Made by a program: the position numbers and the translations under genes | Assembly (NCBI RefSeq): GCF_021890735.1 | Contig: NZ_JAKKUR010000007.1 | Coordinates: 1 to 64,000 of the forward strand | Length of the DNA: 64,000 nt | From: Thermanaeromonas sp. | GTDB lineage: Bacteria; Bacillota; DSM-521; Neomoorellales; Neomoorellaceae | Direction of reading: 5' to 3' | In this document: positions 1 through 64,000 of the stretch, piece by piece | How positions within the stretch are numbered: position 1 is the first letter of the stretch | How the letters are laid out: the number at the start of each line of letters is the position of its first letter | Notes under the pieces: model-generated | What the model saw: only the letters and a program-made list of their open reading frames with translations | Told to the model about the DNA's origin: nothing | The model's database searches: none

Positions 1-521
1 TCTTCCACTTCTGGTGCCCACCCGTTAGAAAATATTTCTGTTCCTTTCCGGTAAACGAGGCCAGGTAAAGAAGTTAAAAGGGAAGGGGGGCCCCACTTAG
101 TTAGGCCCGTAACAGGGTACCGAGGCGATGCTTCTTCCAATAGAGCAGAAAGAAATCGGGCCCAAGCGAGTTCTCCTTCCCCACGGATAATGAGATCTAC
201 CTGGGGATTAGCTTTAAGGAAGGCTTCGCTTTCAAAGGACACCTCCGGCCCTCCGAATACTATAAGTATCTCCGGCCGCACTTTTTTTAAGATGGCCGCC
301 ACCTCCAGGCTGGGTTTGATGTTCCATATATAGCAGGAGAAAGCCACTACCTCCGGGTGGCGGCGGTATATTTCTGCGGCTATGCTGGTAGGAAGGTCAT
401 TAATGGTAAATTCTAGGAGCTCTTGCTCTATAGGGTAAGAACGGCCTACAGCCCACAAGTAGCGAAGGGCCAGGGAAGAATGAATATATTTGGCGTTGAG
501 GGTGGCAAGGATTACGCGCAT
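1..521 (-). CDS. B12-binding domain radical SAM protein, N-terminal part
   Basis: The gene runs off the left edge, so only about 173 N-terminal residues are visible, and the ORF track missed it because no stop lies in the window. The reading opens MRVILATLNAKYIHSSLALR and continues with an alternating strand/helix pattern (VVAFSCYIWN, ILIVFGGPEVSFE, VDLIIRGEGE). This is the cobalamin-binding Rossmann fold that precedes the radical SAM core in B12-dependent radical SAM proteins of the DUF4080 type. The iron-sulfur cysteine motif would lie outside the window. The ATG is preceded by AGAGG. It starts 19 bp after the thiI stop, so it is very likely the third gene of the desulfurase-thiI operon. 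The substrate is unknown; a link to tRNA or sulfur chemistry is only inferred from position. Confidence 0.8.
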   Translation of the reverse strand, partial: MRVILATLNAKYIHSSLALRYLWAVGRSYPIEQELLEFTINDLPTSIAAEIYRRHPEVVAFSCYIWNIKPSLEVAAILKKVRPEILIVFGGPEVSFESEAFLKANPQVDLIIRGEGELAWARFLSALLEEASPRYPVTGLTKWGPPSLLTSLPGLVYRKGTEIFSNGWAPEVE

Positions 522-540
522 AAAGAAACCTCTTTTCCTG

Positions 541-1695
541 CTAAGGGGTGATTTCCATTACTTCCAGGTTGTCCAAACAATCTTTGATAAGTTCTTCCAC
601 ATTAAGCTTTCCTTCGGCCTCTTCCACTTTGTCTAGGCGGGGCTTGGTAGCCGGATGCCGGGGTACGAAGAGGGTGCAGCAGTCTTCATAGGGCTGAATG
701 GAAATATCATAAGTTCCTATTTTGCGGGCAAGTTGCATGATCTCGGTTTTGTCCCAGGAGATAAGGGGACGGAGCACGGGGAGGCTTACGACTTTATTGA
801 TCACCGCTATACTTTCTAGGGTTTGGCTGGCTACTTGTCCCAGGCTTTCACCGGTAAGGAGGGCCAGAGCCCCTTCGCGTTCGGCGACCTTCTCTGCTAT
901 GCGGAACATCATCCTGCGCATGATGGTTACATACAACTCTTCAGGGCAATTGGCACGTATGGCCTTTTGGATAGCCGTAAAGGGTGCTATGATGAGCCGC
1001 AAGCTTCCCCCGTAGCGGGCCAGCACCCGGCACAGGTCGATAACTTTTTCTTTAGAGCGTTCACTGGTGAAGGGGAAGCTATAAAAATGAAGGCCTGAAA
1101 TTTTTAGCCCCCTTTTTAGGCCCAGCCAGCCGGCCACCGGGCTATCCAGGCCTCCTGAGATGAGAAGGACTCCCCGGCCTGTGATGCCCACGGGAAGCCC
1201 TCCCGGTCCCGGGATGACCTGGGAATACAGGTAGGCCGCTTCATCCCGTATTTCTATATGTATCACCCGGTCCGGATTATGAACGTCTACGGGCTGGCCC
1301 GTGTTCGCCAGAAGGTAGCCTCCCACCAGGCGGTTTACCTCCGGGGACTGGTAAGGAAAGCCTTTATTAGATCTCCTCGTTTCGACTTTAAAGGTACGGC
1401 CGGGGGTGTTTCTAAGGAGATAGAGGGCCTTTTCCCGGAAAGCCCCAATGTCAAGGGGCGTCTCTATTACAGGGCTTAAGGAAACTATACCGAAGACACG
1501 TGTAAGCCTTTCTACTACCTCTTCGGCGTCCCCGTCAAATTTTACGAATATGCGACCAAAGGTATGTTCGATACGGCAAGAAGGAAGACCGGACAGAGCT
1601 TGACGGATGTTATTAAGGAGGCATTTTTCAAAGTCCCCGCGGTTTTTACCTTTTAGGCTTATCTCACCGTACCGGACCAGGACCGCAGTGTACAC
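541..1695 (-). CDS. thiI: tRNA 4-thiouridine synthase ThiI, without rhodanese domain
   Basis: A 384-aa protein that adenylates U8 of tRNA and inserts sulfur to make 4-thiouridine; in some bacteria it also serves thiamine thiazole synthesis. The order is an N-terminal ferredoxin-like region, a THUMP domain (about residues 60-165) and a PP-loop ATPase with SGGLDSPVAGW near residue 180. The C-terminus ends shortly after the EDCCTLFVPRHP stretch, so the rhodanese domain of E. coli ThiI is absent. Bacillus ThiI has the same short form and is served by a dedicated cysteine desulfurase, which fits the desulfurase gene 86 bp upstream. The start is GTG at 1695, preceded by AAAGGGG. The next gene begins 19 bp after the stop. 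Confidence 0.96.
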   Translation of the reverse strand: MYTAVLVRYGEISLKGKNRGDFEKCLLNNIRQALSGLPSCRIEHTFGRIFVKFDGDAEEVVERLTRVFGIVSLSPVIETPLDIGAFREKALYLLRNTPGRTFKVETRRSNKGFPYQSPEVNRLVGGYLLANTGQPVDVHNPDRVIHIEIRDEAAYLYSQVIPGPGGLPVGITGRGVLLISGGLDSPVAGWLGLKRGLKISGLHFYSFPFTSERSKEKVIDLCRVLARYGGSLRLIIAPFTAIQKAIRANCPEELYVTIMRRMMFRIAEKVAEREGALALLTGESLGQVASQTLESIAVINKVVSLPVLRPLISWDKTEIMQLARKIGTYDISIQPYEDCCTLFVPRHPATKPRLDKVEEAEGKLNVEELIKDCLDNLEVMEITP

Positions 1696-1781
1696 CCTTT
1701 ATGTCCCCTTTCTTATTTTTCCTCGCACTTCTTTAAGCAGCTAAAGCCAGGGGCTGGCGGCTTTCAACCCCTCCAGGGAAT

Positions 1782-2933
1782 CTAAAGCCTGCGCAGCTCT
1801 TCTACACACTCCTTGATAGTGCGGATGGCTTCTTCTATCTCTTCCTCCGTGGTAAGCCTGGAGAGGCTTATGCGTATGGCCCCTTCCAAATGACTTGAAG
1901 GCAAGCCCAGGGCTTTAAGTACATGGCTTGCTTCCTGCCTGCGGGAATGGCAGGCCGAACTTGTGGACACGTAAATACCCTTTTCTTCCAGCATGTGGAC
2001 CAAGACTTCCGCTTTAACTCCGGGAAAAGAAATGTTAAGTATATGGGGTGCTCCGGCCCGGGGTTCCGGCCCGTTTAAATGGGCTCCGGGGATACCCTCC
2101 AGCAACCCTTCGGCAAGCCTTATCTTTAGCTGCGCCATCCTCTGGACGCTATCAGGTAAATTCTTCCTGGCTAGGGTGGCGGCCACGCCAAAACCTGCTA
2201 TGCCCGGCACGTTTTCGGTTCCTGCCCTTAAATTCCTCTCCTGGTCTCCTCCCACAAGGAAGGGTTCGATACGCACTCCCTGGCGCAAGTACAAGGCTCC
2301 TACTCCCTTGGGGCCGTGGATTTTGTGGGCGCTTAAAGACACAGCGGCCAACCTTAACTTTTTTAGAGGCAGGGGAATCTTGCCGTATCCTTGAACATGG
2401 TCTACGTGAAACAGGGCAGGGCTCCGGGAGGCCACTATTTTTGCTATTTCCTCCAGGGGCTGAAGGCTGCCAACCTCGTTGTTTACGCTCATTACGCTCA
2501 CCAAAATAGTATCTTCCCGCAAAGACCGCTCTAAAGATTCTAGGCGGACAATCCCCTGTTTATCCACAGGTAAGTAGGTCACGCTAAAACCTTCCTCTTC
2601 GAGACGGCGGCAGGCCTCGAGCACGGAAGCGTGCTCTATGGCCGTGGTAATAATGTGTCGCCCCCGGCGCTTTAAAGCGTGGGCCAGCCCCCTTAAAGCC
2701 CAATTGTTGGCTTCCGTACCGCCGGAGGTGAAGTAAACCTCCTCCGGCTGGGCCCCCAGAAGTTTTGCCACCTCTTCCCGGGCATTTCGCAGTATCCGTT
2801 CTGCCTCTACCCCCATACTGTGCAGGGAAGAAGGGTTGCCGTAAGTTTTTTCCATGGCCTCGCGGACGGCTTCGGCAACTTCCGGAAGAACCATGGTGGT
2901 GGCACTGTTATCTAGGTATATCACCTTTCTCAT
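1782..2933 (-). CDS. Cysteine desulfurase (NifS/IscS family) partnered with ThiI
   Basis: A PLP-dependent enzyme converting cysteine to alanine and an enzyme-bound persulfide. The ORF track extends to 3086, but the protein really begins at MRKVIYLDNSATT (ATG at 2931-2933) behind GGGAG, giving 383 aa. The PLP lysine sits in LSAHKIHGPKG, the cofactor aspartate in HVDHVQGYG, and the catalytic cysteine in the loop STSSACHSRR. The loop reads SSACHS rather than the SSACTSG of IscS. Its place immediately upstream of thiI matches the Bacillus NifZ-ThiI arrangement, so delivery of sulfur to tRNA is the likeliest role. A TATACT -10-like box lies at 2980-2985 on this strand, without a convincing -35. 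Confidence 0.93.
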   Translation of the reverse strand: MRKVIYLDNSATTMVLPEVAEAVREAMEKTYGNPSSLHSMGVEAERILRNAREEVAKLLGAQPEEVYFTSGGTEANNWALRGLAHALKRRGRHIITTAIEHASVLEACRRLEEEGFSVTYLPVDKQGIVRLESLERSLREDTILVSVMSVNNEVGSLQPLEEIAKIVASRSPALFHVDHVQGYGKIPLPLKKLRLAAVSLSAHKIHGPKGVGALYLRQGVRIEPFLVGGDQERNLRAGTENVPGIAGFGVAATLARKNLPDSVQRMAQLKIRLAEGLLEGIPGAHLNGPEPRAGAPHILNISFPGVKAEVLVHMLEEKGIYVSTSSACHSRRQEASHVLKALGLPSSHLEGAIRISLSRLTTEEEIEEAIRTIKECVEELRRL

Positions 2934-3124
2934 GGCAGCTCTCCCGCAGGCTAAATTTTGTAGTTCGATTCTTTCATCTAGTATACTATTTTTTTCACCT
3001 TGTAACCACTTAACGACCGGGATTCCCTGTCCCTCTCCCCGTGGCCAATTAGGCTGTAGCCAACCGGACCGGGCACGCATATCCATAAAGTAAAGCTTAC
3101 TCGGCTGGTGGGAGTGTTCGCTTT

Positions 3125-4129
3125 ATGTATCAAGTAGAGAAAGCCTTCGACCGTTACCGCCAGGAATTGATGGAGTTTCCCGGGGTGGTTGGAGTCGGTA
3201 TAGGTAATAAATTGGTGCGCGGGCAGGATACCCGGCGGCCTGCCTTGGTGGTGCTGGTCAAGGAAAAGCTCCCCCTTTCTTCCCTTAAAAGGGGAGAGAG
3301 GATACCCAGAGTGCTGGGGAAGGCAGAGACAGACGTGTTAGAAGTGGGAGAGCTTCGCCTTTTGGGGAGGACCGATTACCAGCGGCCGGCCCAGCCGGGC
3401 ATGAGCATCGGCCACTACCGGATCACAGCCGGAACCCTCGGCGCCGTGGTAAAGGACCGCCAAACCCAGGAACCTCTGATTTTGTCTAACAATCACGTTC
3501 TGGCCAATATTACCAACGGGCACGACGGGCGGGCGGCCATAGGAGACCCTATACTCCAGCCCGGCCCTTACGATGGAGGTAATAGAGATAATCATGTAAT
3601 AGGCTATCTTGAGCGCTTTATCCCCCTTTATCCGGAGGTGGAGGAAGTAACCTGCGATAAGGCCCTGCGGCTGGAACGGATATTGAATGCCTTTCTTCAG
3701 TTATGGAGGACGGACTACCGCTTAACATTCCAAAAATTAAGGGCCACACCTAACAGGGTGGATGCTGCGGTGGCCCGCCCCGTAAAGCAGGGGGCTGTTG
3801 TTCCAGAAATTTTAGAACTGGGGCTTGTCCGGGGAGTGAGGGAGCCCCAGGTAGGGATGGAAGTGGTAAAGAGCGGCCGTTCTAGCGGCGTCACCCGTTC
3901 CAAGGTCCAGGTAATCCAGGCTACAGTTAGAGTTTTTCTAGATGAAGGGCTAAAAGGTATTTTTGAGGACCAGTTCATCACCGGCCCCCTGGCTAAGCCC
4001 GGGGACAGCGGTTCCCTGGTCCTGGACAAAGAAAATTATGCGGTGGGATTGCTCTTTGCCGGCTCCGATAAAACGTCAGTAAGCAATCGGATTAGTAATG
4101 TGCTGGAGACCCTCCAGGTTGAATTTTGA
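3125..4129 (+). CDS. Trypsin-like serine protease (NAL1-like S1 fold)
   Basis: A 334-aa protein with no signal peptide. The N-terminal part (residues 1-90, PGVVGVGIGNK) is the domain that often precedes this protease family. From about residue 105 a chymotrypsin-like fold can be read: the catalytic histidine is in LILSNNHVLAN, a candidate catalytic aspartate lies in the middle region (VDAAVARP), and the nucleophile serine is in LAKPGDSGSLVLD near residue 298. GDSGS matches the S1 family. The gene faces away from the cysteine desulfurase and towards ypeB. The ribosome site is weak (GGGAG about 12 bp upstream of ATG). Substrate and physiological role are unknown. Cytoplasmic location is inferred from the lack of a leader. 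Confidence 0.8.
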   Translation: MYQVEKAFDRYRQELMEFPGVVGVGIGNKLVRGQDTRRPALVVLVKEKLPLSSLKRGERIPRVLGKAETDVLEVGELRLLGRTDYQRPAQPGMSIGHYRITAGTLGAVVKDRQTQEPLILSNNHVLANITNGHDGRAAIGDPILQPGPYDGGNRDNHVIGYLERFIPLYPEVEEVTCDKALRLERILNAFLQLWRTDYRLTFQKLRATPNRVDAAVARPVKQGAVVPEILELGLVRGVREPQVGMEVVKSGRSSGVTRSKVQVIQATVRVFLDEGLKGIFEDQFITGPLAKPGDSGSLVLDKENYAVGLLFAGSDKTSVSNRISNVLETLQVEF

Positions 4130-4160
4130 AATCTGGCGGCTTTTTATACGGGCGGATTTT

Positions 4161-5546
4161 TTACATGGTGAGCTGGCCCCCGGGCACATCGATTATTTTC
4201 ATTATCTTTTCTTCTTCGCCGGTTAAAGCATTAAAGTAGATCAAGTACCGTTCTGCGTCGAGCTTAGTAGAGACTTCGTAGGTCAGGACCTCCCGTCCAC
4301 CTCCGGTGGGAATAAGGGCCAAGCGGACGCCTTCTACCTTAAGATGAGGCTTCACCTTGGCCGTAACCTCCTTTGCAGTTAGCCGGGGTGCTGGGAGGTC
4401 CCGGTCATGGTGGGCCATAAAGAAGGGTGTGGCATCAAACCCGACTATTTCCCCGTTATCTAAGGCTACTTTCACCTTAACCTGATCCGGGTACAGGATG
4501 ATATCCTTCTGCTTGGCTGCAAAGGTGAAGATCTGGGTGGAGCCTTGGGTTATGGTGTAAGTGGGCACCATATCAGGGAAGCCCTGGGACTTTAGGAAGG
4601 CCGTGGCCCGCTCCTGGGCAGCTTTAACGTCTATAGCAGGTGCGCCTACAGTTCGGGGATTTAAGAAGGAGATGATATGCCCTCCCTGCCTGCTCACATC
4701 TATGCGGGCCTGCCTATCCGGCTTTTTTTCGTCCACCAAGGATATACCAAAACATGGGATGCGGCCGTTGACCGGGTTTACGCCGGTTATGCGGTAAGTT
4801 GTTCCGCTGGCATCGTTGGCAAATTTTAAAGCATTTTTTTCAGCTGTGGGTTGGTCAACAGGGGTGGCGACCAAGCCCCAAGGCCGGGCTTTTTCCAGAT
4901 GGTCGGAGAAGGGACCGTCATAATTTAGGCTGGGCAAACTTTGCAGGTGTCGGTCCGTGTTAACGAACCCCTCTAAAGGATGAGGAGTAGATTGCACCGG
5001 CCTTGCGCTCAGCCAGGCTATGGTGCGAGGGAGGGAAGGCATGTGGAGAGAATAAAAGCTACTCCACCTTATAGCTCGGGTAGCCACCTGGCCTTCTATG
5101 CTGTGTAAATCGGCCGCCAGTTTCCCCATCTCCTGACGCAGGCGGCTCAAATTTTGGATTTCTTCCTGGGAAAGGGACTGGCCTCGAGCCACTTTTTGGG
5201 CGAGGTATTGGCAATAGTCGGCCGTCTGGGCCAGAAATTTTCTGGTACCTACCAGGTTTATACCCGGGGTGGGCAACTGGCTTATAGAGCTTTGGGCGCC
5301 GGCTGCCTGGTTGGAGGCCTGCGTAAGGAGGGCAGCCGTTTGAGCTTGGGAGCTTGAGACCAGGGCTTTACCCAGGCTTACTTCGCTCTGCTCGACCTGG
5401 CTTAAGAGATTGTAAAAGTCGCGCTGGCCCGACCCTTCTACCGCATGTACTAAGGCCATGCGGTTAGCTCTTTCCCATAATCCCCAGCTTATAGCTGCAA
5501 GAAGCGACAACAACAGAACCCAGGATGTCCATTTTCTGTATTTCAT
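4161..5546 (-). CDS. ypeB: Germination protein YpeB
   Basis: YpeB is a spore-membrane protein required for the stability and localisation of the cortex-lytic enzyme SleB. The track ORF starts at 5627, but MKYRKWTSWVLLLSLLAA at 5544-5546 is the better start: it opens directly into an N-terminal membrane anchor and has GGGGG upstream, giving 461 aa. After the anchor comes a helical region with many Q/S/A residues, then C-terminal PepSY-type repeats (for example around KEVTAKVKPHLKVEGVRLALI and YLIYFNALTGEEEKIMKI). It lies 23 bp after sleB, the usual sleB-ypeB operon. Transcription most likely comes from the forespore-type promoter at 6099-6129. Confidence 0.93.
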   Translation of the reverse strand: MKYRKWTSWVLLLSLLAAISWGLWERANRMALVHAVEGSGQRDFYNLLSQVEQSEVSLGKALVSSSQAQTAALLTQASNQAAGAQSSISQLPTPGINLVGTRKFLAQTADYCQYLAQKVARGQSLSQEEIQNLSRLRQEMGKLAADLHSIEGQVATRAIRWSSFYSLHMPSLPRTIAWLSARPVQSTPHPLEGFVNTDRHLQSLPSLNYDGPFSDHLEKARPWGLVATPVDQPTAEKNALKFANDASGTTYRITGVNPVNGRIPCFGISLVDEKKPDRQARIDVSRQGGHIISFLNPRTVGAPAIDVKAAQERATAFLKSQGFPDMVPTYTITQGSTQIFTFAAKQKDIILYPDQVKVKVALDNGEIVGFDATPFFMAHHDRDLPAPRLTAKEVTAKVKPHLKVEGVRLALIPTGGGREVLTYEVSTKLDAERYLIYFNALTGEEEKIMKIIDVPGGQLTM

Positions 5547-5569
5547 GTACTTAGGCCCCCCTTTTTCGT

Positions 5570-6055
5570 TTACCGGGCGAAAATGTGGTTGCCAATTTGG
5601 GTTATAATGGTCCGGGTCCAAACCCAAGGGCTTACTGGCTTGGCCGGATTCCAGAAGAAAAGGGCACCATAAGTGGGATCCCAGCCGTTCAGGGCATCTA
5701 TAGCCGCGCTGGTGGCCGTAGTGAGGTCAGTGACCTGCCAGATCAGGCCGTTATGGACGCTTTCGAAGGCCCAAGGTTCATAAATTACTCCGCTTATGGT
5801 AGGAGGGAAAAGGGGAGAGCGCACGCGGTTTAAGACTACAGCTCCGACCGCCACCTGCCCTTCATAAGGTTCACCCATGGCCTCTGCAGCTATAAGGCGG
5901 GCCAGTAAATTTATTTCGTCGCTGGTCGCTGTGGGCACTCCTGCCTGGGTAGGCTGGGTACGCTTTCCCGGTATTTGGCCTCCGGCCCATAGAGCACCTA
6001 TTATAAGCAGTACGGCCAATCCAAGGGTCAAAATATACCTCCACCGCTTTAGCAT
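5570..6055 (-). CDS. sleB: Spore cortex-lytic enzyme SleB-type cell wall hydrolase (short form)
   Basis: A 161-aa lytic transglycosylase of the Hydrolase_2 (SleB/CwlJ) family that degrades muramic-lactam cortex peptidoglycan at germination. An N-terminal membrane segment or signal (LTLGLAVLLIIGALWAGG) is followed by a short linker and the catalytic domain, beginning near LLARLIAAEAMGEPYEGQVA, which contains the expected glutamate (AAEA) and the VAVGAVVLNRV strand. The N-terminal peptidoglycan-binding domain of Bacillus SleB is missing. The ATG at 6053-6055 has GGGAGGG upstream. It forms an operon with ypeB. Because the binding domain is absent, a CwlJ-like or more general hydrolase role remains possible, but the ypeB neighbour favours SleB. 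Confidence 0.9.
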   Translation of the reverse strand: MLKRWRYILTLGLAVLLIIGALWAGGQIPGKRTQPTQAGVPTATSDEINLLARLIAAEAMGEPYEGQVAVGAVVLNRVRSPLFPPTISGVIYEPWAFESVHNGLIWQVTDLTTATSAAIDALNGWDPTYGALFFWNPAKPVSPWVWTRTIITQIGNHIFAR

Positions 6056-6098
6056 GTTTTTAAGCCCTCCCTTTAATCCCTATTCCTTGCTGCTTTTA

Positions 6099-6129
6099 TA
6101 GTGTGGCTGGAAGGGAGGGCTTTTATCCT
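6099..6129 (-). promoter_or_regulatory. Candidate SigG/SigF-type promoter of sleB-ypeB
   Basis: On the minus strand, AGGATA at 6124-6129, an 18-bp spacer and CACACTA at 6099-6105 resemble the forespore consensus (TGAATA-N17/18-CATACTA). It lies 43 bp upstream of the sleB ATG and just downstream of the terminator of the preceding gene. This fits the known SigG control of sleB in Bacillus. It was read by eye and is not verified. Confidence 0.45.
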
Positions 6130-6144
6130 TAAAAAGACAAGTAT

Positions 6145-6179
6145 AAAAAGACCGGGCGTTTTAGCGTCCACGCCCGGTC
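6145..6179 (-). terminator. Rho-independent terminator of the 6161-6538 gene
   Basis: A perfect 10-bp stem GACCGGGCGT/ACGCCCGGTC (6150-6159 with 6170-6179) with a 10-nt loop is followed on the minus strand by TTTTTAT. The stop codon of the unknown gene lies in the loop. It separates that gene from sleB. Confidence 0.85.
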
Positions 6180-6538
6180 GCACGCTGAGTCTCCTCCCCT
6201 GATTTTTCCTCCGGCTTTTCCTTGGGTTTAGTTTCTTTAGAACTCAAAAGAAGGTTAAATAAAGTATTGAGCAATGCGGGGTTTTTCCCCAGGCTTGTAG
6301 CCAGTTCGGCAGGGTTAAAACCTATCTCCTTTCCTTCCGCACCCTCTAGTACTGTTTTTAGAGCCTGCTTTAGGACCTGGCTTCCCTTGCTTTGTGCGGC
6401 ACTTCCTCCATGCAGGAGTATGATTATTCCCAGAAGATCGATAAGCCCCAACAACCCCGCAAGTTCCGGTACGCTTAAGTTTTGCAGTTCTTTGGGGTTA
6501 AGGAGTTGCAATAACCCGGTTAAATCTGTATTCTCCAG
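6161..6538 (-). CDS. Small unknown protein with hydrophobic central segment
   Basis: I do not recognise this protein. It is leucine-rich, with one hydrophobic stretch (LAGLLGLIDLLGIIILLHGG), a middle helix region (QVLKQALKTVLEG) and a charged, glutamate/lysine-rich tail. The track start is TTG at 6511, but no ribosome site precedes that codon. A strong AAAGGGAGGGG lies 6 nt before an in-frame CTG at 6536-6538, giving a 125-aa product beginning (M)ENTDLTGLL, so I prefer the CTG start. The next in-frame codon upstream that matters is a TAG. The gene is divergent from the small gene at 6680 and lies upstream of sleB-ypeB, so a spore-related role is possible but unproven. Confidence 0.6.
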   Translation of the reverse strand: MENTDLTGLLQLLNPKELQNLSVPELAGLLGLIDLLGIIILLHGGSAAQSKGSQVLKQALKTVLEGAEGKEIGFNPAELATSLGKNPALLNTLFNLLLSSKETKPKEKPEEKSGEETQRATGRGR

Positions 6539-6679
6539 AGTCTTCCCCTCCCTTTGGAGCTACCCCTGTTCTCCTTTTAATACACAATATATGCGAAGAA
6601 GGGTTTTTTCTGCACCAACCCCTGCCTCCTTACATATTTTGAAAACAAAGGTACGTTTAAGGGTTAAAGGGGTGGGAAA

Positions 6680-7006
6680 ATGCCCGGCGAGCTAGTACAC
6701 CCTAGTTTCTTAAATCTCATCCGGAGCCTGAAGCCTTATGTAGGGTATACGATGCTACAATATATAGAACTGGCTGAAGACTTGTTGGAACTTTTAAGCA
6801 CAGAGAAGGCGCAGAAGGTCCAAAGCGGTTTTTTATCCCTCAGGGAGGAGAGGAAGTCGGCGCAGGTTAATGAGGGTGCGGCAGACGAAGGTACGGAAAA
6901 TGAAGGCCTGCAGAGCCAAAATATGTGGACGGACAGTAAATTTTACGTTCGTGAACCTTATATACTGTTTTTGATTCTTATTCTGCTTATACTTTCCTTT
7001 CATTGA
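6680..7006 (+). CDS. Small unknown protein with C-terminal membrane anchor
   Basis: A 108-aa protein of unknown function. The N-terminal half is predicted helical (YTMLQYIELAEDLLELLS). The middle is acidic and rich in glutamate, asparagine and glutamine, and the last 18 residues (YILFLILILLILSFH) form a single hydrophobic segment, so it looks tail-anchored with the bulk of the protein in the cytoplasm or forespore. The ATG has GGGGTGGG upstream at good spacing. It is divergently arranged with the other small unknown gene (6161-6538). I see no family motif. Expression and reality are supported only by the ribosome site and the organised composition. Confidence 0.55.
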   Translation: MPGELVHPSFLNLIRSLKPYVGYTMLQYIELAEDLLELLSTEKAQKVQSGFLSLREERKSAQVNEGAADEGTENEGLQSQNMWTDSKFYVREPYILFLILILLILSFH

Positions 7007-7051
7007 AAGTTTCTTTTCATTGATTAAGATTTTGGGCGAGGTGCTTCAAAC

Positions 7052-7090
7052 TTAAAAGGCGACGCCTTAACTTGCTGCCTTGGCGTCGCC
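7052..7090 (-). terminator. Terminator overlapping the end of the FmdB-type gene
   Basis: On the minus strand, GGCGACGCC (7082-7090) and GGCGTCGCC (7058-7066) form a perfect 9-bp stem followed by TTTT. The TAA stop codon of the zinc-ribbon gene lies in the loop. Confidence 0.8.
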
Positions 7091-7309
7091 CTTGCTTTCG
7101 CTTTCTGCTTTGGCCTTTTCTTTATATTCTTTGCTGCGGTAATCGGTGGTATGGAAACCGGAACCTTTATAGATCACGCTTATTTTTCCGGTTATTAACC
7201 GTTTGACCGGACCACCGCAGGTAGGGCAGGTTGCCAGGGGTGGTTCGGTAATGCGCTGCTCTGTTTCAAAGGTCCCGCACTTATCACATTTGTACTCGTA
7301 AATCGGCAC
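7067..7309 (-). CDS. FmdB-family zinc ribbon protein
   Basis: An 80-aa protein opening (M)PIYEYKCDKCG with a second knuckle CPTCGGPVKRLI, the four-cysteine ribbon of the FmdB/CxxC regulatory-protein family. The C-terminal tail is lysine, glutamate and serine rich. Family members are named after a putative regulator of methylotroph formamidase, but the function is generally unknown. The start is GTG at 7307-7309, with GGAGGTGAGG just upstream. It has its own promoter (7347-7375) and terminator, so it is probably monocistronic. A MITE-like insertion sits directly against the -35 side of its promoter. Confidence 0.85.
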   Translation of the reverse strand: MPIYEYKCDKCGTFETEQRITEPPLATCPTCGGPVKRLITGKISVIYKGSGFHTTDYRSKEYKEKAKAESESKGDAKAAS

Positions 7310-7346
7310 TGCCCCTCACCTCCGCGTAAGTGATCGCTAAAATCAT

Positions 7347-7375
7347 TTATAATTCTTGACTCAGGAGGTTGTCAA
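7347..7375 (-). promoter_or_regulatory. SigA-type promoter of the FmdB-type gene
   Basis: On the minus strand, TTGACA (7370-7375), a 17-bp spacer and TTATAA (7347-7352). Its upstream edge coincides exactly with the start of the 10-bp repeat flanking the MITE-like element. Confidence 0.65.
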
Positions 7376-7385
7376 GTGCAAAAAC
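7376..7385. repeat. Left copy of 10-bp target-site duplication
   Basis: GTGCAAAAAC, identical to 7540-7549, directly outside the terminal inverted repeats of the MITE-like element. Confidence 0.7.
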
Positions 7386-7539
7386 CTGGCGTATCCCCAG
7401 TTTTCGCTGGCGAAAGTCCGGCCTAGCTTGAAAGCGAAGGATTAAGCCTAAGTGATAGCTGATTCAAAGTCTATCCATGAAAGTCGTTGGGGCGAGCAAA
7501 GTTCAACTAGCCTTACCAGTGAAACTGGGGATAGCTCAG
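7386..7539. mobile_element. 154-bp MITE-like element
   Basis: The two ends are imperfect inverted repeats: 7386-7410 against the reverse complement of 7516-7539. They share a TATCCCCAGTTT core and a following CTGG, and further matched blocks (AAG, GGCTAG, TTGAA) extend inwards. The element is flanked by perfect 10-bp direct repeats GTGCAAAAAC at 7376-7385 and 7540-7549, as expected for a target-site duplication. It has no coding capacity. It occupies the middle of the 307-bp divergent intergenic region between the FmdB-type gene and DUF5693. The parent IS family was not identified. Confidence 0.7.
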
Positions 7540-7549
7540 GTGCAAAAAC
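7540..7549. repeat. Right copy of 10-bp target-site duplication
   Basis: GTGCAAAAAC, identical to 7376-7385. It lies 3 bp before the -35 box of the promoter reading into the DUF5693 gene. Confidence 0.7.
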
Positions 7550-7552
7550 CCG

Positions 7553-7581
7553 TTGACGGGTTACCGGCTCCAGCCTATAAT
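7553..7581 (+). promoter_or_regulatory. Strong SigA-type promoter of the DUF5693-csaB-murJ operon
   Basis: TTGACG (7553-7558), a 17-bp spacer and a perfect TATAAT (7576-7581), 35 bp before the GTG start at 7617. It lies directly beside the MITE-like element. Confidence 0.8.
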
Positions 7582-7616
7582 CAAGTGGGAAACAGAACGC
7601 GTAAGGGGAAGAGAGT

Positions 7617-9515
7617 GTGAGAAGGGGTAGCAGGATTTTGCTTTTTTTGTTTCTGGCCCTCGGTGTAGCCGCAAGCTTAAAGATAGCGGTAGAAAGGGTA
7701 AAGATGGAAAGGGCCAACCGGTCGGTTGTACTGGCGGTTAATTACCAGGATATAGCTAAGCTTTCTTGGTGGACAGGCCTTGAGGAAGAAGAGGTCTTGG
7801 AACGTTTTAAGGCCCAGGGGGTGAACGGTGTTCTTTTTAAGGAGCAGACCCTTGGAGAACTTGTACCACGGTATTTAAGAGTTTACGGCCATGATGAAGT
7901 TACCCGCCTTTTTCCCGAGGCCGCACCTAGGTTTAGATCCGGTTTTCTGTATTTTGTAGGGGACCGGGCTGTTTTAGAAAGGGTGAAGTTCCATCTAGAC
8001 AATAAGCTTCCCGTCCCCTCCGAGGTCGTCCGGGATGCTTCCACCGGGCAAATTTTAGCCCTGGGAGTACCCGATTCAAGCCTAGGGGAGATAGAAAAAT
8101 TAGGGCTGGGCTTTCCTATGGATAAGTTAGATATGGCTATAGAAAAAGGGCTTTATATATTGCCCCAGCTTAAGGAGTGGCCTGTAAAACGGGCGAATTC
8201 CCTAGCGGCTATTTTAAACTCCATAGAAAAGTACAGCCCTTACACCGCGGCCTTGCTTTTTAATGACAGGGTGATCCCGGGTTACCCCGGAGCGCTGGCT
8301 ACTCTGGCCGAGGAAGTAAAGAAAATGGGCGTCCCCCTCGGAATGATTGAATTTTTTTCCCAACAAGGTTTAAAGCAACTGGCACTTCTAGTGGATAAAC
8401 AGGTAGTACGCGTACATTCCTTGGGGGAGGCGGCCAATATCTCCTGGGAGGAAGGAGTGGACAGGCTAACTTTAGCGGCCAGCGATAGAAATGTCCGCAT
8501 TCTCATTCTCCCCCTTTTCTTCCAGGGTCCTCCCTCGTCCTGGCTGGACGCCAATCTAAAATATGTGGAGGCCGTGAGTTCTTCTTTAGCTAGAGAAGGG
8601 CTGGAGGGTGGGAAAGCTTCGCCCTTCCCAGGGTTTCCTACTTCTAGGCTTTTGTGGACTCTCGTCGTTTTAGGTGTATTAGCCGGAGGAGTATTGTTTT
8701 TAAGCGAGCTGGGATTTTCCCGTTTGGCCTGGGCGTTGGGAGTGCTGGGCTTTGGGGGGTGGCTTTTGGCTTTAGTTTGTGGCTACGCCACCCTGGCGCG
8801 CAAAATTATGGCCTTAGGCTCGGCTGTTATTTTTCCCACCCTGTCTGTGTGGCTGGCCTTTAAAGACGCCCGTCGGCCTTTGGGCTTAGCACCTTCCTTT
8901 AAATTAGTTTTACAGAGCACCTTGCTTTCTTTGGCCGGGGGGTTACTCCTGGCCGGACTTTTAAGCGATACGGTCTTTTTCCTTAAACTAGACCAGTTTA
9001 TGGGTGTAAAGGTTGCCTTCGTGTTACCCTTGCTACTCTTCACGGCAGCCGCTGTCTACCATGAAGAAAAGGAAAATTTTGGGGCGGTATGGCGGAAATG
9101 GTTCGGCCAGAATTTGACGGTATTTATCTTTTTGCTTATTATTTTGGGGAGCTTGGTAGCCTTTCTCTACGTTAACCGCAGCGGCAATGAAAGTGTGGGC
9201 CTACTTCCACTGGAAGGGCAGGTGCGCATGGTCCTTGAACGGCTGCTATTAGTGAGGCCGCGTACCAAAGAATTTCTATTGGGCTACCCGGTGTTTTTAC
9301 TCGCCTTAAGCTTTGGATACAAGCATAAATACCTACCCTTATGGCTTCTGGCCTTGGCAGGCCAGGTGTCCTTAGTGAATACCTTAGCCCATCTCCATAC
9401 ACCACTACTCATCTCTCTTTTACGCATTTTTAACGGGCTGTGGTTGGGGCTCCTTTTGGGGATAGTCTTGCTGGCTTCGGTTAAGGGAGCAAAAGCGATG
9501 ATGAGAAGGTCTTAG
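7617..9515 (+). CDS. DUF5693 family polytopic membrane protein
   Basis: A 632-aa membrane protein. Residues 5-25 form an N-terminal signal anchor (ILLFLFLALGVAASL). A large, probably extracytoplasmic, domain of about 320 residues follows, and then some nine or ten hydrophobic segments fill the C-terminal half. It matches the DUF5693 family, found beside csaB in many S-layer-bearing Clostridia; the biochemical role is unknown. GTG start with AAGGGGAAGAG upstream. csaB follows after 11 bp and murJ after that, so the three are probably cotranscribed from the promoter at 7553-7581. The context suggests a role in building or anchoring secondary cell wall polymer, but that is inference. Confidence 0.8.
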   Translation: MRRGSRILLFLFLALGVAASLKIAVERVKMERANRSVVLAVNYQDIAKLSWWTGLEEEEVLERFKAQGVNGVLFKEQTLGELVPRYLRVYGHDEVTRLFPEAAPRFRSGFLYFVGDRAVLERVKFHLDNKLPVPSEVVRDASTGQILALGVPDSSLGEIEKLGLGFPMDKLDMAIEKGLYILPQLKEWPVKRANSLAAILNSIEKYSPYTAALLFNDRVIPGYPGALATLAEEVKKMGVPLGMIEFFSQQGLKQLALLVDKQVVRVHSLGEAANISWEEGVDRLTLAASDRNVRILILPLFFQGPPSSWLDANLKYVEAVSSSLAREGLEGGKASPFPGFPTSRLLWTLVVLGVLAGGVLFLSELGFSRLAWALGVLGFGGWLLALVCGYATLARKIMALGSAVIFPTLSVWLAFKDARRPLGLAPSFKLVLQSTLLSLAGGLLLAGLLSDTVFFLKLDQFMGVKVAFVLPLLLFTAAAVYHEEKENFGAVWRKWFGQNLTVFIFLLIILGSLVAFLYVNRSGNESVGLLPLEGQVRMVLERLLLVRPRTKEFLLGYPVFLLALSFGYKHKYLPLWLLALAGQVSLVNTLAHLHTPLLISLLRIFNGLWLGLLLGIVLLASVKGAKAMMRRS

Positions 9516-9526
9516 GGGGCTGGGCC

Positions 9527-10639
9527 ATGGCCAAAGTGGTCATTTCGGGTTATTACGGGTTCGGCAACCTGGGGGACGAGGCCATCCTTTACAGCATGGT
9601 CCAAAGCCTAAAAAATCTAGACCCCGGCTTGGAAATCGTGGTCCTCTCCCATGACCCCGCTGGAACAGAGAAAATATTGCCGGTCAAGGCTGTAGACAGG
9701 TGGCGGCTCCCGGAAGTTGTGCGGACTTTGCGCCGGGCGGATCTTTTGATAAGCGGGGGAGGGAGCTTGTTTCAAGATACCACCAGCGCCCGGAGCCTGC
9801 TATATTATCTGGGTATATTGGAGCTTGCCCGGGTGTTGGGCCGGCCCAGGATGGTCTATGCCCAGGGATTAGGGCCCCTAAAAAGGAGTTGGGCACGGTA
9901 CCTTACGGCTAAGGTGCTAAACCGTGTCCAGCTTATAACCTTGCGGGACAGCCAATCCCACGCCCTGCTTCAAGAACTCGGCGTAAGGCAACCGGAAGTG
10001 AAGGTGACGGCGGACCCGGTTTTAGGGCTTAAGGTCGGTGATTTTAATCCGGAGGCGGGCCGCGGCAAGCTTTTGCGGCTGGGCCTTAAGGTAGGCTCTA
10101 AGCCCCTGGCCGGATTTTCTTTACGCCTGTGGCCCCTCCCAGAAGCTGCTTTGTATGCCCTGGCCCGGGCAGCCGATTACCTTATAGATCAAGGTTTTGA
10201 AGTTTTGTTCTTACCCTTCCACTTTCCGCGGGATGTAGAAGCCTGCTGGCAGGTACAGAGGCTTATGGAGCACCCAGCGGCGGTGATTAAGGAGAAACTC
10301 AGCCTGGAAGACGTTGTAGGGATAATCGGTTCTCTGGACCTCCTGGTGGGTATGCGCTTGCACGCTTTGATTTTGGCCGCGGTCCTGGGGGTGCCTTTTG
10401 TAGGGCTATCTTACGATCCTAAAGTAGAAGCCTTCTGCCGGCAGGTGGAAGGGCCCTGGATAGGTTTAAATCTTCTGGGTTGTGAGGACCTTGTAGCTAT
10501 ATTTAAGCGGGTATTATATGACCTGCCTTCCTTAAGGGAATCCTTGCGCCAGGCAGTAGACGAACTGCGGCCCCTGGCCCAGTCCAATGCTGTGCTGGCC
10601 CTAAAGCTTCTGTACGGTGAAACGGTACAAGGCAGGTAG
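9527..10639 (+). CDS. csaB: Polysaccharide pyruvyl transferase CsaB
   Basis: A 370-aa enzyme that adds pyruvate ketals from PEP to the secondary cell wall polymer, creating the anchor for SLH-domain S-layer proteins. The N-terminal motif GYYGFGNLGDEAIL and the later GMRLHALILAAVLGVPFVG are typical of the pyruvyl-transferase family with its GT-B-like fold. Length and both ends match the CsaB subfamily. ATG start with GGGGG upstream, 11 bp after the DUF5693 gene. It implies that the organism carries an S-layer bound to pyruvylated polymer, although no SLH protein lies in this window. Confidence 0.93.
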   Translation: MAKVVISGYYGFGNLGDEAILYSMVQSLKNLDPGLEIVVLSHDPAGTEKILPVKAVDRWRLPEVVRTLRRADLLISGGGSLFQDTTSARSLLYYLGILELARVLGRPRMVYAQGLGPLKRSWARYLTAKVLNRVQLITLRDSQSHALLQELGVRQPEVKVTADPVLGLKVGDFNPEAGRGKLLRLGLKVGSKPLAGFSLRLWPLPEAALYALARAADYLIDQGFEVLFLPFHFPRDVEACWQVQRLMEHPAAVIKEKLSLEDVVGIIGSLDLLVGMRLHALILAAVLGVPFVGLSYDPKVEAFCRQVEGPWIGLNLLGCEDLVAIFKRVLYDLPSLRESLRQAVDELRPLAQSNAVLALKLLYGETVQGR

Positions 10640-10644
10640 CAGGC

Positions 10645-12225
10645 ATGGAAAGCGAGATTAGAGGGGGGAGCTTGGGGCGTTTAGCCCGGGCTACCTTCAC
10701 AGTATTTATACTAAATTTTGCCAGCCGGTTGCTGGGCTTTATCCGGGATGCGGTAATAGCCGGCAAGTTTGGGGCGGGACCCGAAACCGACGCCTACATG
10801 GTAGCTTATACCATACCTTATTTTTTGCAGACGGTTTTGGGCATGGCTTTTGTTACCGTCCTGGTTCCGGCCTTGACGGCCTACCTTGTCAAAGGAGAGC
10901 GGGAGGAAGCCTGGAAGGTAGCCAGCGCTTTAATTAATTGGACGGGCCTAATCCTGGTCGTCTTGGCTGTAGTGGGCGGCATACTGGCTCCCTTTTTGGT
11001 GGATCTTCTTGCCCCGGGTTTTCCCGCAAACGTCGAAGGGCTAGCCGTCCGGCTTACCAGGATTTTGTTTTTTTCCCTTCCTATCATGGGGACGGGTATG
11101 GTAGTTAGCGGGATTTTAAACTCGGGCTACCGTTTTACATCCCCGGCTTTAGCTCCGGCAGTAAGTAATATCATCATAATAGCTTCTGCCCTGTCTTTGG
11201 CCGGTTCCTTCGGCATTTACGGCTTGGCCCTAGGTACGGTGGCCAGTTTCCTGGCCTTCCTTTTTGTGCAGGTCCCCGAGCTTTCGCGGTTGGGTTTCCG
11301 TTATTTTTACCTTTTGCATTCCCGGCACCCCATGGTAAGGCGGGTGGGAATTTATTTGCCCCCCGTTATCTTTAGCTTAGCCGTAAACCAGGTTTACCAG
11401 GCCACCAACCGTTTTTTCGCTTCTCATCTAGCGCCAGGCAGTATCACGGCCCTTGACCTGGGCTTGAGGTTGGTAAGCGTGCCCTTGGGTGTTTTCGCCG
11501 CCGCGGTTTCCACTGCAGTTTTTCCCGCCCTTTCCGAAGAGGCCGCCAGGGGGAGAACACGGGAGATGGCTACTCTTACCTGTCGTGGTATATCTCTGGT
11601 GGCTTTTATGGTTTTACCCACGGCGGTAGCCTTCATAGTCCTGCGGGAGCCTCTGGTACGGCTTGTTTTCGAAAGAGGGGCCTTCGGGACGCACGCCACT
11701 TTGATGACTGCAGAGGTAGTTTTTTACGCTTCTTGGGGTCTTCTCGCCCAGGTCGCCCAGCCTATATTGCTGCGCACTTTTTATGCCTTGGGAGAGGTGG
11801 TGGTTCCGGCGGTAACGGGCCTGGCCTCCGTGGGGCTTAACGCCGTATTTAGCCTCCTTCTTGCCCCGGCTTTGGGGCACGGCGGCCTGGCCTTGTCCAA
11901 CTCACTGGCGGCGAGTTTCTATGTTCTAGCTTTATATACCGCCCTTAAAATACGGCTTCCCTTTTTAGAGACCGGCGCCTTGTTAAAAAGAGGTGGTTCC
12001 GTAGGTCTAGCTTCTATTTTTATGGGGATTTTACTTTTTATACTTAGCAAGGCTTTATATGTTTTCGAGCCTTCCCAGGCCACTTGGGTTTTAGGCCTTA
12101 AGTTAGGCTTTTTGGCCGGGGCTTCCTTTATAATTTTCCTTGCCCTTGCCTCGGTATTTAAAGTTGAGGAAATAAGATTGTTGAGGGAGGTTGTGGGCCG
12201 GCGCTTTAGGGGGTTAATGAGATAA
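10645..12225 (+). CDS. murJ: Lipid II flippase MurJ (MviN)
   Basis: A 526-aa MOP-superfamily transporter that flips the peptidoglycan precursor lipid II across the membrane. It has about 14 hydrophobic segments. The family signature near the N-terminus is visible (SRLLGFIRDAVIAGKFGAG, with TDAY following), and the central arginine-rich loops and GxxxAxALAxS-type helices are in place. It lies 5 bp after csaB, in an operon devoted to the envelope. Because it sits in a CsaB cluster, transport of a different polyprenyl-linked saccharide is possible, but sequence features favour MurJ. Confidence 0.92.
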   Translation: MESEIRGGSLGRLARATFTVFILNFASRLLGFIRDAVIAGKFGAGPETDAYMVAYTIPYFLQTVLGMAFVTVLVPALTAYLVKGEREEAWKVASALINWTGLILVVLAVVGGILAPFLVDLLAPGFPANVEGLAVRLTRILFFSLPIMGTGMVVSGILNSGYRFTSPALAPAVSNIIIIASALSLAGSFGIYGLALGTVASFLAFLFVQVPELSRLGFRYFYLLHSRHPMVRRVGIYLPPVIFSLAVNQVYQATNRFFASHLAPGSITALDLGLRLVSVPLGVFAAAVSTAVFPALSEEAARGRTREMATLTCRGISLVAFMVLPTAVAFIVLREPLVRLVFERGAFGTHATLMTAEVVFYASWGLLAQVAQPILLRTFYALGEVVVPAVTGLASVGLNAVFSLLLAPALGHGGLALSNSLAASFYVLALYTALKIRLPFLETGALLKRGGSVGLASIFMGILLFILSKALYVFEPSQATWVLGLKLGFLAGASFIIFLALASVFKVEEIRLLREVVGRRFRGLMR

Positions 12226-12355
12226 GGTGTTTTAAGCAGAAATTTTGCTTTCCGGGGAGGAAGTCTTCTTCAGGTAGCGAATACATACTTGTACTTGCCA
12301 AACTTGTGCTCATTAGATGCCTTTGCGGAAGCTTTTGTGGTGAACTACGGTAGCC

Positions 12356-12383
12356 TTGACGAAAGAACCCGGTTGCGTTAAAT
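12356..12383 (+). promoter_or_regulatory. Weak candidate promoter of fabZ
   Basis: TTGACG (12356-12361) followed after 16 bp by TTAAAT (12378-12383), 21 bp before the fabZ TTG. The -35 is good and the -10 is poor. The rest of the 179-bp gap after murJ holds nothing else I can name. Confidence 0.35.
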
Positions 12384-12404
12384 GAAAATAAGGAAGGGGA
12401 ACCC

Positions 12405-12851
12405 TTGGTAGGGATGGATATTAAAACTATCCAGGAAATTTTACCTCACCGCTATCCTTTTTTGCTGGTGGACCGCATTTTAGAGATGGAGCCCGGTCGG
12501 CGGGCGGTGGGTCTAAAAAGCGTTACTGCCAACGAATGGTTTTTCCCGGGGCATTTTCCGGGTTACCCTGTCATGCCGGGAGTTCTTATTGTTGAGGCCC
12601 TGGCTCAGGTGGGGGCTGTAGCCTTGCTCAGCCAGCCGGGCTTTAAGGGGAAGATACCTTTTTTGGGAGGATTGGATAAGGTGCGTTTCCGCCGCCAGGT
12701 AGTTCCGGGTGACGTATTGAGGCTAGAGGTGGAGGTCCTCAAGTTCAAGGGGAAGGCAGGTAAGGCCCGGGGACGGGCTTGGGTGGGAGAAGAACTAGTG
12801 GCAGAAGGAGAGTTCCTTTTTGCCTTGGGGGACAGGGAGGAGCGGCCGTGA
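12405..12851 (+). CDS. fabZ: 3-hydroxyacyl-ACP dehydratase FabZ
   Basis: A 148-aa hot-dog-fold enzyme that removes water from beta-hydroxyacyl-ACP in type II fatty acid synthesis. The active-site helix is intact: the histidine is in [14 protein letters not shown] and the glutamate in [11 protein letters not shown]. The opening [15 protein letters not shown] is diagnostic. I take TTG at 12405 as the start, because GGAAGGGG lies 5 nt upstream; ATG at 12414 is an alternative with poorer spacing. Its stop overlaps the GTG start of the next gene. The location among cell wall genes, away from the fab cluster, is common in Firmicutes, where lipid A or other hydroxyacyl chemistry is not implied. Confidence 0.95.
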
Positions 12852-13891
12852 ATTGGTGGGCTATAGTCCTGGCGTTTTTAATAAGTTTAATGCTTACCCC
12901 GGTGGTTAAAAAGCTGGCACCCCGGTTGGGAGCCCTGGACCGGCCCGATGCCAGGAAAGTCCATACCGGAGTGATACCCCGGCTAGGGGGCCTAGCCATT
13001 TTTGTAGGTTTTATAGCCGGTTACTTAGCTGTGGGAGGAGGAGAGCCTGCCTTCCGGGGCATGCTCTGGGGAGCAAGCCTGATATTTCTTGTGGGGCTGG
13101 CCGATGATATTCGCTCGTTGAACCCGCGCTGGAAGCTGGCCGGCCAGGTGGCGGCGGCCTTGCTCGTGGTGATTATGGGTGTGAGGGTGGAGTTCCTTAC
13201 CAACCCTTTTAACGGGCTTTTATTTTTGGGACCCTTAGCCATCCCGGTGACCCTCCTGTGGCTAGTGGGCGTGACCAACGCCCTCAACCTGGTGGATGGC
13301 CTGGACGGCTTGGCCGGAGGTACGGCTTTCATTGCAGCGGTTACCATGTCTATAATAGCCTGGCTTCAGCAAGAAGTTGCTGTTGCCCTTTTAGCCCTGG
13401 TGTTGGCTGCCTCAATTTTGGGCTTTCTTCCTTACAATTTCCACCCGGCGAGCATCTTTATGGGCGATAGCGGTTCCATGTTTTTAGGCTTTACTTTAGC
13501 CTCTTTAGCTGTGCTGGGTCTAACTAAGACGGCCACGGTGATTTCTCTTTTTGTACCCGTGGTTATCCTGGGTTTACCTATACTGGACACTTTTTTAGCT
13601 ATCGTGCGCCGCATTTTAAACCACCGCCCCCTTTTTCAGCCCGACAAAGGGCACTTGCACCATTGCTTGATGGCCCAGGGGCTCTCTCAGCGCCAGGCGG
13701 TCCTTATTATCTATGTTGTAAACATAATATTGGGGGCTAGTGCCATCCTGCTTACGCGGCTTGCCACCGACCAGGCGATGGTGATCCTTATTCTCTTAAC
13801 ATTTTTCGCCTTGTGGGGTGGCAATAAATTAGGAGTTACAGGTTACCGTTTCAAGCCATCTAAAACGCGGCGCAATGCGTTTCCTTTTTAA
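12848..13891 (+). CDS. tagO: Undecaprenyl-phosphate GlcNAc-1-phosphate transferase (TagO/WecA family)
   Basis: A 347-aa polytopic enzyme that transfers HexNAc-1-phosphate to undecaprenyl phosphate, the first step of teichoic acid or other secondary polymer synthesis. Motifs of the family are present: [36 protein letters not shown] and the HHCL cytoplasmic loop. The track ORF starts upstream inside fabZ. The real start is GTG at 12848, overlapping the fabZ stop as GTGA and preceded by GGGAGGAG. About ten membrane segments follow. Together with csaB this points to a polyprenyl-linked, pyruvylated wall polymer. A terminator follows at 13912-13947. Confidence 0.92.
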
Positions 13892-13911
13892 AGCCTTTTA
13901 TATGCTGCCAA

Positions 13912-13947
13912 AGGGCAGGAGCCGGTGCTCTTTCCCTGTATTTTTTT
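13912..13947 (+). terminator. Rho-independent terminator after tagO
   Basis: An 11-bp stem with one mismatch and one G-T pair (AGGGCAGGAGC with GCTCTTTCCCT), loop CGGT, followed by GTA and seven T residues. Confidence 0.8.
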
Positions 13948-14001
13948 CTTGTTAAGGGGACACTCTACATTAAAGACGTGGAATTTCAGGGAGGGAGCGC
14001 C

Positions 14002-14097
14002 TTGCGCGAGGTCATTTTAGAGGGCTTAGCTATACTGGCCTTTATTGTAGCAGGCATCGGCCTGCTCTTTTATCTGCACGACCGGGAGCTTCTTTAA
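14002..14097 (+). CDS. 31-aa single-pass membrane micro-protein
   Basis: Too short for the ORF track. TTG at 14002 is preceded at 7 nt by AGGGAGGGAG. The product starts (M)REVILEGLAILAF and consists of an acidic/basic N-terminus, one hydrophobic segment of about 18 residues (LAILAFIVAGIGLLFYL) and a short charged tail HDRELL. An in-frame GTG at 13978 could give 39 aa but would bury the ribosome site inside the gene. It lies 27 bp upstream of the DUF421 membrane protein, so the two are likely cotranscribed. The function is unknown. The good ribosome site plus the organised single transmembrane helix make it likely to be real. Confidence 0.6.
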   Translation: MREVILEGLAILAFIVAGIGLLFYLHDRELL

Positions 14098-14124
14098 AAA
14101 CTTAAGGCGAGGAGGTTAGGCCCT

Positions 14125-14856
14125 TTGGCAGGTAGCCTAGAGGTAATTTTCCAGACCCTTTTAGCCTTTGCGGCCATCCTTATCTATACCCGCATTTTAG
14201 GAAAGCAGCAGGTTGGCCAGCTTACTTTTTTCGAGTACATCAACGGTATAACCTTTGGAAGTATAGCGGCCGCCTTGGCCACGGATATAGACCCCGACCG
14301 TACCTGGCTGCATTTCCTGGGTTTGACTCTTTTTGCTGCCCTGACTTGGGGAGCAGGTTATGTTGCCCTTATAAGCCGACCCACGCGTAAGCTTATTTCC
14401 GGTGAGCCCACGGTGGTCATCCATAACGGGAAAATCTTAGAGCAGAACATGCGCAAGATGCGCTACAATGTAGATGAATTGGCCATGCAGCTCAGGCAGA
14501 AGAATGTCTTCGATATAGCCGACGTAGAGTACGCTATTTTAGAGCCTGACGGTAATTTGAGCGTGCTTCTTAAGTCCCAAAAAAGGCCCCTAACCCCGGC
14601 GGATCTTAAACTACCTACCCGGTACGAAGGAGTGCCTACGGAGCTCGTTGTAGACGGGGAGATCCTGTTTGAAAATCTTAAACAAGTCAACCTTGATGAA
14701 AAATGGCTGGAGCAGCAGCTCAAAGCCCAAGGGGTAGAAGATATCAGCCAGGTTGATTACGCCGTATTGCGGAGCAACGGCTCCTTGTACGTCAACCTTA
14801 AGAAGGATCAGCTTACGATGCCGGTCGATATAACCGATGCCCCCAAAGCCCCTTGA
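14125..14856 (+). CDS. DUF421 (YetF/YcaP family) membrane protein
   Basis: A 243-aa protein with three N-terminal membrane helices and a duplicated cytoplasmic YetF-type domain. The two halves, residues about 90-155 and 168-232, share the pattern G-x-P-T-x-x-V-x-x-G-x-I-L, then D-x-x-x-V-(E/D)-Y-A-(I/V)-L and a closing N-G/N-L-x-V-x-L-K strand. The family is common in spore-formers, where paralogues affect spore or envelope properties; the molecular function is not known. TTG start with GAGGAGGT upstream. It is preceded by the 31-aa membrane micro-ORF and overlaps nothing downstream once the phosphohexomutase start is corrected. Confidence 0.88.
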   Translation: MAGSLEVIFQTLLAFAAILIYTRILGKQQVGQLTFFEYINGITFGSIAAALATDIDPDRTWLHFLGLTLFAALTWGAGYVALISRPTRKLISGEPTVVIHNGKILEQNMRKMRYNVDELAMQLRQKNVFDIADVEYAILEPDGNLSVLLKSQKRPLTPADLKLPTRYEGVPTELVVDGEILFENLKQVNLDEKWLEQQLKAQGVEDISQVDYAVLRSNGSLYVNLKKDQLTMPVDITDAPKAP

Positions 14857-14962
14857 AATAGGCGTTTTTTACTTAGGCTCCTCCATCACTGGTCCCCCAG
14901 GTTTGGCGGTAAAGCCCTTGAACATTGATATAAAATTTTGCGGAGTTAAAGGGGGGAGGCTT

Positions 14963-16369
14963 TTGAGTATTAAGTTTGGTACGGATGGCTGGCGGGCCAT
15001 CATTGCCGACGAGTTTACTTTTTCCAACGTTCGCAAAGTCGTACAGGCTATAGCTGATTACTTATCGGAGGAGACGACCAATCGTCGGGTGGTGATAGGG
15101 TACGACCACCGTTTTCTGGCGGAGAATTTTGCTTCTGCCGCGGCTGAAGTCCTGGCCGGCAACGGATTTACTGTTTACCTTCCGGAGAGGGCGGTACCTA
15201 CCCCGGTCACGGCCTTTGCAGTCAAAAGTTTAGGGGCTGCCGGGGCCATAATGTTTACGGCCAGCCACAACCCGCCCGAGTACCATGGCTTAAAGTTTAT
15301 TCCCAGCTATGCCGGCCCGGCAGTTCCGGAAATCACAAACAAAATAGAGGAAAGGATAGCCCCAAATTTAGAGGTTAAGCAGGTTGATCTCAATGCGGCC
15401 CGCAAGGAAGGGTTAATCCAGCCTTTTGATCCCCGGGAAGATTATCTTAAGCATTTACAAGAACTGTTGGATACGGAGACCCTCGGGCGTTCCGGGTTAA
15501 AGATTGTAGTGGATCCTTTGTACGGAGCGGGTATAGGGTATCTCGAAAGCCTGCTTTCCCAGGCAGGGTGCCAGGTGGAAACCCTGCACAACTGGCGGGA
15601 TCCCCTGTTCGGGGGGAAGCTACCAGATCCTAGCGCTAGGGGATTAGACGAGCTGGCGGAAAGGGTGCGCGTTCAGGGCGCCCATTTGGGGCTAGCTTTA
15701 GATGGCGATGCGGACCGCTTTGGAGTCGTCGATGCTGACGGTACATATCTTACGGCTAACCAGGTTCTTTTTTTGGTACTGGCTCATTTAGTCGAGACCA
15801 GGGGCCAAAGGGGCGGGGTGGGCCGGACGGTGGCCACCACCCATTTATTAGACCGGCTGGCCGGGGCATACGGCTTAGAAGTGGTGGAAACTCCGGTGGG
15901 ATTTAAATATATAGGTCAGGCCTTATTGCATAAAGGCTGTATCCTGGGAGGAGAGGAGAGCGGTGGCTTAAGTATCAGGGGGCATATACCCGAAAAAGAC
16001 GGGATCCTGGCCACGGCCCTGGTAGCAGAAATAAGGGCTAAGTTCGGTAGGCCTTTAAAAGAATACCTTGCTCAGCTTATGCAGCGGTACGGTCCCCTGG
16101 TGAGCGAAAGGCTCGATGTACACGTTTCACCTGAGGTAAAGGAAAAGGTTTTAAAGGAACTTACCTCCTATGAGCCTGCCAGGCTGGGGGGCCAACCCGT
16201 AGTTGACCGCATAACTATAGATGGGGTTAAGTTCTTGCTGGCTGATGGTAGCTGGGCTTTAATAAGGCCCTCGGGTACAGAGCCTTTGTTCCGCATATAT
16301 GTCGAAGCCCCGCAGCAGGAGACCCTGCAGAAAATAAGGGAAGACCTAAAATCAGGTTTAGAAATTTAG
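14963..16369 (+). CDS. Phosphoglucomutase/phosphomannomutase family enzyme
   Basis: A 468-aa alpha-D-phosphohexomutase that interconverts hexose 1- and 6-phosphates through an enzyme phosphoserine. The track ORF starts at 14837, but the protein begins at (M)SIKFGTDGWRA (TTG at 14963) after GGGGGGAGG. The catalytic serine is in FTASHNPPEYHGLK, the metal-binding loop is DGDADRFG, the sugar-binding loop is GGEESGG, and the phosphate-binding site is RPSGTEPLFRIYVE. The family includes glucose, mannose and glucosamine mutases. The GEESGG loop and overall form suit a phosphoglucomutase/phosphomannomutase rather than GlmM, but the substrate cannot be fixed by eye. It probably supplies sugar nucleotides to the envelope pathways next to it. 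Confidence 0.9.
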   Translation: MSIKFGTDGWRAIIADEFTFSNVRKVVQAIADYLSEETTNRRVVIGYDHRFLAENFASAAAEVLAGNGFTVYLPERAVPTPVTAFAVKSLGAAGAIMFTASHNPPEYHGLKFIPSYAGPAVPEITNKIEERIAPNLEVKQVDLNAARKEGLIQPFDPREDYLKHLQELLDTETLGRSGLKIVVDPLYGAGIGYLESLLSQAGCQVETLHNWRDPLFGGKLPDPSARGLDELAERVRVQGAHLGLALDGDADRFGVVDADGTYLTANQVLFLVLAHLVETRGQRGGVGRTVATTHLLDRLAGAYGLEVVETPVGFKYIGQALLHKGCILGGEESGGLSIRGHIPEKDGILATALVAEIRAKFGRPLKEYLAQLMQRYGPLVSERLDVHVSPEVKEKVLKELTSYEPARLGGQPVVDRITIDGVKFLLADGSWALIRPSGTEPLFRIYVEAPQQETLQKIREDLKSGLEI

Positions 16370-16391
16370 GGCCGGACTTCAAGGTCCGGCC
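16370..16391. terminator. Stem-loop between convergent genes
   Basis: A perfect 8-bp stem GGCCGGAC/GTCCGGCC with a TTCAAG loop, directly after the phosphohexomutase stop and facing the 3' end of the zinc-ribbon gene. Neither strand has a clear T tract, so it is a weak or bidirectional terminator. Confidence 0.5.
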
Positions 16392-16397
16392 AAAAGT

Positions 16398-16562
16398 TTA
16401 TGACTTGAAATAGGAAGCGTATTCCTCCGCGGAGAGGTCCCGGTAGCAACTGGGGCATAGGGCTCCTTTACGGGGGACTTCTACCGGTATTTCTCCCAGC
16501 ACCCGTGTTATAAGACCGATGGGAGCTCCGCAGCGCAAGCAGGCATCAGCCGCCGGTTCCAT
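16398..16562 (-). CDS. 54-aa zinc ribbon protein (absent from ORF track)
   Basis: The minus strand encodes MEPAADACLRCGAPIGLITR and so on, with knuckles CLRCG and CPSCY about 30 residues apart, forming a four-cysteine zinc ribbon. The ATG is preceded by AGGTGGTGAAAG. The tail YRDLSAEEYASYFKS is short and helical. The gene is convergent with the phosphohexomutase and divergent from the GT2-like gene. At 54 aa it was below the length cutoff of the track. I cannot assign a function; similar mini zinc ribbons often bind nucleic acid or serve as small regulatory subunits. Confidence 0.7.
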   Translation of the reverse strand: MEPAADACLRCGAPIGLITRVLGEIPVEVPRKGALCPSCYRDLSAEEYASYFKS

Positions 16563-16634
16563 ACTCTTTCACCACCTTTATTTTTAATATGTTAAGCTGA
16601 AGTCCAGGGCATACCCCGGACAGGCTGGGAAGTG

Positions 16635-16664
16635 TTGTCAGGGATCCGTCTTCCGGCATAAGAT
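16635..16664 (+). promoter_or_regulatory. Candidate SigA promoter of the GT2-like/GGDEF/comFA genes
   Basis: TTGTCA (16635-16640), an 18-bp spacer and TAAGAT (16659-16664), 29 bp before the GTG at 16694. Just upstream, at 16602-16621, there is an 8-bp stem with one mismatch (GTCCAGGG/CCCCGGAC). Confidence 0.45.
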
Positions 16665-16693
16665 GAAGTGCGGGAAAATGGAGGGGATGCCCT

Positions 16694-17149
16694 GTGGCTT
16701 TAGCAGCGTGGTATTTGGTAATCGCTTTTCTATTTATGGTAATGTTTTGGAATTTTACTTTCGTTTTCCGCTCAGAGAAGCTTAAGTCTTGTCTTCTACT
16801 TTTGGTGAAGGATCAAGAAGAAATTATAGAGGGGATCCTGCGATTTATCCTGTGGTGGCGCAGTTTAACGGGGTACTGGCTGGAGGTGGTGGTTGTAGAC
16901 TGCGGCTCCACAGATGATACGCCGCGTATCCTCGAGCGTTTTAATTTTCCTTATCCGGTCTGCAGGGTTGAGGGTATTTTCGAAGGGAAGGGAAAAGAGA
17001 AGGCCGGTTTTTCCGATTGCTTACGAGGTTCTTATGAATTCTTTACCTGGGATCTAAGAGGCCTTGCTTCCGGTAGATTACCTTTTAAACAAATATCTAC
17101 TTGTATGGGAAAAAATATAAAATTTAAGAAGGAAAGAGGGCGGGAATAG
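16694..17149 (+). CDS. Short GT2-fold protein with N-terminal membrane segment
   Basis: A 151-aa protein. Residues 2-27 are a membrane segment (AAWYLVIAFLFMVMFWNFTFVF). Then comes the first half of a GT-A glycosyltransferase fold: SCLLLLVKDQEEIIEGILRF and the strand-loop VVVVDCGSTDDTPRILERF, which in family 2 enzymes binds the nucleotide. The acceptor half, including the usual second acidic motif, is missing; the tail is basic and low in order. It may therefore be a truncated enzyme or a small GT2-like protein with a non-catalytic role. GTG start with GGAGGGG upstream. It lies 36 bp before the diguanylate cyclase gene. Confidence 0.6.
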   Translation: MALAAWYLVIAFLFMVMFWNFTFVFRSEKLKSCLLLLVKDQEEIIEGILRFILWWRSLTGYWLEVVVVDCGSTDDTPRILERFNFPYPVCRVEGIFEGKGKEKAGFSDCLRGSYEFFTWDLRGLASGRLPFKQISTCMGKNIKFKKERGRE

Positions 17150-17185
17150 CGAATTGCTAATTGGCTGAATGGAAGGCAGGTAGGT

Positions 17186-18283
17186 ATGGACAAAAAGGAG
17201 ATTTTAACTTGGCGGCTGAGCTGGTTGCTGGTAGGAGCGGCAGCCTGTTTATTTGCCCTCTCGGAAAAGCATCCTGGTTTTCTTTACGGCCTGGCCCTGG
17301 GCGCTCTCCAAATAACCGCGGCTCTTTTGCCACCTTCTTTCTGGGAAGGCCGGGTTTTAAGGAGGCTTTTTGTTTATCTTACGAGTTTGCTTCTTAGTTG
17401 GGTATGGTTTGCTTTGCGCCAGACTTATTTAGGGGAAAGGGTGTATGAGAGTTTTTTGTCCCCCATTTTATTCTTACCCGTCGGGACGGCCCTTTTCCTG
17501 GACCGGCCCCGAGAGGCCCTTATTTTGATTTTTGCCATCTTTTTACCTATTTCCGGTGTGATCCTAAGGGGAGAGCCCTTAAAGTTGGCCTACCATCTGG
17601 TGCAATTAGCTGGCTGGGTAGCCTTAAGCCTGGCCGCTTGGCTTCTTTTCCGGTTTTTGCGCCACCAAAGAGAAGCGTTCTTGCAGCAAGAAGAGGAATT
17701 AAAAAGGTTAGAACGGGAATACAGGCTGCTTAAAGATAGGTTAGCGCGGGCCGAGTATTTAGCCATAACCGATCCTTTAACGGAGTTATATAACTTGCGC
17801 TATTTTGAACAGGTCCTCGAGGGATGGCTAAGGGAATTGCGTCCAGCCTCTAGGTTGAGCTTGCTCATGGTAGATATCGATTACTTTAAAGAAATAAACG
17901 ATACCTTCGGGCACCAGGTGGGTAATAAAGTTTTGGTGGAAGTGGCCGGCCTCCTTAAACGGCACGTCAGGGAAAAGGATGTGGTAGCCAGGTACGGCGG
18001 GGAGGAATTCGCCCTCCTTCTTCTGGGAGCAGACCGGTACAAGGCCCAGCAAGTGGCTGAGCGTATCCGGAACGCAGTGGCTTCCTCTGTCTTCGCCTTG
18101 GACATGGGGTTCAAGGTTAGGCTTACGGTGAGCATCGGTATAGCCTCATGGCCAGAGGACGCGCATGACCAAAGGGAGCTTATACAGCGGGCCGACAGGG
18201 CCCTGTATATAGCTAAAAGTAGCGGGCGTAATATGATCTGTTCTTCAGGAGGGGAGGAAGCAGATGCCACCCTTCCTAAATAA
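17186..18283 (+). CDS. Membrane diguanylate cyclase (GGDEF domain)
   Basis: A 365-aa protein that should make cyclic di-GMP from two GTP. Residues 1-155 hold five or six hydrophobic segments, an integral-membrane sensor of no recognised type. A short coiled coil (QQEEELKRLEREYRLLKDRL) leads into the GGDEF domain. The active-site motif is RYGGEEF, a functional variant. The metal and substrate positions (MVDIDYFKEINDTFGHQVG) are intact. An inhibitory-site RxxD (REKD) lies five residues before GGEEF, so product feedback is expected. The gene overlaps comFA by 20 bp, linking c-di-GMP signalling with a competence-type operon by transcription at least. Confidence 0.9.
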   Translation: MDKKEILTWRLSWLLVGAAACLFALSEKHPGFLYGLALGALQITAALLPPSFWEGRVLRRLFVYLTSLLLSWVWFALRQTYLGERVYESFLSPILFLPVGTALFLDRPREALILIFAIFLPISGVILRGEPLKLAYHLVQLAGWVALSLAAWLLFRFLRHQREAFLQQEEELKRLEREYRLLKDRLARAEYLAITDPLTELYNLRYFEQVLEGWLRELRPASRLSLLMVDIDYFKEINDTFGHQVGNKVLVEVAGLLKRHVREKDVVARYGGEEFALLLLGADRYKAQQVAERIRNAVASSVFALDMGFKVRLTVSIGIASWPEDAHDQRELIQRADRALYIAKSSGRNMICSSGGEEADATLPK

Positions 18284-20021
18284 AGTTTTCTGCGGGCAGG
18301 GTTATCTGTATTTTTTTATTTTGGGAGGCCGCCTGAGGGTGGGGTTTAGTCACCGTCCGGGCCTGGACCGGGGCTTTTGGGAGGCCAGGGGTGCCATCTC
18401 TTTCGGGCTGTTATCACCGCAGGTAAACCTGGGCGTGGCCCAATTTTTACTTGACAAGGTGTCTTCCCGGGGGCCGGGACAACTTTCACCTTACGGGCTT
18501 AAGTGCAAGCTAGAAGAGTGGGGCCGGCATTTCGGGTTGAGTTTTTCTTTTAAGCCGGCAGCCCCTGCTTTACCTTCTCCTCTGGAGGAGGAGTTAAAGT
18601 TTGTGCGGAATGTATTGTCAGGGCGGCTTCTCTTCCTGGAAGAAGTAGACCGCGCGCTAAGGGAAAATGGTCTAAGAGTTAAATCCGGCCTGCCCGATAT
18701 TTTGCAATATCTTTACCTGCAAGGAGAATGCGAACTCTGGCCGGCGGTAGGATTCGACCGGCAAGGTCTGCCTTTTTGCCGGAGGTGCGGCGGGAGAGAA
18801 AAGCTGGTTAGAACCGGCTGTGGAGCCTGCAACAGCCGGTTTTGTTATGTGTGTGAAGGCTGCCTGGAACTGGGAGAGGCCCGTTCCTGCCGGGCCTTAT
18901 ATGCCCGGGCTGGGGCAAGAAAGAATTTCAGGAGAAATGTAACCCCTCGGCTTTCTTTTCCCCTACATCCCGCCCAGAGGGAAGCCTACGAGCGAGCGGC
19001 CGAGTTTGTAGCCAAAGGGCAAAAGCCGCGGTGCCTGGTCTGGGCCGTGTGTGGGGCGGGAAAAACCGAGGTGGCCTACGGGGCCATAGCTGCCGCCCTG
19101 GCCCAGGGCCGGGAAATTCTCTATACGTCCCCGCGGAGGGAGGTAGTTAAAGAGATATACCCGCGCCTTAAGGAAGCATTCCCTGGGGTTGAAATTGCGG
19201 TGCTGCACGGGGAAACAAGCTTAAAGTTTCCCCCTGCCGAGCTAACGGTAGCTACCGTACACCAGGTCTTGCGTTTTTACCAGCGCTTTGACCTGGTGGT
19301 CTTGGATGAGGTCGACGCTTTTCCTTTGACCGGTGACCCCCGGCTGTACTTCGCTTTAGAACGCTGCCGCAGGCCTTGCGGCCAAGTTCTATATCTTACG
19401 GCTACTCCAACCCCGGAATTGAGGGCGGGGGTCCGCCGGGGTACACTTCCCGTGATTTACCTGCCTGCCCGCTACCACGGGTATCCCCTCCCCGAACCTG
19501 AGCTAATAGTCATTAGGAACCTTGGGGTTAAGGTCGGAGGCCGGTTACCTCTTCCCTTACAAAGGTTTTTGGAGTTGAGCCTGGTAGCGGACCGGGCGCA
19601 GGTCATGGTTTTTGTCCCTACAGTAGAACTGGTCCAAGATACGGTGGACTGGCTCCGGGGCTTTTTCGGAGATGAAGACCGTGTCCGGGGATGTTATGCT
19701 GCCTCGGCACAGCGGGAGGAGGTGCTGGCTTCCTTCCGCCGGGGTGATTTTCCCGTGCTGGTGACCACTACAGTTATGGAGCGCGGGGTTACGCTGCGCC
19801 GCTTGAATGTTCTTGTGCTGTTCGCCGACCATCGCTATGTGTTCGACGAGAATACACTGATACAGTTAGCAGGCCGTGCGGGAAGAGCCCTGGAATATCC
19901 GCGGGCCAGGGTATTGTTTGTAGCCGGAAAGATAAGCCCGGAGATGGCTGAAGCCTTAGAGACCATAAGGCGGTTTAACCGCATGGCTTGGGAAAAGGGC
20001 TTTTTAAAGGCCTACAAATGA
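18264..20021 (+). CDS. comFA: ComFA-type DNA translocase/helicase
   Basis: A 585-aa superfamily 2 ATPase that in naturally competent Firmicutes drives uptake of single-stranded DNA. An N-terminal region carries a four-to-eight cysteine zinc cluster (FCRRCGG, CGACNSRFCYVCEGC, around residues 170-210). The helicase core follows: Walker A VCGAGKTE, Walker B DEVDAF, motif III YLTATPTP, and C-terminal motifs with TTVMERGVTL and QLAGRAGR. The ATG lies within the end of the GGDEF gene. comFC follows after 28 bp. Presence of comFA/comFC suggests transformation ability, but the membrane channel and pilus genes are not in this window. Confidence 0.93.
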   Translation: MPPFLNKVFCGQGYLYFFILGGRLRVGFSHRPGLDRGFWEARGAISFGLLSPQVNLGVAQFLLDKVSSRGPGQLSPYGLKCKLEEWGRHFGLSFSFKPAAPALPSPLEEELKFVRNVLSGRLLFLEEVDRALRENGLRVKSGLPDILQYLYLQGECELWPAVGFDRQGLPFCRRCGGREKLVRTGCGACNSRFCYVCEGCLELGEARSCRALYARAGARKNFRRNVTPRLSFPLHPAQREAYERAAEFVAKGQKPRCLVWAVCGAGKTEVAYGAIAAALAQGREILYTSPRREVVKEIYPRLKEAFPGVEIAVLHGETSLKFPPAELTVATVHQVLRFYQRFDLVVLDEVDAFPLTGDPRLYFALERCRRPCGQVLYLTATPTPELRAGVRRGTLPVIYLPARYHGYPLPEPELIVIRNLGVKVGGRLPLPLQRFLELSLVADRAQVMVFVPTVELVQDTVDWLRGFFGDEDRVRGCYAASAQREEVLASFRRGDFPVLVTTTVMERGVTLRRLNVLVLFADHRYVFDENTLIQLAGRAGRALEYPRARVLFVAGKISPEMAEALETIRRFNRMAWEKGFLKAYK

Positions 20022-20049
20022 AAAAGGCTTTTTAAAAGGGGTGGAAAGG

Positions 20050-20730
20050 ATGGGGAGGTGTTCCTTTTGCGGCAGGTGGTCGTACCGAGGTATCCTCTGC
20101 CCCAGGTGTACTTCGGCCCTTGAAGCATGGAAAAGGGAGTTTCCGATTTGCTCCCTATGCGGCCGTTTGATGGGTAGGGGAGTTTCACAACAACTTTGCC
20201 CTCAGTGCCAGGAAGAAAAACCCCCGTTTCGCCTGGCCCGGGCTGTGGGGCCCTACCGGGGGATGTTGAAAGATGTTATCTTAGACTTTAAATATAAGGG
20301 CAGGCGCTCCCTTAGCCAGCCCCTGGGATATCTTCTGGCTCAAGTAGTAGCGGCAGAACCACTCTTCGGAAAACCCCAGGTAATAATACCGGTTCCCTTG
20401 GCCCGGCAAAGACTAAAGGAACGGGCTTTTAATCAGGCAGAATTACTGGCCCGTGAAGTGGGGCGGCTTCTCGGTCTTAAGGTTGCCGAAGGCGTATTAC
20501 TTAAAGAAAGGGATACCGTTCCGCAGGCCGGGCTCGGCCGGAAGGAGCGCTGGATAAACCTTAAGGATACCTTCGCGTTAAAACGCGCCTCGATAATAGA
20601 GGGACAAGATGTATTGCTTGTTGATGACGTGTTGACTACGGGGGCTACGGTAACCGCGTGTACCATTGTATTACTTCAGGCCGGCGCCCGCTCGGTATCC
20701 GTGGCCACTTTAGCTACAGGTATTCTTTAA
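20050..20730 (+). CDS. comFC: ComFC family phosphoribosyltransferase-like protein
   Basis: A 226-aa protein (229 from GTG at 20041; I prefer ATG at 20050, spaced 8 nt from GGGG). Two N-terminal CxxC pairs (CSFCGRW, CPRC, CSLCGRLM, CPQC) form a zinc ribbon. The C-terminal part is a type I phosphoribosyltransferase fold with the PRPP loop VLLVDDVLTTGATVTAC. ComFC/GntX-like proteins act with ComFA in transformation, binding DNA; no phosphoribosyl transfer has been assigned. It is the last gene of the operon starting with the GT2-like protein. Confidence 0.92.
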   Translation: MGRCSFCGRWSYRGILCPRCTSALEAWKREFPICSLCGRLMGRGVSQQLCPQCQEEKPPFRLARAVGPYRGMLKDVILDFKYKGRRSLSQPLGYLLAQVVAAEPLFGKPQVIIPVPLARQRLKERAFNQAELLAREVGRLLGLKVAEGVLLKERDTVPQAGLGRKERWINLKDTFALKRASIIEGQDVLLVDDVLTTGATVTACTIVLLQAGARSVSVATLATGIL

Positions 20731-20847
20731 GGAGTTTCTTTTAATAAGCGAGAAGATTCGACCGGTGTTATGCCCTATTTTCCCTGTTCCGACAATTTTT
20801 TTATCCTTCCACATAGCAGTCCACAATAAGAGTATAGGGTTTCCAAG

Positions 20848-20956
20848 TTATCAACAGAGTTATCCACGTTATCCACAGGCGAAAGGGTTGTAATGGAGGT
20901 TAAAACATGTTGTTTTCGACAAGACAGCATGTGACAGGAGAAATTTTAGTGGATAA
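20848..20956. promoter_or_regulatory. DnaA-box cluster upstream of the cold-shock gene
   Basis: Three head-to-tail 9-mers lie on the plus strand: TTATCAACA (20848-20856), TTATCCACG (20860-20868) and a perfect consensus TTATCCACA (20869-20877). A fourth, TTATCCACT, lies on the minus strand at 20948-20956, four bases from the -35 box of the csp promoter. The region belongs to a 332-bp gene-free stretch (20731-21062), which otherwise holds only that promoter. Confidence 0.65.
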
Positions 20957-20959
20957 ACT

Positions 20960-20988
20960 TTGACACGGGCCGCCTTACGTGGTATAAT
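20960..20988 (+). promoter_or_regulatory. Consensus SigA promoter of the csp gene
   Basis: Perfect TTGACA (20960-20965), a 17-bp spacer and perfect TATAAT (20983-20988). The leader to the ATG is about 67 nt, and GGAGGAAGG precedes the gene. Confidence 0.9.
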
Positions 20989-21062
20989 GGCACTGCTTCT
21001 CGGGTTTTAAAAAGCCTGGGGGTAACATCTAAAATACGTTTTAGGGAGGAAGGTTGTTTTTT

Positions 21063-21266
21063 ATGAAAATGCTGGGCAAAGTAAAGTGGTTTAGCCCGCA
21101 AAAGGGGTACGGATTTATTGCTGGTGAAGACGGGAAGGATGTGTTCGTGCATTACACGGCCATCCAAGAGAAGGGCTTTAAGAGCTTGGCCCCCGGACAA
21201 GAAGTAGAGTTTGAAGTTGTAGAAGGACCGCGTGGCCCCCAGGCGGCTAACGTGGTAAAGCGGTAG
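21063..21266 (+). CDS. Cold-shock domain protein
   Basis: A 67-aa OB-fold RNA/DNA-binding protein starting [22 protein letters not shown]1 is KGYGFI and RNP2 is DVFVHY; both are intact. The track starts at TTG 21054, but ATG at 21063 gives the family N-terminus and correct spacing from AAGG. It has its own consensus promoter and terminator and is therefore monocistronic and probably abundant. Four DnaA-box-like sites lie upstream, one almost touching the promoter, an unusual setting for a csp gene. Confidence 0.95.
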
Positions 21267-21301
21267 CAGCATGGATAACCAACATGTTAACTAAAGAATA
21301 T

Positions 21302-21331
21302 AAAAAAGCCCCGACACATCGGGGCTTTTTT
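21302..21331 (+). terminator. Strong terminator after csp
   Basis: A 13-bp perfect stem (AAAAAAGCCCCGA with TCGGGGCTTTTTT), loop CACA. The long ORF in the track that reads through it into hpf is therefore not a real start. Confidence 0.95.
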
Positions 21332-21342
21332 AATTGTGAACG

Positions 21343-21371
21343 GCAGGAAATTGACCTTGGAGCGGGAATAA
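21343..21371 (+). promoter_or_regulatory. Candidate SigH-type promoter of hpf
   Basis: GCAGGAAAT (21343-21351), an 11-bp spacer and CGGGAATAA (21363-21371) fit the Bacillus SigH pattern RnAGGAwWW-N11/12-RnnGAATww except for the first base of the -10 block. It lies between the csp terminator and the hpf ATG at 21416. Confidence 0.5.
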
Positions 21372-21415
21372 TATTTGGTAAAAAGTCTAAAGATGGCATG
21401 AGAGGTGTTAGGTTC

Positions 21416-21943
21416 ATGCGGTTAACTGTGCGGGGAAAGAATTTTGAGGTTTCCGAGGCCCTTCGCCAGTACGCAGAAAAACGGCTGAAAAAACTGGAAA
21501 GATTTTTAGGCGAAGAGGTAGAAGTTCAGGTAACCATGTCGGTTAGCCGGGACAGGCATGTTGTAGAAGTTACAGTACCCCTGGACGGGTATTTACTTCG
21601 CGGAGAAGAAGCTACAGGAGATATGTATGGTTCCATAGACCTTGTTTTGGAGAAACTGGAAAAGCAGATGGAAAAATATAAAACCCGGTTGGCCAAGAAA
21701 GTTAAGGGAAATACCCTGAAGGAAGGGGCTTTACGGTCTCAACAAGAAGAAGAAGCGGAAGAACCTAGGGTGGTGCGGACCAAGCGCTTCCCCATCAAGC
21801 CCATGAGCGTGGAAGAGGCTATACTCCAGATGAACCTTTTAGGACATAACTTTTTCGTATTTGCCAACGCCGAAACGGAACAGGTGAACGTACTTTACCG
21901 GCGAAAGGATGGCAATTACGGGTTAATTGAGCCAGAGTTATAG
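21416..21943 (+). CDS. hpf: Long-form ribosome hibernation promoting factor
   Basis: A 175-aa protein that dimerises 70S ribosomes into inactive 100S particles in stationary phase. The true start is ATG at 21416 (MRLTVRGKNFEVSEALRQY), with AGAGGTG upstream; the track ORF begins before a terminator. The N-terminal domain (1-100) has the HPF/RaiA fold. A charged linker (QQEEEAEEPRVVRTKRF) leads to the C-terminal dimerisation domain (FPIKPMSVEEAILQMNLLGHNFFVF). A SigH-like promoter upstream matches the stationary-phase regulation known for the Bacillus homologue. Confidence 0.95.
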   Translation: MRLTVRGKNFEVSEALRQYAEKRLKKLERFLGEEVEVQVTMSVSRDRHVVEVTVPLDGYLLRGEEATGDMYGSIDLVLEKLEKQMEKYKTRLAKKVKGNTLKEGALRSQQEEEAEEPRVVRTKRFPIKPMSVEEAILQMNLLGHNFFVFANAETEQVNVLYRRKDGNYGLIEPEL

Positions 21944-22078
21944 AGTTATAAAAATATGTCAGGGGCATTTTAAGCTTCTTCTTTTTTGTCTTTTTAGCCT
22001 TCTCACAGAAGGGGAAAACTTGGATGAAGCGAAATTAACATAAAGTCTAAGATCATTAGGAGAAGGTGAAGGGGTAAA

Positions 22079-22786
22079 TTGGTCGCTGAAAGATCTACAG
22101 AACAGATAGCCGCGACAGAATATGAGCGCGTAATATGCCAAGTTAAGGGAGTGCTCTCAGCCCGCCTGGTGACGAGCGCCGACGGGACCATAGAGGAGAT
22201 CCACGTCCTGGCTGCGCCTGACCGTAATCCCAAACAAGTGGTGCGCGATATTGAAACTGCCGTTTTGGTTCAGCTGGGCACCACCTTGGACCGTAAAAAA
22301 ATCAGTATAGCCCAATTAGAAGAAGGGGCCGGGGCAGACCGTGTGGGCGAAGCCAGTGTATCTTACGGGAAACCCCAGTGGACCAAGCTGAGGCTCGGTC
22401 GCCTAAGCCTTTTTCCCCAGGGTATCAACTTAGAAGCTAATGTAGCAGTAGAAATAGGTGAAGAAGGTGACCTCTACGAAGGAAGTGCTGTGGGTCCCAA
22501 TTTGCCTGGGCAGAGCTGTTATTTAGTGGCCCAAGCCACCTTGGATGCCGTAAGAAAATATTTGGGAGAAAGTTGTGGGCTGGGTTTAGAGGATATTTTA
22601 AAACTAGAAGTGGCCCAAACCCAGGCAGTGCTGGCAGTGGTGAGCATGTTAAAGGATTGGAGGCGCGAGCGCCTAGCGGGGATAGCTTTTCTGGATGAAT
22701 GCCCTGATGAGCTACAAGCTGCGGGCAAGGCTGTGCTGAGGGCACTGGCTAGCCGGTTTTGCTTACATGCAGCGGGGTTGGACTGA
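22079..22786 (+). CDS. Conserved protein of unknown function between hpf and secA
   Basis: A 235-aa soluble protein without membrane segments. The N-terminal 75 residues read like a small alpha/beta domain (VKGVLSARLVTSADGTIEEIHVLA, then RNPKQVVRDIETAVLVQLG and DRKKISIAQ). The C-terminal half has a second alpha/beta pattern (EGSAVGPNLPGQSCYLVAQATLDAVRKYLG, VAQTQAVLAVVSMLKD) resembling the regulatory-domain repeats of enzymes such as isopropylmalate synthase. I have no function for it. Start TTG at 22079, with GAAGGGG four nt away. A promoter for the next gene and a stem-loop follow. Confidence 0.7.
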   Translation: MVAERSTEQIAATEYERVICQVKGVLSARLVTSADGTIEEIHVLAAPDRNPKQVVRDIETAVLVQLGTTLDRKKISIAQLEEGAGADRVGEASVSYGKPQWTKLRLGRLSLFPQGINLEANVAVEIGEEGDLYEGSAVGPNLPGQSCYLVAQATLDAVRKYLGESCGLGLEDILKLEVAQTQAVLAVVSMLKDWRRERLAGIAFLDECPDELQAAGKAVLRALASRFCLHAAGLD

Positions 22787-22791
22787 GACGA

Positions 22792-22821
22792 TTGCCTTTC
22801 TACCGGAGGAAGTGTTACAAT
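22792..22821 (+). promoter_or_regulatory. SigA-type promoter of secA
   Basis: TTGCCT (22792-22797), an 18-bp spacer and TACAAT (22816-22821). Transcripts would carry the stem-loop at 22856-22879 in the secA leader. Confidence 0.55.
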
Positions 22822-22855
22822 AAAAGCAGCCTTTTAAGAGCGGGTAAAAGGAAGT

Positions 22856-22886
22856 CGAGGGGGGTGTTCTTCCCCCTCGCTTTATT
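22856..22886 (+). terminator. Stem-loop in the secA leader
   Basis: An 8-bp GC stem CGAGGGGG/CCCCCTCG with an 8-nt loop, followed by CTTTATT. It lies after the secA promoter candidate and before its ribosome site, so it may end upstream transcripts, or act as a leader element for secA, or both. Confidence 0.5.
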
Positions 22887-22904
22887 CCAAAGGGGAGATA
22901 ACCC

Positions 22905-25595
22905 ATGTTAGGGTTGCTTAAAACTTTATTGGACGATAATGCCCGGGAAATTAAGAAGCTCTCCCAAAAGGTACAGCGCATAAACGCTTTGGAGCCGGAG
23001 ATCAGCGCTTTAAGGGATGAGGAGCTACAGGCCAAGACAGCCGAATTCCGCCGGCGCCTGGAACGAGGCGCCACTTTAGACGACCTTTTACCGGAAGCTT
23101 TTGCTGTAGTCCGGGAAGCTGCGCGCAGGGTCCTGGGCATGCGTCATTTTGATGTGCAGCTGATGGGAGGTATCGTGCTGCACCAGGGTCGCATTGCGGA
23201 GATGAAGACGGGAGAAGGGAAGACCCTCGTGGCGACTTTACCGGCCTACCTTAACGCTTTAACCGGCCGGGGTGTGCATATCGTCACGGTAAACGATTAC
23301 CTGGCCCGGCGGGATAGCGAATGGATGGGCAAAGTCTACCGCTTTTTAGGCTTAAGTGTAGGATTGATCGTGCACGGGCTTAGCACCCAGGAACGGCGCA
23401 AGGCCTACGCCGCCGATATAACTTACGGCACCAACAACGAATTCGGCTTTGATTACCTGCGGGACAATATGGCCTTGCATCCTGACGAACTCGTCCAGCG
23501 AGAACTACATTACGCCATTATAGATGAAGTGGACAGCATACTCATAGATGAGGCGAGGACTCCCCTTATAATTTCGGGCCAGGCAGAAAAGCCTACAGAA
23601 ATGTATTACAGGGTAGCCCGTATCATCCCTAAACTTAAGGCCGGTGAGGACTACCATGTAGATGAAAAAGCCAAAGTAGCTACTTTGACCGAGGCCGGTG
23701 TGGCCAAGGTAGAAAAGCTTTTGGGTATCGATAACTTATATGATGAAGCAAACATTGAGCTTGCACATCATGTACTTCAGGCCCTCAAGGCTCATACCCT
23801 TATGAAACGGGATCGCGATTATGTGGTAAAAGATGGTCAGGTTATAATTGTGGATGAATTTACCGGAAGGCTCATGTTCGGGCGCCGGTACAGCGATGGG
23901 CTCCACCAGGCCATCGAGGCCAAAGAAGGGGTAAAGATAGAGCGGGAGACCCAAACTTTAGCCACCATAACCTTTCAGAACTATTTCCGCATGTATGAGA
24001 AGCTTGCCGGAATGACGGGTACGGCCGCGACAGAAGAAGAAGAGTTTCGCAAGATCTACGGCCTGGATGTGGTAGTGATACCCACCCACAAGCCCATGAT
24101 TCGCATCGATTATCCGGATGTAATCTACCGGACGGAAGAGGGCAAATTCCGCGCGGTAGTGGAGGAGATAGTCGAGCGGCACGCTAAAGGGCAGCCGGTG
24201 CTGGTGGGCACCACCTCCATTGAAAAATCGGAACGCTTGAGTGAAATGCTTAAAAAACGCGGGATACCCCACCAGGTGTTAAATGCCAAATATCATGAAA
24301 GGGAAGCGGAGATCATAGCCCAGGCCGGCCGCTTAGGTGCGGTGACCATCGCCACCAACATGGCGGGCCGGGGAACGGACATCATGCTGGGTGGAAATCC
24401 CGAGTACCTGGCTAAAGAGAGGATGCGCCGGGAGGGGTACCCGCCGGAGGTCATCGCCGAAGCTACGGGTTTCGGGCCTGTCTCTTCTCCTGAGGTGGAA
24501 GAAGCGCGGCGCGTCTTTAGGCAGTATTTAGAAGAAGCCCGGAAAGAAACGGAGGCCGAACATAAGAAGGTAGTGGCCCTGGGCGGCCTCCATATTATAG
24601 GGACGGAGCGCCACGAGAGCAGGCGTATCGACAACCAGCTTCGCGGGCGCGCAGGACGCCAGGGAGACCCGGGTTCCAGCCGGTTTTACCTCTCCCTTGA
24701 GGACGATCTCATGCGTCTTTTTGGAGCTGAGAACATTGCCGGGCTTTTGGACCGGTTGGGGATGGACGACAGCCATCCTATAGATCATCCCCTGGTATCC
24801 CGGTCTATAGAAGCGGCCCAGAAGAAGGTAGAAGCCCATAACTTTGAGCTGCGCAAACACGTTTTGGAATACGATGACGTATTAAACCAGCAGCGGGAAA
24901 TTATCTACAGCCAGCGTCGTAAAGTTCTTATGGGCGAGAACCTGCGCCCGATCATTGAAGATATGATAACTACGGTTGTTGATCGTACTATAGAAAGATT
25001 TGCTGGAGATAGCAAGTATCCGGAAGAATGGGACTGGGAAGGATTCTTGGAGTATGCTGAAAAGCTTTTCCTGCCCGGTTGCGACCGGAGTTTGGCCGAT
25101 GAGTTGCGTAAGATGAGTAAAGATGAGGTTTATACTTTCTTGCGGGAGGAAGCTCTCAAGCTTTACCGGCGGCGAGAAGAAGAGCTGGGTGCGGAAACCT
25201 TAAGAGAGCTTGAACGGGTTATCCTTCTTAGGGTAGTAGATGCCAAGTGGATGGACCATCTGGATGCTATGGATCAGCTTCGGCAGGGCATAGGCCTCCG
25301 CGCCTACGGCCAGCGAGATCCATTAGTGGAGTATAAATTTGAGGCTTACCAGATGTTTCAGGAAATGGTTGCCTCCATCCAGGAAGAAGTGGTGCGGTAC
25401 CTGTACCACGTTAAATTGGTTGTACCCGAAGAAAGGCGCCCCAGAAGGGTCATAGAAAACCGCTATCAGGAGGAGGCTCCGCGGCAGCCCTTCCGCCGTG
25501 AACAGAAGATAGGCCGCAACGATCCTTGCCCCTGCGGAAGCGGTAAAAAATATAAGAAATGTTGCGGCGCCCTTAAAGGGGCTAGCGGGATGTAG
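22905..25595 (+). CDS. secA: Protein translocase ATPase SecA
   Basis: An 896-aa motor that drives preproteins through SecYEG. Walker A is [14 protein letters not shown], Walker [17 protein letters not shown], and the helicase motif [15 protein letters not shown] is intact. The preprotein cross-linking, helical scaffold and wing regions are of normal length. The C-terminus carries the zinc motif [14 protein letters not shown] that binds SecB or ribosomes and lipids. ATG start with AAAGGGGAG. It is followed after 35 bp by prfB, the conserved secA-prfB order of Firmicutes. Confidence 0.98.
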
Positions 25596-25630
25596 TGGTC
25601 CACCTTTAGTTATTAAGGAGGGAGACTGTA

Positions 25631-26741
25631 ATGCTGGAAGATTTAAAACCCCGCTTTGCAGAACTTAAAGGCCGCCTAGAAGAATTGAGGGTCTCTCTTT
25701 GACTGGGCTGGGAAGAAGGAAGAAATAGCTAGGCTAGAGGCGGAGATGAGTTCCCCGGACTTCTGGGAGGACCGAGAGCGGGTAGAAGAGGTTACCCGGC
25801 GGTTGAGCTCTTTAAAGGAGAAAGTACAGCTTCTGGAGGAATTAACCAACAAAACCCAAAGCCTTTACGAGCTTTGGGAATTGGCCGTAGTCGAAGGCGA
25901 GCAATCTTTAGAACCGGAGCTTAAGAAGGAACTGGAAAATCTGGAATACCGCGTAGAAAAGATAACCCTGGAAACCCTGCTCGCCGGACCTTATGACCGT
26001 AATAACGCCATATTATCGTTGCACCCGGGGGCGGGAGGAACAGAATCCCAAGACTGGGCGGCCATGCTCCTTAGGATGTATACCCGCTGGGCCGAAGAAC
26101 ACGGGTATGAGGTAGAGCTACTTGATTATCTAGAAGGAGAAGAGGCCGGTATAAAGAGCGCAACCCTGCTCATAAAAGGCGAAAATGCCTACGGCTATCT
26201 TAAGGCGGAGAAGGGAGTCCACCGCTTGGTACGTATTTCTCCCTTTGATGCCGCAGGGCGCCGGCATACCTCCTTCGCCTCTGTGGAGGTCATCCCGGAA
26301 GTAGAATTTGACCACGAAGTAGAGATAAGACCGGAGGACCTTAAAATAGATACCTTCCGCTCCCAGGGAGCGGGAGGCCAGCACGTTAATAAAACGGATT
26401 CCGCCGTTCGCATTACCCACTTACCTACGGGCATCGTAGTAACCTGCCAGAACGAGCGCTCCCAGCATGCCAACCGGCTTACCGCTTTAAAGATTTTAAG
26501 GGCTAAGCTTTTGGAAAGGAAGCTAAAGGAGCAGGAGGAGGAACTTGCCAAGCTTAAGGGTGAACAGAGGGAGATCGCCTGGGGAAATCAGATCCGCTCC
26601 TACGTCTTTCATCCCTATAGCCTGGTGAAGGATCACCGCACGGGGGTGGAGATAGGGAACGTCCAGGCCGTTATGGATGGCTGGCTGGATCCCTTTATTA
26701 ACGCCTACTTGCGACAGCAGGCCGGTAAAGGGCCCTCCTAA
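25631..26741 (+). CDS. prfB: Peptide chain release factor 2, with programmed +1 frameshift
   Basis: RF2 (369 aa) recognises UGA and UAA and releases the peptide. The gene starts at ATG 25631 and reads 23 codons to CTT, then meets in-frame TGA at 25700-25702. Reading resumes one base later at GAC (25701), so the CDS is join(25631..25699,25701..26741); the track shows only the second part, from an internal ATG. The slippery site CTTTGAC preceded by GAGGG is the classic autoregulatory shift: scarce RF2 lets the ribosome slip. The SPF specificity motif (RISPFDAAG) and the catalytic GGQ ([10 protein letters not shown]) are present. A terminator overlaps the stop. Confidence 0.97.
25688..25703 (+). 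promoter_or_regulatory. prfB +1 recoding site
   Basis: AGGGTCTCTCTTTGAC: a Shine-Dalgarno-like GAGGG followed after a short gap by the CTT-T slippery codon, the in-frame TGA and a C in the weak-termination position. Confidence 0.95.
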
Positions 26742-26760
26742 AAGGAGGGCCCAATTTTTT
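26730..26760 (+). terminator. Rho-independent terminator of prfB
   Basis: A 10-bp perfect stem GGGCCCTCCT/AGGAGGGCCC containing the first base of the stop codon, a 3-nt loop and AATTTTTT. Confidence 0.95.
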
Positions 26761-26762
26761 CC

Positions 26763-26791
26763 TTGACAGCCTTTATCTTTTGCCTTAATAT
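26763..26791 (+). promoter_or_regulatory. SigA promoter of the radical SAM/HTH pair
   Basis: Perfect TTGACA (26763-26768), a 17-bp spacer and TAATAT (26786-26791). The -35 coincides with the TTG that the ORF track uses as start, so translation must begin further down, at 26886. Confidence 0.75.
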
Positions 26792-26885
26792 GGTATTAGT
26801 ATTTTGGGTCTTTTGGGACATAACTTTAGGGATTTTTGGGTATCTTGGCTATCAGAAGGTTCTTGTGGAAGGGAGGAGGAAGTTT

Positions 26886-28277
26886 ATGGTTTTACCCAGT
26901 AATTGGCAAGAAGCAAAGAAGCTGGTAGCAGAAAGGACCCTGGAAGAGGTTTTTAAATATATTGAGCGCAATCCTGAAGAAAATTTTCCCAGGCTCCTGA
27001 GCATTGCACGGCTTATAGCCCGCAAAGAAGAACATAAGCAGCAGATACAGGGTGTCCTTAAGGCTTATCAGGAAAATCCGGCTATACGGGCTTATGTAAA
27101 CCGCCTTTTCACAGAACTCCATCCTAACATAAAAAAGCGTATGGTGTATAATTGGTTTGTAAACGCGATGCTTTTGGGTATCCCGCGCCAGCAGCAGGTA
27201 GAAGAAGAAACGGGCATCCACATCCCCAACTTTTTCCTGCTAGATCCTACCAGCGCCTGCAATCTACGCTGTTACGGCTGCTGGGCAGGGGAATATGCCA
27301 AGCATGATACCTTGGAGTTCGAATTGGTGGACCGGCTCTGCCGGGAGGCCAAGGAAGTCGGCATTTACTGGCTGGTCATGTCGGGAGGGGAGCCTTTCTT
27401 ATGGCCGCACTTGTTTGAACTAGCCCGGCGGCATCAGGATATGGCCTTTATGCTTTACACCAACGGTACCCTTATAGACGATGATGTGGCCGACCGCATT
27501 ATAGAAGTGGGCAATATTTCGCCGGCCATAAGTCTGGAAGGTTGGCGGGAGCGGACCGATGCTCGACGTGGGCGGGGAGTCTTCGACCGGGTAGTAGCCG
27601 CCATGGACCGCCTCCGTAAGCGGGGTGCAGTGTTCGGGGCTTCTATTACCATCACCAGGGAGAATGTAGAGGAAGTAACAAGCGACGAATTTGTGGATTT
27701 CCTTATTGAAAAAGGCGTGGCTTATGTGTGGACATTCCACTTTATCCCTGTGGGCCGGGATCCAGACCTCTCCTTGGTGATAACTCCCGAGCAGAGGGCT
27801 TACCTTGCCGAGCGCATTCCTTATCTGCGGACCCACAAACCCATTCAGATCGCTGATTTCTGGAATGACGGGGAACTGACGGGTGGATGCATTGCCGGCG
27901 GACGGCGCTACTTCCATATTACCGCTCGCGGTGATGTAGAGCCTTGTGCTTTTGTCCATTTTGCTGTAGATAATATTAAGGAGAAAACCCTGAAGGAGGT
28001 TCTGGCCTCTCCACTATTTCGAGCTTACCAGCGCCGCCAGCCCTTTAGCCGCAATCTTCTTCGTCCGTGCCCCATTATAGATGTGCCCGAGGCACTGAGG
28101 GAAATTGTGGCAGAGACGGGGGCCCGTCCTACCCACCCGGGGGCAGAGAAGGTTTTGGACGGCTCCATCGGCTCCTTCCTGGACATGAATTCTAAGCGCT
28201 GGGCGGAGGTGGCCGATAGCATTTGGCTCAAGCGTCACCCTGAGGACAGATCCAAAGATTTTACGGCAGCTAAATAA
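26886..28277 (+). CDS. Radical SAM protein with SPASM-like C-terminus
   Basis: A 463-aa iron-sulfur enzyme of unknown substrate. The start is ATG at 26886 behind GGGAGGAGG; the track start is part of the promoter. Residues 1-120 form a helical N-terminal region (LEEVFKYIERNPEENFPRLL). The radical SAM cluster motif is SACNLRCYGCWAG (CxxxCxxC), followed by the SAM-binding MSGGEPFL. The C-terminal part has extra cysteines (GGCIAGG, VEPCAFVHF, RPCPIID) in a SPASM-like pattern able to hold an auxiliary cluster. It is cotranscribed with an HTH protein 20 bp downstream. Without a peptide precursor nearby, a peptide-modifying role is open. Confidence 0.85.
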   Translation: MVLPSNWQEAKKLVAERTLEEVFKYIERNPEENFPRLLSIARLIARKEEHKQQIQGVLKAYQENPAIRAYVNRLFTELHPNIKKRMVYNWFVNAMLLGIPRQQQVEEETGIHIPNFFLLDPTSACNLRCYGCWAGEYAKHDTLEFELVDRLCREAKEVGIYWLVMSGGEPFLWPHLFELARRHQDMAFMLYTNGTLIDDDVADRIIEVGNISPAISLEGWRERTDARRGRGVFDRVVAAMDRLRKRGAVFGASITITRENVEEVTSDEFVDFLIEKGVAYVWTFHFIPVGRDPDLSLVITPEQRAYLAERIPYLRTHKPIQIADFWNDGELTGGCIAGGRRYFHITARGDVEPCAFVHFAVDNIKEKTLKEVLASPLFRAYQRRQPFSRNLLRPCPIIDVPEALREIVAETGARPTHPGAEKVLDGSIGSFLDMNSKRWAEVADSIWLKRHPEDRSKDFTAAK

Positions 28278-28297
28278 AGATAGGGGAGACTGGAGGA

Positions 28298-29008
28298 GTG
28301 CTTACCAAAAGGCGCCTGCAATTCTTAAATAAGATCAAGGCCTTGTATGAGGAAAGCGCAGCTCCGGTCCATTACGCTACGGTGGCGGAGAAGCTTAAAG
28401 TTAGCAAGTGGACGGCATATGACTTGCTGCGCGAACTGGAAAAGGACGGGTTTTTAAAAAGGGAGTACGTGGTCAATGCGACCGAAAAACTCCCAGGGCG
28501 TTCTATGATAATGTTTGTACCCACTGCCAAGGCCTACCAAATGGAGGGAGAGGAAGGGGAAGAGGGGAGCCTCCTCTACTGGTATCGGGACTGGCAGGAA
28601 CTGAAAGAAAGGTTGCTCAAGATCTTTGCGGGGTTATCCCCGCAAGAGGCTAAAGCCGCAGTAACTCAGCTTCTTCAAGAGATAAAAGGCAAGGAACATC
28701 CTGTCATTTTAGCCACATATACCTTAACGGTGTTGTTGCTTTCCCTTAAGAGCTTCGGAGAAAAGGGTTTAAATTTAATGCGAGCCGCGCTACAGCGGCT
28801 GACCGTTCCCGAGATGGGCCTTGTTTTAGCGACGGGTACGGGGCTGGGGCTGGCAGCCCATGCTTCTTCCCAACATCCCTTCACGGCCCAGGTGGAGAGG
28901 CTGCTGCACCGTTTCTACGAGCAGCTAGACAAATTTACTCACCGGGAAAAAAAGCTCCTATCGGATTTTCTTAAAGAGGCCCTTGAACATTCCCTTGGAT
29001 TAAGATAA
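28298..29008 (+). CDS. HTH protein with hydrophobic C-terminal domain
   Basis: A 236-aa protein. Residues 1-75 hold a winged helix-turn-helix (VHYATVAEKLKVSKWTAYDLLRELEKDGFLKREY), as in MarR/Lrp-type regulators. The rest is not a known ligand domain: a helical part (LKERLLKIFAGLSPQEAKAAVTQLL), a hydrophobic stretch (VILATYTLTVLLLSLKSFG), a glycine/alanine-rich stretch (MGLVLATGTGLGLAAHASS) and a charged C-terminal helix. The hydrophobic parts could insert in the membrane or form a core. GTG start with GGAGGA. It shares a transcript with the radical SAM gene, whose expression it may regulate; this is inference. Confidence 0.7.
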   Translation: MLTKRRLQFLNKIKALYEESAAPVHYATVAEKLKVSKWTAYDLLRELEKDGFLKREYVVNATEKLPGRSMIMFVPTAKAYQMEGEEGEEGSLLYWYRDWQELKERLLKIFAGLSPQEAKAAVTQLLQEIKGKEHPVILATYTLTVLLLSLKSFGEKGLNLMRAALQRLTVPEMGLVLATGTGLGLAAHASSQHPFTAQVERLLHRFYEQLDKFTHREKKLLSDFLKEALEHSLGLR

Positions 29009-29013
29009 TTTTT

Positions 29014-29042
29014 AGCCCGGGGGAGGAATTCCCGGGCTTTTT
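29014..29042 (+). terminator. Rho-independent terminator after the HTH gene
   Basis: An 8-bp stem AGCCCGGG/CCCGGGCT with a 9-nt loop, followed by TTTTT. Confidence 0.9.
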
Positions 29043-29064
29043 CGTGTAGGAGCACGGAGGTTTC

Positions 29065-29922
29065 ATGGAGAAGATAATAAGAAAAACTTCTGTAATGAAC
29101 TATTTAGGTATCACGGCTGGCTGTGCCCTTACGGCGGTGGGGCTGGCCCTTTTTTTGGTACCCAATAGAATAGCTGCCGGTGGAGTGAGCGGCCTGGCTA
29201 CGGTGCTCCATCATGTTCTAGGAGTTCCGGTAGGTTTAACCATGTTGGTTCTCAATGTTCCCTTATTTTTGGCCGGTCTTAAGGTATTGGGGTTCCACTT
29301 CGGCCTTAAAACTTTATACGGAACTGTAGTTCTTTCCCTTTTAACCGATTTTTTAGCCTGGGTGACCAGACCGCCTACTTTTAATCCTCTTCTGGCCTCT
29401 ATTTACGGCGGCCTCCTTAGCGGTGTCGGGCTGGGGGTGGTTTTTCGCTACGGCGGTAGTACGGGAGGAACAGACCTGGCCGCCTTGCTTTTTCGGAAAC
29501 TCTTACATATAAGTGCGGGGATGGGGCTCCTCGTTACAGACGCTTTTGTAATAAGCCTCGCAGGACTGGTCTTTAATATGGAGCTTGCCCTGTATGCTCT
29601 CCTTGCCCTTTTTCTTACCAGCCGGGCCATAGATGCCATCCAGGAAGGGAGCGGGTACGCTAAAGCAGCCATCATAATCTCAGATCGTAGCGAAGAGATC
29701 GCCCGCCATATTTTGACGGAGCTTGACCGGGGGGCGACCGGCCTTCAGGGCAGGGGGCTTTACACAGGTAGGGACCGGGAAATACTTTTGGTAGTGGTGC
29801 ACCGTTCCGAAGTCACCCGGCTTAAAAATTTGGTGGCCACTTTAGATCCCCAGGCCTTTGTTATAGTTACCAATGTACATGAAGTATTAGGAGAGGGTTT
29901 TAGGGAATGGAGGGAAGTTTAG
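29065..29922 (+). CDS. YitT family membrane protein (DUF161 + DUF2179)
   Basis: A 285-aa protein with five to six N-terminal hydrophobic segments (residues 10-195), including the repeated glycine-rich motifs NRIAAGGVSGLATVLHH and YGGSTGGTDLAALL typical of the YitT fold, and a C-terminal cytoplasmic DUF2179 domain (GYAKAAIIISDRSEEIARHI, then TNVHEVLGEGF). The family is widespread in Firmicutes; a transport role is suspected but substrates are unknown. ATG start with CACGGAGG upstream. It overlaps the transketolase N-subunit gene by 16 bp or adjoins it, depending on the start chosen there. Confidence 0.9.
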   Translation: MEKIIRKTSVMNYLGITAGCALTAVGLALFLVPNRIAAGGVSGLATVLHHVLGVPVGLTMLVLNVPLFLAGLKVLGFHFGLKTLYGTVVLSLLTDFLAWVTRPPTFNPLLASIYGGLLSGVGLGVVFRYGGSTGGTDLAALLFRKLLHISAGMGLLVTDAFVISLAGLVFNMELALYALLALFLTSRAIDAIQEGSGYAKAAIIISDRSEEIARHILTELDRGATGLQGRGLYTGRDREILLVVVHRSEVTRLKNLVATLDPQAFVIVTNVHEVLGEGFREWREV

Positions 29923-30749
29923 ACTTGGAGCTCATAGAATTCCTGCAGGAAAAGGCTCGCCTCATCCGACGGGATATAATTACCATGATCGGGAAGGCGG
30001 GCTCAGGCCATCCCGGGGGATCCTTGTCGGGGGTGGAGATCGTTACAGCCTTATACTTTCACCTTATGCGGGTAGACCCCCAAAATCCCGATTGGCCCGA
30101 CAGGGACCGTTTTATACTTTCTAAAGGGCACGCAGCACCCCTCCTTTATGCCGCTTTGGCCCGCCGGGGATACTTCCCACCGGAGGAACTGCTCACTTTA
30201 AGGAAGCTCGGCAGCCGGCTTCAGGGCCACCCTGACTGCAAATCCCTTCCCGGAGTAGAGATGTCCACGGGGTCTTTAGGCCAGGGGCTGGCGGTGGCCA
30301 ACGGCCTGGCCTTGGCCGCCCGCCTTGACGGGCGCGACTTTCGTATCTACGTCCTACTCGGCGATGGCGAGCTACAAGAAGGAATGGTTTGGGAGGCGGC
30401 TATGGCTGCTTCCCATTATAAACTGGACCGCATAACGGCCTTCGTGGACCACAACCATCTTCAGATCGACGGCCGGGTAGAAGAGATAATGTCTCCGGAG
30501 CCTTTACCGGATAAATTCCGGGCCTTCGGCTGGGAAGTGCTGGCCATAGATGGCCACGATTTCCGCCAGATAATCCAGGCCGTGCATCATGCCTGGGAGA
30601 CTAAAGGCAGGCCTACGGTTATCATAGCCGAGACCGTTAAAGGTAAAGGTGTATCCTTCATGGAAGACCAGGTAGGCTGGCACGGTGTGGCGCCGAAACC
30701 GGAAGAAGTGGAACGGGCCTTGGCTGAGCTGGATGTGCGGCAACCTTAA
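29907..30749 (+). CDS. Transketolase, N-terminal subunit
   Basis: A 280-aa thiamine diphosphate-binding half of a split transketolase, transferring two-carbon units in the non-oxidative pentose phosphate pathway. The substrate and cofactor loops are SGHPGGSLSG and STGSLGQGLAVANGLA, and the ThDP/metal motif is GDGELQEGMVWEAA followed by DHNHLQ. ATG at 29907 overlaps yitT; TTG at 29925, just after the yitT stop and 10 nt from GGAGGG, is an equally good start. The C-terminal subunit follows after 18 bp. Split transketolases are usual in thermophilic Clostridia. 1-deoxyxylulose-5-phosphate synthase is excluded by length and motifs. Confidence 0.93.
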   Translation: MEGSLDLELIEFLQEKARLIRRDIITMIGKAGSGHPGGSLSGVEIVTALYFHLMRVDPQNPDWPDRDRFILSKGHAAPLLYAALARRGYFPPEELLTLRKLGSRLQGHPDCKSLPGVEMSTGSLGQGLAVANGLALAARLDGRDFRIYVLLGDGELQEGMVWEAAMAASHYKLDRITAFVDHNHLQIDGRVEEIMSPEPLPDKFRAFGWEVLAIDGHDFRQIIQAVHHAWETKGRPTVIIAETVKGKGVSFMEDQVGWHGVAPKPEEVERALAELDVRQP

Positions 30750-30767
30750 CTTTGCGGAGGAGAGAGC

Positions 30768-31706
30768 ATGTCTAAAAAGATCTCTACGCGTGAAGCCTAT
30801 GGTCGGGCCCTGGTAGAGCTGGGGCACCAAGATGAACGTGTAGTAGTTTTGGATGCGGACCTTTCGAAGTCTACTAAAACCGAGTATTTTGCCAGGGAGT
30901 TTCCCCACCGGTTTTTTAATATGGGGATTGCTGAGCAGAGCCTTATGGGAACGGCAGCCGGGTTGGCGCTGGGAGGAAAGATACCTTTTGCCAGCACCTT
31001 TGCGGTATTTGCCACAGGCCGGGCCTTTGACCAGGTGCGCAATTCCATCGCTTATCCCAGGCTTAATGTCAAGATCGCGGCTACCCACGCGGGAATCACA
31101 GTAGGGGAGGACGGGGCTTCCCACCAGTCGGTAGAAGACCTGGCCCTGATGCGTGCAGTACCTAATATGATCGTGCTGGTGCCGGCTGATGCCGTAGAAG
31201 CCCGGCAGGCGGTATTCGCGGCGGCTAAATATGAAGGGCCTGTTTACCTCCGCCTGGGCCGGATGAACGTACCGGTGATATACGGCGATGATTACCGCTT
31301 TGAGATCGGCCGGGCCCACTGGCTCAAAAAAGGCCGGGATGTGACCATCATAGCCTGCGGGGTCATGGTGGCTTTAGCTTTAGAAGCCTCCCGGGATCTG
31401 GAGGGTGAGGGGCTAAGCGTGGGGGTGCTCAATATGAGCACGTTGAAACCCATCGATAAAGAGGCCGTGCTGGCGGCTGCGCAGGAGAGCAAGGCCTTGG
31501 TGACTGCCGAGGAACACAGTATCATCGGGGGATTGGGTAGCGCGGTGGCTGAGATACTGGCCGAAGAGAACCCCAAACCCCTAAAAAGGGTAGGGATCCC
31601 TGACACCTTCGGGGAATCTGGGAGCCCGGATGAGCTTATGCTTAAATATGGTTTGACGGCAGGAGATATCAAAAAAGCGGTAAGGGAAGTTCTACTACAA
31701 AAATAG
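30768..31706 (+). CDS. Transketolase, C-terminal subunit
   Basis: A 312-aa partner subunit with the pyrimidine-binding and C-terminal domains. The glutamate that activates ThDP lies in FNMGIAEQSLMGTAAG. THAGITVGEDGASHQSVED and LRLGRMNVPVIY are typical of the family, and the C-terminal domain begins near DVTIIACGVMVALA. ATG start with GGAGGAGAG. It ends an operon YitT-tktN-tktC closed by the terminator at 31741-31768. Confidence 0.93.
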   Translation: MSKKISTREAYGRALVELGHQDERVVVLDADLSKSTKTEYFAREFPHRFFNMGIAEQSLMGTAAGLALGGKIPFASTFAVFATGRAFDQVRNSIAYPRLNVKIAATHAGITVGEDGASHQSVEDLALMRAVPNMIVLVPADAVEARQAVFAAAKYEGPVYLRLGRMNVPVIYGDDYRFEIGRAHWLKKGRDVTIIACGVMVALALEASRDLEGEGLSVGVLNMSTLKPIDKEAVLAAAQESKALVTAEEHSIIGGLGSAVAEILAEENPKPLKRVGIPDTFGESGSPDELMLKYGLTAGDIKKAVREVLLQK

Positions 31707-31740
31707 ACAGGCCAAGAGGAATTTAAAGACCGGTGTCGAA

Positions 31741-31768
31741 AACAACCCTCTAGGGTTGTTTCTTTTTT
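31741..31768 (+). terminator. Rho-independent terminator after transketolase
   Basis: A 9-bp stem AACAACCCT/AGGGTTGTT with a tight CT loop, followed by TCTTTTTT. Confidence 0.9.
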
Positions 31769-31794
31769 GGAGTTACCGGGGGTGGGGTAGAGGG

Positions 31795-32481
31795 TTGATA
31801 CAGTTCTTCAACGTTACTAAGATTTACAAAGGAGATATTTACGCCCTTAAGGACATCACGGTAAAGATTGATAAAGGCGAGTTCGTATTTCTCGTAGGTC
31901 CGAGCGGTGCGGGCAAAACCACTTTTATCCGCCTGCTTTTCCGGGAGGAACTTCCTACCAAAGGACAGATACTCATCGCGGGCCGGAGCATAACCAGGCT
32001 GCGGTCCAAGGAGATCCCCTTTTTGCGCCGCAACATTGGCGTAGTTTTCCAGGATTTCCGCCTTCTGCCCGACAGGACCGTATATGAAAACGTAGCCTTT
32101 GCCCTCCAAGTTCTAGAGGTACCTCCCAAAGAGATAAAGGCCCGGGTGGAAGAGGTGCTAGCCCAGGTAGGCCTTTCAGGAAGAGCCCATCTCTTTCCCC
32201 ACCAACTATCCGGGGGCGAGCAGCAGCGCACGGCTATTGCCCGGGCTATCGTAAACAGACCGCGCATTTTAGTAGCTGATGAACCGACGGGCAACCTAGA
32301 CCCGGCCACCTCCCGCGAGATCATCTCTTTACTGCTGGATATCAACCGCCTGGGTACTACGGTGATCATGGCCACCCACGCTTGGGATATCGTCAATAGC
32401 TTAAAGAAGAGGGTTATCGCCTTGGATAAAGGCCGGCTGGTCCGCGACGATAAAGAAGGAGTTTACGGTTATGAGGCTTAG
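31795..32481 (+). CDS. ftsE: Cell division ATP-binding protein FtsE
   Basis: A 228-aa ABC ATPase that, with FtsX, transmits cytoplasmic signals to wall hydrolases during division or elongation. The track start lies inside the terminator; the real start is TTG at 31795, (M)IQFFNVTKIYKGD, behind GGTGGGGTAGAGGG. Walker A is GPSGAGKTT, the signature LSGGEQQR, Walker B ILVADEPTGNLD, and the switch histidine lies in MATHAWDIV. It overlaps ftsX by 11 bp. Confidence 0.96.
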   Translation: MIQFFNVTKIYKGDIYALKDITVKIDKGEFVFLVGPSGAGKTTFIRLLFREELPTKGQILIAGRSITRLRSKEIPFLRRNIGVVFQDFRLLPDRTVYENVAFALQVLEVPPKEIKARVEEVLAQVGLSGRAHLFPHQLSGGEQQRTAIARAIVNRPRILVADEPTGNLDPATSREIISLLLDINRLGTTVIMATHAWDIVNSLKKRVIALDKGRLVRDDKEGVYGYEA

Positions 32482-33355
32482 GACTTGGGGGTATTTTTTC
32501 CGCCAAGCCTTCCTCTCCTTATGGCGTAATGCCTGGATGAGTGTGGCGGCTAGCACTAGTGTGGCTGTAACTCTGTTCATCCTGGGTGCCTTTATCCTTC
32601 TAGTGTTGAATATCAACTTTATAGCCCTGGCCCTTCAGTCTAACCTGGAGATAGCTGTTTTCTTAAGGGTGGACACGCCGCGTTCCCAAGCACTAGCCTT
32701 AAAGCAGCAGATGGAGAGCTTGCCCGGGGTTAAAGAAGTAGAGCTTGTACCCAAGGAGCAAGGCCTTAAAATTTTAGCGCAGCAGCTGGGGGAAGAAGAA
32801 CTCCTGGAAGCCACCGGTGGGGTAAATCCCTTACCCGATTACCTGCGTGTTAGGGTGGAGGACCCGGCCCGGATAGGGGAAGTGGCAGCCATCCTTCAGA
32901 ACCTTCCGGCCGTAGAAAAAGTCAATTATGGCCAAGCAGTGGTAGAAAGGTTGCTGGCCGTTTTGCGCTGGGTGCGCTATTTGGGAGTAGGGATAATAGG
33001 GATGCTGGCCGTAGCTTCTCTGATGCTTCTAATGATCACCATCCGCCTGGCTGTCTATGCCCGGAGGCGGGAGATCAATATCATGAAATACGTAGGGGCG
33101 ACCGATTGGTTCATTCGCTGGCCGTTCCTGTTGGAGGGCCTCTTTATAGGGCTTATAGGAGGAGGGATAGCGGCAGGGGTTTTGCTGTGGGGCTATACAT
33201 CACTGACCTATAAAATCAAACTAAGCCTTTTCTTCCTTCCCCTCCTTGAAGATAACACCGTGCTTCACTATACCGCGCTGGGGCTGGTGGGCGGGGGAGC
33301 TTGTGTAGGTGCCGTGGGAAGCCTCCTGGCCATTCACCGTTTCCTAAAGGTTTAG
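32471..33355 (+). CDS. ftsX: Cell division membrane protein FtsX
   Basis: A 294-aa four-helix membrane protein. After a short cytoplasmic N-terminus and a first helix (MSVAASTSVAVTLFILGAFILL), the extracellular domain spans about residues 55-165. Three more helices follow (near 170-195, 220-245 and 262-290). MKYVGATDWFIRWPFLLEG is the conserved cytoplasmic coupling loop. It forms the FtsEX complex and presumably contacts the coiled-coil protein encoded next to it. ATG start inside the end of ftsE. Confidence 0.95.
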   Translation: MRLRTWGYFFRQAFLSLWRNAWMSVAASTSVAVTLFILGAFILLVLNINFIALALQSNLEIAVFLRVDTPRSQALALKQQMESLPGVKEVELVPKEQGLKILAQQLGEEELLEATGGVNPLPDYLRVRVEDPARIGEVAAILQNLPAVEKVNYGQAVVERLLAVLRWVRYLGVGIIGMLAVASLMLLMITIRLAVYARRREINIMKYVGATDWFIRWPFLLEGLFIGLIGGGIAAGVLLWGYTSLTYKIKLSLFFLPLLEDNTVLHYTALGLVGGGACVGAVGSLLAIHRFLKV

Positions 33356-33396
33356 CCGGTGTTCCTTGTAAATTTGTTAAAGGGAGGGAGAACTCC

Positions 33397-34536
33397 TTGC
33401 CGTTGCGCTTGACCGCCGGGTGTTTAGCAGTGCTCTTGCTCCTGCTCCTGTTCCCTGCTCCCATCCAGGGTTCTACCCTACAGGATCTTAAGGAGAAGCA
33501 GCAAGAGATTGAAGTAAAGATCAAGCAGCAAAACGAACTTTTGAAGAGCAAAGAGAGCGAAGGCCAAGAGCTTCTTGACCAATTGGAAAAACTAGAAGAA
33601 GAAATCAAGGCTAAAGAAGAGGAAGTTAACCGGCTAGAGCTAGAGCTTAAAGAAGCCCAGGCCAGGGTAGACCAGGCGGCTGAAGAACTGAACAAGGCAG
33701 AAGCTGCTTTAAGGCAACGCATGGATGTCTTACGTAACCGCTTAAAGGAAATTTACGAGAGGGGGCCCGTGAACTACCTAGAGGTGCTCCTTAATTCCAC
33801 GAGTTTCAGCGACTTTTTGGTGCGCCTGGAGCTACTAGGGAAGGTTGCCCAGAACGATGTCCGGCTGGTGGAGGAAGTAAAACAGGAGCGGGCTAAGATA
33901 GCCGAACGCAAGGCGGCCCTGGAGGCTGAAAGGGATGCCCTGGCCGGGCTTAAGCGTCGTGCGGAAGGAGAGCGGGCCCTTTTGGCCTCCCGCCAGGCGG
34001 AAAAAAAACAGCTCTTGGCGCGGGTGGAAGAAGAAAAGCGGCGGGTGGCCCAGGCCTTAGATGAGCTGGAGGCTCTGTCCCGGCAGATCGCCCAGAAGAT
34101 CCGGGAGATACAAGCCCAGAACAGGCGGCAACTCACCCCGCGGGGAACTAGCCAGTTTTTATGGCCGGTTCCCGGATATACAAGCATATCGTCGGGTTTC
34201 GGCTGGAGGATACACCCGTTACTTAAAACACCGCGCTTTCATGCCGGCATAGATATCCCCGCACCCTTAGGTACCGAAGTTATAGCCATAGAGGATGGGG
34301 TGGTTATCTCTACCGGGTACCTGGGCGGCTACGGTAACCATATCGTGATAGACCACGGTGGAGGCCTCTCCTCCATGTATTCCCACCTGTCGGCGATTTT
34401 GGTCCGGGAGGGCCAGGAAGTGAAGAGAGGACAAGTTATCGGCCGGGTAGGAAGCACTGGATGGAGCACAGGGCCCCATCTGGACTTTCAGATACTGCTT
34501 CAAGGAGAACCTACAGATCCCTTAAGATATTATTGA
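33397..34536 (+). CDS. Secreted coiled-coil M23 (LytM) protein, EnvC-like, altered metal site
   Basis: A 379-aa exported protein. The track start is inside ftsX; the real start is TTG at 33397 with GGGAGGGAG. A signal peptide (LTAGCLAVLLLLLLFPAPIQG) is followed by about 230 residues of coiled coil (LKEKQQEIEVKIKQQNELLK and on) and a C-terminal LytM domain. The first zinc ligands are present (FHAGIDIP), as is the YSHLS histidine, but the last motif reads GPHLDF where active enzymes have HxH: the final ligand is Asp363. Architecture and position after ftsEX match EnvC, the non-enzymatic amidase activator controlled by FtsEX. Whether this one is active is uncertain. Confidence 0.9.
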   Translation: MPLRLTAGCLAVLLLLLLFPAPIQGSTLQDLKEKQQEIEVKIKQQNELLKSKESEGQELLDQLEKLEEEIKAKEEEVNRLELELKEAQARVDQAAEELNKAEAALRQRMDVLRNRLKEIYERGPVNYLEVLLNSTSFSDFLVRLELLGKVAQNDVRLVEEVKQERAKIAERKAALEAERDALAGLKRRAEGERALLASRQAEKKQLLARVEEEKRRVAQALDELEALSRQIAQKIREIQAQNRRQLTPRGTSQFLWPVPGYTSISSGFGWRIHPLLKTPRFHAGIDIPAPLGTEVIAIEDGVVISTGYLGGYGNHIVIDHGGGLSSMYSHLSAILVREGQEVKRGQVIGRVGSTGWSTGPHLDFQILLQGEPTDPLRYY

Positions 34537-34628
34537 GGGAAGCCGTTTTTCCACTAGATGGACTAAAGCCGGCAGGGGTTACATATAATTGAGCGTAAAT
34601 ATTAGCAAGTAAGCTTAGGAGACAGGCG

Positions 34629-35825
34629 GTGACAGGTTTGCGCGTGAGCTTGCGCGGAATTGCTAGGCTTTTTTTGGCCCTGTGCGTGGTAACTACCCTA
34701 TCTTTAACACTACTGGTCGTTACCTGCTATCCCAAGGTGGAGCAGGTAGTAAGGGTGTACACTCTCCTGCGGTTTCAGGCTCTAAATCCTCCTAGTCTGG
34801 ACAGAATCTTTGAAGGGGCCATCAAGGGCATGGTAGAAGCCCTTGGTGACCCTTATTCTTCTTATCTTACTCCTCAAGTTTACCGGCAGCTGGAGGAGCA
34901 CGTCCAGGGGACATATGGTGGTGTGGGCCTACTTATCACCCTGGAAGAAAAAGAAAAACGGCCTGTAGTGGTATCTCCCTTTAAGGGAACGCCGGCCCAG
35001 CGGGCAGGCATCAGTAGCGGGGATTATATCTTAGCTATAGACGGACAGGATACGGCCGGGATGGACCTGGAGACAGCCGCCAGCCTTATGCAGGGTGAGC
35101 CGGGGACTAAAGTGGAGCTGACCATCCTTAGGCCGGGGGAAAAAGAACCCCGGCGGGTTACTTTAGTGCGCGAGACCATAAAGATTCCTACTGTAGACGG
35201 TCAGATGTTGTCCGGTTATCCCGGGATAGGTTACATAAGCCTGACTATGTTTAATGAACAGACGGGTAAGGACCTGGACAAACTTTTAAATGAATTACGC
35301 CGTCAGGGGCTTAAAGCCCTCATCTTGGATTTGCGCAACAATCCCGGAGGATCCTTACAGGCAGCGATAGAAGTGGCCTCGTACTTTATACCTGAGGGTC
35401 CTGTAGCCTATATCGTAAGCCAAAAGAGAACGGAAGCCTTGCATTCTACAGGTAAGTATATTAAACTGCCGTTGGCGGTCCTGGTGAACAGGGGTAGCGC
35501 CAGCGCTGCCGAAATAGTAGCCGGAGCCATCAAAGATGCGGGGTCAGGGGTTTTGATAGGGGAAACCACCTTCGGTAAGGGTGTGGTTCAGACCATCTTT
35601 CCCTTAAAAGGTGGTGCTGCCGTTAAGCTCACCACCCACAAATATCTAACACCATCCAAGAGGGATATAGACAAAGTAGGGATTGCCCCTGATATACAGG
35701 TTAAACTGGAACCCCGGCTGGAGCAGGAGGTGCTGAGCCGGCCCCCGGACCTGGAACGGGACGCCCAGCTTAAGAAAGCTTTAGAAGTCTTGCAAGGAAA
35801 GATGGTTACCTCCCAAGCTGCCTGA
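34629..35825 (+). CDS. Carboxyl-terminal processing protease (S41, CtpA/CtpB)
   Basis: A 398-aa membrane-anchored protease. An N-terminal membrane segment (LFLALCVVTTLSLTLLVVT) is followed by an N-terminal helical part, a PDZ domain (about residues 95-175, GVGLLITLEEKEKRPVV, RAGISSGDYILAIDGQD) and the S41 core. The catalytic serine is in NRGSASAAEIVAGAIKD and the lysine in GETTFGKGVVQT. In Bacillus the homologue CtpB signals across forespore membranes by trimming SpoIVFA. GTG start with AGGAGACAGG. It sits between ftsEX and the minJ-like gene, as in Bacillus. Confidence 0.94.
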   Translation: MTGLRVSLRGIARLFLALCVVTTLSLTLLVVTCYPKVEQVVRVYTLLRFQALNPPSLDRIFEGAIKGMVEALGDPYSSYLTPQVYRQLEEHVQGTYGGVGLLITLEEKEKRPVVVSPFKGTPAQRAGISSGDYILAIDGQDTAGMDLETAASLMQGEPGTKVELTILRPGEKEPRRVTLVRETIKIPTVDGQMLSGYPGIGYISLTMFNEQTGKDLDKLLNELRRQGLKALILDLRNNPGGSLQAAIEVASYFIPEGPVAYIVSQKRTEALHSTGKYIKLPLAVLVNRGSASAAEIVAGAIKDAGSGVLIGETTFGKGVVQTIFPLKGGAAVKLTTHKYLTPSKRDIDKVGIAPDIQVKLEPRLEQEVLSRPPDLERDAQLKKALEVLQGKMVTSQAA

Positions 35826-35848
35826 ACCTAGGAGGCGAAGGAACAGCC

Positions 35849-37078
35849 TTGTTACCTTTAAAGCAGATAGTGCCTTTTATCTTGCAGGCGCAACTCAGCC
35901 TGCTTGTAAGTCCTTTGTTTTGGCTCTTGGTACTCGTGATCGCTTACCAGTACCGACGTCTGGCCCGCCTTAAGGAAGAGCTCTTCGGGGTGCGTGGGGA
36001 GACGGCTTGGCAGCCTGTACTCACGGCCCTAGCTTATGGCGTGCTGGGGGGCTTAGGCGGAAGCTTTATTATGGTGCTGGTGGGCGTTTCTTTAAGCGGT
36101 ATAGGAATTAACTACCTATGGATCGTAGCCTTGCTTCTCATGCTCGTTAACCCCCGCTTCCTGTGTTTTTCTTACGCTGGGGGCTTAATCTCCCTTGCTG
36201 CTCTTATCTTGGGCAGGCCGCAGGTAGACGTACCGCATCTTATGGGCCTCGTGGCCGTGCTGCACATGGTAGAGGCCTTTCTTATCCGGGTGAGCGGGCA
36301 TTTGGGAGCTATCCCCGTATACACTAGCCACCAGGGCCGGGTGGTGGGAGCGTTTAATATGCAGAAATTTTGGCCCATACCCATCGCGGCCCTAGCTTTA
36401 ATAACTTTGCCCCCCTGGCTTTCTCCAGGAGAAGTGGTTCCCATGCCCGATTGGTGGCCTCTCATCCGGCCGGCGGTTATGCCTGATCCCAAACAAGCAT
36501 TGTTCGTGATATTGCCCGTAGCAGCAGGCCTGGGTTATGGTGATCTAGCTTTAAGCTCCCGGCCTGAAGAAAAAAGCAGGCTTTCGGCACGCAACCTGGC
36601 TCTCTATAGCCTCACTCTACTTGTTCTTTCCATCCTAGCCTCTTATTATAGATCGCTGACCTGGCTTTCTGCCCTCTTTGGACCGCTAGGGCATGAGTAC
36701 ATTATATGGTTAGGTCGCCGGGTGGAGAGCAAGGGTGAGCCCATCTACGTACCTTCCGAACTCGGTGCCCGTCTTTTGGATGTAATAAGGAACAGCCCGG
36801 CAGCAAGGCTGGGGCTAAGATCCGGAGACATACTGTTAAGGGTTAACGGGTACCCGGTACGGGACCGGGAGACTTTGAAGGCGGCCCTGGAAGGATCCTG
36901 GGAGCAGGTAGAGGTGGTATTCTACCGGGAAGGCGAGGGCGAAAAGGTAGCAAAGGTATATAAGCAGCCTTTAGAGCCCTTAGGGGTGATCCTGGTACCC
37001 GAACCGGGGGATAACCCGCAGGTTGAGCTCATGTCCTCCGGATGGCTGGCCAGATGGTGGAGGGAAAAGAGAAGATAA
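35849..37078 (+). CDS. MinJ-like polytopic membrane protein with C-terminal PDZ domain
   Basis: A 409-aa protein with about eight hydrophobic segments in residues 5-290 and one PDZ domain near residues 305-390 ([31 protein letters not shown]). In Bacillus, MinJ has the same plan and lies in the same neighbourhood (ftsEX, ctpB, minJ, uvrBA); it links DivIVA to MinD and places the division site. The order here, ftsE-ftsX-M23-ctpA-this gene-uvrB-uvrA, supports orthology, although direct sequence identity was not measured. TTG start with GAAGGAA upstream. It ends 32 bp before uvrB. Confidence 0.75.
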
Positions 37079-37082
37079 TTTG

Positions 37083-37091
37083 TGGTATAAT
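37083..37091 (+). promoter_or_regulatory. Extended -10 promoter candidate of uvrB
   Basis: TGGTATAAT: a perfect -10 with the TG extension and no convincing -35. It lies between the minJ-like stop and the uvrB ATG. No LexA operator of the Gram-positive type was seen. Confidence 0.5.
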
Positions 37092-37110
37092 ACTCCCGAG
37101 GGGGGGTGCC

Positions 37111-39108
37111 ATGAACCGGTTTATACTTAAAGCTGATTTTGAGCCCCGAGGCGACCAGCCCAAGGCCATAGCTGCCCTGGTAGAGGGGTTGAAGAAAGGA
37201 TACCGGCACCAGACCCTTTTGGGAGCCACGGGTACGGGCAAGACCTACACCATGGCCCAGATCATCCAGGCCGTTCAGCGGCCAACTTTGGTTTTAGCTC
37301 CTAACAAGACTCTAGCTGCTCAATTATGCGGGGAGTTTAAGGAATTTTTCCCTCACAATGCTGTAGAGTATTTCGTGAGCTACTACGATTATTACCAGCC
37401 CGAAGCCTATGTTCCCGAGACAGATACCTATATCGAAAAGGATAGTTCCATAAATGAGGAAATAGATAAGCTGCGCCACGCGGCTACCGCGGCCCTTTTT
37501 GAACGCCGTGACGTCATCATAGTAGCTAGCGTTTCCTGCATATACGGTTTAGGTTCCCCGGAGGATTACAGCAAACTCATGGTTTCTTTACGGGAGGGCC
37601 AGGAGTACGACCGGGATCTTATTCTACGCAAGCTAGTAGATATCCAGTATAGCCGCAATGAATACGAGCTTAAGCGGGGGACTTTTCGTGTCCGCGGGGA
37701 TGTTTTAGAGATCTTCCCGGCTTCCTTTGATGCCCGGGCTATACGGGTAGAATTTTTCGGAGATGAAGTAGAAAGGATTTTGGAGATAGATACCTTAACG
37801 GGAGAGATCCTGGGCCGGCGGTATCACGTGGCCATCTTTCCGGCGAGCCACTATGTAGTAGAGCAACCCAAGCTGGAGCGAGCCCTGGCTAGCATAGAAG
37901 CCGAGCTGGAGGAGCGCCTTAGGGAGCTTAGGGCGGCGGGGAAGCTTTTGGAAGCCCAGAGGTTGGAGCAGCGCACCCGCTTCGACCTTGAGATGCTCCG
38001 GGAGGTAGGTTACTGTAAGGGGATCGAGAACTATTCCCGGCATCTTACCGGTCGTGCGCCGGGAGAGCCTCCTTATACTTTGCTGGATTATTTTCCACCT
38101 GATTTCCTGCTTTTTATCGACGAATCCCACATAGCAGTGCCCCAGATCGGGGGTATGTACGAGGGAGATTATTCGCGGAAGAAGACTTTGGTGGAATACG
38201 GCTTCCGGCTGCCGTCGGCTTTGGATAACCGGCCCTTAACCTTTGAGGAGTTTATGGCCCGGATAAACCAGGTTATCTATGTATCGGCCACTCCAGGGCC
38301 CTTTGAACTTGAACACTCGGAACAGGTAGTAGAACAGATTATCCGGCCCACCTACCTCGTGGATCCCGAGGTTATAGTCAGGCCTACGGCCGGTCAGGTC
38401 GACGATCTATTGCAAGAGATCCGGAAAAGAGTGGCTAAGAACCAGAGGGTGCTGGTCACCACCCTTACTAAAAGGATGGCCGAAGACCTGGCCGACTACC
38501 TCCAGGAGATGGGGGTCAAAGTCCGCTACCTCCATTCGGATATTAACGCCATCGAGCGCATGGAGATAATAAGGGATCTCAGGTTGGGGGTTTTTGATGT
38601 TCTGGTGGGCATAAACCTTCTCCGAGAAGGGTTGGACCTGCCCGAAGTTTCCTTGGTGGCCATTTTAGATGCTGATAAAGAAGGGTTTCTGCGTTCGGAG
38701 CGGTCCCTTATTCAGACCATCGGCCGGGCGGCGCGTAACGCCGAAGGCCAGGTTATTATGTATGCCGATACCATCACCGAATCCATGCGGCGGGCCATTG
38801 ACGAGACCAACCGGCGGCGCCGCATCCAGATGGAGTACAACCGGCAGCACGGCATAACCCCCCAGACGGTTGTCAAGCCGGTGCGCGATATCATCGAAGC
38901 TACCAAGTCAGTGGATGAAAAGGTCGTCTCCCGGCCCCGGGTCAAAATCGAGGCAAGGGACGGCCGGAAGAGGATGGGCCGCAGGGAGCTTCGTTCTCTT
39001 ATTAAGCGCTTGGAGAAGGAGATGCGGGAGGCCGCCAAGCGCTTGGAGTTTGAAAGGGCGGCCGAGCTCCGGGATGCCATTTTAGAGCTTAAGCTCCAGG
39101 CAGGATAA
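37111..39108 (+). CDS. uvrB: Excinuclease ABC subunit B
   Basis: A 665-aa DNA damage verification helicase of nucleotide excision repair. The true start is ATG at 37111 ([20 protein letters not shown]) behind GAGGGGGGG. Walker A is [10 protein letters not shown]. The damage-clamping beta-hairpin ([17 protein letters not shown]) is intact, as are helicase motifs YVSATPG and QTIGRAARN. The C-terminal UVR motif ([20 protein letters not shown]) contacts UvrC. It is followed by uvrA after a peculiar purine-rich leader. Confidence 0.98.
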
Positions 39109-39150
39109 CAAAGCCTTATGGCTTGCGACGTTCACCGGAGAATAGCTTAC

Positions 39151-39290
39151 AGGAGAAGGAAATAAGAGGATATAAAAAAGATAGCTAAGGAAGGAGACAA
39201 AGACACAAGAAGAAATACTAAAGATACAAGAAAAGCATACAAGAAGAAGGAGATAACGGGAAGATAAATAAGGGAGTTAGCGGCAAGGGA
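39151..39290 (+). other. Polypurine leader between uvrB and uvrA
   Basis: About 140 nt composed very largely of A and G on the plus strand (for example AGGAGAAGGAAATAAGAGGA), with pyrimidines scattered singly. No sustained reading frame with a start codon, stem-loop or promoter box is visible. Such an unstructured purine-rich leader may favour ribosome loading or form unusual DNA structure; neither is shown. Confidence 0.6.
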
Positions 39291-39299
39291 GAACCTTTT

Positions 39300-42155
39300 A
39301 TGTCTAAAGAAAAAATAATAGTTAAGGGTGCGCGCGCCCACAACTTAAAAAATATCGACGTAGAAATACCGCGGGATAAATTAGTTGTAATCACGGGGCT
39401 GTCTGGTTCGGGGAAATCCTCTTTGGCCTTCGATACCATTTACGCGGAGGGCCAGAGGAGGTATGTGGAGTCTTTGTCTGCTTATGCCCGCCAGTTCTTG
39501 GGTCAGATGAACAAGCCGGATGTGGACTATATAGAAGGATTATCCCCGGCCATTGCTATAGACCAGAAGGCGGCCAGCCACAACCCGCGGTCTACGGTGG
39601 GCACGGTAACGGAGATTTACGATTATCTCCGGCTCCTTTTCGCCCGTATAGGTCGGCCCCACTGCCCCCGCTGCGGCCGGCCTATAGTTCCCCAGACAGT
39701 ATCTCAGATGGTGGATCGGCTCCTTACTTTTCCAGAGGATACTAGGATGCAGATCCTGGCTCCTGTGGTCCGCGGGCGCAAAGGGGAATACAAGCAGCTT
39801 TTGGAGGAGCTGCGGCGTAGTGGGTACGCCCGGGTACGTGTTGACGGTGAGGTGCGGGAGACTGCCGAGGAAATTAAGCTGGATAAAAATAAGAAGCATA
39901 CCATAGAAGTTATAGTGGATCGTGTAAAGATACGCCCCGGGATCGCCCGTCGGCTGGCCGACTCTTTAGAGACCGCCTTGAAACTTTCTGAGGGTTTGGT
40001 TTTAGTCGAAGTAGTAGGTCAGGAAGAGATCTTGTTCAGCTCTGAATTTGCTTGCCCTGAGTGCGGTGTAAGCTTGCCGGAGATAGCCCCGAGGCTTTTT
40101 TCCTTTAACAGCCCTTACGGAGCGTGCCCTGCCTGTACGGGCCTGGGGACCAGCATGGAGGTGGATCCCGACCTGATAATACCCGATCCCAACCTAAGCC
40201 TGCGGGAAGGGGCCCTTGCGCCCTGGAGCGGAGGGGAAGGGTATTGGCATATTTTAGAGGCGGTAGCCGATCATTACGGCTTTAGTTTGGATGTACCGGT
40301 GCGGGAGCTTAAGCCGGAGCACTTAAAAATTATCCTTTACGGGAGCGGGCAGGAAAGGATAAGGTTTAGTTATATAAACCGCTACGGTGAGAGAAGGACC
40401 TGGGAGGCGCCCTTTGAAGGGGTTATTCCCGCCTTGGAGAGGCGCTACCGGGAGGCTCAGTCGGATTGGGCACGGGCGGAAATCGAAGAATACATGAGCC
40501 AGAAGCCCTGCCCCGTTTGCCGGGGAACCCGGCTTAAGCCCGAAGCTTTAGCCGTAACCGTGGGCGGGAAAAACATCCATGAAGTGACCAAGCTGTCCGT
40601 AGCTGAGGCGGAAGAGTTTTTTGCCAAACTTAATCTAACGGAAAAGGAGCAGATGATAGCCCATCAGATTTTAAAGGAAATTAGATCGCGGCTTAAGTTC
40701 TTGATGGATGTAGGTCTGGATTATCTTACCTTGGACCGCCCGGCGGCCACCCTATCTGGCGGCGAGGCCCAGCGCATTCGCCTGGCCACCCAGATTGGCT
40801 CGGGCTTGGTGGGTGTGCTTTACATCCTGGACGAGCCCAGTATAGGGCTCCACCAGCGGGATAATGCCCGGCTGATCCGGACCCTGAAGCAGCTCCGGGA
40901 CTTGGGTAACACCGTTATCGTAGTAGAACACGATGAAGAAACCATCCGTGAGGCCGACTATATCATAGACATAGGGCCGGGTGCCGGTGCGGGCGGTGGC
41001 CAGGTGGTGGTAGCCGGGACGGTTACCGATGTGATGAATTGTCCGGCTTCCCTCACCGGGCAATATCTGAGCGGCAAAAAGCGCATACCGGTTCCGGCTT
41101 CTAGAAGAAAGCCGGGGGATAAATGGTTGGAAGTGCTGGGGGCAAGCGAGCATAACCTTAAAGATATCGATGTGCGTTTCCCCCTGGGAACCTTTATATG
41201 CGTAACCGGCGTTTCGGGTTCGGGTAAGAGCACCTTAGTCAACGACATCCTTTATCGCGCCTTAGCCCAAAGGCTGAACGGTGCCCGAACCGTTCCGGGC
41301 CGTTTCCGGGAATTAAGAGGCTTAGAGCACCTGGATAAAGTTATCGCCGTGGACCAGTCGCCTATAGGTCGCACCCCGCGTTCAAACCCCGCTACGTACA
41401 CCGGGGTGATGGATGATATAAGAAGCCTTTTTGCGGCCACACCGGAAGCCCGGGCCCGGGGTTATAAGCCGGGCCGTTTCAGCTTTAATGTCAAGGGGGG
41501 GCGCTGTGAGGCCTGCAGCGGGGATGGTATCATAAAGATAGAGATGCACTTCCTGCCCGATGTGTACATTCCCTGTGAAGTATGTAAGGGCAAGAGGTAC
41601 AATCGGGAAACCCTGGAAGTGAAGTATAAAGGAAAATCTATTGCAGATGTGCTGGATATGACTGTGGATGAGGCGGTAGAATTCTTTTCCGTCATACCGC
41701 GGCTGCACCGCAAGCTCCTCACCCTTCAAGATGTGGGCTTAGGGTATATTAAGTTAGGCCAGCCGGCTACCACTCTTTCGGGCGGGGAAGCCCAGCGGGT
41801 AAAACTTGCGGCCGAGCTTTCCCGCCGGAGCAACGGGCGCACCCTGTATATTCTTGATGAGCCTACGACTGGGCTCCATATGGCCGACGTACACCGCCTG
41901 TTAAATGTTCTACAGCGTCTGGTGGATGCAGGAAATACAGTAGTGGTCATTGAGCACAACCTGGACGTTATTAAATGCGCGGATTATATCATAGATCTAG
42001 GCCCGGAGGGCGGGGACCGGGGTGGCCGGGTGGTAGCCGTAGGGACGCCAGAAGAAATCTGCCAGGTGCCTACCTCCTATACCGGCCAGTTTTTAAAACC
42101 GGTGCTGGAAAGGGACCGGGCCGTCTCTGGGCAGGAGGTAAGGCAGGCAGTCTGA
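39300..42155 (+). CDS. uvrA: Excinuclease ABC subunit A
   Basis: A 951-aa DNA damage sensor with two ABC ATPase modules. The first Walker A is [12 protein letters not shown] and the second [12 protein letters not shown]. The signature motifs are [12 protein letters not shown] and [12 protein letters not shown]. Zinc modules are visible ([13 protein letters not shown] with [14 protein letters not shown] with CEVCKG). The signature-domain insertion and the C-terminal length are normal. ATG start with CAAGGGAG. uvrB and uvrA are adjacent and uvrC follows one small gene later, so all three excinuclease subunits are encoded within 8 kb. Confidence 0.98.
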
Positions 42156-42169
42156 TAGGGGGGGTAAAA

Positions 42170-42724
42170 ATGACTACCTATTGGCCGACAGCAGGCAAAG
42201 AACATACGGAAGCCACGGTGAAATTGGCCGTGGAGAGGGCCAGAAGCCTAGGTCTTAAACACTTGGTGATCGCTTCCGTTACGGGTTACTCTGCCAAATT
42301 GCTCCTGGGGCAAAACGACTTAGAAGTAGTGTGCGTCACCCACCAGGCGGGCTTTGCACAACCGGGACAGCAGGAGATGCCTCAAGATGTGCGCCGGGAG
42401 TTAGAGGGGGGAGGGATCAAAGTTTTAACTACCACCCATCTTATGGCCGGGCTGGACCGGGCGTTGAGGCTTAAGTTCCAAGGTCTTTACCCTGCGGAGA
42501 TCATTGCCAGCACTTTACGGCTATTCGGGCAGGGTACTAAAGTGGCAGTTGAGGTAGCTGGCATGGCCCTGGATGCCGGCCTTATACCGTACGGAGTGGA
42601 TATCGTTGCTTTGGGCGGCACCAGCGAAGGGGTGGACACGGCGTTAGTGCTTCGTCCTGCGCATTCCCAAAACTTCTTTGACACAAAGATCAAGGAGATC
42701 ATCTGCAAGCCACGGGAATTCTAG
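42170..42724 (+). CDS. Stand-alone pyruvate kinase alpha/beta (C-terminal)-like domain protein
   Basis: A 184-aa protein beginning MTTYWPTAGKEHTEATVKLA (ATG at 42170, with GGGGGGG upstream; the longer track ORF runs inside uvrA). It matches the PK_C fold: a Rossmann-like domain (HLVIASVTGYSAKLLL, VVCVTHQAGFAQPG, GGTSEGVDTALVLRPAHSQ) that in pyruvate kinase forms the allosteric C-terminal region. No catalytic pyruvate kinase domain is present. Stand-alone versions occur in Firmicutes and archaea and have no known function. It is inserted between uvrA and uvrC, with close spacing on both sides (14 and 16 bp), so it is transcribed with repair genes. Confidence 0.8.
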   Translation: MTTYWPTAGKEHTEATVKLAVERARSLGLKHLVIASVTGYSAKLLLGQNDLEVVCVTHQAGFAQPGQQEMPQDVRRELEGGGIKVLTTTHLMAGLDRALRLKFQGLYPAEIIASTLRLFGQGTKVAVEVAGMALDAGLIPYGVDIVALGGTSEGVDTALVLRPAHSQNFFDTKIKEIICKPREF

Positions 42725-42740
42725 GGAGCCGGGGGAAAGC

Positions 42741-44546
42741 ATGTTACTGGAGGAAAAGCTCGCCCATCTTCCCGACCATCCCGGTGTTTACCTAATGCGT
42801 GATGCCCGGGGGCAGGTAATATATGTGGGTAAGGCGGCCTCCTTGCGCAACCGTGTGCGCTCTTATTTCCACGGCCAACACCCGCCGCGCATCCAGGCCC
42901 TGGTGCGACAGGTGGCCGATGTGGAGTATATACTCACCGACAACGAAGTGGAGGCCCTGGCTCTGGAGTGCAACCTGATTAAAGAATACCGGCCGCGGTA
43001 CAATATCAACCTCAAGGACGACAAAAGCTACCCTTATCTTCGCCTTACTTTACAGGAAGAGTTTCCGCACCTAGAGGTAACGCGGCGGGTAGTGCAGGAT
43101 GGTTCACGGTATTTCGGCCCCTACACCCGCGTAGGGGCCCTTAAGGAAACTCTTAAGCTTTTAGGGAGCCTTTTTCCCGTACGCACCTGCCGGGATACTC
43201 CTTTAAAGCCCAAAAGCCGCCCTTGCCTTAATGCCCACCTGGGTAGGTGCCTTGCTCCCTGTACGGGAAAGGTAAGCGCCGCTGAATACCGGCAAGCCGT
43301 GCAGGAGATGGTACTTTTCCTGGAAGGCAAGCAAGGAGACCTAATACGGCGGCTAAGGGCAGAGATGGAGGAGGCTGCTGAAAAACTCGAATTTGAAAGG
43401 GCGGCACGCCTTAGGGACCGTATAAGGGCTATAGAAGAAGTCCTAGCCCACCAGAAGGTTATAAGCCCCGGCCGGGAGAACCGCGATTGCATAGCCCTGG
43501 CCCGGGAACAGAACGAAGCAGTAGGGATGATCTTTTTTATCCGGGAGGGGAAACTCATAGGCCGGGAGCACTTCTTCCTGGAAGGCCAGGCCGGGCTGGA
43601 TGATAAAGAAGTGATGGCTGCCCTGGTAAAGCAATTTTACAGCCGGGGGATGGAGGTGCCGCCGGAGGTACTTCTCAGTGAAGAGGCTGAAGACCAAGAA
43701 ACTATAGCCGCATGGCTCTCCGGGCTTAGGGGAAGTAAAGTCACCGTAAAAGTTCCCCGGCGCGGAGAGAAGGCGAAACTCATAAATATGGTGCGGGAAA
43801 ACGCCCTTTCCGTCCTCCGGGAACACTTGTTGGCCCGGGAAAGGGAGGAGGCCGGCTTCCAGGAGGCGCTGGAGGAACTTAAAGAGGTTTTGGCCCTTCC
43901 TGCCTTGCCCCAACGGATGGAAGCTTTCGACATATCTAACCTGCAGGGGACGGAGATGGTAGGGTCCATGGTGGTTTTTATCGGAGGAAGGCCGGACCCT
44001 TCTTCCTACCGGCGCTTTCGCATTAAAGACGTACAAGGGCCAAACGACTTTGCTTCCCTAAAGGAGGTTTTATTCAGGCGTTTTAAGCGGCTGGCCCAAG
44101 GCGACCCCAAGTTTTCAGCCCGACCGGACCTGGTACTAATAGACGGGGGGCGGGGCCAGCTTTCGGCAGCCCGCGAAGTTATGCGTGAGCTAGGTGTAGA
44201 GGATATCCCGACCTTCAGCCTGGCCAAGGGGGAGGAGCTTATTTTCCGTGAGGGGGATGCCCGGCCCCTGGCCTTACCTAAGGACAGCGCCGCCCTGCGG
44301 CTCCTGCAGCGCCTCCGCGATGAGGCGCACCGGTTTGCTATTACCTACCACCGCCAGCGCAGAAGCAAGGGGGCCCTGGCCTCTGTGTTGGATGATATTC
44401 CTGGTGTAGGTCCCAAACGCAAGCGGGCCCTGCTCCGCCATTTCGGGTCTGTAGAGAACATCCGGCGGGCCAGCTTAGAGGATTTATTACAGGTGGAGGG
44501 CATGAATAAGGCCGTAGCGGCCAGGATCAAGGAAGTTCTGCGCTAA
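42741..44546 (+). CDS. uvrC: Excinuclease ABC subunit C
   Basis: A 601-aa dual nuclease that makes the 3' and 5' incisions around a lesion. The start is ATG at 42741 (MLLEEKLAHLPDHPGVYLM) behind GGGGGAAAG. It has an N-terminal GIY-YIG nuclease (GVYLMRDARGQVIYVGKA), a UVR motif (EEAAEKLEFERAARLRD) binding UvrB, the RNase H-like endonuclease domain (MEAFDISNLQGTEMVGSMVVF, LVLIDGGRGQ) and C-terminal tandem helix-hairpin-helix (LDDIPGVGPKRKRALLRHFG). All parts are intact. Confidence 0.98.
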   Translation: MLLEEKLAHLPDHPGVYLMRDARGQVIYVGKAASLRNRVRSYFHGQHPPRIQALVRQVADVEYILTDNEVEALALECNLIKEYRPRYNINLKDDKSYPYLRLTLQEEFPHLEVTRRVVQDGSRYFGPYTRVGALKETLKLLGSLFPVRTCRDTPLKPKSRPCLNAHLGRCLAPCTGKVSAAEYRQAVQEMVLFLEGKQGDLIRRLRAEMEEAAEKLEFERAARLRDRIRAIEEVLAHQKVISPGRENRDCIALAREQNEAVGMIFFIREGKLIGREHFFLEGQAGLDDKEVMAALVKQFYSRGMEVPPEVLLSEEAEDQETIAAWLSGLRGSKVTVKVPRRGEKAKLINMVRENALSVLREHLLAREREEAGFQEALEELKEVLALPALPQRMEAFDISNLQGTEMVGSMVVFIGGRPDPSSYRRFRIKDVQGPNDFASLKEVLFRRFKRLAQGDPKFSARPDLVLIDGGRGQLSAAREVMRELGVEDIPTFSLAKGEELIFREGDARPLALPKDSAALRLLQRLRDEAHRFAITYHRQRRSKGALASVLDDIPGVGPKRKRALLRHFGSVENIRRASLEDLLQVEGMNKAVAARIKEVLR

Positions 44547-44590
44547 GGCGCGGAGATGCTAACAAGGAAGAGCTCCATGGGGGGAAAGAG

Positions 44591-45409
44591 ATGACTTCAC
44601 CTATTAAGCTTGTAGCCCTAGATCTCGACGGTACTCTTTTAAACAGCGACTCCGATTTAGAATACAGGGCCAAAGAAGCTGTCCGCCGGGTGCAGGAAAA
44701 AGGTGTTAAGGTTACCCTGGCCACCGGCCGCATGTTCCGTTCTGCCTTACCCTTCGCCCGGGAGCTAAACCTAAAGTTGCCGCTCATCGTCTACCACGGA
44801 GCTCTTATTAAAAACCCCGTTTCCGGGGAGGTTATGCGGGAGAAATTATTACCTTTGAGTATAGTAGAATTTTTAGTCGGCAGGGCCCGCGAGTACGGTT
44901 TTCCCTACAACGTCTATGTGGAAGATGAGCTGTATGTTGATGATATCCAGCCGGAGAACCTGGCCTATGCCGACAAGGCCCGGGTGCCCCTGCACAAGGT
45001 GGATGATATCCTGGGCTTTTTAAAAGAAAAAGCTCCTAAGGAACCCATTAAATTCGTGGCCCTGCACGACGGGCCTAAGCTAGACAGACTGGAAGAGGAA
45101 GTGCGCAAGGCGATAGGGCATAGGGTATATATAACCCGCTCCTTTCCTTATTTTTTGGAAGTTATCAGCCGGGAAGCCAGCAAAGCCAAAGGGCTGGAAA
45201 TCCTTGCCCGGCACTTGGGCATAAGCCCTAAGGAAATTATGGTTATAGGTGATAGCTTTAATGATCTGGATATGTTTCACTTCGCCGGGCTTGCCGTGGC
45301 CATGGGCAATGCGCCACCGGCCGTCCGGGCTCAAGCTCATTATGTGGTGGCTACCAATGACGAGGGCGGAGTAGCGGAAGCTTTGACCAAATTTATCCTG
45401 GAGAGGTAA
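44591..45409 (+). CDS. Cof-type HAD-IIB phosphatase
   Basis: A 272-aa haloacid dehalogenase-type phosphatase. Motif I is LDLDGTLLNSD, motif II LATGR, motif III a lysine in SREASKAKGL, and motif IV GDSFNDLDMF. A C2B cap sits between motifs II and III. Members hydrolyse sugar phosphates, FMN or related small molecules; the substrate cannot be told from sequence. ATG start with GGGGGGAAAG. It lies 6 bp before rapZ. Confidence 0.9.
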   Translation: MTSPIKLVALDLDGTLLNSDSDLEYRAKEAVRRVQEKGVKVTLATGRMFRSALPFARELNLKLPLIVYHGALIKNPVSGEVMREKLLPLSIVEFLVGRAREYGFPYNVYVEDELYVDDIQPENLAYADKARVPLHKVDDILGFLKEKAPKEPIKFVALHDGPKLDRLEEEVRKAIGHRVYITRSFPYFLEVISREASKAKGLEILARHLGISPKEIMVIGDSFNDLDMFHFAGLAVAMGNAPPAVRAQAHYVVATNDEGGVAEALTKFILER

Positions 45410-45415
45410 CGCTTT

Positions 45416-46309
45416 ATGGATAAGGGTGAGGAACGGCGCCTTGTAATCGTGACGGGTTTATCTGGAGCCGGTAAAACCCAGGCTATACGTTCCCTGGAGG
45501 ATCTGGGCTTTTTTTGTATCGATAACTTGCCCCCATCTCTCGTACCCGGTTTGGTAGAGCTGTTGAACAAACAGGGACCGGGTCCGGAGGAAACCAGAAG
45601 AGTAGCCCTGGTTATGGATATCAGGGGGGGCAAGTTTTTCGCGGGTATGGAGGAAGCCCTGGATTATCTAGACCAACAGGGGTTTCCCTATGAGATCTTA
45701 TTTTTAGAAGCTTCGGATGAAGTCCTGGTGCGGCGGTATAAGGAGACCAGGCGGCGTCACCCCCTGGCCGGGGAAAGCATCTTAGAGGGAATACTAGAGG
45801 AACGCCGGCGCTTAGAAAGTATTAAGGAACGGGCGAGCAAAATTATCGATACCTCCGAACTCACACCCCGCCAGCTTAAGGAGGAAATAACCGAACTATA
45901 CGGGGCCCGGGGGCAGAAGCTTACCATAACTGTGGTGTCCTTCGGTTACAAGTACGGGTTACCTCTGGATGCTGACCTGGTAATGGATGTCCGGTTTTTG
46001 CCTAACCCTTATTACAACCCGGCCTTACGCCCTTTCACGGGTCACGACCGGTGTGTAGCTGATTTTGTACTGGGCGAACCGGCTGCCCAGGAGTTTTTGA
46101 ACAAGTTTATGGACTTGTTACATTTTCTTATTCCCAATTATATTAAAGAAGGCAAATCTCACCTTGTGATAGCTATAGGATGCACAGGTGGCCAACACCG
46201 CTCGGTAACCCTGGCCAACAAAATAGGAGAGTTGCTCGAAAAGGAAGACTTTCGGGTTATCGTAAAGCACAGGGATGTAATACGGGCCTCCTTAAACCGC
46301 AGGAGGTGA
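45416..46309 (+). CDS. rapZ: RNase adapter/nucleotide-binding protein RapZ (YvcJ)
   Basis: A 297-aa P-loop protein. Walker A is [24 protein letters not shown]. The C-terminal domain has the signature [25 protein letters not shown] and [10 protein letters not shown]. In E. coli RapZ steers RNase E to GlmZ; in Bacillus YvcJ binds nucleotides and influences competence. The adjacent order rapZ-yvcK-whiA is conserved in Gram-positive bacteria. ATG start just after the HAD gene. Confidence 0.96.
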
Positions 46310-46314
46310 GCCTT

Positions 46315-47673
46315 TTGCACAGCCTCAAGTGGTTATACCCCGGCCTTAAGATCAAACGCTTTATACTTTTGGCTGCTTTAGGCCTTTTTTTTCTTGTTTC
46401 TGGGGTAACTATAGCTTTGGGCTTAACCTTGCTCACCTCTGCGGAGCAGAGTCTGCTTTGGCTGGCTTATTATATTTTGCGCATAGGAATTTCCCCCGTA
46501 GCTACAGGTGTTTTCCTGGCCGGGTTGGGCTTCGTACTATTGTTGCTGGGCATTGACAGGTTGGTGCGGTCAGTTTTGCATGTTTTATGGCCGCGCCAGA
46601 AAAGCCCTTGGGAGGTTTTTTACCGGAGGCGCCTTTTAGAGGGCGGTCCCCGGATAGTGGCCATAGGCGGTGGTACGGGTTTAGGGGTCCTTTTACGCGG
46701 ACTTAAAAACTATACGCGCAATCTTACCGCTATTGTTACGGTAGCTGATGATGGTGGAAGTTCTGGACGGTTGCGCGCGGAACTGGGCATACCTCCACCG
46801 GGGGATATCCGTAATTGCCTGGTGGCTCTCGCAGACACCGAATCTCTGATGGAAGAGCTTTTCAATTATCGCTTTCAAAAGGGAGAAGGGCTGGCAGGGC
46901 ATAGTTTGGGGAATTTATTACTTGCGGCCATGACCGATATAGCAGGGGATTTTGACAGGGCTATAAGCGAGCTGGAGCGGGTCTTAGCGGTAGGCGGCCG
47001 GGTTGTCCCTTCCACCCTTACCCCTGTGGTCTTGGGCGCCGAGAGGGAGGACGGCACCATTGTATGGGGAGAGAGCCGCATCCCCTGCCCCGGACAGCGT
47101 ATAAAGCGGGTCTTTTTGCATCCCCCTGATTGTAAGCCCCATGAGAAAGCCCTGGAAGCCATAGCCCGGGCCGAAGCTGTTATAATCGGGCCGGGAAGCC
47201 TTTATACCAGCGTCTTGCCCAATCTTTTAGTGCCCGGTATAGCCGAGGCCCTGCGCAAGGCCAAAGCTCCGGTGTTTTACATAAGCAATGTGATGACCCA
47301 GCCGGGCGAAACAGAGGGTTATACGGTGGCTGACCACGTGCGGGCCATAGAAGAGCATTGTGGCCCCGGCCTTATAGACTGCGTCATCGCCCATAGTGGT
47401 CCGGTATCCTGGGCCGCCCGGAGGCGTTACGGGGAAAGGGGTGCCCGTCCCGTTAAGGTGGATGCAGCGGCGGTGACCCGGATGGGAGTGGAGCTACGGA
47501 AAGCATGGCTGGTGGATGAAACTCTGGTAGTTAGGCACCATCCCGACCGCCTGGCCCAGGTGATCATGGAGGAGCTTTATAAGCGGCGGGTTTGGAAGCC
47601 GCGGGACAAATTTCGCTTTTTCGTCCAGAAAAGGATGGGTAAAGACCGCTTTCCTGCCTCCTTTGGGGCTTAG
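46315..47673 (+). CDS. yvcK: YvcK/GlmR family protein with N-terminal membrane segments
   Basis: A 452-aa protein. The start is TTG at 46315, after AGGAGGTGAG; the track ORF begins within rapZ. Two hydrophobic segments (residues 15-45 and 65-90) precede the CofD-like Rossmann domain, which starts at VVAIGGGTGLGVLLRGLK and binds UDP-sugars. Bacillus YvcK lacks this membrane part, while many Clostridia have it. The family routes carbon to cell wall precursors on gluconeogenic media. NVMTQPGETEGYTVADHV is diagnostic. whiA follows after 30 bp. Confidence 0.95.
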   Translation: MHSLKWLYPGLKIKRFILLAALGLFFLVSGVTIALGLTLLTSAEQSLLWLAYYILRIGISPVATGVFLAGLGFVLLLLGIDRLVRSVLHVLWPRQKSPWEVFYRRRLLEGGPRIVAIGGGTGLGVLLRGLKNYTRNLTAIVTVADDGGSSGRLRAELGIPPPGDIRNCLVALADTESLMEELFNYRFQKGEGLAGHSLGNLLLAAMTDIAGDFDRAISELERVLAVGGRVVPSTLTPVVLGAEREDGTIVWGESRIPCPGQRIKRVFLHPPDCKPHEKALEAIARAEAVIIGPGSLYTSVLPNLLVPGIAEALRKAKAPVFYISNVMTQPGETEGYTVADHVRAIEEHCGPGLIDCVIAHSGPVSWAARRRYGERGARPVKVDAAAVTRMGVELRKAWLVDETLVVRHHPDRLAQVIMEELYKRRVWKPRDKFRFFVQKRMGKDRFPASFGA

Positions 47674-47703
47674 AGCAATCCTTCAAGAGTGGGGGTAATA
47701 AAG

Positions 47704-48636
47704 GTGCCGTTCTCCTTTTCGGCCCGGGTCAAAGAAGAACTAATCCATATCCAGGCCAAAGGCAAGTGTTGTTGCCTGGCCGAACTGGCCGCTTTGTGGC
47801 ATTTTTCCTCCCCGCCCTCTTTAGGGGAGACCTTGCCTAAAGCTTCTATCATATTAGCCACGGAGAATGCCGCTTTAGCCCGCAAAGCGTACTCCCTAGC
47901 TAAGGAAGCAGGTCTCAGTACCAAAGTAGAAACCGTAGAACCCAAAACCCGGCGCAGAACCCGCTTGTATTGCTTGGTATCCCAGCAAGATGGGTACGAG
48001 AAAATCTTAAAAGGAAAGGAAAGGACCTTGTACCCTTGCTGCCGTCCGGCTTACCTTCGGGGAATTTTTTTGGCTTGCGGGTATGTGGCCAGCCCTTCAA
48101 CAGGACATCATTTAGAACTGGTAGTGAAGAGTAAAGACCTTCGTTTTTTAAAGCGCCTTTTGGAAGAACTTGAGCTTGTCCCCGGGATTCACCAGCGTGG
48201 CCGGAGTGTATCCTTGTACCTTAAAGATAGCGATCAGGTTATACGCGCTTTAAGCCTCATGGGTGCCCACGCTGCGGTGTTAGAATACCAAAATGTTTTA
48301 GTTTACAAAGAGATGCGCAACCAGGTAAACCGCCTAGTAAACTGCGAGACGGCCAATTTAAGTAAAGCGGTGGAAGCAGGTTTAAGGCAGGTAGAGGCTA
48401 TACGTTTTCTTGAAGCCAAAGTGGGTTTAGAAAATTTGCCGCGGGCTTTACGGGAAATAGCAGAAGTACGGTTGCGCTATCCAGAAGCCACCCTTAAGGA
48501 ATTAGGGGAAATGCTTACTCCCCGTATCGGCAAATCGGGAGTTAACCACCGCCTGCGCCGCTTGGAAGAGTTAGCTAAAAGATTGACGGGCAGTGAAATA
48601 AAGGATGCGACGGGTCAAGAGCTTTCCGGTAAGTGA
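47704..48636 (+). CDS. whiA: WhiA-type DNA-binding protein
   Basis: A 310-aa protein with an N-terminal LAGLIDADG homing-endonuclease-like fold that has lost catalysis ([19 protein letters not shown]) and a C-terminal HTH ([31 protein letters not shown]). It controls sporulation septation in Streptomyces and affects division in Bacillus. The start is GTG at 47704, opening (M)[12 protein letters not shown], with GGGGG upstream. The Crh/HPr gene that follows whiA in Bacillus is not present here. Confidence 0.96.
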
Positions 48637-48646
48637 AGCTAATTCC

Positions 48647-49090
48647 ATGGCCTATTGGTCCAAGATAACCCCCCTATGGCGGGTGGTCTGGAACTTTACC
48701 GTTATTGAAATAAGCCGCTTTATACCCTTTTTAAAGGTTAAAAACCTTCTCCTCCGGCTGGTGGGAATAAAGGTGGCGCCATCGGCTTCTGTAGGGTTGA
48801 TGGCCATGTTTGACATACTGCGCCCTGACTTAATAAGCATAGGCGAAAATACCATCATAGGCTACAATGCTACTATCTTAACTCATGAGTTTCTGCCCCG
48901 GGAGTACCGCCTGGGCGAAGTGGAGATAGGTTCCTGGGTATTAGTTGGGGCCAACGCCACCATCCTTCCCGGGGTGAAGATCGGTGATGGAGCGGTGGTG
49001 GCGGCCGGAGCGGTAGTCACCAGGGATGTACCTTCCGGTGCCCTGGTGGCCGGAGTGCCGGCACGGGTGGTGGGGCGGGCAGGGGAGTAG
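48647..49090 (+). CDS. Hexapeptide-repeat acyltransferase
   Basis: A 147-aa left-handed beta-helix protein. After an amphipathic N-terminal region ([20 protein letters not shown]) come hexapeptide repeats ([71 protein letters not shown]), ending in [14 protein letters not shown]. This is the maltose/galactoside O-acetyltransferase type. The acceptor is unknown, probably a sugar or wall component. ATG at 48647 is preferred; ATG at 48605 would overlap whiA. Ribosome sites are weak for both. It lies where crh is found in Bacillus. Confidence 0.85.
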
Positions 49091-49157
49091 CTACTTTAAA
49101 AGCCGTCGGTAGGCGGACCTGCCGGGAGGCCCGGATGTGGCGGGTAGGGGAGTAGCT
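49072..49157 (+). repeat. Short direct repeat at the end of the acyltransferase gene
   Basis: A 21-bp unit containing AGGGGAGTAGCT occurs at 49072-49092, covering the stop codon, and at 49137-49157 with two mismatches, 65 bp apart. The spacer and the second copy look like a local duplication. Confidence 0.55.
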
Positions 49158-49194
49158 GCGTTGCTAGAGGGGGGCCTAACCTTAAATTATTACT

Positions 49195-49893
49195 ATGTTG
49201 CAGTTCCTTAAATATCTATTATGGGACGATCCCTTTCAACCCTTCTTTCTTAAAGGGCTTCTGGTGATAAATCTTTTGGGGTCACTTTATGGTTATTATT
49301 GGTATCATGAGCAACTTTTGGCTACTCCTCTGGTGTGGTGGATCTTTACACCGGACAGCCCCCTTTCCACTTCGTTTTTTACTTTAACTTTAACCTTATT
49401 GTTGCTGGATACGAGGGAGGGGAAAAGGACAAAGACTTGTAAAAGATGCGGTGAGAGAAGGCCGGAAGGCTTACCTATCTCTACAAGTTACTTAGGTAGG
49501 AGTTATTTAAGCAGGAAGACTCAAGAGATTTTAGGAGTTCTTGCTTGTGCTACGCTCATAAAGTACGGGCTATGGGCAGTGGTAGTTATCGGGGATTATT
49601 GGATAAAGAGAGGCCCTGTACAGCCCGTAGAAACCCTACTGTTTTTAAGTCATCTGGGTATGGTGGCTCAAGGTTATCTTTTTTTGCGCCACTGGCCCTT
49701 TTACTTCGGGCAGGGGGTTTTGGTTGGTGCCTGGCTTATTCTTAATGATTACGTCGATTATGCTCTGGGGTGGCACCCTTACCTGTTCAGGCCAGACCAG
49801 GAGCCCCTGGCGGCTGCTGCAGCCCTTGCTTTGAGCGCCTGCTGGTTTCTTTATTGTCTAGGCAGGAAAATAACCGCGAACAAAGAATATTAA
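49195..49893 (+). CDS. DUF1405 membrane protein (YpjA-like)
   Basis: A 232-aa protein with six or seven hydrophobic segments. WDDPFQPFFLKGLLVINLLGSLYGYYWY and FTPDSPLSTSFFTL are the family hallmarks near the N-terminus, and WLILNDYVDYALGWHPYL is the conserved C-terminal motif. A loop carries CKRCGERRP, a single CxxC pair. The function is unknown; the Bacillus homologue YpjA lies in a different neighbourhood. The ribosome site (AGGGGGG) lies about 20 bp upstream of ATG 49195, so the start is not certain. Confidence 0.85.
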   Translation: MLQFLKYLLWDDPFQPFFLKGLLVINLLGSLYGYYWYHEQLLATPLVWWIFTPDSPLSTSFFTLTLTLLLLDTREGKRTKTCKRCGERRPEGLPISTSYLGRSYLSRKTQEILGVLACATLIKYGLWAVVVIGDYWIKRGPVQPVETLLFLSHLGMVAQGYLFLRHWPFYFGQGVLVGAWLILNDYVDYALGWHPYLFRPDQEPLAAAAALALSACWFLYCLGRKITANKEY

Positions 49894-49927
49894 TATTAAT
49901 ACAAGGGGCAGAAAGAGGGTAGAAGGG

Positions 49928-51325
49928 ATGCGGGCCGGCATAGGGCTGCACCTAGAACAGAGCCAAAAATTGGTTATGACTCCGGAATTAAGGCAGGCCA
50001 TGGTTATTCTGCAGCTTTCTACCCTGGAGCTGAGCGAATACCTGGAGCAGGAGCTTCAAGAAAACCCTATTCTGGAGATAGGGGAAGAGGGCGAGTTTTC
50101 GGCCCCTGAAGGCCTGAACATACACCAGGAGGAAGGGGGCGAATTAAACCTAGACTGGGCAGAATATTTTGCCGATGGCAGCGACCTGGGCTTCGTATGG
50201 GGGCCCCGCGAAAAGCAAGAAGAACCTAACTTTAACAACTCCTTAGCCGCCGAAGGTCCAGGGCTTCACGATTATCTTCTTTTGCAGCTTAATTTAACCG
50301 TAAAGGATAAAAAGAGCTTATCCATCGGCAGCTTTCTTATTGGAAATATTGACCAGAACGGTTATTTAAAAATTTCAGTAAAGGAAGCGGCAGCGGCCCT
50401 TAAAGTCCATCCCGGCGAGGTTTGGCGGGTACTGGAAATAATTCAAGGGTTTGATCCGCCCGGCGTAGGCGCCCGGAATCTGGTGGAGTGTTTATTGTTA
50501 CAGCTCCGCCATTATAAAGAAGTGCCCGTGGGGGCAGAAAAGATCATACAACATTTTCTGCCTGATGTGGCCCAGGGTAAGCTCACCAAGATCGCCCGTC
50601 AGCTAAATCTTAGCCTGGCCGAGGTGCAGGCCGCGGTAGACTTTATCCGGAGCCTGGACCCGAAACCCGGCCGTACCTTTGGGAGCCACCGGGACGTGCG
50701 CTATATAGTCCCCGACGTAATAGTGGAGCGGGCCGGGGACGATTATGTAGTGTTGATAAACGATGTGGCTACTCCCAGGGTGAGGATCAACCCCCATTAC
50801 CAGGCCCTTTTGCGCCAGGGAGCTTGCGACCAAAAAACGCGCAAATTCCTGGAAGATAAATTGAATGCGGCTACCTGGATTATCCGCAGTATGGAGCACC
50901 GGCGGGTTACTTTATACCGCGTAGTACAGAGGATAGTTCAAGAGCAGCGGGAGTTCCTGGAGAAGGGGATAAAATATCTTAAGCCTTTAACCATGCGGCA
51001 GGTCGCAGAAGCGTTGGGGCTTCATGAGTCCACGGTTAGCCGGGCTACGGCCAATAAATATGTGCAAACCCCCCAGGGGTTGTTCGAATTAAAATTCTTC
51101 TTTGCCAATGGGATCGCCAAGAAAGACGGGGTGGCCGCGGCGGAAAGCATAAAAAAACTTATCGCCGAAGCCGTGGCCAAGGAGGATCCCTTCTCTCCGT
51201 TGACCGATCAGCAGCTTACGGAGCTTTTGAACAGGCAGGGTATACAGATTTCCCGCCGGACCGTGGCCAAGTACCGGGATGAACTGGGTATTCCTACGGC
51301 GGCACGGCGGAAGAGGTATAATTAA
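49928..51325 (+). CDS. rpoN: RNA polymerase sigma-54 factor
   Basis: A 465-aa sigma-54. Region I (QSQKLVMTPELRQAMVILQLSTLELSEYL) binds activators, an acidic region II follows, and region III holds the core-binding part, the HTH (TMRQVAEALGLHESTVSRATANKYVQTP) and the C-terminal RpoN box (SRRTVAKYRDELGIP). It directs activator-dependent transcription from -24/-12 promoters, so enhancer-binding proteins must exist elsewhere. ATG start with AAGAGGG. It is followed by a terminator before the glycolytic operon. Confidence 0.97.
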   Translation: MRAGIGLHLEQSQKLVMTPELRQAMVILQLSTLELSEYLEQELQENPILEIGEEGEFSAPEGLNIHQEEGGELNLDWAEYFADGSDLGFVWGPREKQEEPNFNNSLAAEGPGLHDYLLLQLNLTVKDKKSLSIGSFLIGNIDQNGYLKISVKEAAAALKVHPGEVWRVLEIIQGFDPPGVGARNLVECLLLQLRHYKEVPVGAEKIIQHFLPDVAQGKLTKIARQLNLSLAEVQAAVDFIRSLDPKPGRTFGSHRDVRYIVPDVIVERAGDDYVVLINDVATPRVRINPHYQALLRQGACDQKTRKFLEDKLNAATWIIRSMEHRRVTLYRVVQRIVQEQREFLEKGIKYLKPLTMRQVAEALGLHESTVSRATANKYVQTPQGLFELKFFFANGIAKKDGVAAAESIKKLIAEAVAKEDPFSPLTDQQLTELLNRQGIQISRRTVAKYRDELGIPTAARRKRYN

Positions 51326-51361
51326 ATACGGGTGAGCCTAGCGTACGAATCAGGTATGAAG

Positions 51362-51392
51362 AGGTGGCCGGGGGGTCACCTTTAAATTTTTT
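51362..51392 (+). terminator. Rho-independent terminator after rpoN
   Basis: An 8-bp stem AGGTGGCC/GGTCACCT with one G-T pair and a GGGG loop, followed by TTAAATTTTTTC. Confidence 0.8.
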
Positions 51393-51486
51393 CTGGAAAA
51401 AGGATTTTGCCCGTAAATGTTGAATACAAAGAGGTGATTGTTGCCAACATCACGCTCATAATTTCCAGTTTCATCAGGTATAATAA

Positions 51487-52518
<1,032 letters not shown>

Positions 52519-52524
52519 AGCTTG

Positions 52525-52554
52525 GGGAGCGGTCGCCGCAAGGCGGCCGTTCCC
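52525..52554 (+). other. GNRA-capped hairpin between gap and pgk
   Basis: A 13-bp stem (two G-T pairs) formed by 52525-52537 and 52542-52554 with a GCAA tetraloop, starting 7 nt after the gap stop. No T tract follows, so it is more likely an mRNA stability or processing element than a terminator. Confidence 0.7.
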
Positions 52555-52595
52555 GTTGGAGCCTTAAAGTAATTTCTTCGAGGGGGGCTTTACCC

Positions 52596-53783
52596 GTGCA
52601 AAAGATGACCGTTAAAGATATAGACTGCGCCCAAAAAAGGGTGTTGGTGCGGGTCGATTTCAATGTGCCCATAGATAACGGTGAAGTGGCCGATGACACA
52701 CGTATACGGGCTGCCCTGCCTACCATTCGCTACCTTATGGAGCAGGGGGCGAAGGTTATACTCGTCTCACATCTGGGGAGGCCTAAGGGTAAAGTAAATG
52801 AAGCTTTGCGCCTGAACCCTGTGGCCAGAAGGCTGTCCGAGCTCTTGGACAAGCCGGTAAAAAAGGTAGATGACTGCATAGGGCCGGAGGTTGAAAAGGC
52901 GATCAATAACCTTAAGCCGGGGGAAGTCCTGCTTTTAGAGAATATACGTTTTTATCCGGAAGAGGAGAAAAATGACCCTGAATTTGCCAGGAAACTGGCT
53001 TCCCTGGCTGATATTTATGTAAACGATGCCTTTGGCGCTGCTCACCGTGCCCATGCCTCTACCGAAGGAGTTGCCCGTTATCTTCCTTCCGTCGCTGGCT
53101 TCCTTATGCAGAAGGAAATTGAAATCATGGGCAAGGCTTTAGCCGACCCTGAGCGCCCCTTCGTCGCCATCCTGGGCGGGGCGAAGGTTTCCGACAAGAT
53201 CGGCGTCATACGGAACCTCCTACATAAAGTAGATACCCTGCTTTTAGGCGGGGGAATGGCCAACACTTTCCTTAAGGCTAAAGGCTATTCTATGGGTAGA
53301 TCCCTTGTGGAAGACGATAAAGTACCCTTGGCTTCTGAGCTTATGGAGGAAGCGCAGAGGAGAGGCGTACGGTTGCTTTTGCCCGTGGACCTGGTGGTTG
53401 CCCAGGAGCTTTCTGCAGATTCCCCCTACAAGGTGGTAACGGTAGGGGAGGTACCGGAAGGGTGGATGGCCGTAGATATCGGGCCGGAGACCAGGCAGGC
53501 CTTTGCCGAGGCTTTAAAAGGAGCCCGCACGGTAGTTTGGAACGGGCCCATGGGTGTCTTTGAAGTAGAACCCTTCGCCGCGGGGACCGAAGCCGTAGCC
53601 CGCGCGGTGGCCGAAGTAAATGGTACCACCATTGTAGGTGGGGGAGATTCTGTGGCCGCGGTGGAGAAGGTGGGGGTGGCTGGCCGTATAACCCACGTTT
53701 CCACTGGTGGCGGGGCGTCCCTGGAATTCTTGGAGGGGCGTGAGCTACCGGGGGTTGCAGCTCTTAAAGATAAGGTTTCGTAG
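52596..53783 (+). CDS. pgk: Phosphoglycerate kinase
   Basis: A 395-aa enzyme making ATP and 3-phosphoglycerate from 1,3-bisphosphoglycerate. The start is GTG at 52596, 8 nt from GAGGGGGG; the track ORF begins inside gap. [15 protein letters not shown], the hinge region [14 protein letters not shown] and the nucleotide-binding [11 protein letters not shown] are intact. It is separated from gap by the hairpin and followed by tpiA after 16 bp. Confidence 0.97.
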
Positions 53784-53799
53784 GAAAAGGGGGAGGACC

Positions 53800-54576
53800 T
53801 TGCGCAGGACGATTATTGCCGGCAACTGGAAGATGTATAAGACGTCGGGAGAAGCCCGGCGCCTGGTGGAGGATTTAAAACCCCTCGTGGGTGCGAGTGA
53901 GGTAGAGATAGTAGTCTGCCCTCCTTTTACCGCCTTGGCCGCGGCGGCTAACGCTGCTTCCGGGTCCAATATAAGCGTGGGGGCCCAGGATATCTTCTGG
54001 GAGGATGAAGGCCCTTATACCGGTGAGGTTTCCGGGCCCATGCTAAAGGACCTGGGCTGCCGCTTCTGCATTATCGGGCACTCTGAGCGACGGCAGTATT
54101 TTGGTGAAACTGATGCTAACGTACGCAAGAAAGTGCGGGCTGCCTTCCGTTCGGGCCTAATCCCTATCGTATGTGTGGGGGAAACCCTGGCGGAAAGGGA
54201 AGAGGGGAAAACCCTGGAAGTGTGCCGGCGCCAGGTAGAAGAAGGGTTGGAAGGCCTTACTTCCGAGGAGGCCTCGAAATTGGTTGTGGCCTACGAGCCC
54301 GTCTGGGCCATAGGAACAGGTAGAACAGCGACTCCCCGGGATGCCCAGGAGGTCATAGGATTTATCCGGGAGCTTATAAGCAAGATGTACGGCGAGGATG
54401 CAGCCCGGCAGTGCCGTATCCAGTACGGAGGGAGTGTAAAACCGGAGAACATCGCTCCCTTCATGGAACAGCCGGATATAGATGGGGCCCTCGTGGGGGG
54501 AGCCAGCTTAGACCCTGTTTCCTTCGCGGCTATCGTAAATACGGCGGCAGAAGTTAAGAGAAGGCAAAAAATATAG
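53800..54576 (+). CDS. tpiA: Triosephosphate isomerase
   Basis: A 258-aa TIM barrel. The start is TTG at 53800, after GGGAGGACC ((M)RRTIIAGNWKMYK); the track ORF overlaps pgk. The catalytic lysine is in GNWKMYK, the histidine in IIGHSERRQYFGE, and the glutamate in VAYEPVWAIGTG. It is followed directly by eno; the phosphoglycerate mutase gene gpmI that often lies between them is absent. Confidence 0.97.
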   Translation: MRRTIIAGNWKMYKTSGEARRLVEDLKPLVGASEVEIVVCPPFTALAAAANAASGSNISVGAQDIFWEDEGPYTGEVSGPMLKDLGCRFCIIGHSERRQYFGETDANVRKKVRAAFRSGLIPIVCVGETLAEREEGKTLEVCRRQVEEGLEGLTSEEASKLVVAYEPVWAIGTGRTATPRDAQEVIGFIRELISKMYGEDAARQCRIQYGGSVKPENIAPFMEQPDIDGALVGGASLDPVSFAAIVNTAAEVKRRQKI

Positions 54577-54615
54577 CGAGGCTCAAACTTTATTTCTTAG
54601 GGAAAAGTCGTTTAA

Positions 54616-55932
<1,317 letters not shown>

Positions 55933-55946
55933 AGCAGGGCTTAGCG

Positions 55947-55975
55947 TTGAAATGTGTAGCCATATGTGCTACAAT
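55947..55975 (+). promoter_or_regulatory. SigA promoter of secG, overlapped by an inverted repeat
   Basis: TTGAAA (55947-55952), a 17-bp spacer and TACAAT (55970-55975). The palindrome TGTAGC-N7-GCTACA (55955-55973) occupies the spacer and the -10, and TGTGCTACA recurs 32 bp downstream (55997-56005). This looks like a repressor operator; the regulator is unknown. Confidence 0.6.
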
Positions 55976-56063
55976 AAAAGCATTACATGACGGTATTGTG
56001 CTACACTAATTTTAACCCTTAACCAACATGCGGGCAGGAGCCTTTCTCTCTACTATAGTTACT

Positions 56064-56087
56064 GGAGGTACCGCCGGAGGTACCGCC
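56064..56087 (+). repeat. Tandem 12-bp repeat in the secG leader
   Basis: GGAGGTACCGCC occurs twice in direct tandem. Each unit resembles a ribosome binding site and contains the palindrome GGTACC. No start codon follows at useful spacing. Confidence 0.8.
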
Positions 56088-56119
56088 CGGCCCGGACTGC
56101 TAGAGGGAGGTGAGGGATA

Positions 56120-56344
56120 GTGTTGAAGAGCTTACTGCTTTTCCTGCAAATCTTTGTAGCACTTGCCCTTATTGCTTCGATACTATTGCAATCGAGCCGT
56201 AGCGCAGGCGTTTCCGGGGTTATTGCCGGAGGAGCAGAAAGCCTTTTTGGTAAAAAGAAGGGTTTGGATGAATTCTTGGCCAAAATTTCTACCGGGCTGG
56301 CCGCAGCTTTCTTCATTTTTACCTTGCTACTATCCTTAGTTTAA
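56120..56344 (+). CDS. secG: Protein translocase subunit SecG
   Basis: A 74-aa membrane protein with two hydrophobic helices (LLLFLQIFVALALIASILLQ and LAAAFFIFTLLLSLV) and the characteristic loop (SSRSAGVSGVIAGGAESLFGKKKGLDEFL). It assists SecYE in protein export. GTG start behind GGGAGGTGAGGG. In many Firmicutes secG is followed by rnr; here hppA, an HD gene, motAB and an amidase lie between. Confidence 0.96.
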   Translation: MLKSLLLFLQIFVALALIASILLQSSRSAGVSGVIAGGAESLFGKKKGLDEFLAKISTGLAAAFFIFTLLLSLV

Positions 56345-56385
56345 ATTTTACGGGACGCTTAGTCACGGAACGGGGGTAGGTATCC

Positions 56386-58410
56386 TTGGATCTGCGCTGG
56401 ATGGCACCTTTGGCAGGTGTTCTGGCCCTGCTTTTTGCCTATTATCTTATTGTTAAAATCAACCGAGCGGATGCTGGTACTCCCCGCATGCAGGAGATAG
56501 CCGGAGCTATACAGGAAGGCGCCATGGCTTTTCTTTTGAGGGAATACCGTACCCTAGTGTTTTTCGTGCTGGGTATGGCAGCTTTAATTGTGATCACGGG
56601 AGTTTTGACTAAGGGCGCCGAAAGCATGCAGCCTGTGACAGCCGTTCCCTACGTCCTGGGAACCCTTTGCTCTGTAGGAGCCGGGTACATCGGGATGCGG
56701 GTGGCTACCAGAGCCAATGTACGTACCGCCAATGCTGCGCGCAAGAGTTTAAATGCGGCGCTAAATATTGCCTTTTCCGGCGGTTCAGTCATGGGGATGT
56801 GCGTGGTAGGTTTGGGCCTTTTAGGCCTGGGACTGGTTAATCTTCTTTTTTCAGACCCCAATATAATCAACGGCTTTGCCCTCGGAGCCAGTTCTATTGC
56901 CCTTTTTGCGAGGGTGGGCGGCGGTATCTACACCAAGGCTGCGGACGTAGGTGCTGACTTGGTAGGAAAGGTGGAGGCAGGGATCCCGGAAGACGATCCC
57001 AGAAACCCCGCTGTTATCGCTGACAATGTAGGGGATAATGTAGGCGATGTAGCTGGTATGGGCGCCGATTTGTTCGAATCTTACGTAGGGTCCATTGTAT
57101 CGGGGATCGCGTTGGGGGCTGCGCTGAGTATCCCCAACGGTACCCTGGTTCCTCTGATGCTGGCAGCGGTAGGTATTGTGTCCTCCATTATCGGGGCCTT
57201 TTTCGTTCGCACCGGTGACCAGGGTAACCCGCAGAAAGCCCTGAACACAGGAACCATGGTAGCTAGCCTCTTGGCTATCATTGGTACTTATATCGTTATT
57301 ACCGGGCTTCTGCCCGTGCGGTTCCAGGCGGGCAACAGCACCTACACGGAAACCGGGGTATTTTTGGCTACGGTGGCTGGCCTGGTAGCGGGTGTGCTTA
57401 TCGGGCGCATAACCGAATATTACACTTCCGGGGATTATCAGCCGGTGAGGGAGATCGCCAAGGCTTCTCAGACCGGTACGGCTACCAATATTATAGTAGG
57501 CTTAAGCACCGGTATGCTTAGTACCACTCTGCCCATTATCGTGATCGTTATAGCCATACTTGCGGCATACAAATTCGCAGGCCTTTACGGCATTGCCCTG
57601 GCAGCGGTAGGTATGCTTTCTACCACAGGGACTACGGTAGCGGTAGACGCTTACGGTCCCATAGCTGACAATGCCGGCGGTATTGCCGAGATGGCTGAAC
57701 TAGACCCCAAGGTGCGGAAGATTACCGATACCTTGGACTCCGTCGGTAATACTACGGCGGCTATCGGTAAAGGTTTCGCCATCGGTTCGGCTGCCCTCAC
57801 TGCCCTGGCCCTCATTTCGGCTTATATTACTTCGGCTAGAATTGCTTCTATCGATCTTGCAAGCCCCCGGGTGATAGCTGGGCTTTTTATCGGGGGTATG
57901 CTTCCCTTCCTTTTTGGAGCCCTTACGATGAAAGCCGTAGGAAGAGCAGCCTTTGATATGATCGAGGAAGTGCGGAGGCAGTTTAAGGAAATTCCGGGGC
58001 TCATGGAAGGAAAAGCTCGGCCGGACTATGCCCGGTGTGTAGCCATAAGCACAGGCGCTGCCTTGCGGGAAATGCTGGTCCCCGGCCTTCTGGCTGTGGG
58101 CGTGCCTCTTGTGGTCGGTCTCCTTCCCGGCCTGGGCAAGGAAGCCCTGGGAGGGCTTTTGGCCGGAGCAACGGTTACCGGTTTCCTGCTTGCGGTTATG
58201 ATGGCCAACGCCGGTGGTGCCTGGGACAACGCCAAAAAATACATTGAGGCTGGCCATTTCGGAGGCAAGGGTTCCGCAGCCCATGCTGCTGCAGTGAACG
58301 GCGACACGGTGGGTGATCCCTTTAAAGATACTGCCGGGCCTTCTATGAACATCCTCATCAAGCTCATGAGTATAGTTGCCCTGGTTTTTGCTCCGCTATT
58401 TATGATGTAA
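56386..58410 (+). CDS. hppA: Membrane-bound pyrophosphatase, K+-dependent type
   Basis: A 674-aa, about 16-helix enzyme coupling hydrolysis of pyrophosphate to outward ion pumping. The substrate motif is [12 protein letters not shown], and [21 protein letters not shown] follows. The residue that decides potassium dependence reads GNTTAA (alanine, not lysine), so it belongs to the K+-dependent clade. Members from related Clostridia pump sodium; which ion this one pumps cannot be decided by eye. TTG start with CGGGGGTAGG. It saves energy by recycling biosynthetic pyrophosphate, common in anaerobes. Confidence 0.96.
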
Positions 58411-58457
58411 TCAGACGCAGCTCTCTAAAATAAAAGGCCTAGAGGTGAACTTAAACA

Positions 58458-59009
58458 TTGGTTCGCGAGGATGCCCTAAGGCTTCTGCACCAATACTTAA
58501 AGACACCCAACCTAATTAAACATTCTCTGGCTGTGGAGGCTGTTATGCGGGCCCTGGCCAGGCATTTCGGTGAAGATGAAGATAAATGGGGCCTGGCCGG
58601 GCTCCTACACGACATAGATTACGAGGAAACTAAGGGTGATCCCCAGCGGCACAGTCTGGTGGGCGGGGAGATCTTAGAGCGAGAGGGGCTGGATCCCGAT
58701 ATCGTATACGCTGTAAAGGCCCATAATGAGGCCCACCGTCTTCCCCGGGAAGACCGTTTAAGCCGCGCCTTGTACGCCACCGACCCCTTAACCGGGCTTA
58801 TCGTGGCCGCCGCCCTTATAAGGCCGGAGAAAAAGCTTGCGCCTTTAGATGTGCAGTTTCTCCTTAACCGGTATCATGAGAAGTCCTTTGCCCGGGGAGC
58901 CAACCGGCAGCAGATAGCGTCCTGCAGGGAACTGGGGTTATCTCTAGAAGAATTTTTGGCCTTAGGTTTGGAGGCGATGAAAGGGATAGCCGGGGAATTG
59001 GGTCTATAG
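58458..59009 (+). CDS. HD domain (HDIG) phosphohydrolase-like protein
   Basis: A 183-aa protein with HD motifs: the first histidine in IKHSLAVEAVMRALARHFG, HD in LAGLLHDIDYEET, and H in VKAHNEAHRLP. This is the HDIG type, found as stand-alone proteins in anaerobes and Thermotogae. A phosphohydrolase acting on a nucleotide is likely, substrate unknown. TTG start with AGAGGTGAAC upstream. It is convergent with the DUF2225-motBA operon. Confidence 0.85.
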   Translation: MVREDALRLLHQYLKTPNLIKHSLAVEAVMRALARHFGEDEDKWGLAGLLHDIDYEETKGDPQRHSLVGGEILEREGLDPDIVYAVKAHNEAHRLPREDRLSRALYATDPLTGLIVAAALIRPEKKLAPLDVQFLLNRYHEKSFARGANRQQIASCRELGLSLEEFLALGLEAMKGIAGELGL

Positions 59010-59082
59010 ACTTGCCAAACCAGGGGCGCCCAGGGGCGGCCAAAACAACAATACTAATGGCGGGGGCGGAAAGACGCTCCCT

Positions 59083-59766
59083 TTAATTTTCCTTTCCGTC
59101 ATTGTCCATCCTTTCCCGGTAATACTCCCACCTGTCCAAAAGCAGATTGCGGAGATAAGGCTCTAAATCAGGTACATGGAGAAGCCGGCCGAGCCACTGG
59201 CGGGCGAGACCGTAGTTACCCAGCCTCCCTTCCAGCTCACCTATAAGGTAAACCCATAAGTGGACTTCCCCCGGCGAAGCGGTATCTTCGTTGGCGTAGG
59301 CTTCCTGGTACAGTTCGCTGGCCCGGCGAAGGTAACGTTGCTCCTCCTCGACATTACGATTATACCTGTAGAACCAGCCTAGCCTTAGGCAGAGGCCGGC
59401 GAGGAGCGAGCTTTTTTCCTGATTGAGAGAGCCGGTGAGGTAAGCTAGCTTATACACCTTAATGGCCGTGGATAGATCGCGGCTACCGGTATAATCTTTG
59501 TATTTTATTTTCTTTATATACTGCTCGGTGATAAGTTCCCGGCGGTCCTTTTTAACCGGGCCAAAGTTTACCGTAAAGGCATACCCGCAATACGGGCATA
59601 CGGCGACATCGTAAAAGTAAGGATTTTCTCCCTCAAAATAACCGCAAAAATCGGTGTCGCGGCCTACCTGGCGTATGAAACTCGAGCGCACCTTCTTGTT
59701 AGTAAATTTTTCTTTACAAAATAGACATTGATAACGCTTATCGTACAGGGGTTCGAGTTTGGCCAT
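59083..59766 (-). CDS. DUF2225 family zinc-binding protein
   Basis: A 227-aa soluble protein. The N-terminal part has two zinc knuckles, CLFCKEKF and CPYCGYAF, separated by the conserved KVRSSFIRQVGRDTDFCGYF and ENPYFYDVAVCP. The C-terminal 130 residues form TPR-like helices (KVYKLAYLTG, LRLGWFYRYNRNVEEEQRYL). The function is unknown; the family is common in Firmicutes. It is the third gene of motA-motB-DUF2225, 17 bp after motB, hinting at a link with motility or the envelope. Confidence 0.85.
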   Translation of the reverse strand: MAKLEPLYDKRYQCLFCKEKFTNKKVRSSFIRQVGRDTDFCGYFEGENPYFYDVAVCPYCGYAFTVNFGPVKKDRRELITEQYIKKIKYKDYTGSRDLSTAIKVYKLAYLTGSLNQEKSSLLAGLCLRLGWFYRYNRNVEEEQRYLRRASELYQEAYANEDTASPGEVHLWVYLIGELEGRLGNYGLARQWLGRLLHVPDLEPYLRNLLLDRWEYYRERMDNDGKEN

Positions 59767-59783
59767 CTCTTAGCCAACCTTTC

Positions 59784-60557
59784 TTAAGGTGAAGAAGGAA
59801 GAGTATCAGGACTTTGTTTTGCGTTGTTGGTTACGAAGGGGTTGTGTTTATAGATAACGACGTCGACGCGCCTGTTTTTTTTCCGGTTTTCCTCACTAGT
59901 ATTAGGGAACAGGGGATGGTATTCTCCATAACCTAAAGCTACGAAGCGAGTAGGATTTAACCCTGTATTTTCCGTAAAATAGCGTATTACGGTCGTGGCC
60001 CTCACAACCGAAAGCTCCCAGTTACTGGGGAACTGAGCGGTATTGATGGGCAGGTCGTCTGTGGAACCTACAACACCAATGTAGTTGGGTACGGTTTTTA
60101 GAAAGGCCGCTATTTTATCCAAAATGGGCAAGGCTTCAGGCCGGAGATTGGCTTCCCCTTTGTCGAAGAGGACGGAACCTGTAAAGCTTATTATAACCCC
60201 TTGCTCGTTTATGGTGATGAAGACTTCGTTTTTGAGGCCCTGCTCGGCTATGTATTCGCTTACCCCTGCGGCCAACGCACTTAAGGGATCACCGGGTTGT
60301 TCCGGCGGGACTACCGAAGGACCGCCGCCTAGCTCGGGAAGGATCATAGCCGAGCCTCCGGTAAAGATTTGGGCCAGGGCCTGGACCAGCTGCTGGTAGC
60401 GCACTATATCTACTTTGGAGATGGCATACATTACAATGAAGAAGGCCATGAGTAGCGTAATCAGATCGGCGTAGGTCAAAAGCCAGCGCATGATGCCGGC
60501 CGTTTCGTGCCCCCCCCCTTGGCCCTCATCTAGATCCATCTTGTCCCAGGAAGGCAA
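59784..60557 (-). CDS. motB: Flagellar motor stator protein MotB
   Basis: A 257-aa protein anchoring the stator to peptidoglycan. After a short cytoplasmic start, the single membrane helix carries the ion-binding aspartate (LLTYADLITLLMAFFIVMYA). The C-terminal OmpA-like domain (GVVGSTDDLPINTAQFPSNWELSVVRA, RFVALGYGEYHPL, NRRVDVVIY) binds peptidoglycan. The start is TTG at 60557, with GGGAGGGG upstream. Proton or sodium specificity is not obvious. It is paired with motA. Confidence 0.96.
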   Translation of the reverse strand: MPSWDKMDLDEGQGGGHETAGIMRWLLTYADLITLLMAFFIVMYAISKVDIVRYQQLVQALAQIFTGGSAMILPELGGGPSVVPPEQPGDPLSALAAGVSEYIAEQGLKNEVFITINEQGVIISFTGSVLFDKGEANLRPEALPILDKIAAFLKTVPNYIGVVGSTDDLPINTAQFPSNWELSVVRATTVIRYFTENTGLNPTRFVALGYGEYHPLFPNTSEENRKKNRRVDVVIYKHNPFVTNNAKQSPDTLPSSP

Positions 60558-60574
60558 AACGAATCCCCTCCCTT

Positions 60575-61351
60575 CTATTCTTCCCGGCGCCGTTCAGGGG
60601 ACGGCTTTTCCTGGAGCTTAAGTATCTCCAACTCCCTCCGGATAAGGCGGGGATTTTTACCCTGCACAATACCTAAGATGCCGTCAAGTATTATCTGGTT
60701 TGCTACTAGTTCTTCTGCTGCTTTAGCTTTAAGTTTAGCGGCAATGGGTAACCACAAAATATTAGCGGTAGCAATTCCGTAGAACGTGGCGAGGAAAGCT
60801 ACGGCGATGGAAGCGGCCAGTTGGTTTACATCGCTAATATTGCTTAACACATGAACCAGGCCCACTACCGTCCCTATAATTCCCATTGTAGGAGCATAAC
60901 CCCCGGCCGTCTCGAAGATGGCGGCTGCCTGTTTGGCCTGGCGTTGCCGTTGAATTATTTCATTTTCCATGATACGGCGTATCTCCTCAGGATCTATACC
61001 GTCTATGGCAAACCCCAGGCCGTTCCGTAGGAGGGGGTTTTCTTCTTGGTTGGCGTGGGATTCTAAGGCGAGAAGCCCTTCGCGCCTGGCTATTTCTGCT
61101 AGACGGACCAAATTGTCAATCAATTCGTCTAAATTGGTCTTGTCGCGGGTAAAGGCCTTAACCAGAAGGGCGGGGACACGCTGGATCTCCCGCATCGGGA
61201 AGGAAAACATGGTAGCTCCAATGGTCCCACCTAAGATTATCACCAAGGCCGGCAGGTTTAGCATTCCGCTAAGATTTATACCTTCCATAAGTATAGCGAC
61301 TACGAGGGCAAGTACAGCAAGGGATAAACCGATGATGCTGGAAATATCCAT
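60575..61351 (-). CDS. motA: Flagellar motor stator protein MotA
   Basis: A 258-aa four-helix protein of the ion-driven stator. MDISSIIGLSLAVLALVVAIL is the first helix; the second follows at LPALVIILGGTIGATMFSF. The cytoplasmic loop and the last two helices (YAPTMGIIGTVVGLVHVL with ASIAVAFLATFYGIATANILWLP) carry the proline and glycine positions needed for torque. Its own ribosome site is weak (GCAGG at close range), although a perfect GGAGGTGA lies 46 bp upstream in the leader. motB follows after 17 bp. Confidence 0.96.
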   Translation of the reverse strand: MDISSIIGLSLAVLALVVAILMEGINLSGMLNLPALVIILGGTIGATMFSFPMREIQRVPALLVKAFTRDKTNLDELIDNLVRLAEIARREGLLALESHANQEENPLLRNGLGFAIDGIDPEEIRRIMENEIIQRQRQAKQAAAIFETAGGYAPTMGIIGTVVGLVHVLSNISDVNQLAASIAVAFLATFYGIATANILWLPIAAKLKAKAAEELVANQIILDGILGIVQGKNPRLIRRELEILKLQEKPSPERRREE

Positions 61352-61364
61352 GAAGCCTGCGGTG

Positions 61365-61451
61365 AAAAAGCCCCTCTTAAAAGGGCTTTACACCTGTCAC
61401 CTCCTATATATTTCCATGGCATCCGTAACCGAGCTACCTACCTGTATTATA
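61365..61451 (-). promoter_or_regulatory. motA leader with start-stop element and terminator-like hairpin
   Basis: Read on the minus strand: a TATAAT box (61446-61451), then a stretch resembling the 3' half of a c-di-GMP-I riboswitch (GGTAGGTAGC, GGTTAC, GATG). A perfect GGAGGTGA (61397-61404) follows, and six nt later GTG TAA (61388-61393), a start codon followed at once by a stop. Next come a 7-bp stem AAAGCCC/GGGCTTT (61383-61389 and 61367-61373) with TTTTT, and finally the motA ATG. It looks like a translation-coupled attenuator; this is inference. Confidence 0.45.
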
Positions 61452-61522
61452 TCGGCTTAAAAAGACAAAAAGAAAGCTTTTCTTACAACAAATAGCACGC
61501 TTTAAACGGTCACGTCGTTGTT

Positions 61523-61552
61523 TTAAAACTAGCACGAGAAGAATATTATAAT
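61523..61552 (+). promoter_or_regulatory. Candidate SigA promoter of the amidase-CofE fusion gene
   Basis: TTAAAA (61523-61528), an 18-bp spacer and a perfect TATAAT (61547-61552), 38 bp before the ATG. It is divergent from the motA leader. Confidence 0.5.
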
Positions 61553-61590
61553 TTCTGTACAGCGAACTCAAAAGCGGAGGTGGCCGGCCC

Positions 61591-63252
61591 ATGCAGGGGA
61601 TGCCTCGCTTCACCAATATTTTTAGCCGTGTGCAATTTAAGGAAGACGGTGAAGATGAGAGCCTGGTGGTACTAGAAGCAACTGGCCCCTTCCCTTTTGA
61701 ACTGGTGGCGGAAGGACCTTGCCTTTACAGCTTAAAGGTTCGGGGGAAACTCAATATGTTCTCGGGCCCTTTAGAGGTGCGGGACGGGATCATTAAGCAG
61801 GTTTCCATCAAGGAGGAAGGTCCTGAAGAGGCCAGATTTCTAATTCATCTTGAGGTCCCTACGGAAGCTTTTACCACAGTTCAGAAGGGGTTGCCGGCCA
61901 AGGTTACGGTACATCTAAGCCGCAAGCCCATGAAGGAGTTTTACCAGGGGCGCCTCCTGGTGATCGACCCGGGCCACGGGGGACCAGATGCCGGCCACCG
62001 GGGTCCTGTAAACCTTTGGGAACGAGATATGGTATGGATTGCCGCTCGGGAATTTGCCGAAATTTTACAACACTTGGGTGCTATGGTGGTAATAACCAGG
62101 GAGAAAGAAGAGAATCCTTCTTGGAAGGAAAGAATAAAAAAGGCGGGAACAGAGACGTCTCTTTTTTTGAGCCTGCATACCCACGGAAGTACGGATGAGA
62201 AAGTACGGGGCGCAGCCGTAAAATACAATCCCCGGGCTAAAGGAGGAGAAAACCTGGCGCGGATGGTTTTAGAAGCCATAACCTCTAAAACCAAGGTGCC
62301 CGGGCGGGGAGTAGAGCCAGAGAGCGAGTTGGCCGAGCTCGGGGAGACTCAGGCTCTTCTTGTGGAGATGGTAACTATTACCAATTGGGTAGATGAGGGT
62401 GTCCTGCGCAACCCCTATTTCTATCGCAAATTGGCCCAGGCAACTTTAAGCGCATTTTATCACTTTGCAATCCTTAACGAGGGATATGCAGGAAGCGAAG
62501 TATTCCTTAAGCCCTCTGTTGAAGCAGCGAAAACCGAAGAGGAAGCCCAGAAGAAAGATGCTAAAGTTGGGCCTCCGCTTCATTCCATCCCCAAGGCGGC
62601 TGTCAAAGGTGCCAGATACATAGCTAAAATACCTATCCGTACCCATATTATTACGGAGAAAGATAATATAGTAGAGGTAGCCCGGCGGTATACGGAAGGG
62701 ATAGTCGGTCCGGGGGATGTTATCGCCTTGGCCGAAAGTGTAGTAGCTATTTCTCAAGGCCGGGCCATTCTTCCGGAAAATGTTAAACCTGGCTGGCTGG
62801 CCCGGTTTTTATGTCGCTTTCCGGAGAAATCGGGTAGCCTGGCTACACCTGCAGCTATGCAACTGGCCATTCAGGAGGCAGGTTGGCTCCGCATTTTGGC
62901 CGGATGTTTGGCCGCAGCTATAGGCAGGCTCTTGCACCGCAAAGGATATTTTTATATAGTAGCAGGGAGGGAACTGGCGCTAATCGATGATGTAGCTGGT
63001 ACGATGTACCCCTATGACCGGCACATAGTTTTGGGTCCCCGGGAGCCTCAAAAGGTGGTTGAAGAGATTAAAAAGGCTACCAGAGCCGAGGCAGTAATTG
63101 CTGATGTAAACGACCTGGGGTGCGTAGATATTCTGGCAGTGACCAAGGGCACTGCCTTGCGCGCCGTACAGGAGGCCCTACGGGATAATCCCTTTGGAAA
63201 TGAAGATGAGCAGACTCCTATTGTGGTTTTAAAACGTCTAAGGGTTACTTAA
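61591..63252 (+). CDS. N-acetylmuramoyl-L-alanine amidase fused to a CofE-like ligase domain
   Basis: A 553-aa two-enzyme protein. Residues 1-115 form a beta-rich domain like AMIN. Residues 120-297 are Amidase_3 with all zinc and catalytic positions: VIDPGHGG (H129), LWERD (E144), SLHTHGS (H196) and LLVEMV (E259). After a charged linker (300-345), residues 346-553 resemble Firmicute coenzyme F420-0:L-glutamate ligase-like proteins (IPIRTHIITEKDNIVEVARR, PGDVIALAESVVAISQGRAI, DRHIVLGPREPQK, DVNDLG, DNPFGNEDEQTP). No signal peptide or membrane segment begins the protein, odd for a wall amidase. ATG start with GGAGGTGG. The function of the fusion is unknown. Confidence 0.85.
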   Translation: MQGMPRFTNIFSRVQFKEDGEDESLVVLEATGPFPFELVAEGPCLYSLKVRGKLNMFSGPLEVRDGIIKQVSIKEEGPEEARFLIHLEVPTEAFTTVQKGLPAKVTVHLSRKPMKEFYQGRLLVIDPGHGGPDAGHRGPVNLWERDMVWIAAREFAEILQHLGAMVVITREKEENPSWKERIKKAGTETSLFLSLHTHGSTDEKVRGAAVKYNPRAKGGENLARMVLEAITSKTKVPGRGVEPESELAELGETQALLVEMVTITNWVDEGVLRNPYFYRKLAQATLSAFYHFAILNEGYAGSEVFLKPSVEAAKTEEEAQKKDAKVGPPLHSIPKAAVKGARYIAKIPIRTHIITEKDNIVEVARRYTEGIVGPGDVIALAESVVAISQGRAILPENVKPGWLARFLCRFPEKSGSLATPAAMQLAIQEAGWLRILAGCLAAAIGRLLHRKGYFYIVAGRELALIDDVAGTMYPYDRHIVLGPREPQKVVEEIKKATRAEAVIADVNDLGCVDILAVTKGTALRAVQEALRDNPFGNEDEQTPIVVLKRLRVT

Positions 63253-63334
63253 AGGTCGCCAGGAAGAAGGCTTTTTATGCCACGCAATCCGCGTATTTAG
63301 GGAGAAGGTTTTTAAAATAAGGTTGGTGTTGTAG

Positions 63335-64000
63335 TTGGGCAAAAAGAGAAAGAGCAAAATGGAATCCGTGCAGGTTAATGGCGCGGTAACACAGGAAAAG
63401 ATACTACAACTTATGGAAGAACGCAGCTATAAACCCCTTACCTTGGAGGAGCTTCATGAGGTTTTGGGGGGTTCCTACGAGGATTTGAGGGAACTCCTTC
63501 AAGAGCTAGAACTTGAGGGTAAGGTGGTTCGCACACGGAAGAATAAATACGGGTTACCTTCCAAGATGGGCCTGGTGGCGGGCTACCTCCAGGTTTCACC
63601 CAGGGGGTTCGCTTTTCTTTCTCCTTTAGATAAGGGTGACGATGTCTATATCAGCCCGGCTAACTTGGGAGGGGCCATGCACCAGGACTTGGTTCTAGCC
63701 CGACTCCTTCCCTATCAGGGCCTTAAGCGCCGGGAAGGGGAAATAATACGGGTTTTGAAGCGAGCCCGTACCAGGGTAGTGGGAACCTACGAACAGAACC
63801 GGCGGTTGGGATTCGTCGTTCCCGATGACCCTCACCTGCACCAGGATATATTTGTTCCCTTGGAAGAAACTAAAGGGGCCCGCCATAAGGATAAAGTAGT
63901 GGTGGAAATAACCCGGTGGCCGGACGGCAGGCGTAACCCTGAGGGCAGGGTAGTAGAGGTACTGGGGCCCGCAGGAGCTCCAGGGATCGATATTTTATCT
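63335..64000 (+). CDS. rnr: Ribonuclease R, N-terminal part
   Basis: Only the first 222 codons lie in the window. The gene was not in the ORF track because it has no stop here. An N-terminal winged helix (ILQLMEERSYKPLTLEELHEVL) is followed by two cold-shock OB domains (GLVAGYLQVSPRGFAFLSPLD and VVGTYEQNRRLGFVVPDD), the layout of RNase R/VacB. The 3'-5' exonuclease RNB domain would follow outside. The start is TTG at 63335 or ATG at 63359; neither has a strong ribosome site. Firmicutes often have secG-rnr-smpB; here several genes separate secG from rnr. Confidence 0.9.
   Translation, partial: MGKKRKSKMESVQVNGAVTQEKILQLMEERSYKPLTLEELHEVLGGSYEDLRELLQELELEGKVVRTRKNKYGLPSKMGLVAGYLQVSPRGFAFLSPLDKGDDVYISPANLGGAMHQDLVLARLLPYQGLKRREGEIIRVLKRARTRVVGTYEQNRRLGFVVPDDPHLHQDIFVPLEETKGARHKDKVVVEITRWPDGRRNPEGRVVEVLGPAGAPGIDILS

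Follow-up and report, generated by a model that had tools for sequence, protein, structure and literature searches.

The 64,000-nucleotide window (the whole stretch of DNA analysed) carries, between comFC and the csp-hpf-secA genes, a tandem triplet of DnaA boxes followed at a fixed distance by a Spo0A box. On balance, this element is probably an off-origin, origin-proximal DnaA-box cluster (DBC) of the reservoir type with a built-in Spo0A site. Its architecture, conservation, fixed spacing and address are established, as are its independence of the csp promoter and the presence of spo0A in the genome. The initial annotation had proposed a DnaA-box cluster controlling csp; an off-origin cluster that is conserved and rare stands, its role as a control element of csp has fared poorly, and the Spo0A-type boxes, two upstream half-boxes and a second conserved address at tsaD had been overlooked.

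The element lies beyond the 3′ end of comFC (20041–20730, + strand), which encodes a phosphoribosyltransferase-type DNA-uptake protein recognized by Pfam PF00156 and DZR_2 and by synteny in relatives. Sequence matches and a family alignment define three boxes on the + strand: box 1 (TTATCAACA, 20848–20856; family-conserved form TTATTAACA), box 2 (TTATCCACG, 20860–20868) and box 3, an exact TTATCCACA at 20869–20877 that abuts box 2, giving spacings of 12 and 9 bp. Upstream are two TCCACA half-boxes on the same strand, which are weak DnaA-like sites. The first (20808–20813) is kept by most of the family, the second, 12 bp further on (20820–20825), is invariant in 15 family genomes, and each also occurs in two other families. 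All four DnaA-box-like 9-mers initially reported are present, three on the + strand and the fourth (TTATCCACT, 20948–20956) on the − strand. This last one, noted initially as four bases from the promoter, does not belong to the conserved element: the family alignment shows it to be absent from other members and even from the congener G001, so that it is probably a chance match.

Relatives were located by DNA search and the element was aligned across family members, most of which carry it between comFC and csp-hpf-secA. The blocks kept in the alignments are a left GACA, the two half-boxes 12 bp apart and the triplet itself, which is thus retained upstream of csp in relatives; a right block, TTTCGACA, is kept in most members, and the csp promoter is kept separately. 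The comFC stop codon and the triplet are 104–117 bp apart in 13 of 14 genomes, and wherever a family member has an exact Spo0A box downstream, it lies 67 bp from the triplet. In G006, csp-hpf-secA has its place 7.6 kb away, with the element still beside comFC.

Conservation extends across the phylum at two addresses. The pattern TTATNNACANNNTTATCCACNTTATCCACA (TTATnnACA-3-TTATCCACn-0-TTATCCACA) occurs in 90 of 399 genomes, against none for the reversed control; these numbers are lower bounds because exact patterns miss degenerate elements such as that of G004. Out of 103 loci, 46 lie at the junction between comFC or a flagellar gene and (csp)-hpf-secA, as in the window, and 45 on the tsaD side, mostly just past the tsaD 3′ end. 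The two addresses together account for 91 loci, eleven genomes having a triplet at both, and several of the remaining 12 apparently represent the same addresses minus a neighbour. In some other families, the gene following the comF-type element is hpf or encodes an ABC-transporter binding protein, and related triplets are found upstream of hpf in genomes named Paenibacillus, Anaerovirgula, Natronincola and Ammonifex. The strict geometry, its absence from the reversed control and the concentration of loci at two addresses argue for a DBC, as does the identity of one of the addresses: the region downstream of gcp (tsaD) is one of eight DnaA-bound regions in B. subtilis, where ATP-DnaA is preferred at low concentration (PMC4447404). 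The tsaD address is therefore already known as a DnaA cluster. The comFC/hpf address is outside the eight B. subtilis regions (PMC4447404), which counts against the preferred reading, and searches of the open-access literature returned neither a cluster at comFC/hpf nor any combination of DnaA and Spo0A boxes in one element away from the origin.

The genes downstream suggest the main alternative, namely that DnaA and Spo0A~P act on transcription from the csp-hpf-secA promoter, as DnaA does on sda or ywlC, which would place an RNA chaperone, along with ribosome hibernation, under the influence of replication and sporulation. The csp promoter (20960–20988, + strand) is, as initially annotated, a perfect consensus of the SigA type (TTGACA-17-TATAAT, 12/12), and precedes csp (21063–21266, + strand; cold-shock protein, PF00313), hpf (21416–21943, + strand, start codon chosen by eye; long ribosome hibernation factor, PF02482 and PF16321) and secA (22905–25595). 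This alternative draws on the conservation of the promoter, on the finding that most comF-type loci have csp or hpf downstream of the element, which fits a promoter role as well as the preferred reading, and on the fact that DnaA is a known transcription factor (PMC4447404). However, within a single family the triplet lies anywhere between 105 and 207 bp from the csp −35 hexamer, G006 has csp at a separate location, several families have other downstream genes (hpf or the ABC-transporter binding protein gene), and the box closest to the promoter is unconserved. The constancy of the triplet–Spo0A distance, set against the variable position of the promoter and the detached csp, indicates that the element is separate from the csp promoter. 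Transcriptional control of csp-hpf-secA is thereby weakened, and we regard it as unlikely, though it is still the main rival.

Two further observations concern this region. Family members share a conserved csp 5′ leader (20989–21062 of the window), in which the relatives' sequence GCTTGAGG...CCTCAAGGGAG may form a stem-loop. Scanned against Rfam, the intergenic region and the csp leader gave only matches below threshold, the best being the cspA thermoregulator, which spans the csp gene itself. Separately, an orientation-dependent transcription roadblock was considered and rejected: the triplet points in opposite directions relative to comFC and to tsaD transcription, leaving no common rule.

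The Spo0A box is an exact match to TGTCGAA on the − strand (TTCGACA on the + strand) at 20915–20921, about 38 bp downstream of box 3 and at offset +67 from the triplet start. This position is fixed in the family and in eight others, so that nine families have TTCGACA at +65 to +68 on the same strand. To the left of the triplet, at an offset of about −60, a Spo0A-box-like TTCCGACA (20787–20794, − strand) differs from TGTCGAA by one mismatch; its GACA block is aligned across the family, and G007, G009 and G011 have an exact TTCGACA at −60. Beyond the family, the frequency of TGTCGAA near comF-type triplets (24 in 11.2 kb) is about 15 times that further away (18 in 129 kb), and the motif is sparse near tsaD triplets (3 in 14.5 kb). 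Among 51 comF-type loci (the 46 above and five apparent ones), the interval from −150 to +180 contains 37 TTCGACA versus 1 TGTCGAA, and TTCGACA falls at +50 to +100 in 27 loci (12 of 25 families) versus 0 of 44 tsaD loci. This fixed offset, the single strand and the restriction to comF-type loci are the grounds for considering the Spo0A site built into the element. About half of the comF-type loci, and of their families, have no exact downstream TTCGACA, which weighs against this reading. The remaining offsets (+56, +57 and +88; on the left −58, −60, −71 and −90 to −92) lie within about 1.5 bp of whole 10.5-bp turns from +67, a suggestive indication, from the sequence, of helical phasing of the box relative to the triplet; the claim is based on distinct offsets and is rated no higher because shared descent inflates the Rayleigh value. 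Shared descent may also be part of the cause of the conserved spacing. In one Paenibacillus group, TTYCGACA precedes box 1 by about 13 bp, the same two parts in another arrangement.

The regulator itself is encoded in this genome, and its DNA-binding domain keeps SRVERAIRHAIE and aligns closely with Spo0A chains of solved structure (1FC3 and 1LQ1), in support of the Spo0A part of the reading. Spo0A is present in all 49 near-complete triplet genomes tested and also in 314 of 357 good genomes of the sample; being nearly universal there, its co-occurrence is uninformative as a test of the box. Upstream of spo0A (G000:C62; L299:10-1836), the frame of a SpoIVB-like protein enters spo0A without a stop, and the congener G001 has a similar long frame, the two measuring 753 and 750 aa; either a fusion or intergenic DNA that happens to lack stops could account for this.

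It is conceivable, but improbable, that the element is a DnaA-box cluster only, and that TTCGACA serves another DNA-binding protein. The tsaD cluster manages without the motif, and the match, a predicted Spo0A site, covers the core 7-mer only. Yet the motif is identical to the published Spo0A box TGTCGAA, which also occurs in B. subtilis oriC (PMC5295017), and both the conserved DNA-binding domain and the presence of Spo0A in every near-complete triplet genome tested run counter to this alternative.

The initial annotation had placed the cluster away from oriC, and its chromosomal position bears this out. The dnaA gene is on another contig (C129), and GC skew is positive across the whole window, on both sides of the element, with no switch at the site. 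In the complete genome of the relative G007, the sign change of GC skew falls at dnaA, and the element, at 223 kb, has positive skew to its left and right. In seven family genomes, dnaA and the comF-type element are separated by 6.7–14% of the chromosome. In most genomes measured, tsaD or its triplet is 11.6–27.5% away, with the exception of G089, where tsaD is nearer the terminus; the B. subtilis gcp is at about 15%. As an observation in its own right, the dnaA neighbourhood in the family (L161:1900-2110 and L311/L330, the dnaA regions of G000 and G007) has few canonical DnaA boxes, although the GC skew of G007 switches there, and the densest clusters found are off-origin. This scarcity of boxes beside dnaA, and the presence of both Spo0A boxes and closely packed DnaA boxes, a combination shared with B. 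subtilis oriC, would suit an origin, or a second one, at the element; with dnaA placed elsewhere and no GC-skew switch at the element, whereas dnaA has one in G007, this was ruled out and is very improbable.

Box number in the window is by itself mildly raised (18 boxes with ≤1 mismatch in 64 kb; shuffles, mean 9.7 and maximum 19); clustering is the standout feature: nowhere in the window other than at the triplet do three same-strand boxes fall within 30 bp. Several DnaA boxes are thus gathered in intergenic DNA, outside oriC, beyond chance expectation. Single boxes are common (554 with ≤1 mismatch in the 2.13-Mb genome), but at this density only about 0.002 such triplets are expected per genome and the geometry and address are conserved across the phylum, so that a coincidental triplet is refuted and its probability negligible. 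The genome-wide count suggested initially gives very few clusters: judged from the surroundings of exact TTATCCACA sites, with one site left out, only two other loci have at least two extra boxes within 250 bp, one just after tsaD (contig C128) and the other a triplet upstream of a ribonucleotide reductase gene (C110). Nothing comparable to the triplet was found in 400 kb sampled from a family relative.

These two loci have features of their own. The C128 cluster consists of six same-strand DnaA boxes after tsaD (G000:C128:6068-6242; L162:4069-4243), three of them exact, with several gaps of about 44–54 bp and equal spacing in the relatives G001, G006, G008 and G014. The C110 triplet (G000:C110:3995-4024; L174:2496-2525) is a third of the same geometry, TTATCTACA-3-TTATCCACA-0-TTATCCACT, about 15 bp upstream of an apparent adenosylcobalamin-type ribonucleotide reductase gene, named from its sequence without a domain search. 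In E. coli, the nrd genes are under DnaA control.

From this arrangement we infer DnaA binding, Spo0A binding, titration and the sign of any Spo0A effect. The triplet would be the site of DnaA assembly, together with the two weaker half-boxes before it; passage of the replication fork would double the cluster, which would take up free DnaA and so damp re-initiation. Some 38 bp past box 3, and with little change in helical face, Spo0A~P would bind and might stabilize or block this assembly. At the onset of sporulation, its presence on the same nucleoprotein complex could tie DnaA availability or local DNA architecture to sporulation entry. The reservoir reading is favoured by the proximity to dnaA (6.7–14%) and by the early initiation that follows deletion of six DBCs in B. 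subtilis (PMC5295017).

More tentatively, and with somewhat less confidence than in a reservoir with a Spo0A site, the element might be an old Bacillota composite cis-element in which the DnaA triplet and the Spo0A box, on a fixed helical face between comFC/fli and csp-hpf-secA, form one nucleoprotein switch, with Spo0A~P setting the amount of DnaA that is held or released. If so, the switch would connect sporulation to initiation directly, in cis, at a place other than oriC. A cluster of strict geometry at two fixed addresses, one with a Spo0A site at near-constant helical phase, across spore-formers makes an action of sporulation on DnaA supply away from the origin directly testable. Most work on off-origin DnaA clusters has been on B. 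subtilis and E. coli, and many of the organisms concerned are anaerobes whose control of replication has received little attention.

Several known systems share parts of this organization. E. coli datA is likewise a cluster of DnaA boxes in non-coding, origin-proximal DNA, presumed to reduce active DnaA, but it differs in sequence and address, requires IHF and operates in a species without Spo0A; since its own marks are an IHF site in the cluster and stimulation of DnaA-ATP hydrolysis, it is comparable only in how it works. The B. subtilis sda promoter also has a DnaA cluster linking replication to Spo0A. The gene that DnaA switches on there prevents Spo0A from being activated; the present element, on which the predicted sites of both proteins lie together, has no gene of this kind next to it. 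B. subtilis oriC similarly combines Spo0A and DnaA boxes; according to the work cited in PMC5295017 (Boonstra 2013, Castilla-Llorente 2006), its Spo0A sites partly overlap DnaA boxes, whereas here the Spo0A box is off-origin and about 38 bp from the nearest DnaA box. The closest counterparts are the B. subtilis DBCs, especially gcp(tsaD)/ydiF (PMC4447404; Okumura et al. 2012 as cited in PMC5295017 and PMC13220808), which, as these sources describe them, are also intergenic, off-oriC and origin-proximal; like gcp(tsaD)/ydiF, the present genome has its own cluster after tsaD. DnaA binding in vitro and in vivo and early initiation on joint removal, which are among the defining marks of DBCs, are predicted for the present element, which is distinguished from its B. 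subtilis counterparts by its address between comFC and csp-hpf-secA, its strict triplet geometry and its Spo0A box at a fixed offset.

Follow-up and report, generated by a model that had tools for sequence, protein, structure and literature searches.

A single uninterrupted open reading frame (ORF) on the forward strand of the window, the whole 64,000-nucleotide stretch of DNA analyzed here, encodes a putative cell wall amidase joined to a ligase-like domain with the predicted fold of CofE (positions 61591-63252; ATG start, 553 amino acids [aa], no internal stops). The protein is tentatively interpreted, at somewhat less than an even chance, as a GTP-dependent CofE-fold ligase that would attach diamines to the D-glutamate (D-Glu) of cell wall precursors and would be paired with an amidase located in the cytoplasm. 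That one 553-codon frame joins an Amidase_3 domain to a CofE-like domain had been proposed in an earlier, sequence-only reading, and both Pfam profiles scored over their cutoffs; the two-domain layout given there held for both domains but required the addition of a further N-terminal domain of about 115 residues. The AlphaFold2 model of the fusion protein (mean pLDDT, 88.9) contained three folded parts, all on the forward strand: a beta-rich N-terminal domain (residues 1 to 115; 61591..61935; pLDDT mostly above 90), the Amidase_3 domain (residues 124 to 288; 61960..62454), and the CofE-fold ligase-like domain (residues 343 to 553 plus the stop codon; 62617..63252), the last of which was tethered through a charged linker (residues about 299 to 342; 62485..62616) predicted to be disordered (pLDDT below 50 at residues 302 to 338). 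Escherichia coli AmiC (4bin; AMIN plus amidase) was the top Foldseek match for the first two parts (352 columns), and the likeness of the N-terminal part to AMIN was structural only, with no Pfam match to AMIN even at an E value of 10. The next gene downstream is the start of an RNase R gene (63335..64000, forward strand; OB_RNB and CSD2 Pfam matches), and an RNase R gene likewise adjoined the amidase-ligase pair in G001 and G006 as well as in L091, where it was on the opposite strand. MotA/MotB-like flagellar stator genes, recognized by eye from their translations, were located just upstream on the reverse strand (59784-61351).

The assignment of the C-terminal half to the F420 ligase family was upheld by a match to PF01996 at residues 349 to 498 (E value, 5.6e-8; 33 bits against a cutoff of 25), which covered only profile positions 2 to 135 of 218. 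When folded alone with 52 relatives, the C-terminal domain (residues 335 to 553) gave a model with a pLDDT of 86 and a pTM of 0.83. This predicted fold matched five chains of Archaeoglobus CofE by Foldseek (structures 2phn, 7uld, and 2g9i; E values, 1.6e-7 to 2.8e-6; 241 to 257 columns) at TM scores of about 0.55 to 0.58 (2phn: E value, 1.6e-7; TM score, 0.57, for the predicted model), and the next best other match had an E value of 0.94. Because the match to CofE extended across the full domain, the C-terminal half is predicted to be a complete CofE-fold domain despite the partial Pfam coverage. Two motifs in the ligase domain were invariant, ADVND (D505, N507, and D508) and NPxGN (from N533). 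The ITDTN strand of CofE, whose Asp is presumably a metal ligand, aligned with the ADVND strand such that D505 and N507 corresponded, the mapping of ligands being reliable for that strand only. The window domain thus has in common with CofE of Archaeoglobus fulgidus (2PHN and 7ULD) the whole-domain fold, an N-terminal PF01996 match, and the DxN strand motif, whereas it is 16% identical in sequence and about 30 residues shorter and, unlike CofE, belongs to a type found in genomes without CofD, amid cell wall and decarboxylase genes. Another protein of the host assembly (L025:4251-5792, G000 contig C131; 513 aa) matched the full PF01996 profile at 143 bits, with an insert of about 300 residues splitting the match.

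The Amidase_3 profile that the sequence-only reading had proposed to search with gave a strong match (PF01520, residues 124 to 288; E value, 8.6e-28; 98 bits against a cutoff of 27), and the two His and two Glu zinc or catalytic positions that it had named were intact as H129, E144, H196, and E259. Among 83 aligned homologues, the first three positions were each kept in 82 and the last Glu in 79, the exceptions at the last position being K in three rows, two of them from a single locus, and M in a fourth; both His residues were lost in the amidase of L101. The possibility that the amidase is a dead binding domain was rejected for most members, as the catalytic set was retained. The reported absence of a signal peptide was also confirmed, in that hydropathy of 83 sequences revealed no hydrophobic N-terminal segment in the window protein or its 82 homologues, with two exported neighbor proteins, included as controls, showing higher N-terminal hydropathy. 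The intact H-E-H-E set and the lack of an export segment suggest that the N-terminal half is probably a functional amidase in the cytoplasm. The CwlD equivalog model TIGR02883 scored 64.9 bits against a cutoff of 221.55, and the CwlV catalytic domain was among the best structural matches to the amidase. The window protein shares the H/E/H/E set with AmiC/CwlD-type Amidase_3 amidases (4BIN, 7RAG, and 1JWQ) and the AMIN-like plus Amidase_3 architecture with AmiC, but differs from these amidases in having no export signal and in being joined to a ligase-like domain, which in relatives is the next gene.

Amidase and ligase were encoded by separate adjacent genes in G001, which is of the same genus, in G006, and in a paralogous pair of the host (contig C3). 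The gap between the two domain matches was 141 nucleotides (nt) in the window and about 54 to 59 nt, with a stop codon, in these relatives, which indicates that extra coding sequence is present in the window; a charged linker of about 45 residues stands in place of the intergenic gap. No in-frame ATG, GTG, or TTG was found between codons 281 and 380 of the fusion ORF; with no candidate start present, internal initiation yielding a separate C-terminal domain was rejected. One lone sequencing error would not yield a longer, charged, start-free linker, and a frameshift or lost-stop artifact was rejected on these grounds. The merging of two genes by sequencing error, which had been raised earlier as a possible explanation, is therefore unlikely. 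The usual order in the 80 named loci and fetched relatives was amidase and then ligase, with the genes adjacent or overlapping. The two genes were adjacent in most loci outside the Negativicutes and fused in nine of the loci counted in a tree built by maximum likelihood from 106 ligase sequences. Four changes of the fused label were needed on this tree, at least three of which were forced by well-supported branches, and the fusion originated on at least three occasions within Bacillota. The window ligase was the sister of the unfused C3 paralogue in the same tree, and thus the fusion is young here and the partnership old. The unfused pair on contig C3 (L024:4149-5737) shared 66% (amidase) and 83% (ligase) identity with its fused counterpart; C3 is 6 kb long and belongs to a draft assembly, so that it may represent contamination by a close relative. 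No literature on an amidase/CofE-like fusion was found among open-license papers.

CofD (TIGR01819) did not score over its cutoff in any of 21 relatives, including the host, or in any of 61 Negativicutes. Weak CofD matches were all far under the cutoff and were mostly in frames of 430 to 530 residues that look like YvcK-type relatives. F420 glutamylation by the CofE-like domain was rejected because CofD was absent, and the name "F420 ligase" is accordingly misleading for this subfamily. Since the family scores as F420 ligase in bacteria without signs of F420 synthesis, the CofE-like subfamily of Bacillota is probably misannotated as a whole, including a near-universal gene of the Negativicutes (the class that contains Veillonella and Selenomonas).

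A CofE-like gene was present in 59 of the 160 genomes sampled from the phylum and in 149 of 151 Negativicutes genomes, the latter nearly always having one copy; in the Negativicutes, the ligase was retained without the amidase partner. A small membrane protein without a Pfam match was encoded directly beside the CofE-like gene in all 20 Negativicutes neighborhoods, and MurI (glutamate racemase) was located one gene beyond it, upstream, in 14 of the 20. These companion proteins (L151-L170) are 170 to 200 aa in length with one apparent membrane segment, and similar-looking small proteins were present at the equivalent place in L178, L181, and L182. Hydantoinase-type and histone deacetylase (HDAC)-like genes often followed the CofE-like gene in Negativicutes and were on the opposite strand beside the Moorella pair; a Hydantoinase_A gene and an HDAC-like gene formed a recurring pair close to the CofE-like gene in many Moorella-type and Negativicutes loci (among L044-L049, L052-L064, and L151-L169). 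In Negativicutes peptidoglycan, the D-Glu of the stem peptide is modified with cadaverine or putrescine (PMC10628300 and PMC12826042). The candidate ligase is present in a class with diamine peptidoglycan (149 of 151 genomes), this wall chemistry being taken at class level rather than species by species (PMC10628300).

Neighbors confirmed by Pfam matches (OKR_DC_1, PvlArgDC, Amj, Polysacc_synt/MatE [MurJ-like], YkuD, Peptidase_S11, and Asp_Glu_race) corresponded to a pyridoxal phosphate (PLP) ornithine/lysine/arginine decarboxylase, a pyruvoyl arginine decarboxylase, the Amj lipid II flippase, a MurJ/SpoVB-like flippase, an L,D-transpeptidase with peptidoglycan-binding domains, a D-Ala-D-Ala carboxypeptidase, and glutamate racemase. 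The two nonhomologous amine-making decarboxylases recurred near the CofE-like gene in many arrangements. These included CwlD-like, amidase, L,D-transpeptidase, Amj, ligase, and pyruvoyl decarboxylase genes in Desulfofundulus (L056); amidase, ligase, and PLP decarboxylase genes in Pelotomaculum (L077); pyruvoyl decarboxylase, amidase, and ligase genes in G029 (L183); and ligase, PLP (OKR) decarboxylase, and MurJ-like flippase genes in a row in L192. Because most of these loci had been fetched by the ligase itself, linkage was tested again on an independent sample of 160 genomes of the phylum drawn regardless of the ligase, in which PvlArgDC and CofE-like genes were searched separately. In this sample, the two genes lay within 3 kb of each other nine times, across five taxonomic families, against 0.11 expected under random gene order in a 2.6-Mb genome (Poisson, P = 8e-15 counting genomes and P = 1.4e-7 counting families). 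All seven genomes of this sample with two PvlArgDC genes and a CofE-like gene had one PvlArgDC beside the ligase, which suggests that this copy is dedicated to the ligase. Linkage to decarboxylases and wall genes holds for the subfamily and not for the window's own copy, which has no decarboxylase next to it, only the RNase R gene downstream and the motAB-like genes upstream. The host genome contained no PvlArgDC and two OKR (PLP) decarboxylases, both unlinked to the fusion gene, and the diamine case for this copy therefore rests on homology.

As proposed here, a decarboxylase would produce a small amine (putrescine, cadaverine, or agmatine), and the CofE-fold domain would, in a nucleotide-dependent step in the cytoplasm, activate the free alpha-carboxylate of the stem-peptide D-Glu as an acyl phosphate and condense it with the amine. 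The modified precursor would then be exported by lipid II flippases, and the cytoplasmic MurNAc-L-Ala amidase may trim or recycle precursors of the same pathway or remove the modification; the proposal is weakest on what the amidase does, as all three activities fit. Diamine transfer of this kind has reportedly been described biochemically by Kamio and colleagues as a lipid intermediate:diamine transferase activity in Selenomonas ruminantium, and we know of no gene assigned to it. The predicted reaction is in common with that activity, and the candidate gene is near-universal and single copy in the Negativicutes. MurT-GatD amidates the same alpha-carboxylate of D-Glu in lipid II as that proposed for the ligase, but has Mur-ligase plus glutaminase folds unrelated to CofE and yields isoglutamine. 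The diamine reading is weakened for the window by the lack of a linked decarboxylase, by the presence of MurT-GatD in Moorella relatives (encoded a few kilobases from the pair in L048 and L049), and by the fact that, to our knowledge, a diamine wall is undocumented for Moorellaceae. CofE itself uses GTP and two Mn2+ to form an acyl phosphate of a carboxylate, which is attacked by an amine (PMC10861534), and by analogy this chemistry on the D-Glu alpha-carboxylate with a diamine would give exactly the modification of Negativicutes, of which the Selenomonas type is cited in PMC10628300. No paper naming a gene or enzyme of peptidoglycan diamine ligation was found in the open-license literature. 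That the CofE-fold class supplies the ligase still missing from wall polyamination in Negativicutes, and is coupled here to an amidase that trims or erases the same modification, is possible but more doubtful.

The sequence-only reading had suggested that the fusion might recycle or re-tailor wall peptides in the cytoplasm, in effect through gamma-glutamyl ligation. A cytoplasmic wall-peptide pathway is favored by the recurrent adjacency and repeated fusion of the two genes, whereas gamma-glutamyl transfer and recycling gained no direct support. The CofE fold, the cytoplasmic amidase, and the gene adjacency would suit such a reaction, but glutamate as the amine is unsupported, the family occurs without the F420 pathway, and the Negativicutes ligase has no amidase to work with; the neighbors point to peptidoglycan precursors (glutamate racemase and lipid II flippases) and to decarboxylase-derived amines. 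Ligation of an amine to D-Glu fits better than gamma-Glu chain chemistry, and gamma-glutamyl recycling is improbable. The ligase may instead join an amine other than a diamine, or an amino acid, to the wall stem peptide, with the decarboxylase linkage reflecting only wall-related polyamine needs. The broad peptidoglycan gene context (MurI, Amj, MurJ-like, L,D-transpeptidase, and DacA), the several lineages, including that of the window, without a linked decarboxylase, and the use of an amino acid as the natural amine of CofE (PMC10861534) are consistent with this explanation, which is nevertheless unlikely given the recurrence of two nonhomologous decarboxylases in many arrangements and the linkage of PvlArgDC above chance.

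Decarboxylase linkage would also be expected of a ligase of polyamine metabolism (for example, in gamma-glutamyl-polyamine formation), with the amidase an unrelated or repurposed amide hydrolase and no wall precursor involved. The HDAC-like neighbor agrees with such a role, as the HDAC-like fold includes acetylpolyamine deacetylases. Recurrent wall neighbors, including MurI and two flippase families, and the intact Amidase_3 catalytic set argue against it, no spermidine synthase or agmatinase was noticed among adjoining genes in neighborhoods read by eye, and this role is quite unlikely. Lastly, the amidase could be a signal-less sporulation amidase of the CwlC type, acting in mother-cell lysis, and its co-location with the ligase could reflect a shared spore wall regulon rather than one pathway. 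Bacillus subtilis CwlC has no signal peptide, the structural match to CwlV is in keeping with this role, and SpoIVA scored over its cutoff in all 14 of the genomes examined that encode the pair, which makes a sporulation role possible; the SpoIVA correlation is uncontrolled, however, as the sample consisted of pair-bearing genomes only, and the repeated fusions would be left unexplained, so that the prospect is slim.

Attachment of diamines to wall precursors thus remains the preferred, if tentative, reading. Polyamination of peptidoglycan tethers the outer membrane of Negativicutes through OmpM, and its chemistry has long been known; we know of no identification of the enzyme that attaches the amine to wall building blocks. 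The CofE-like family offers one concrete candidate gene and one protein for this step. In the window, a wall-cutting amidase without an export signal and a putative amide-bond-forming ligase, one that does not serve F420, are combined in one protein. If the proposal is true, the set of enzymes modifying the cell wall at the D-Glu carboxylate would gain a further fold.
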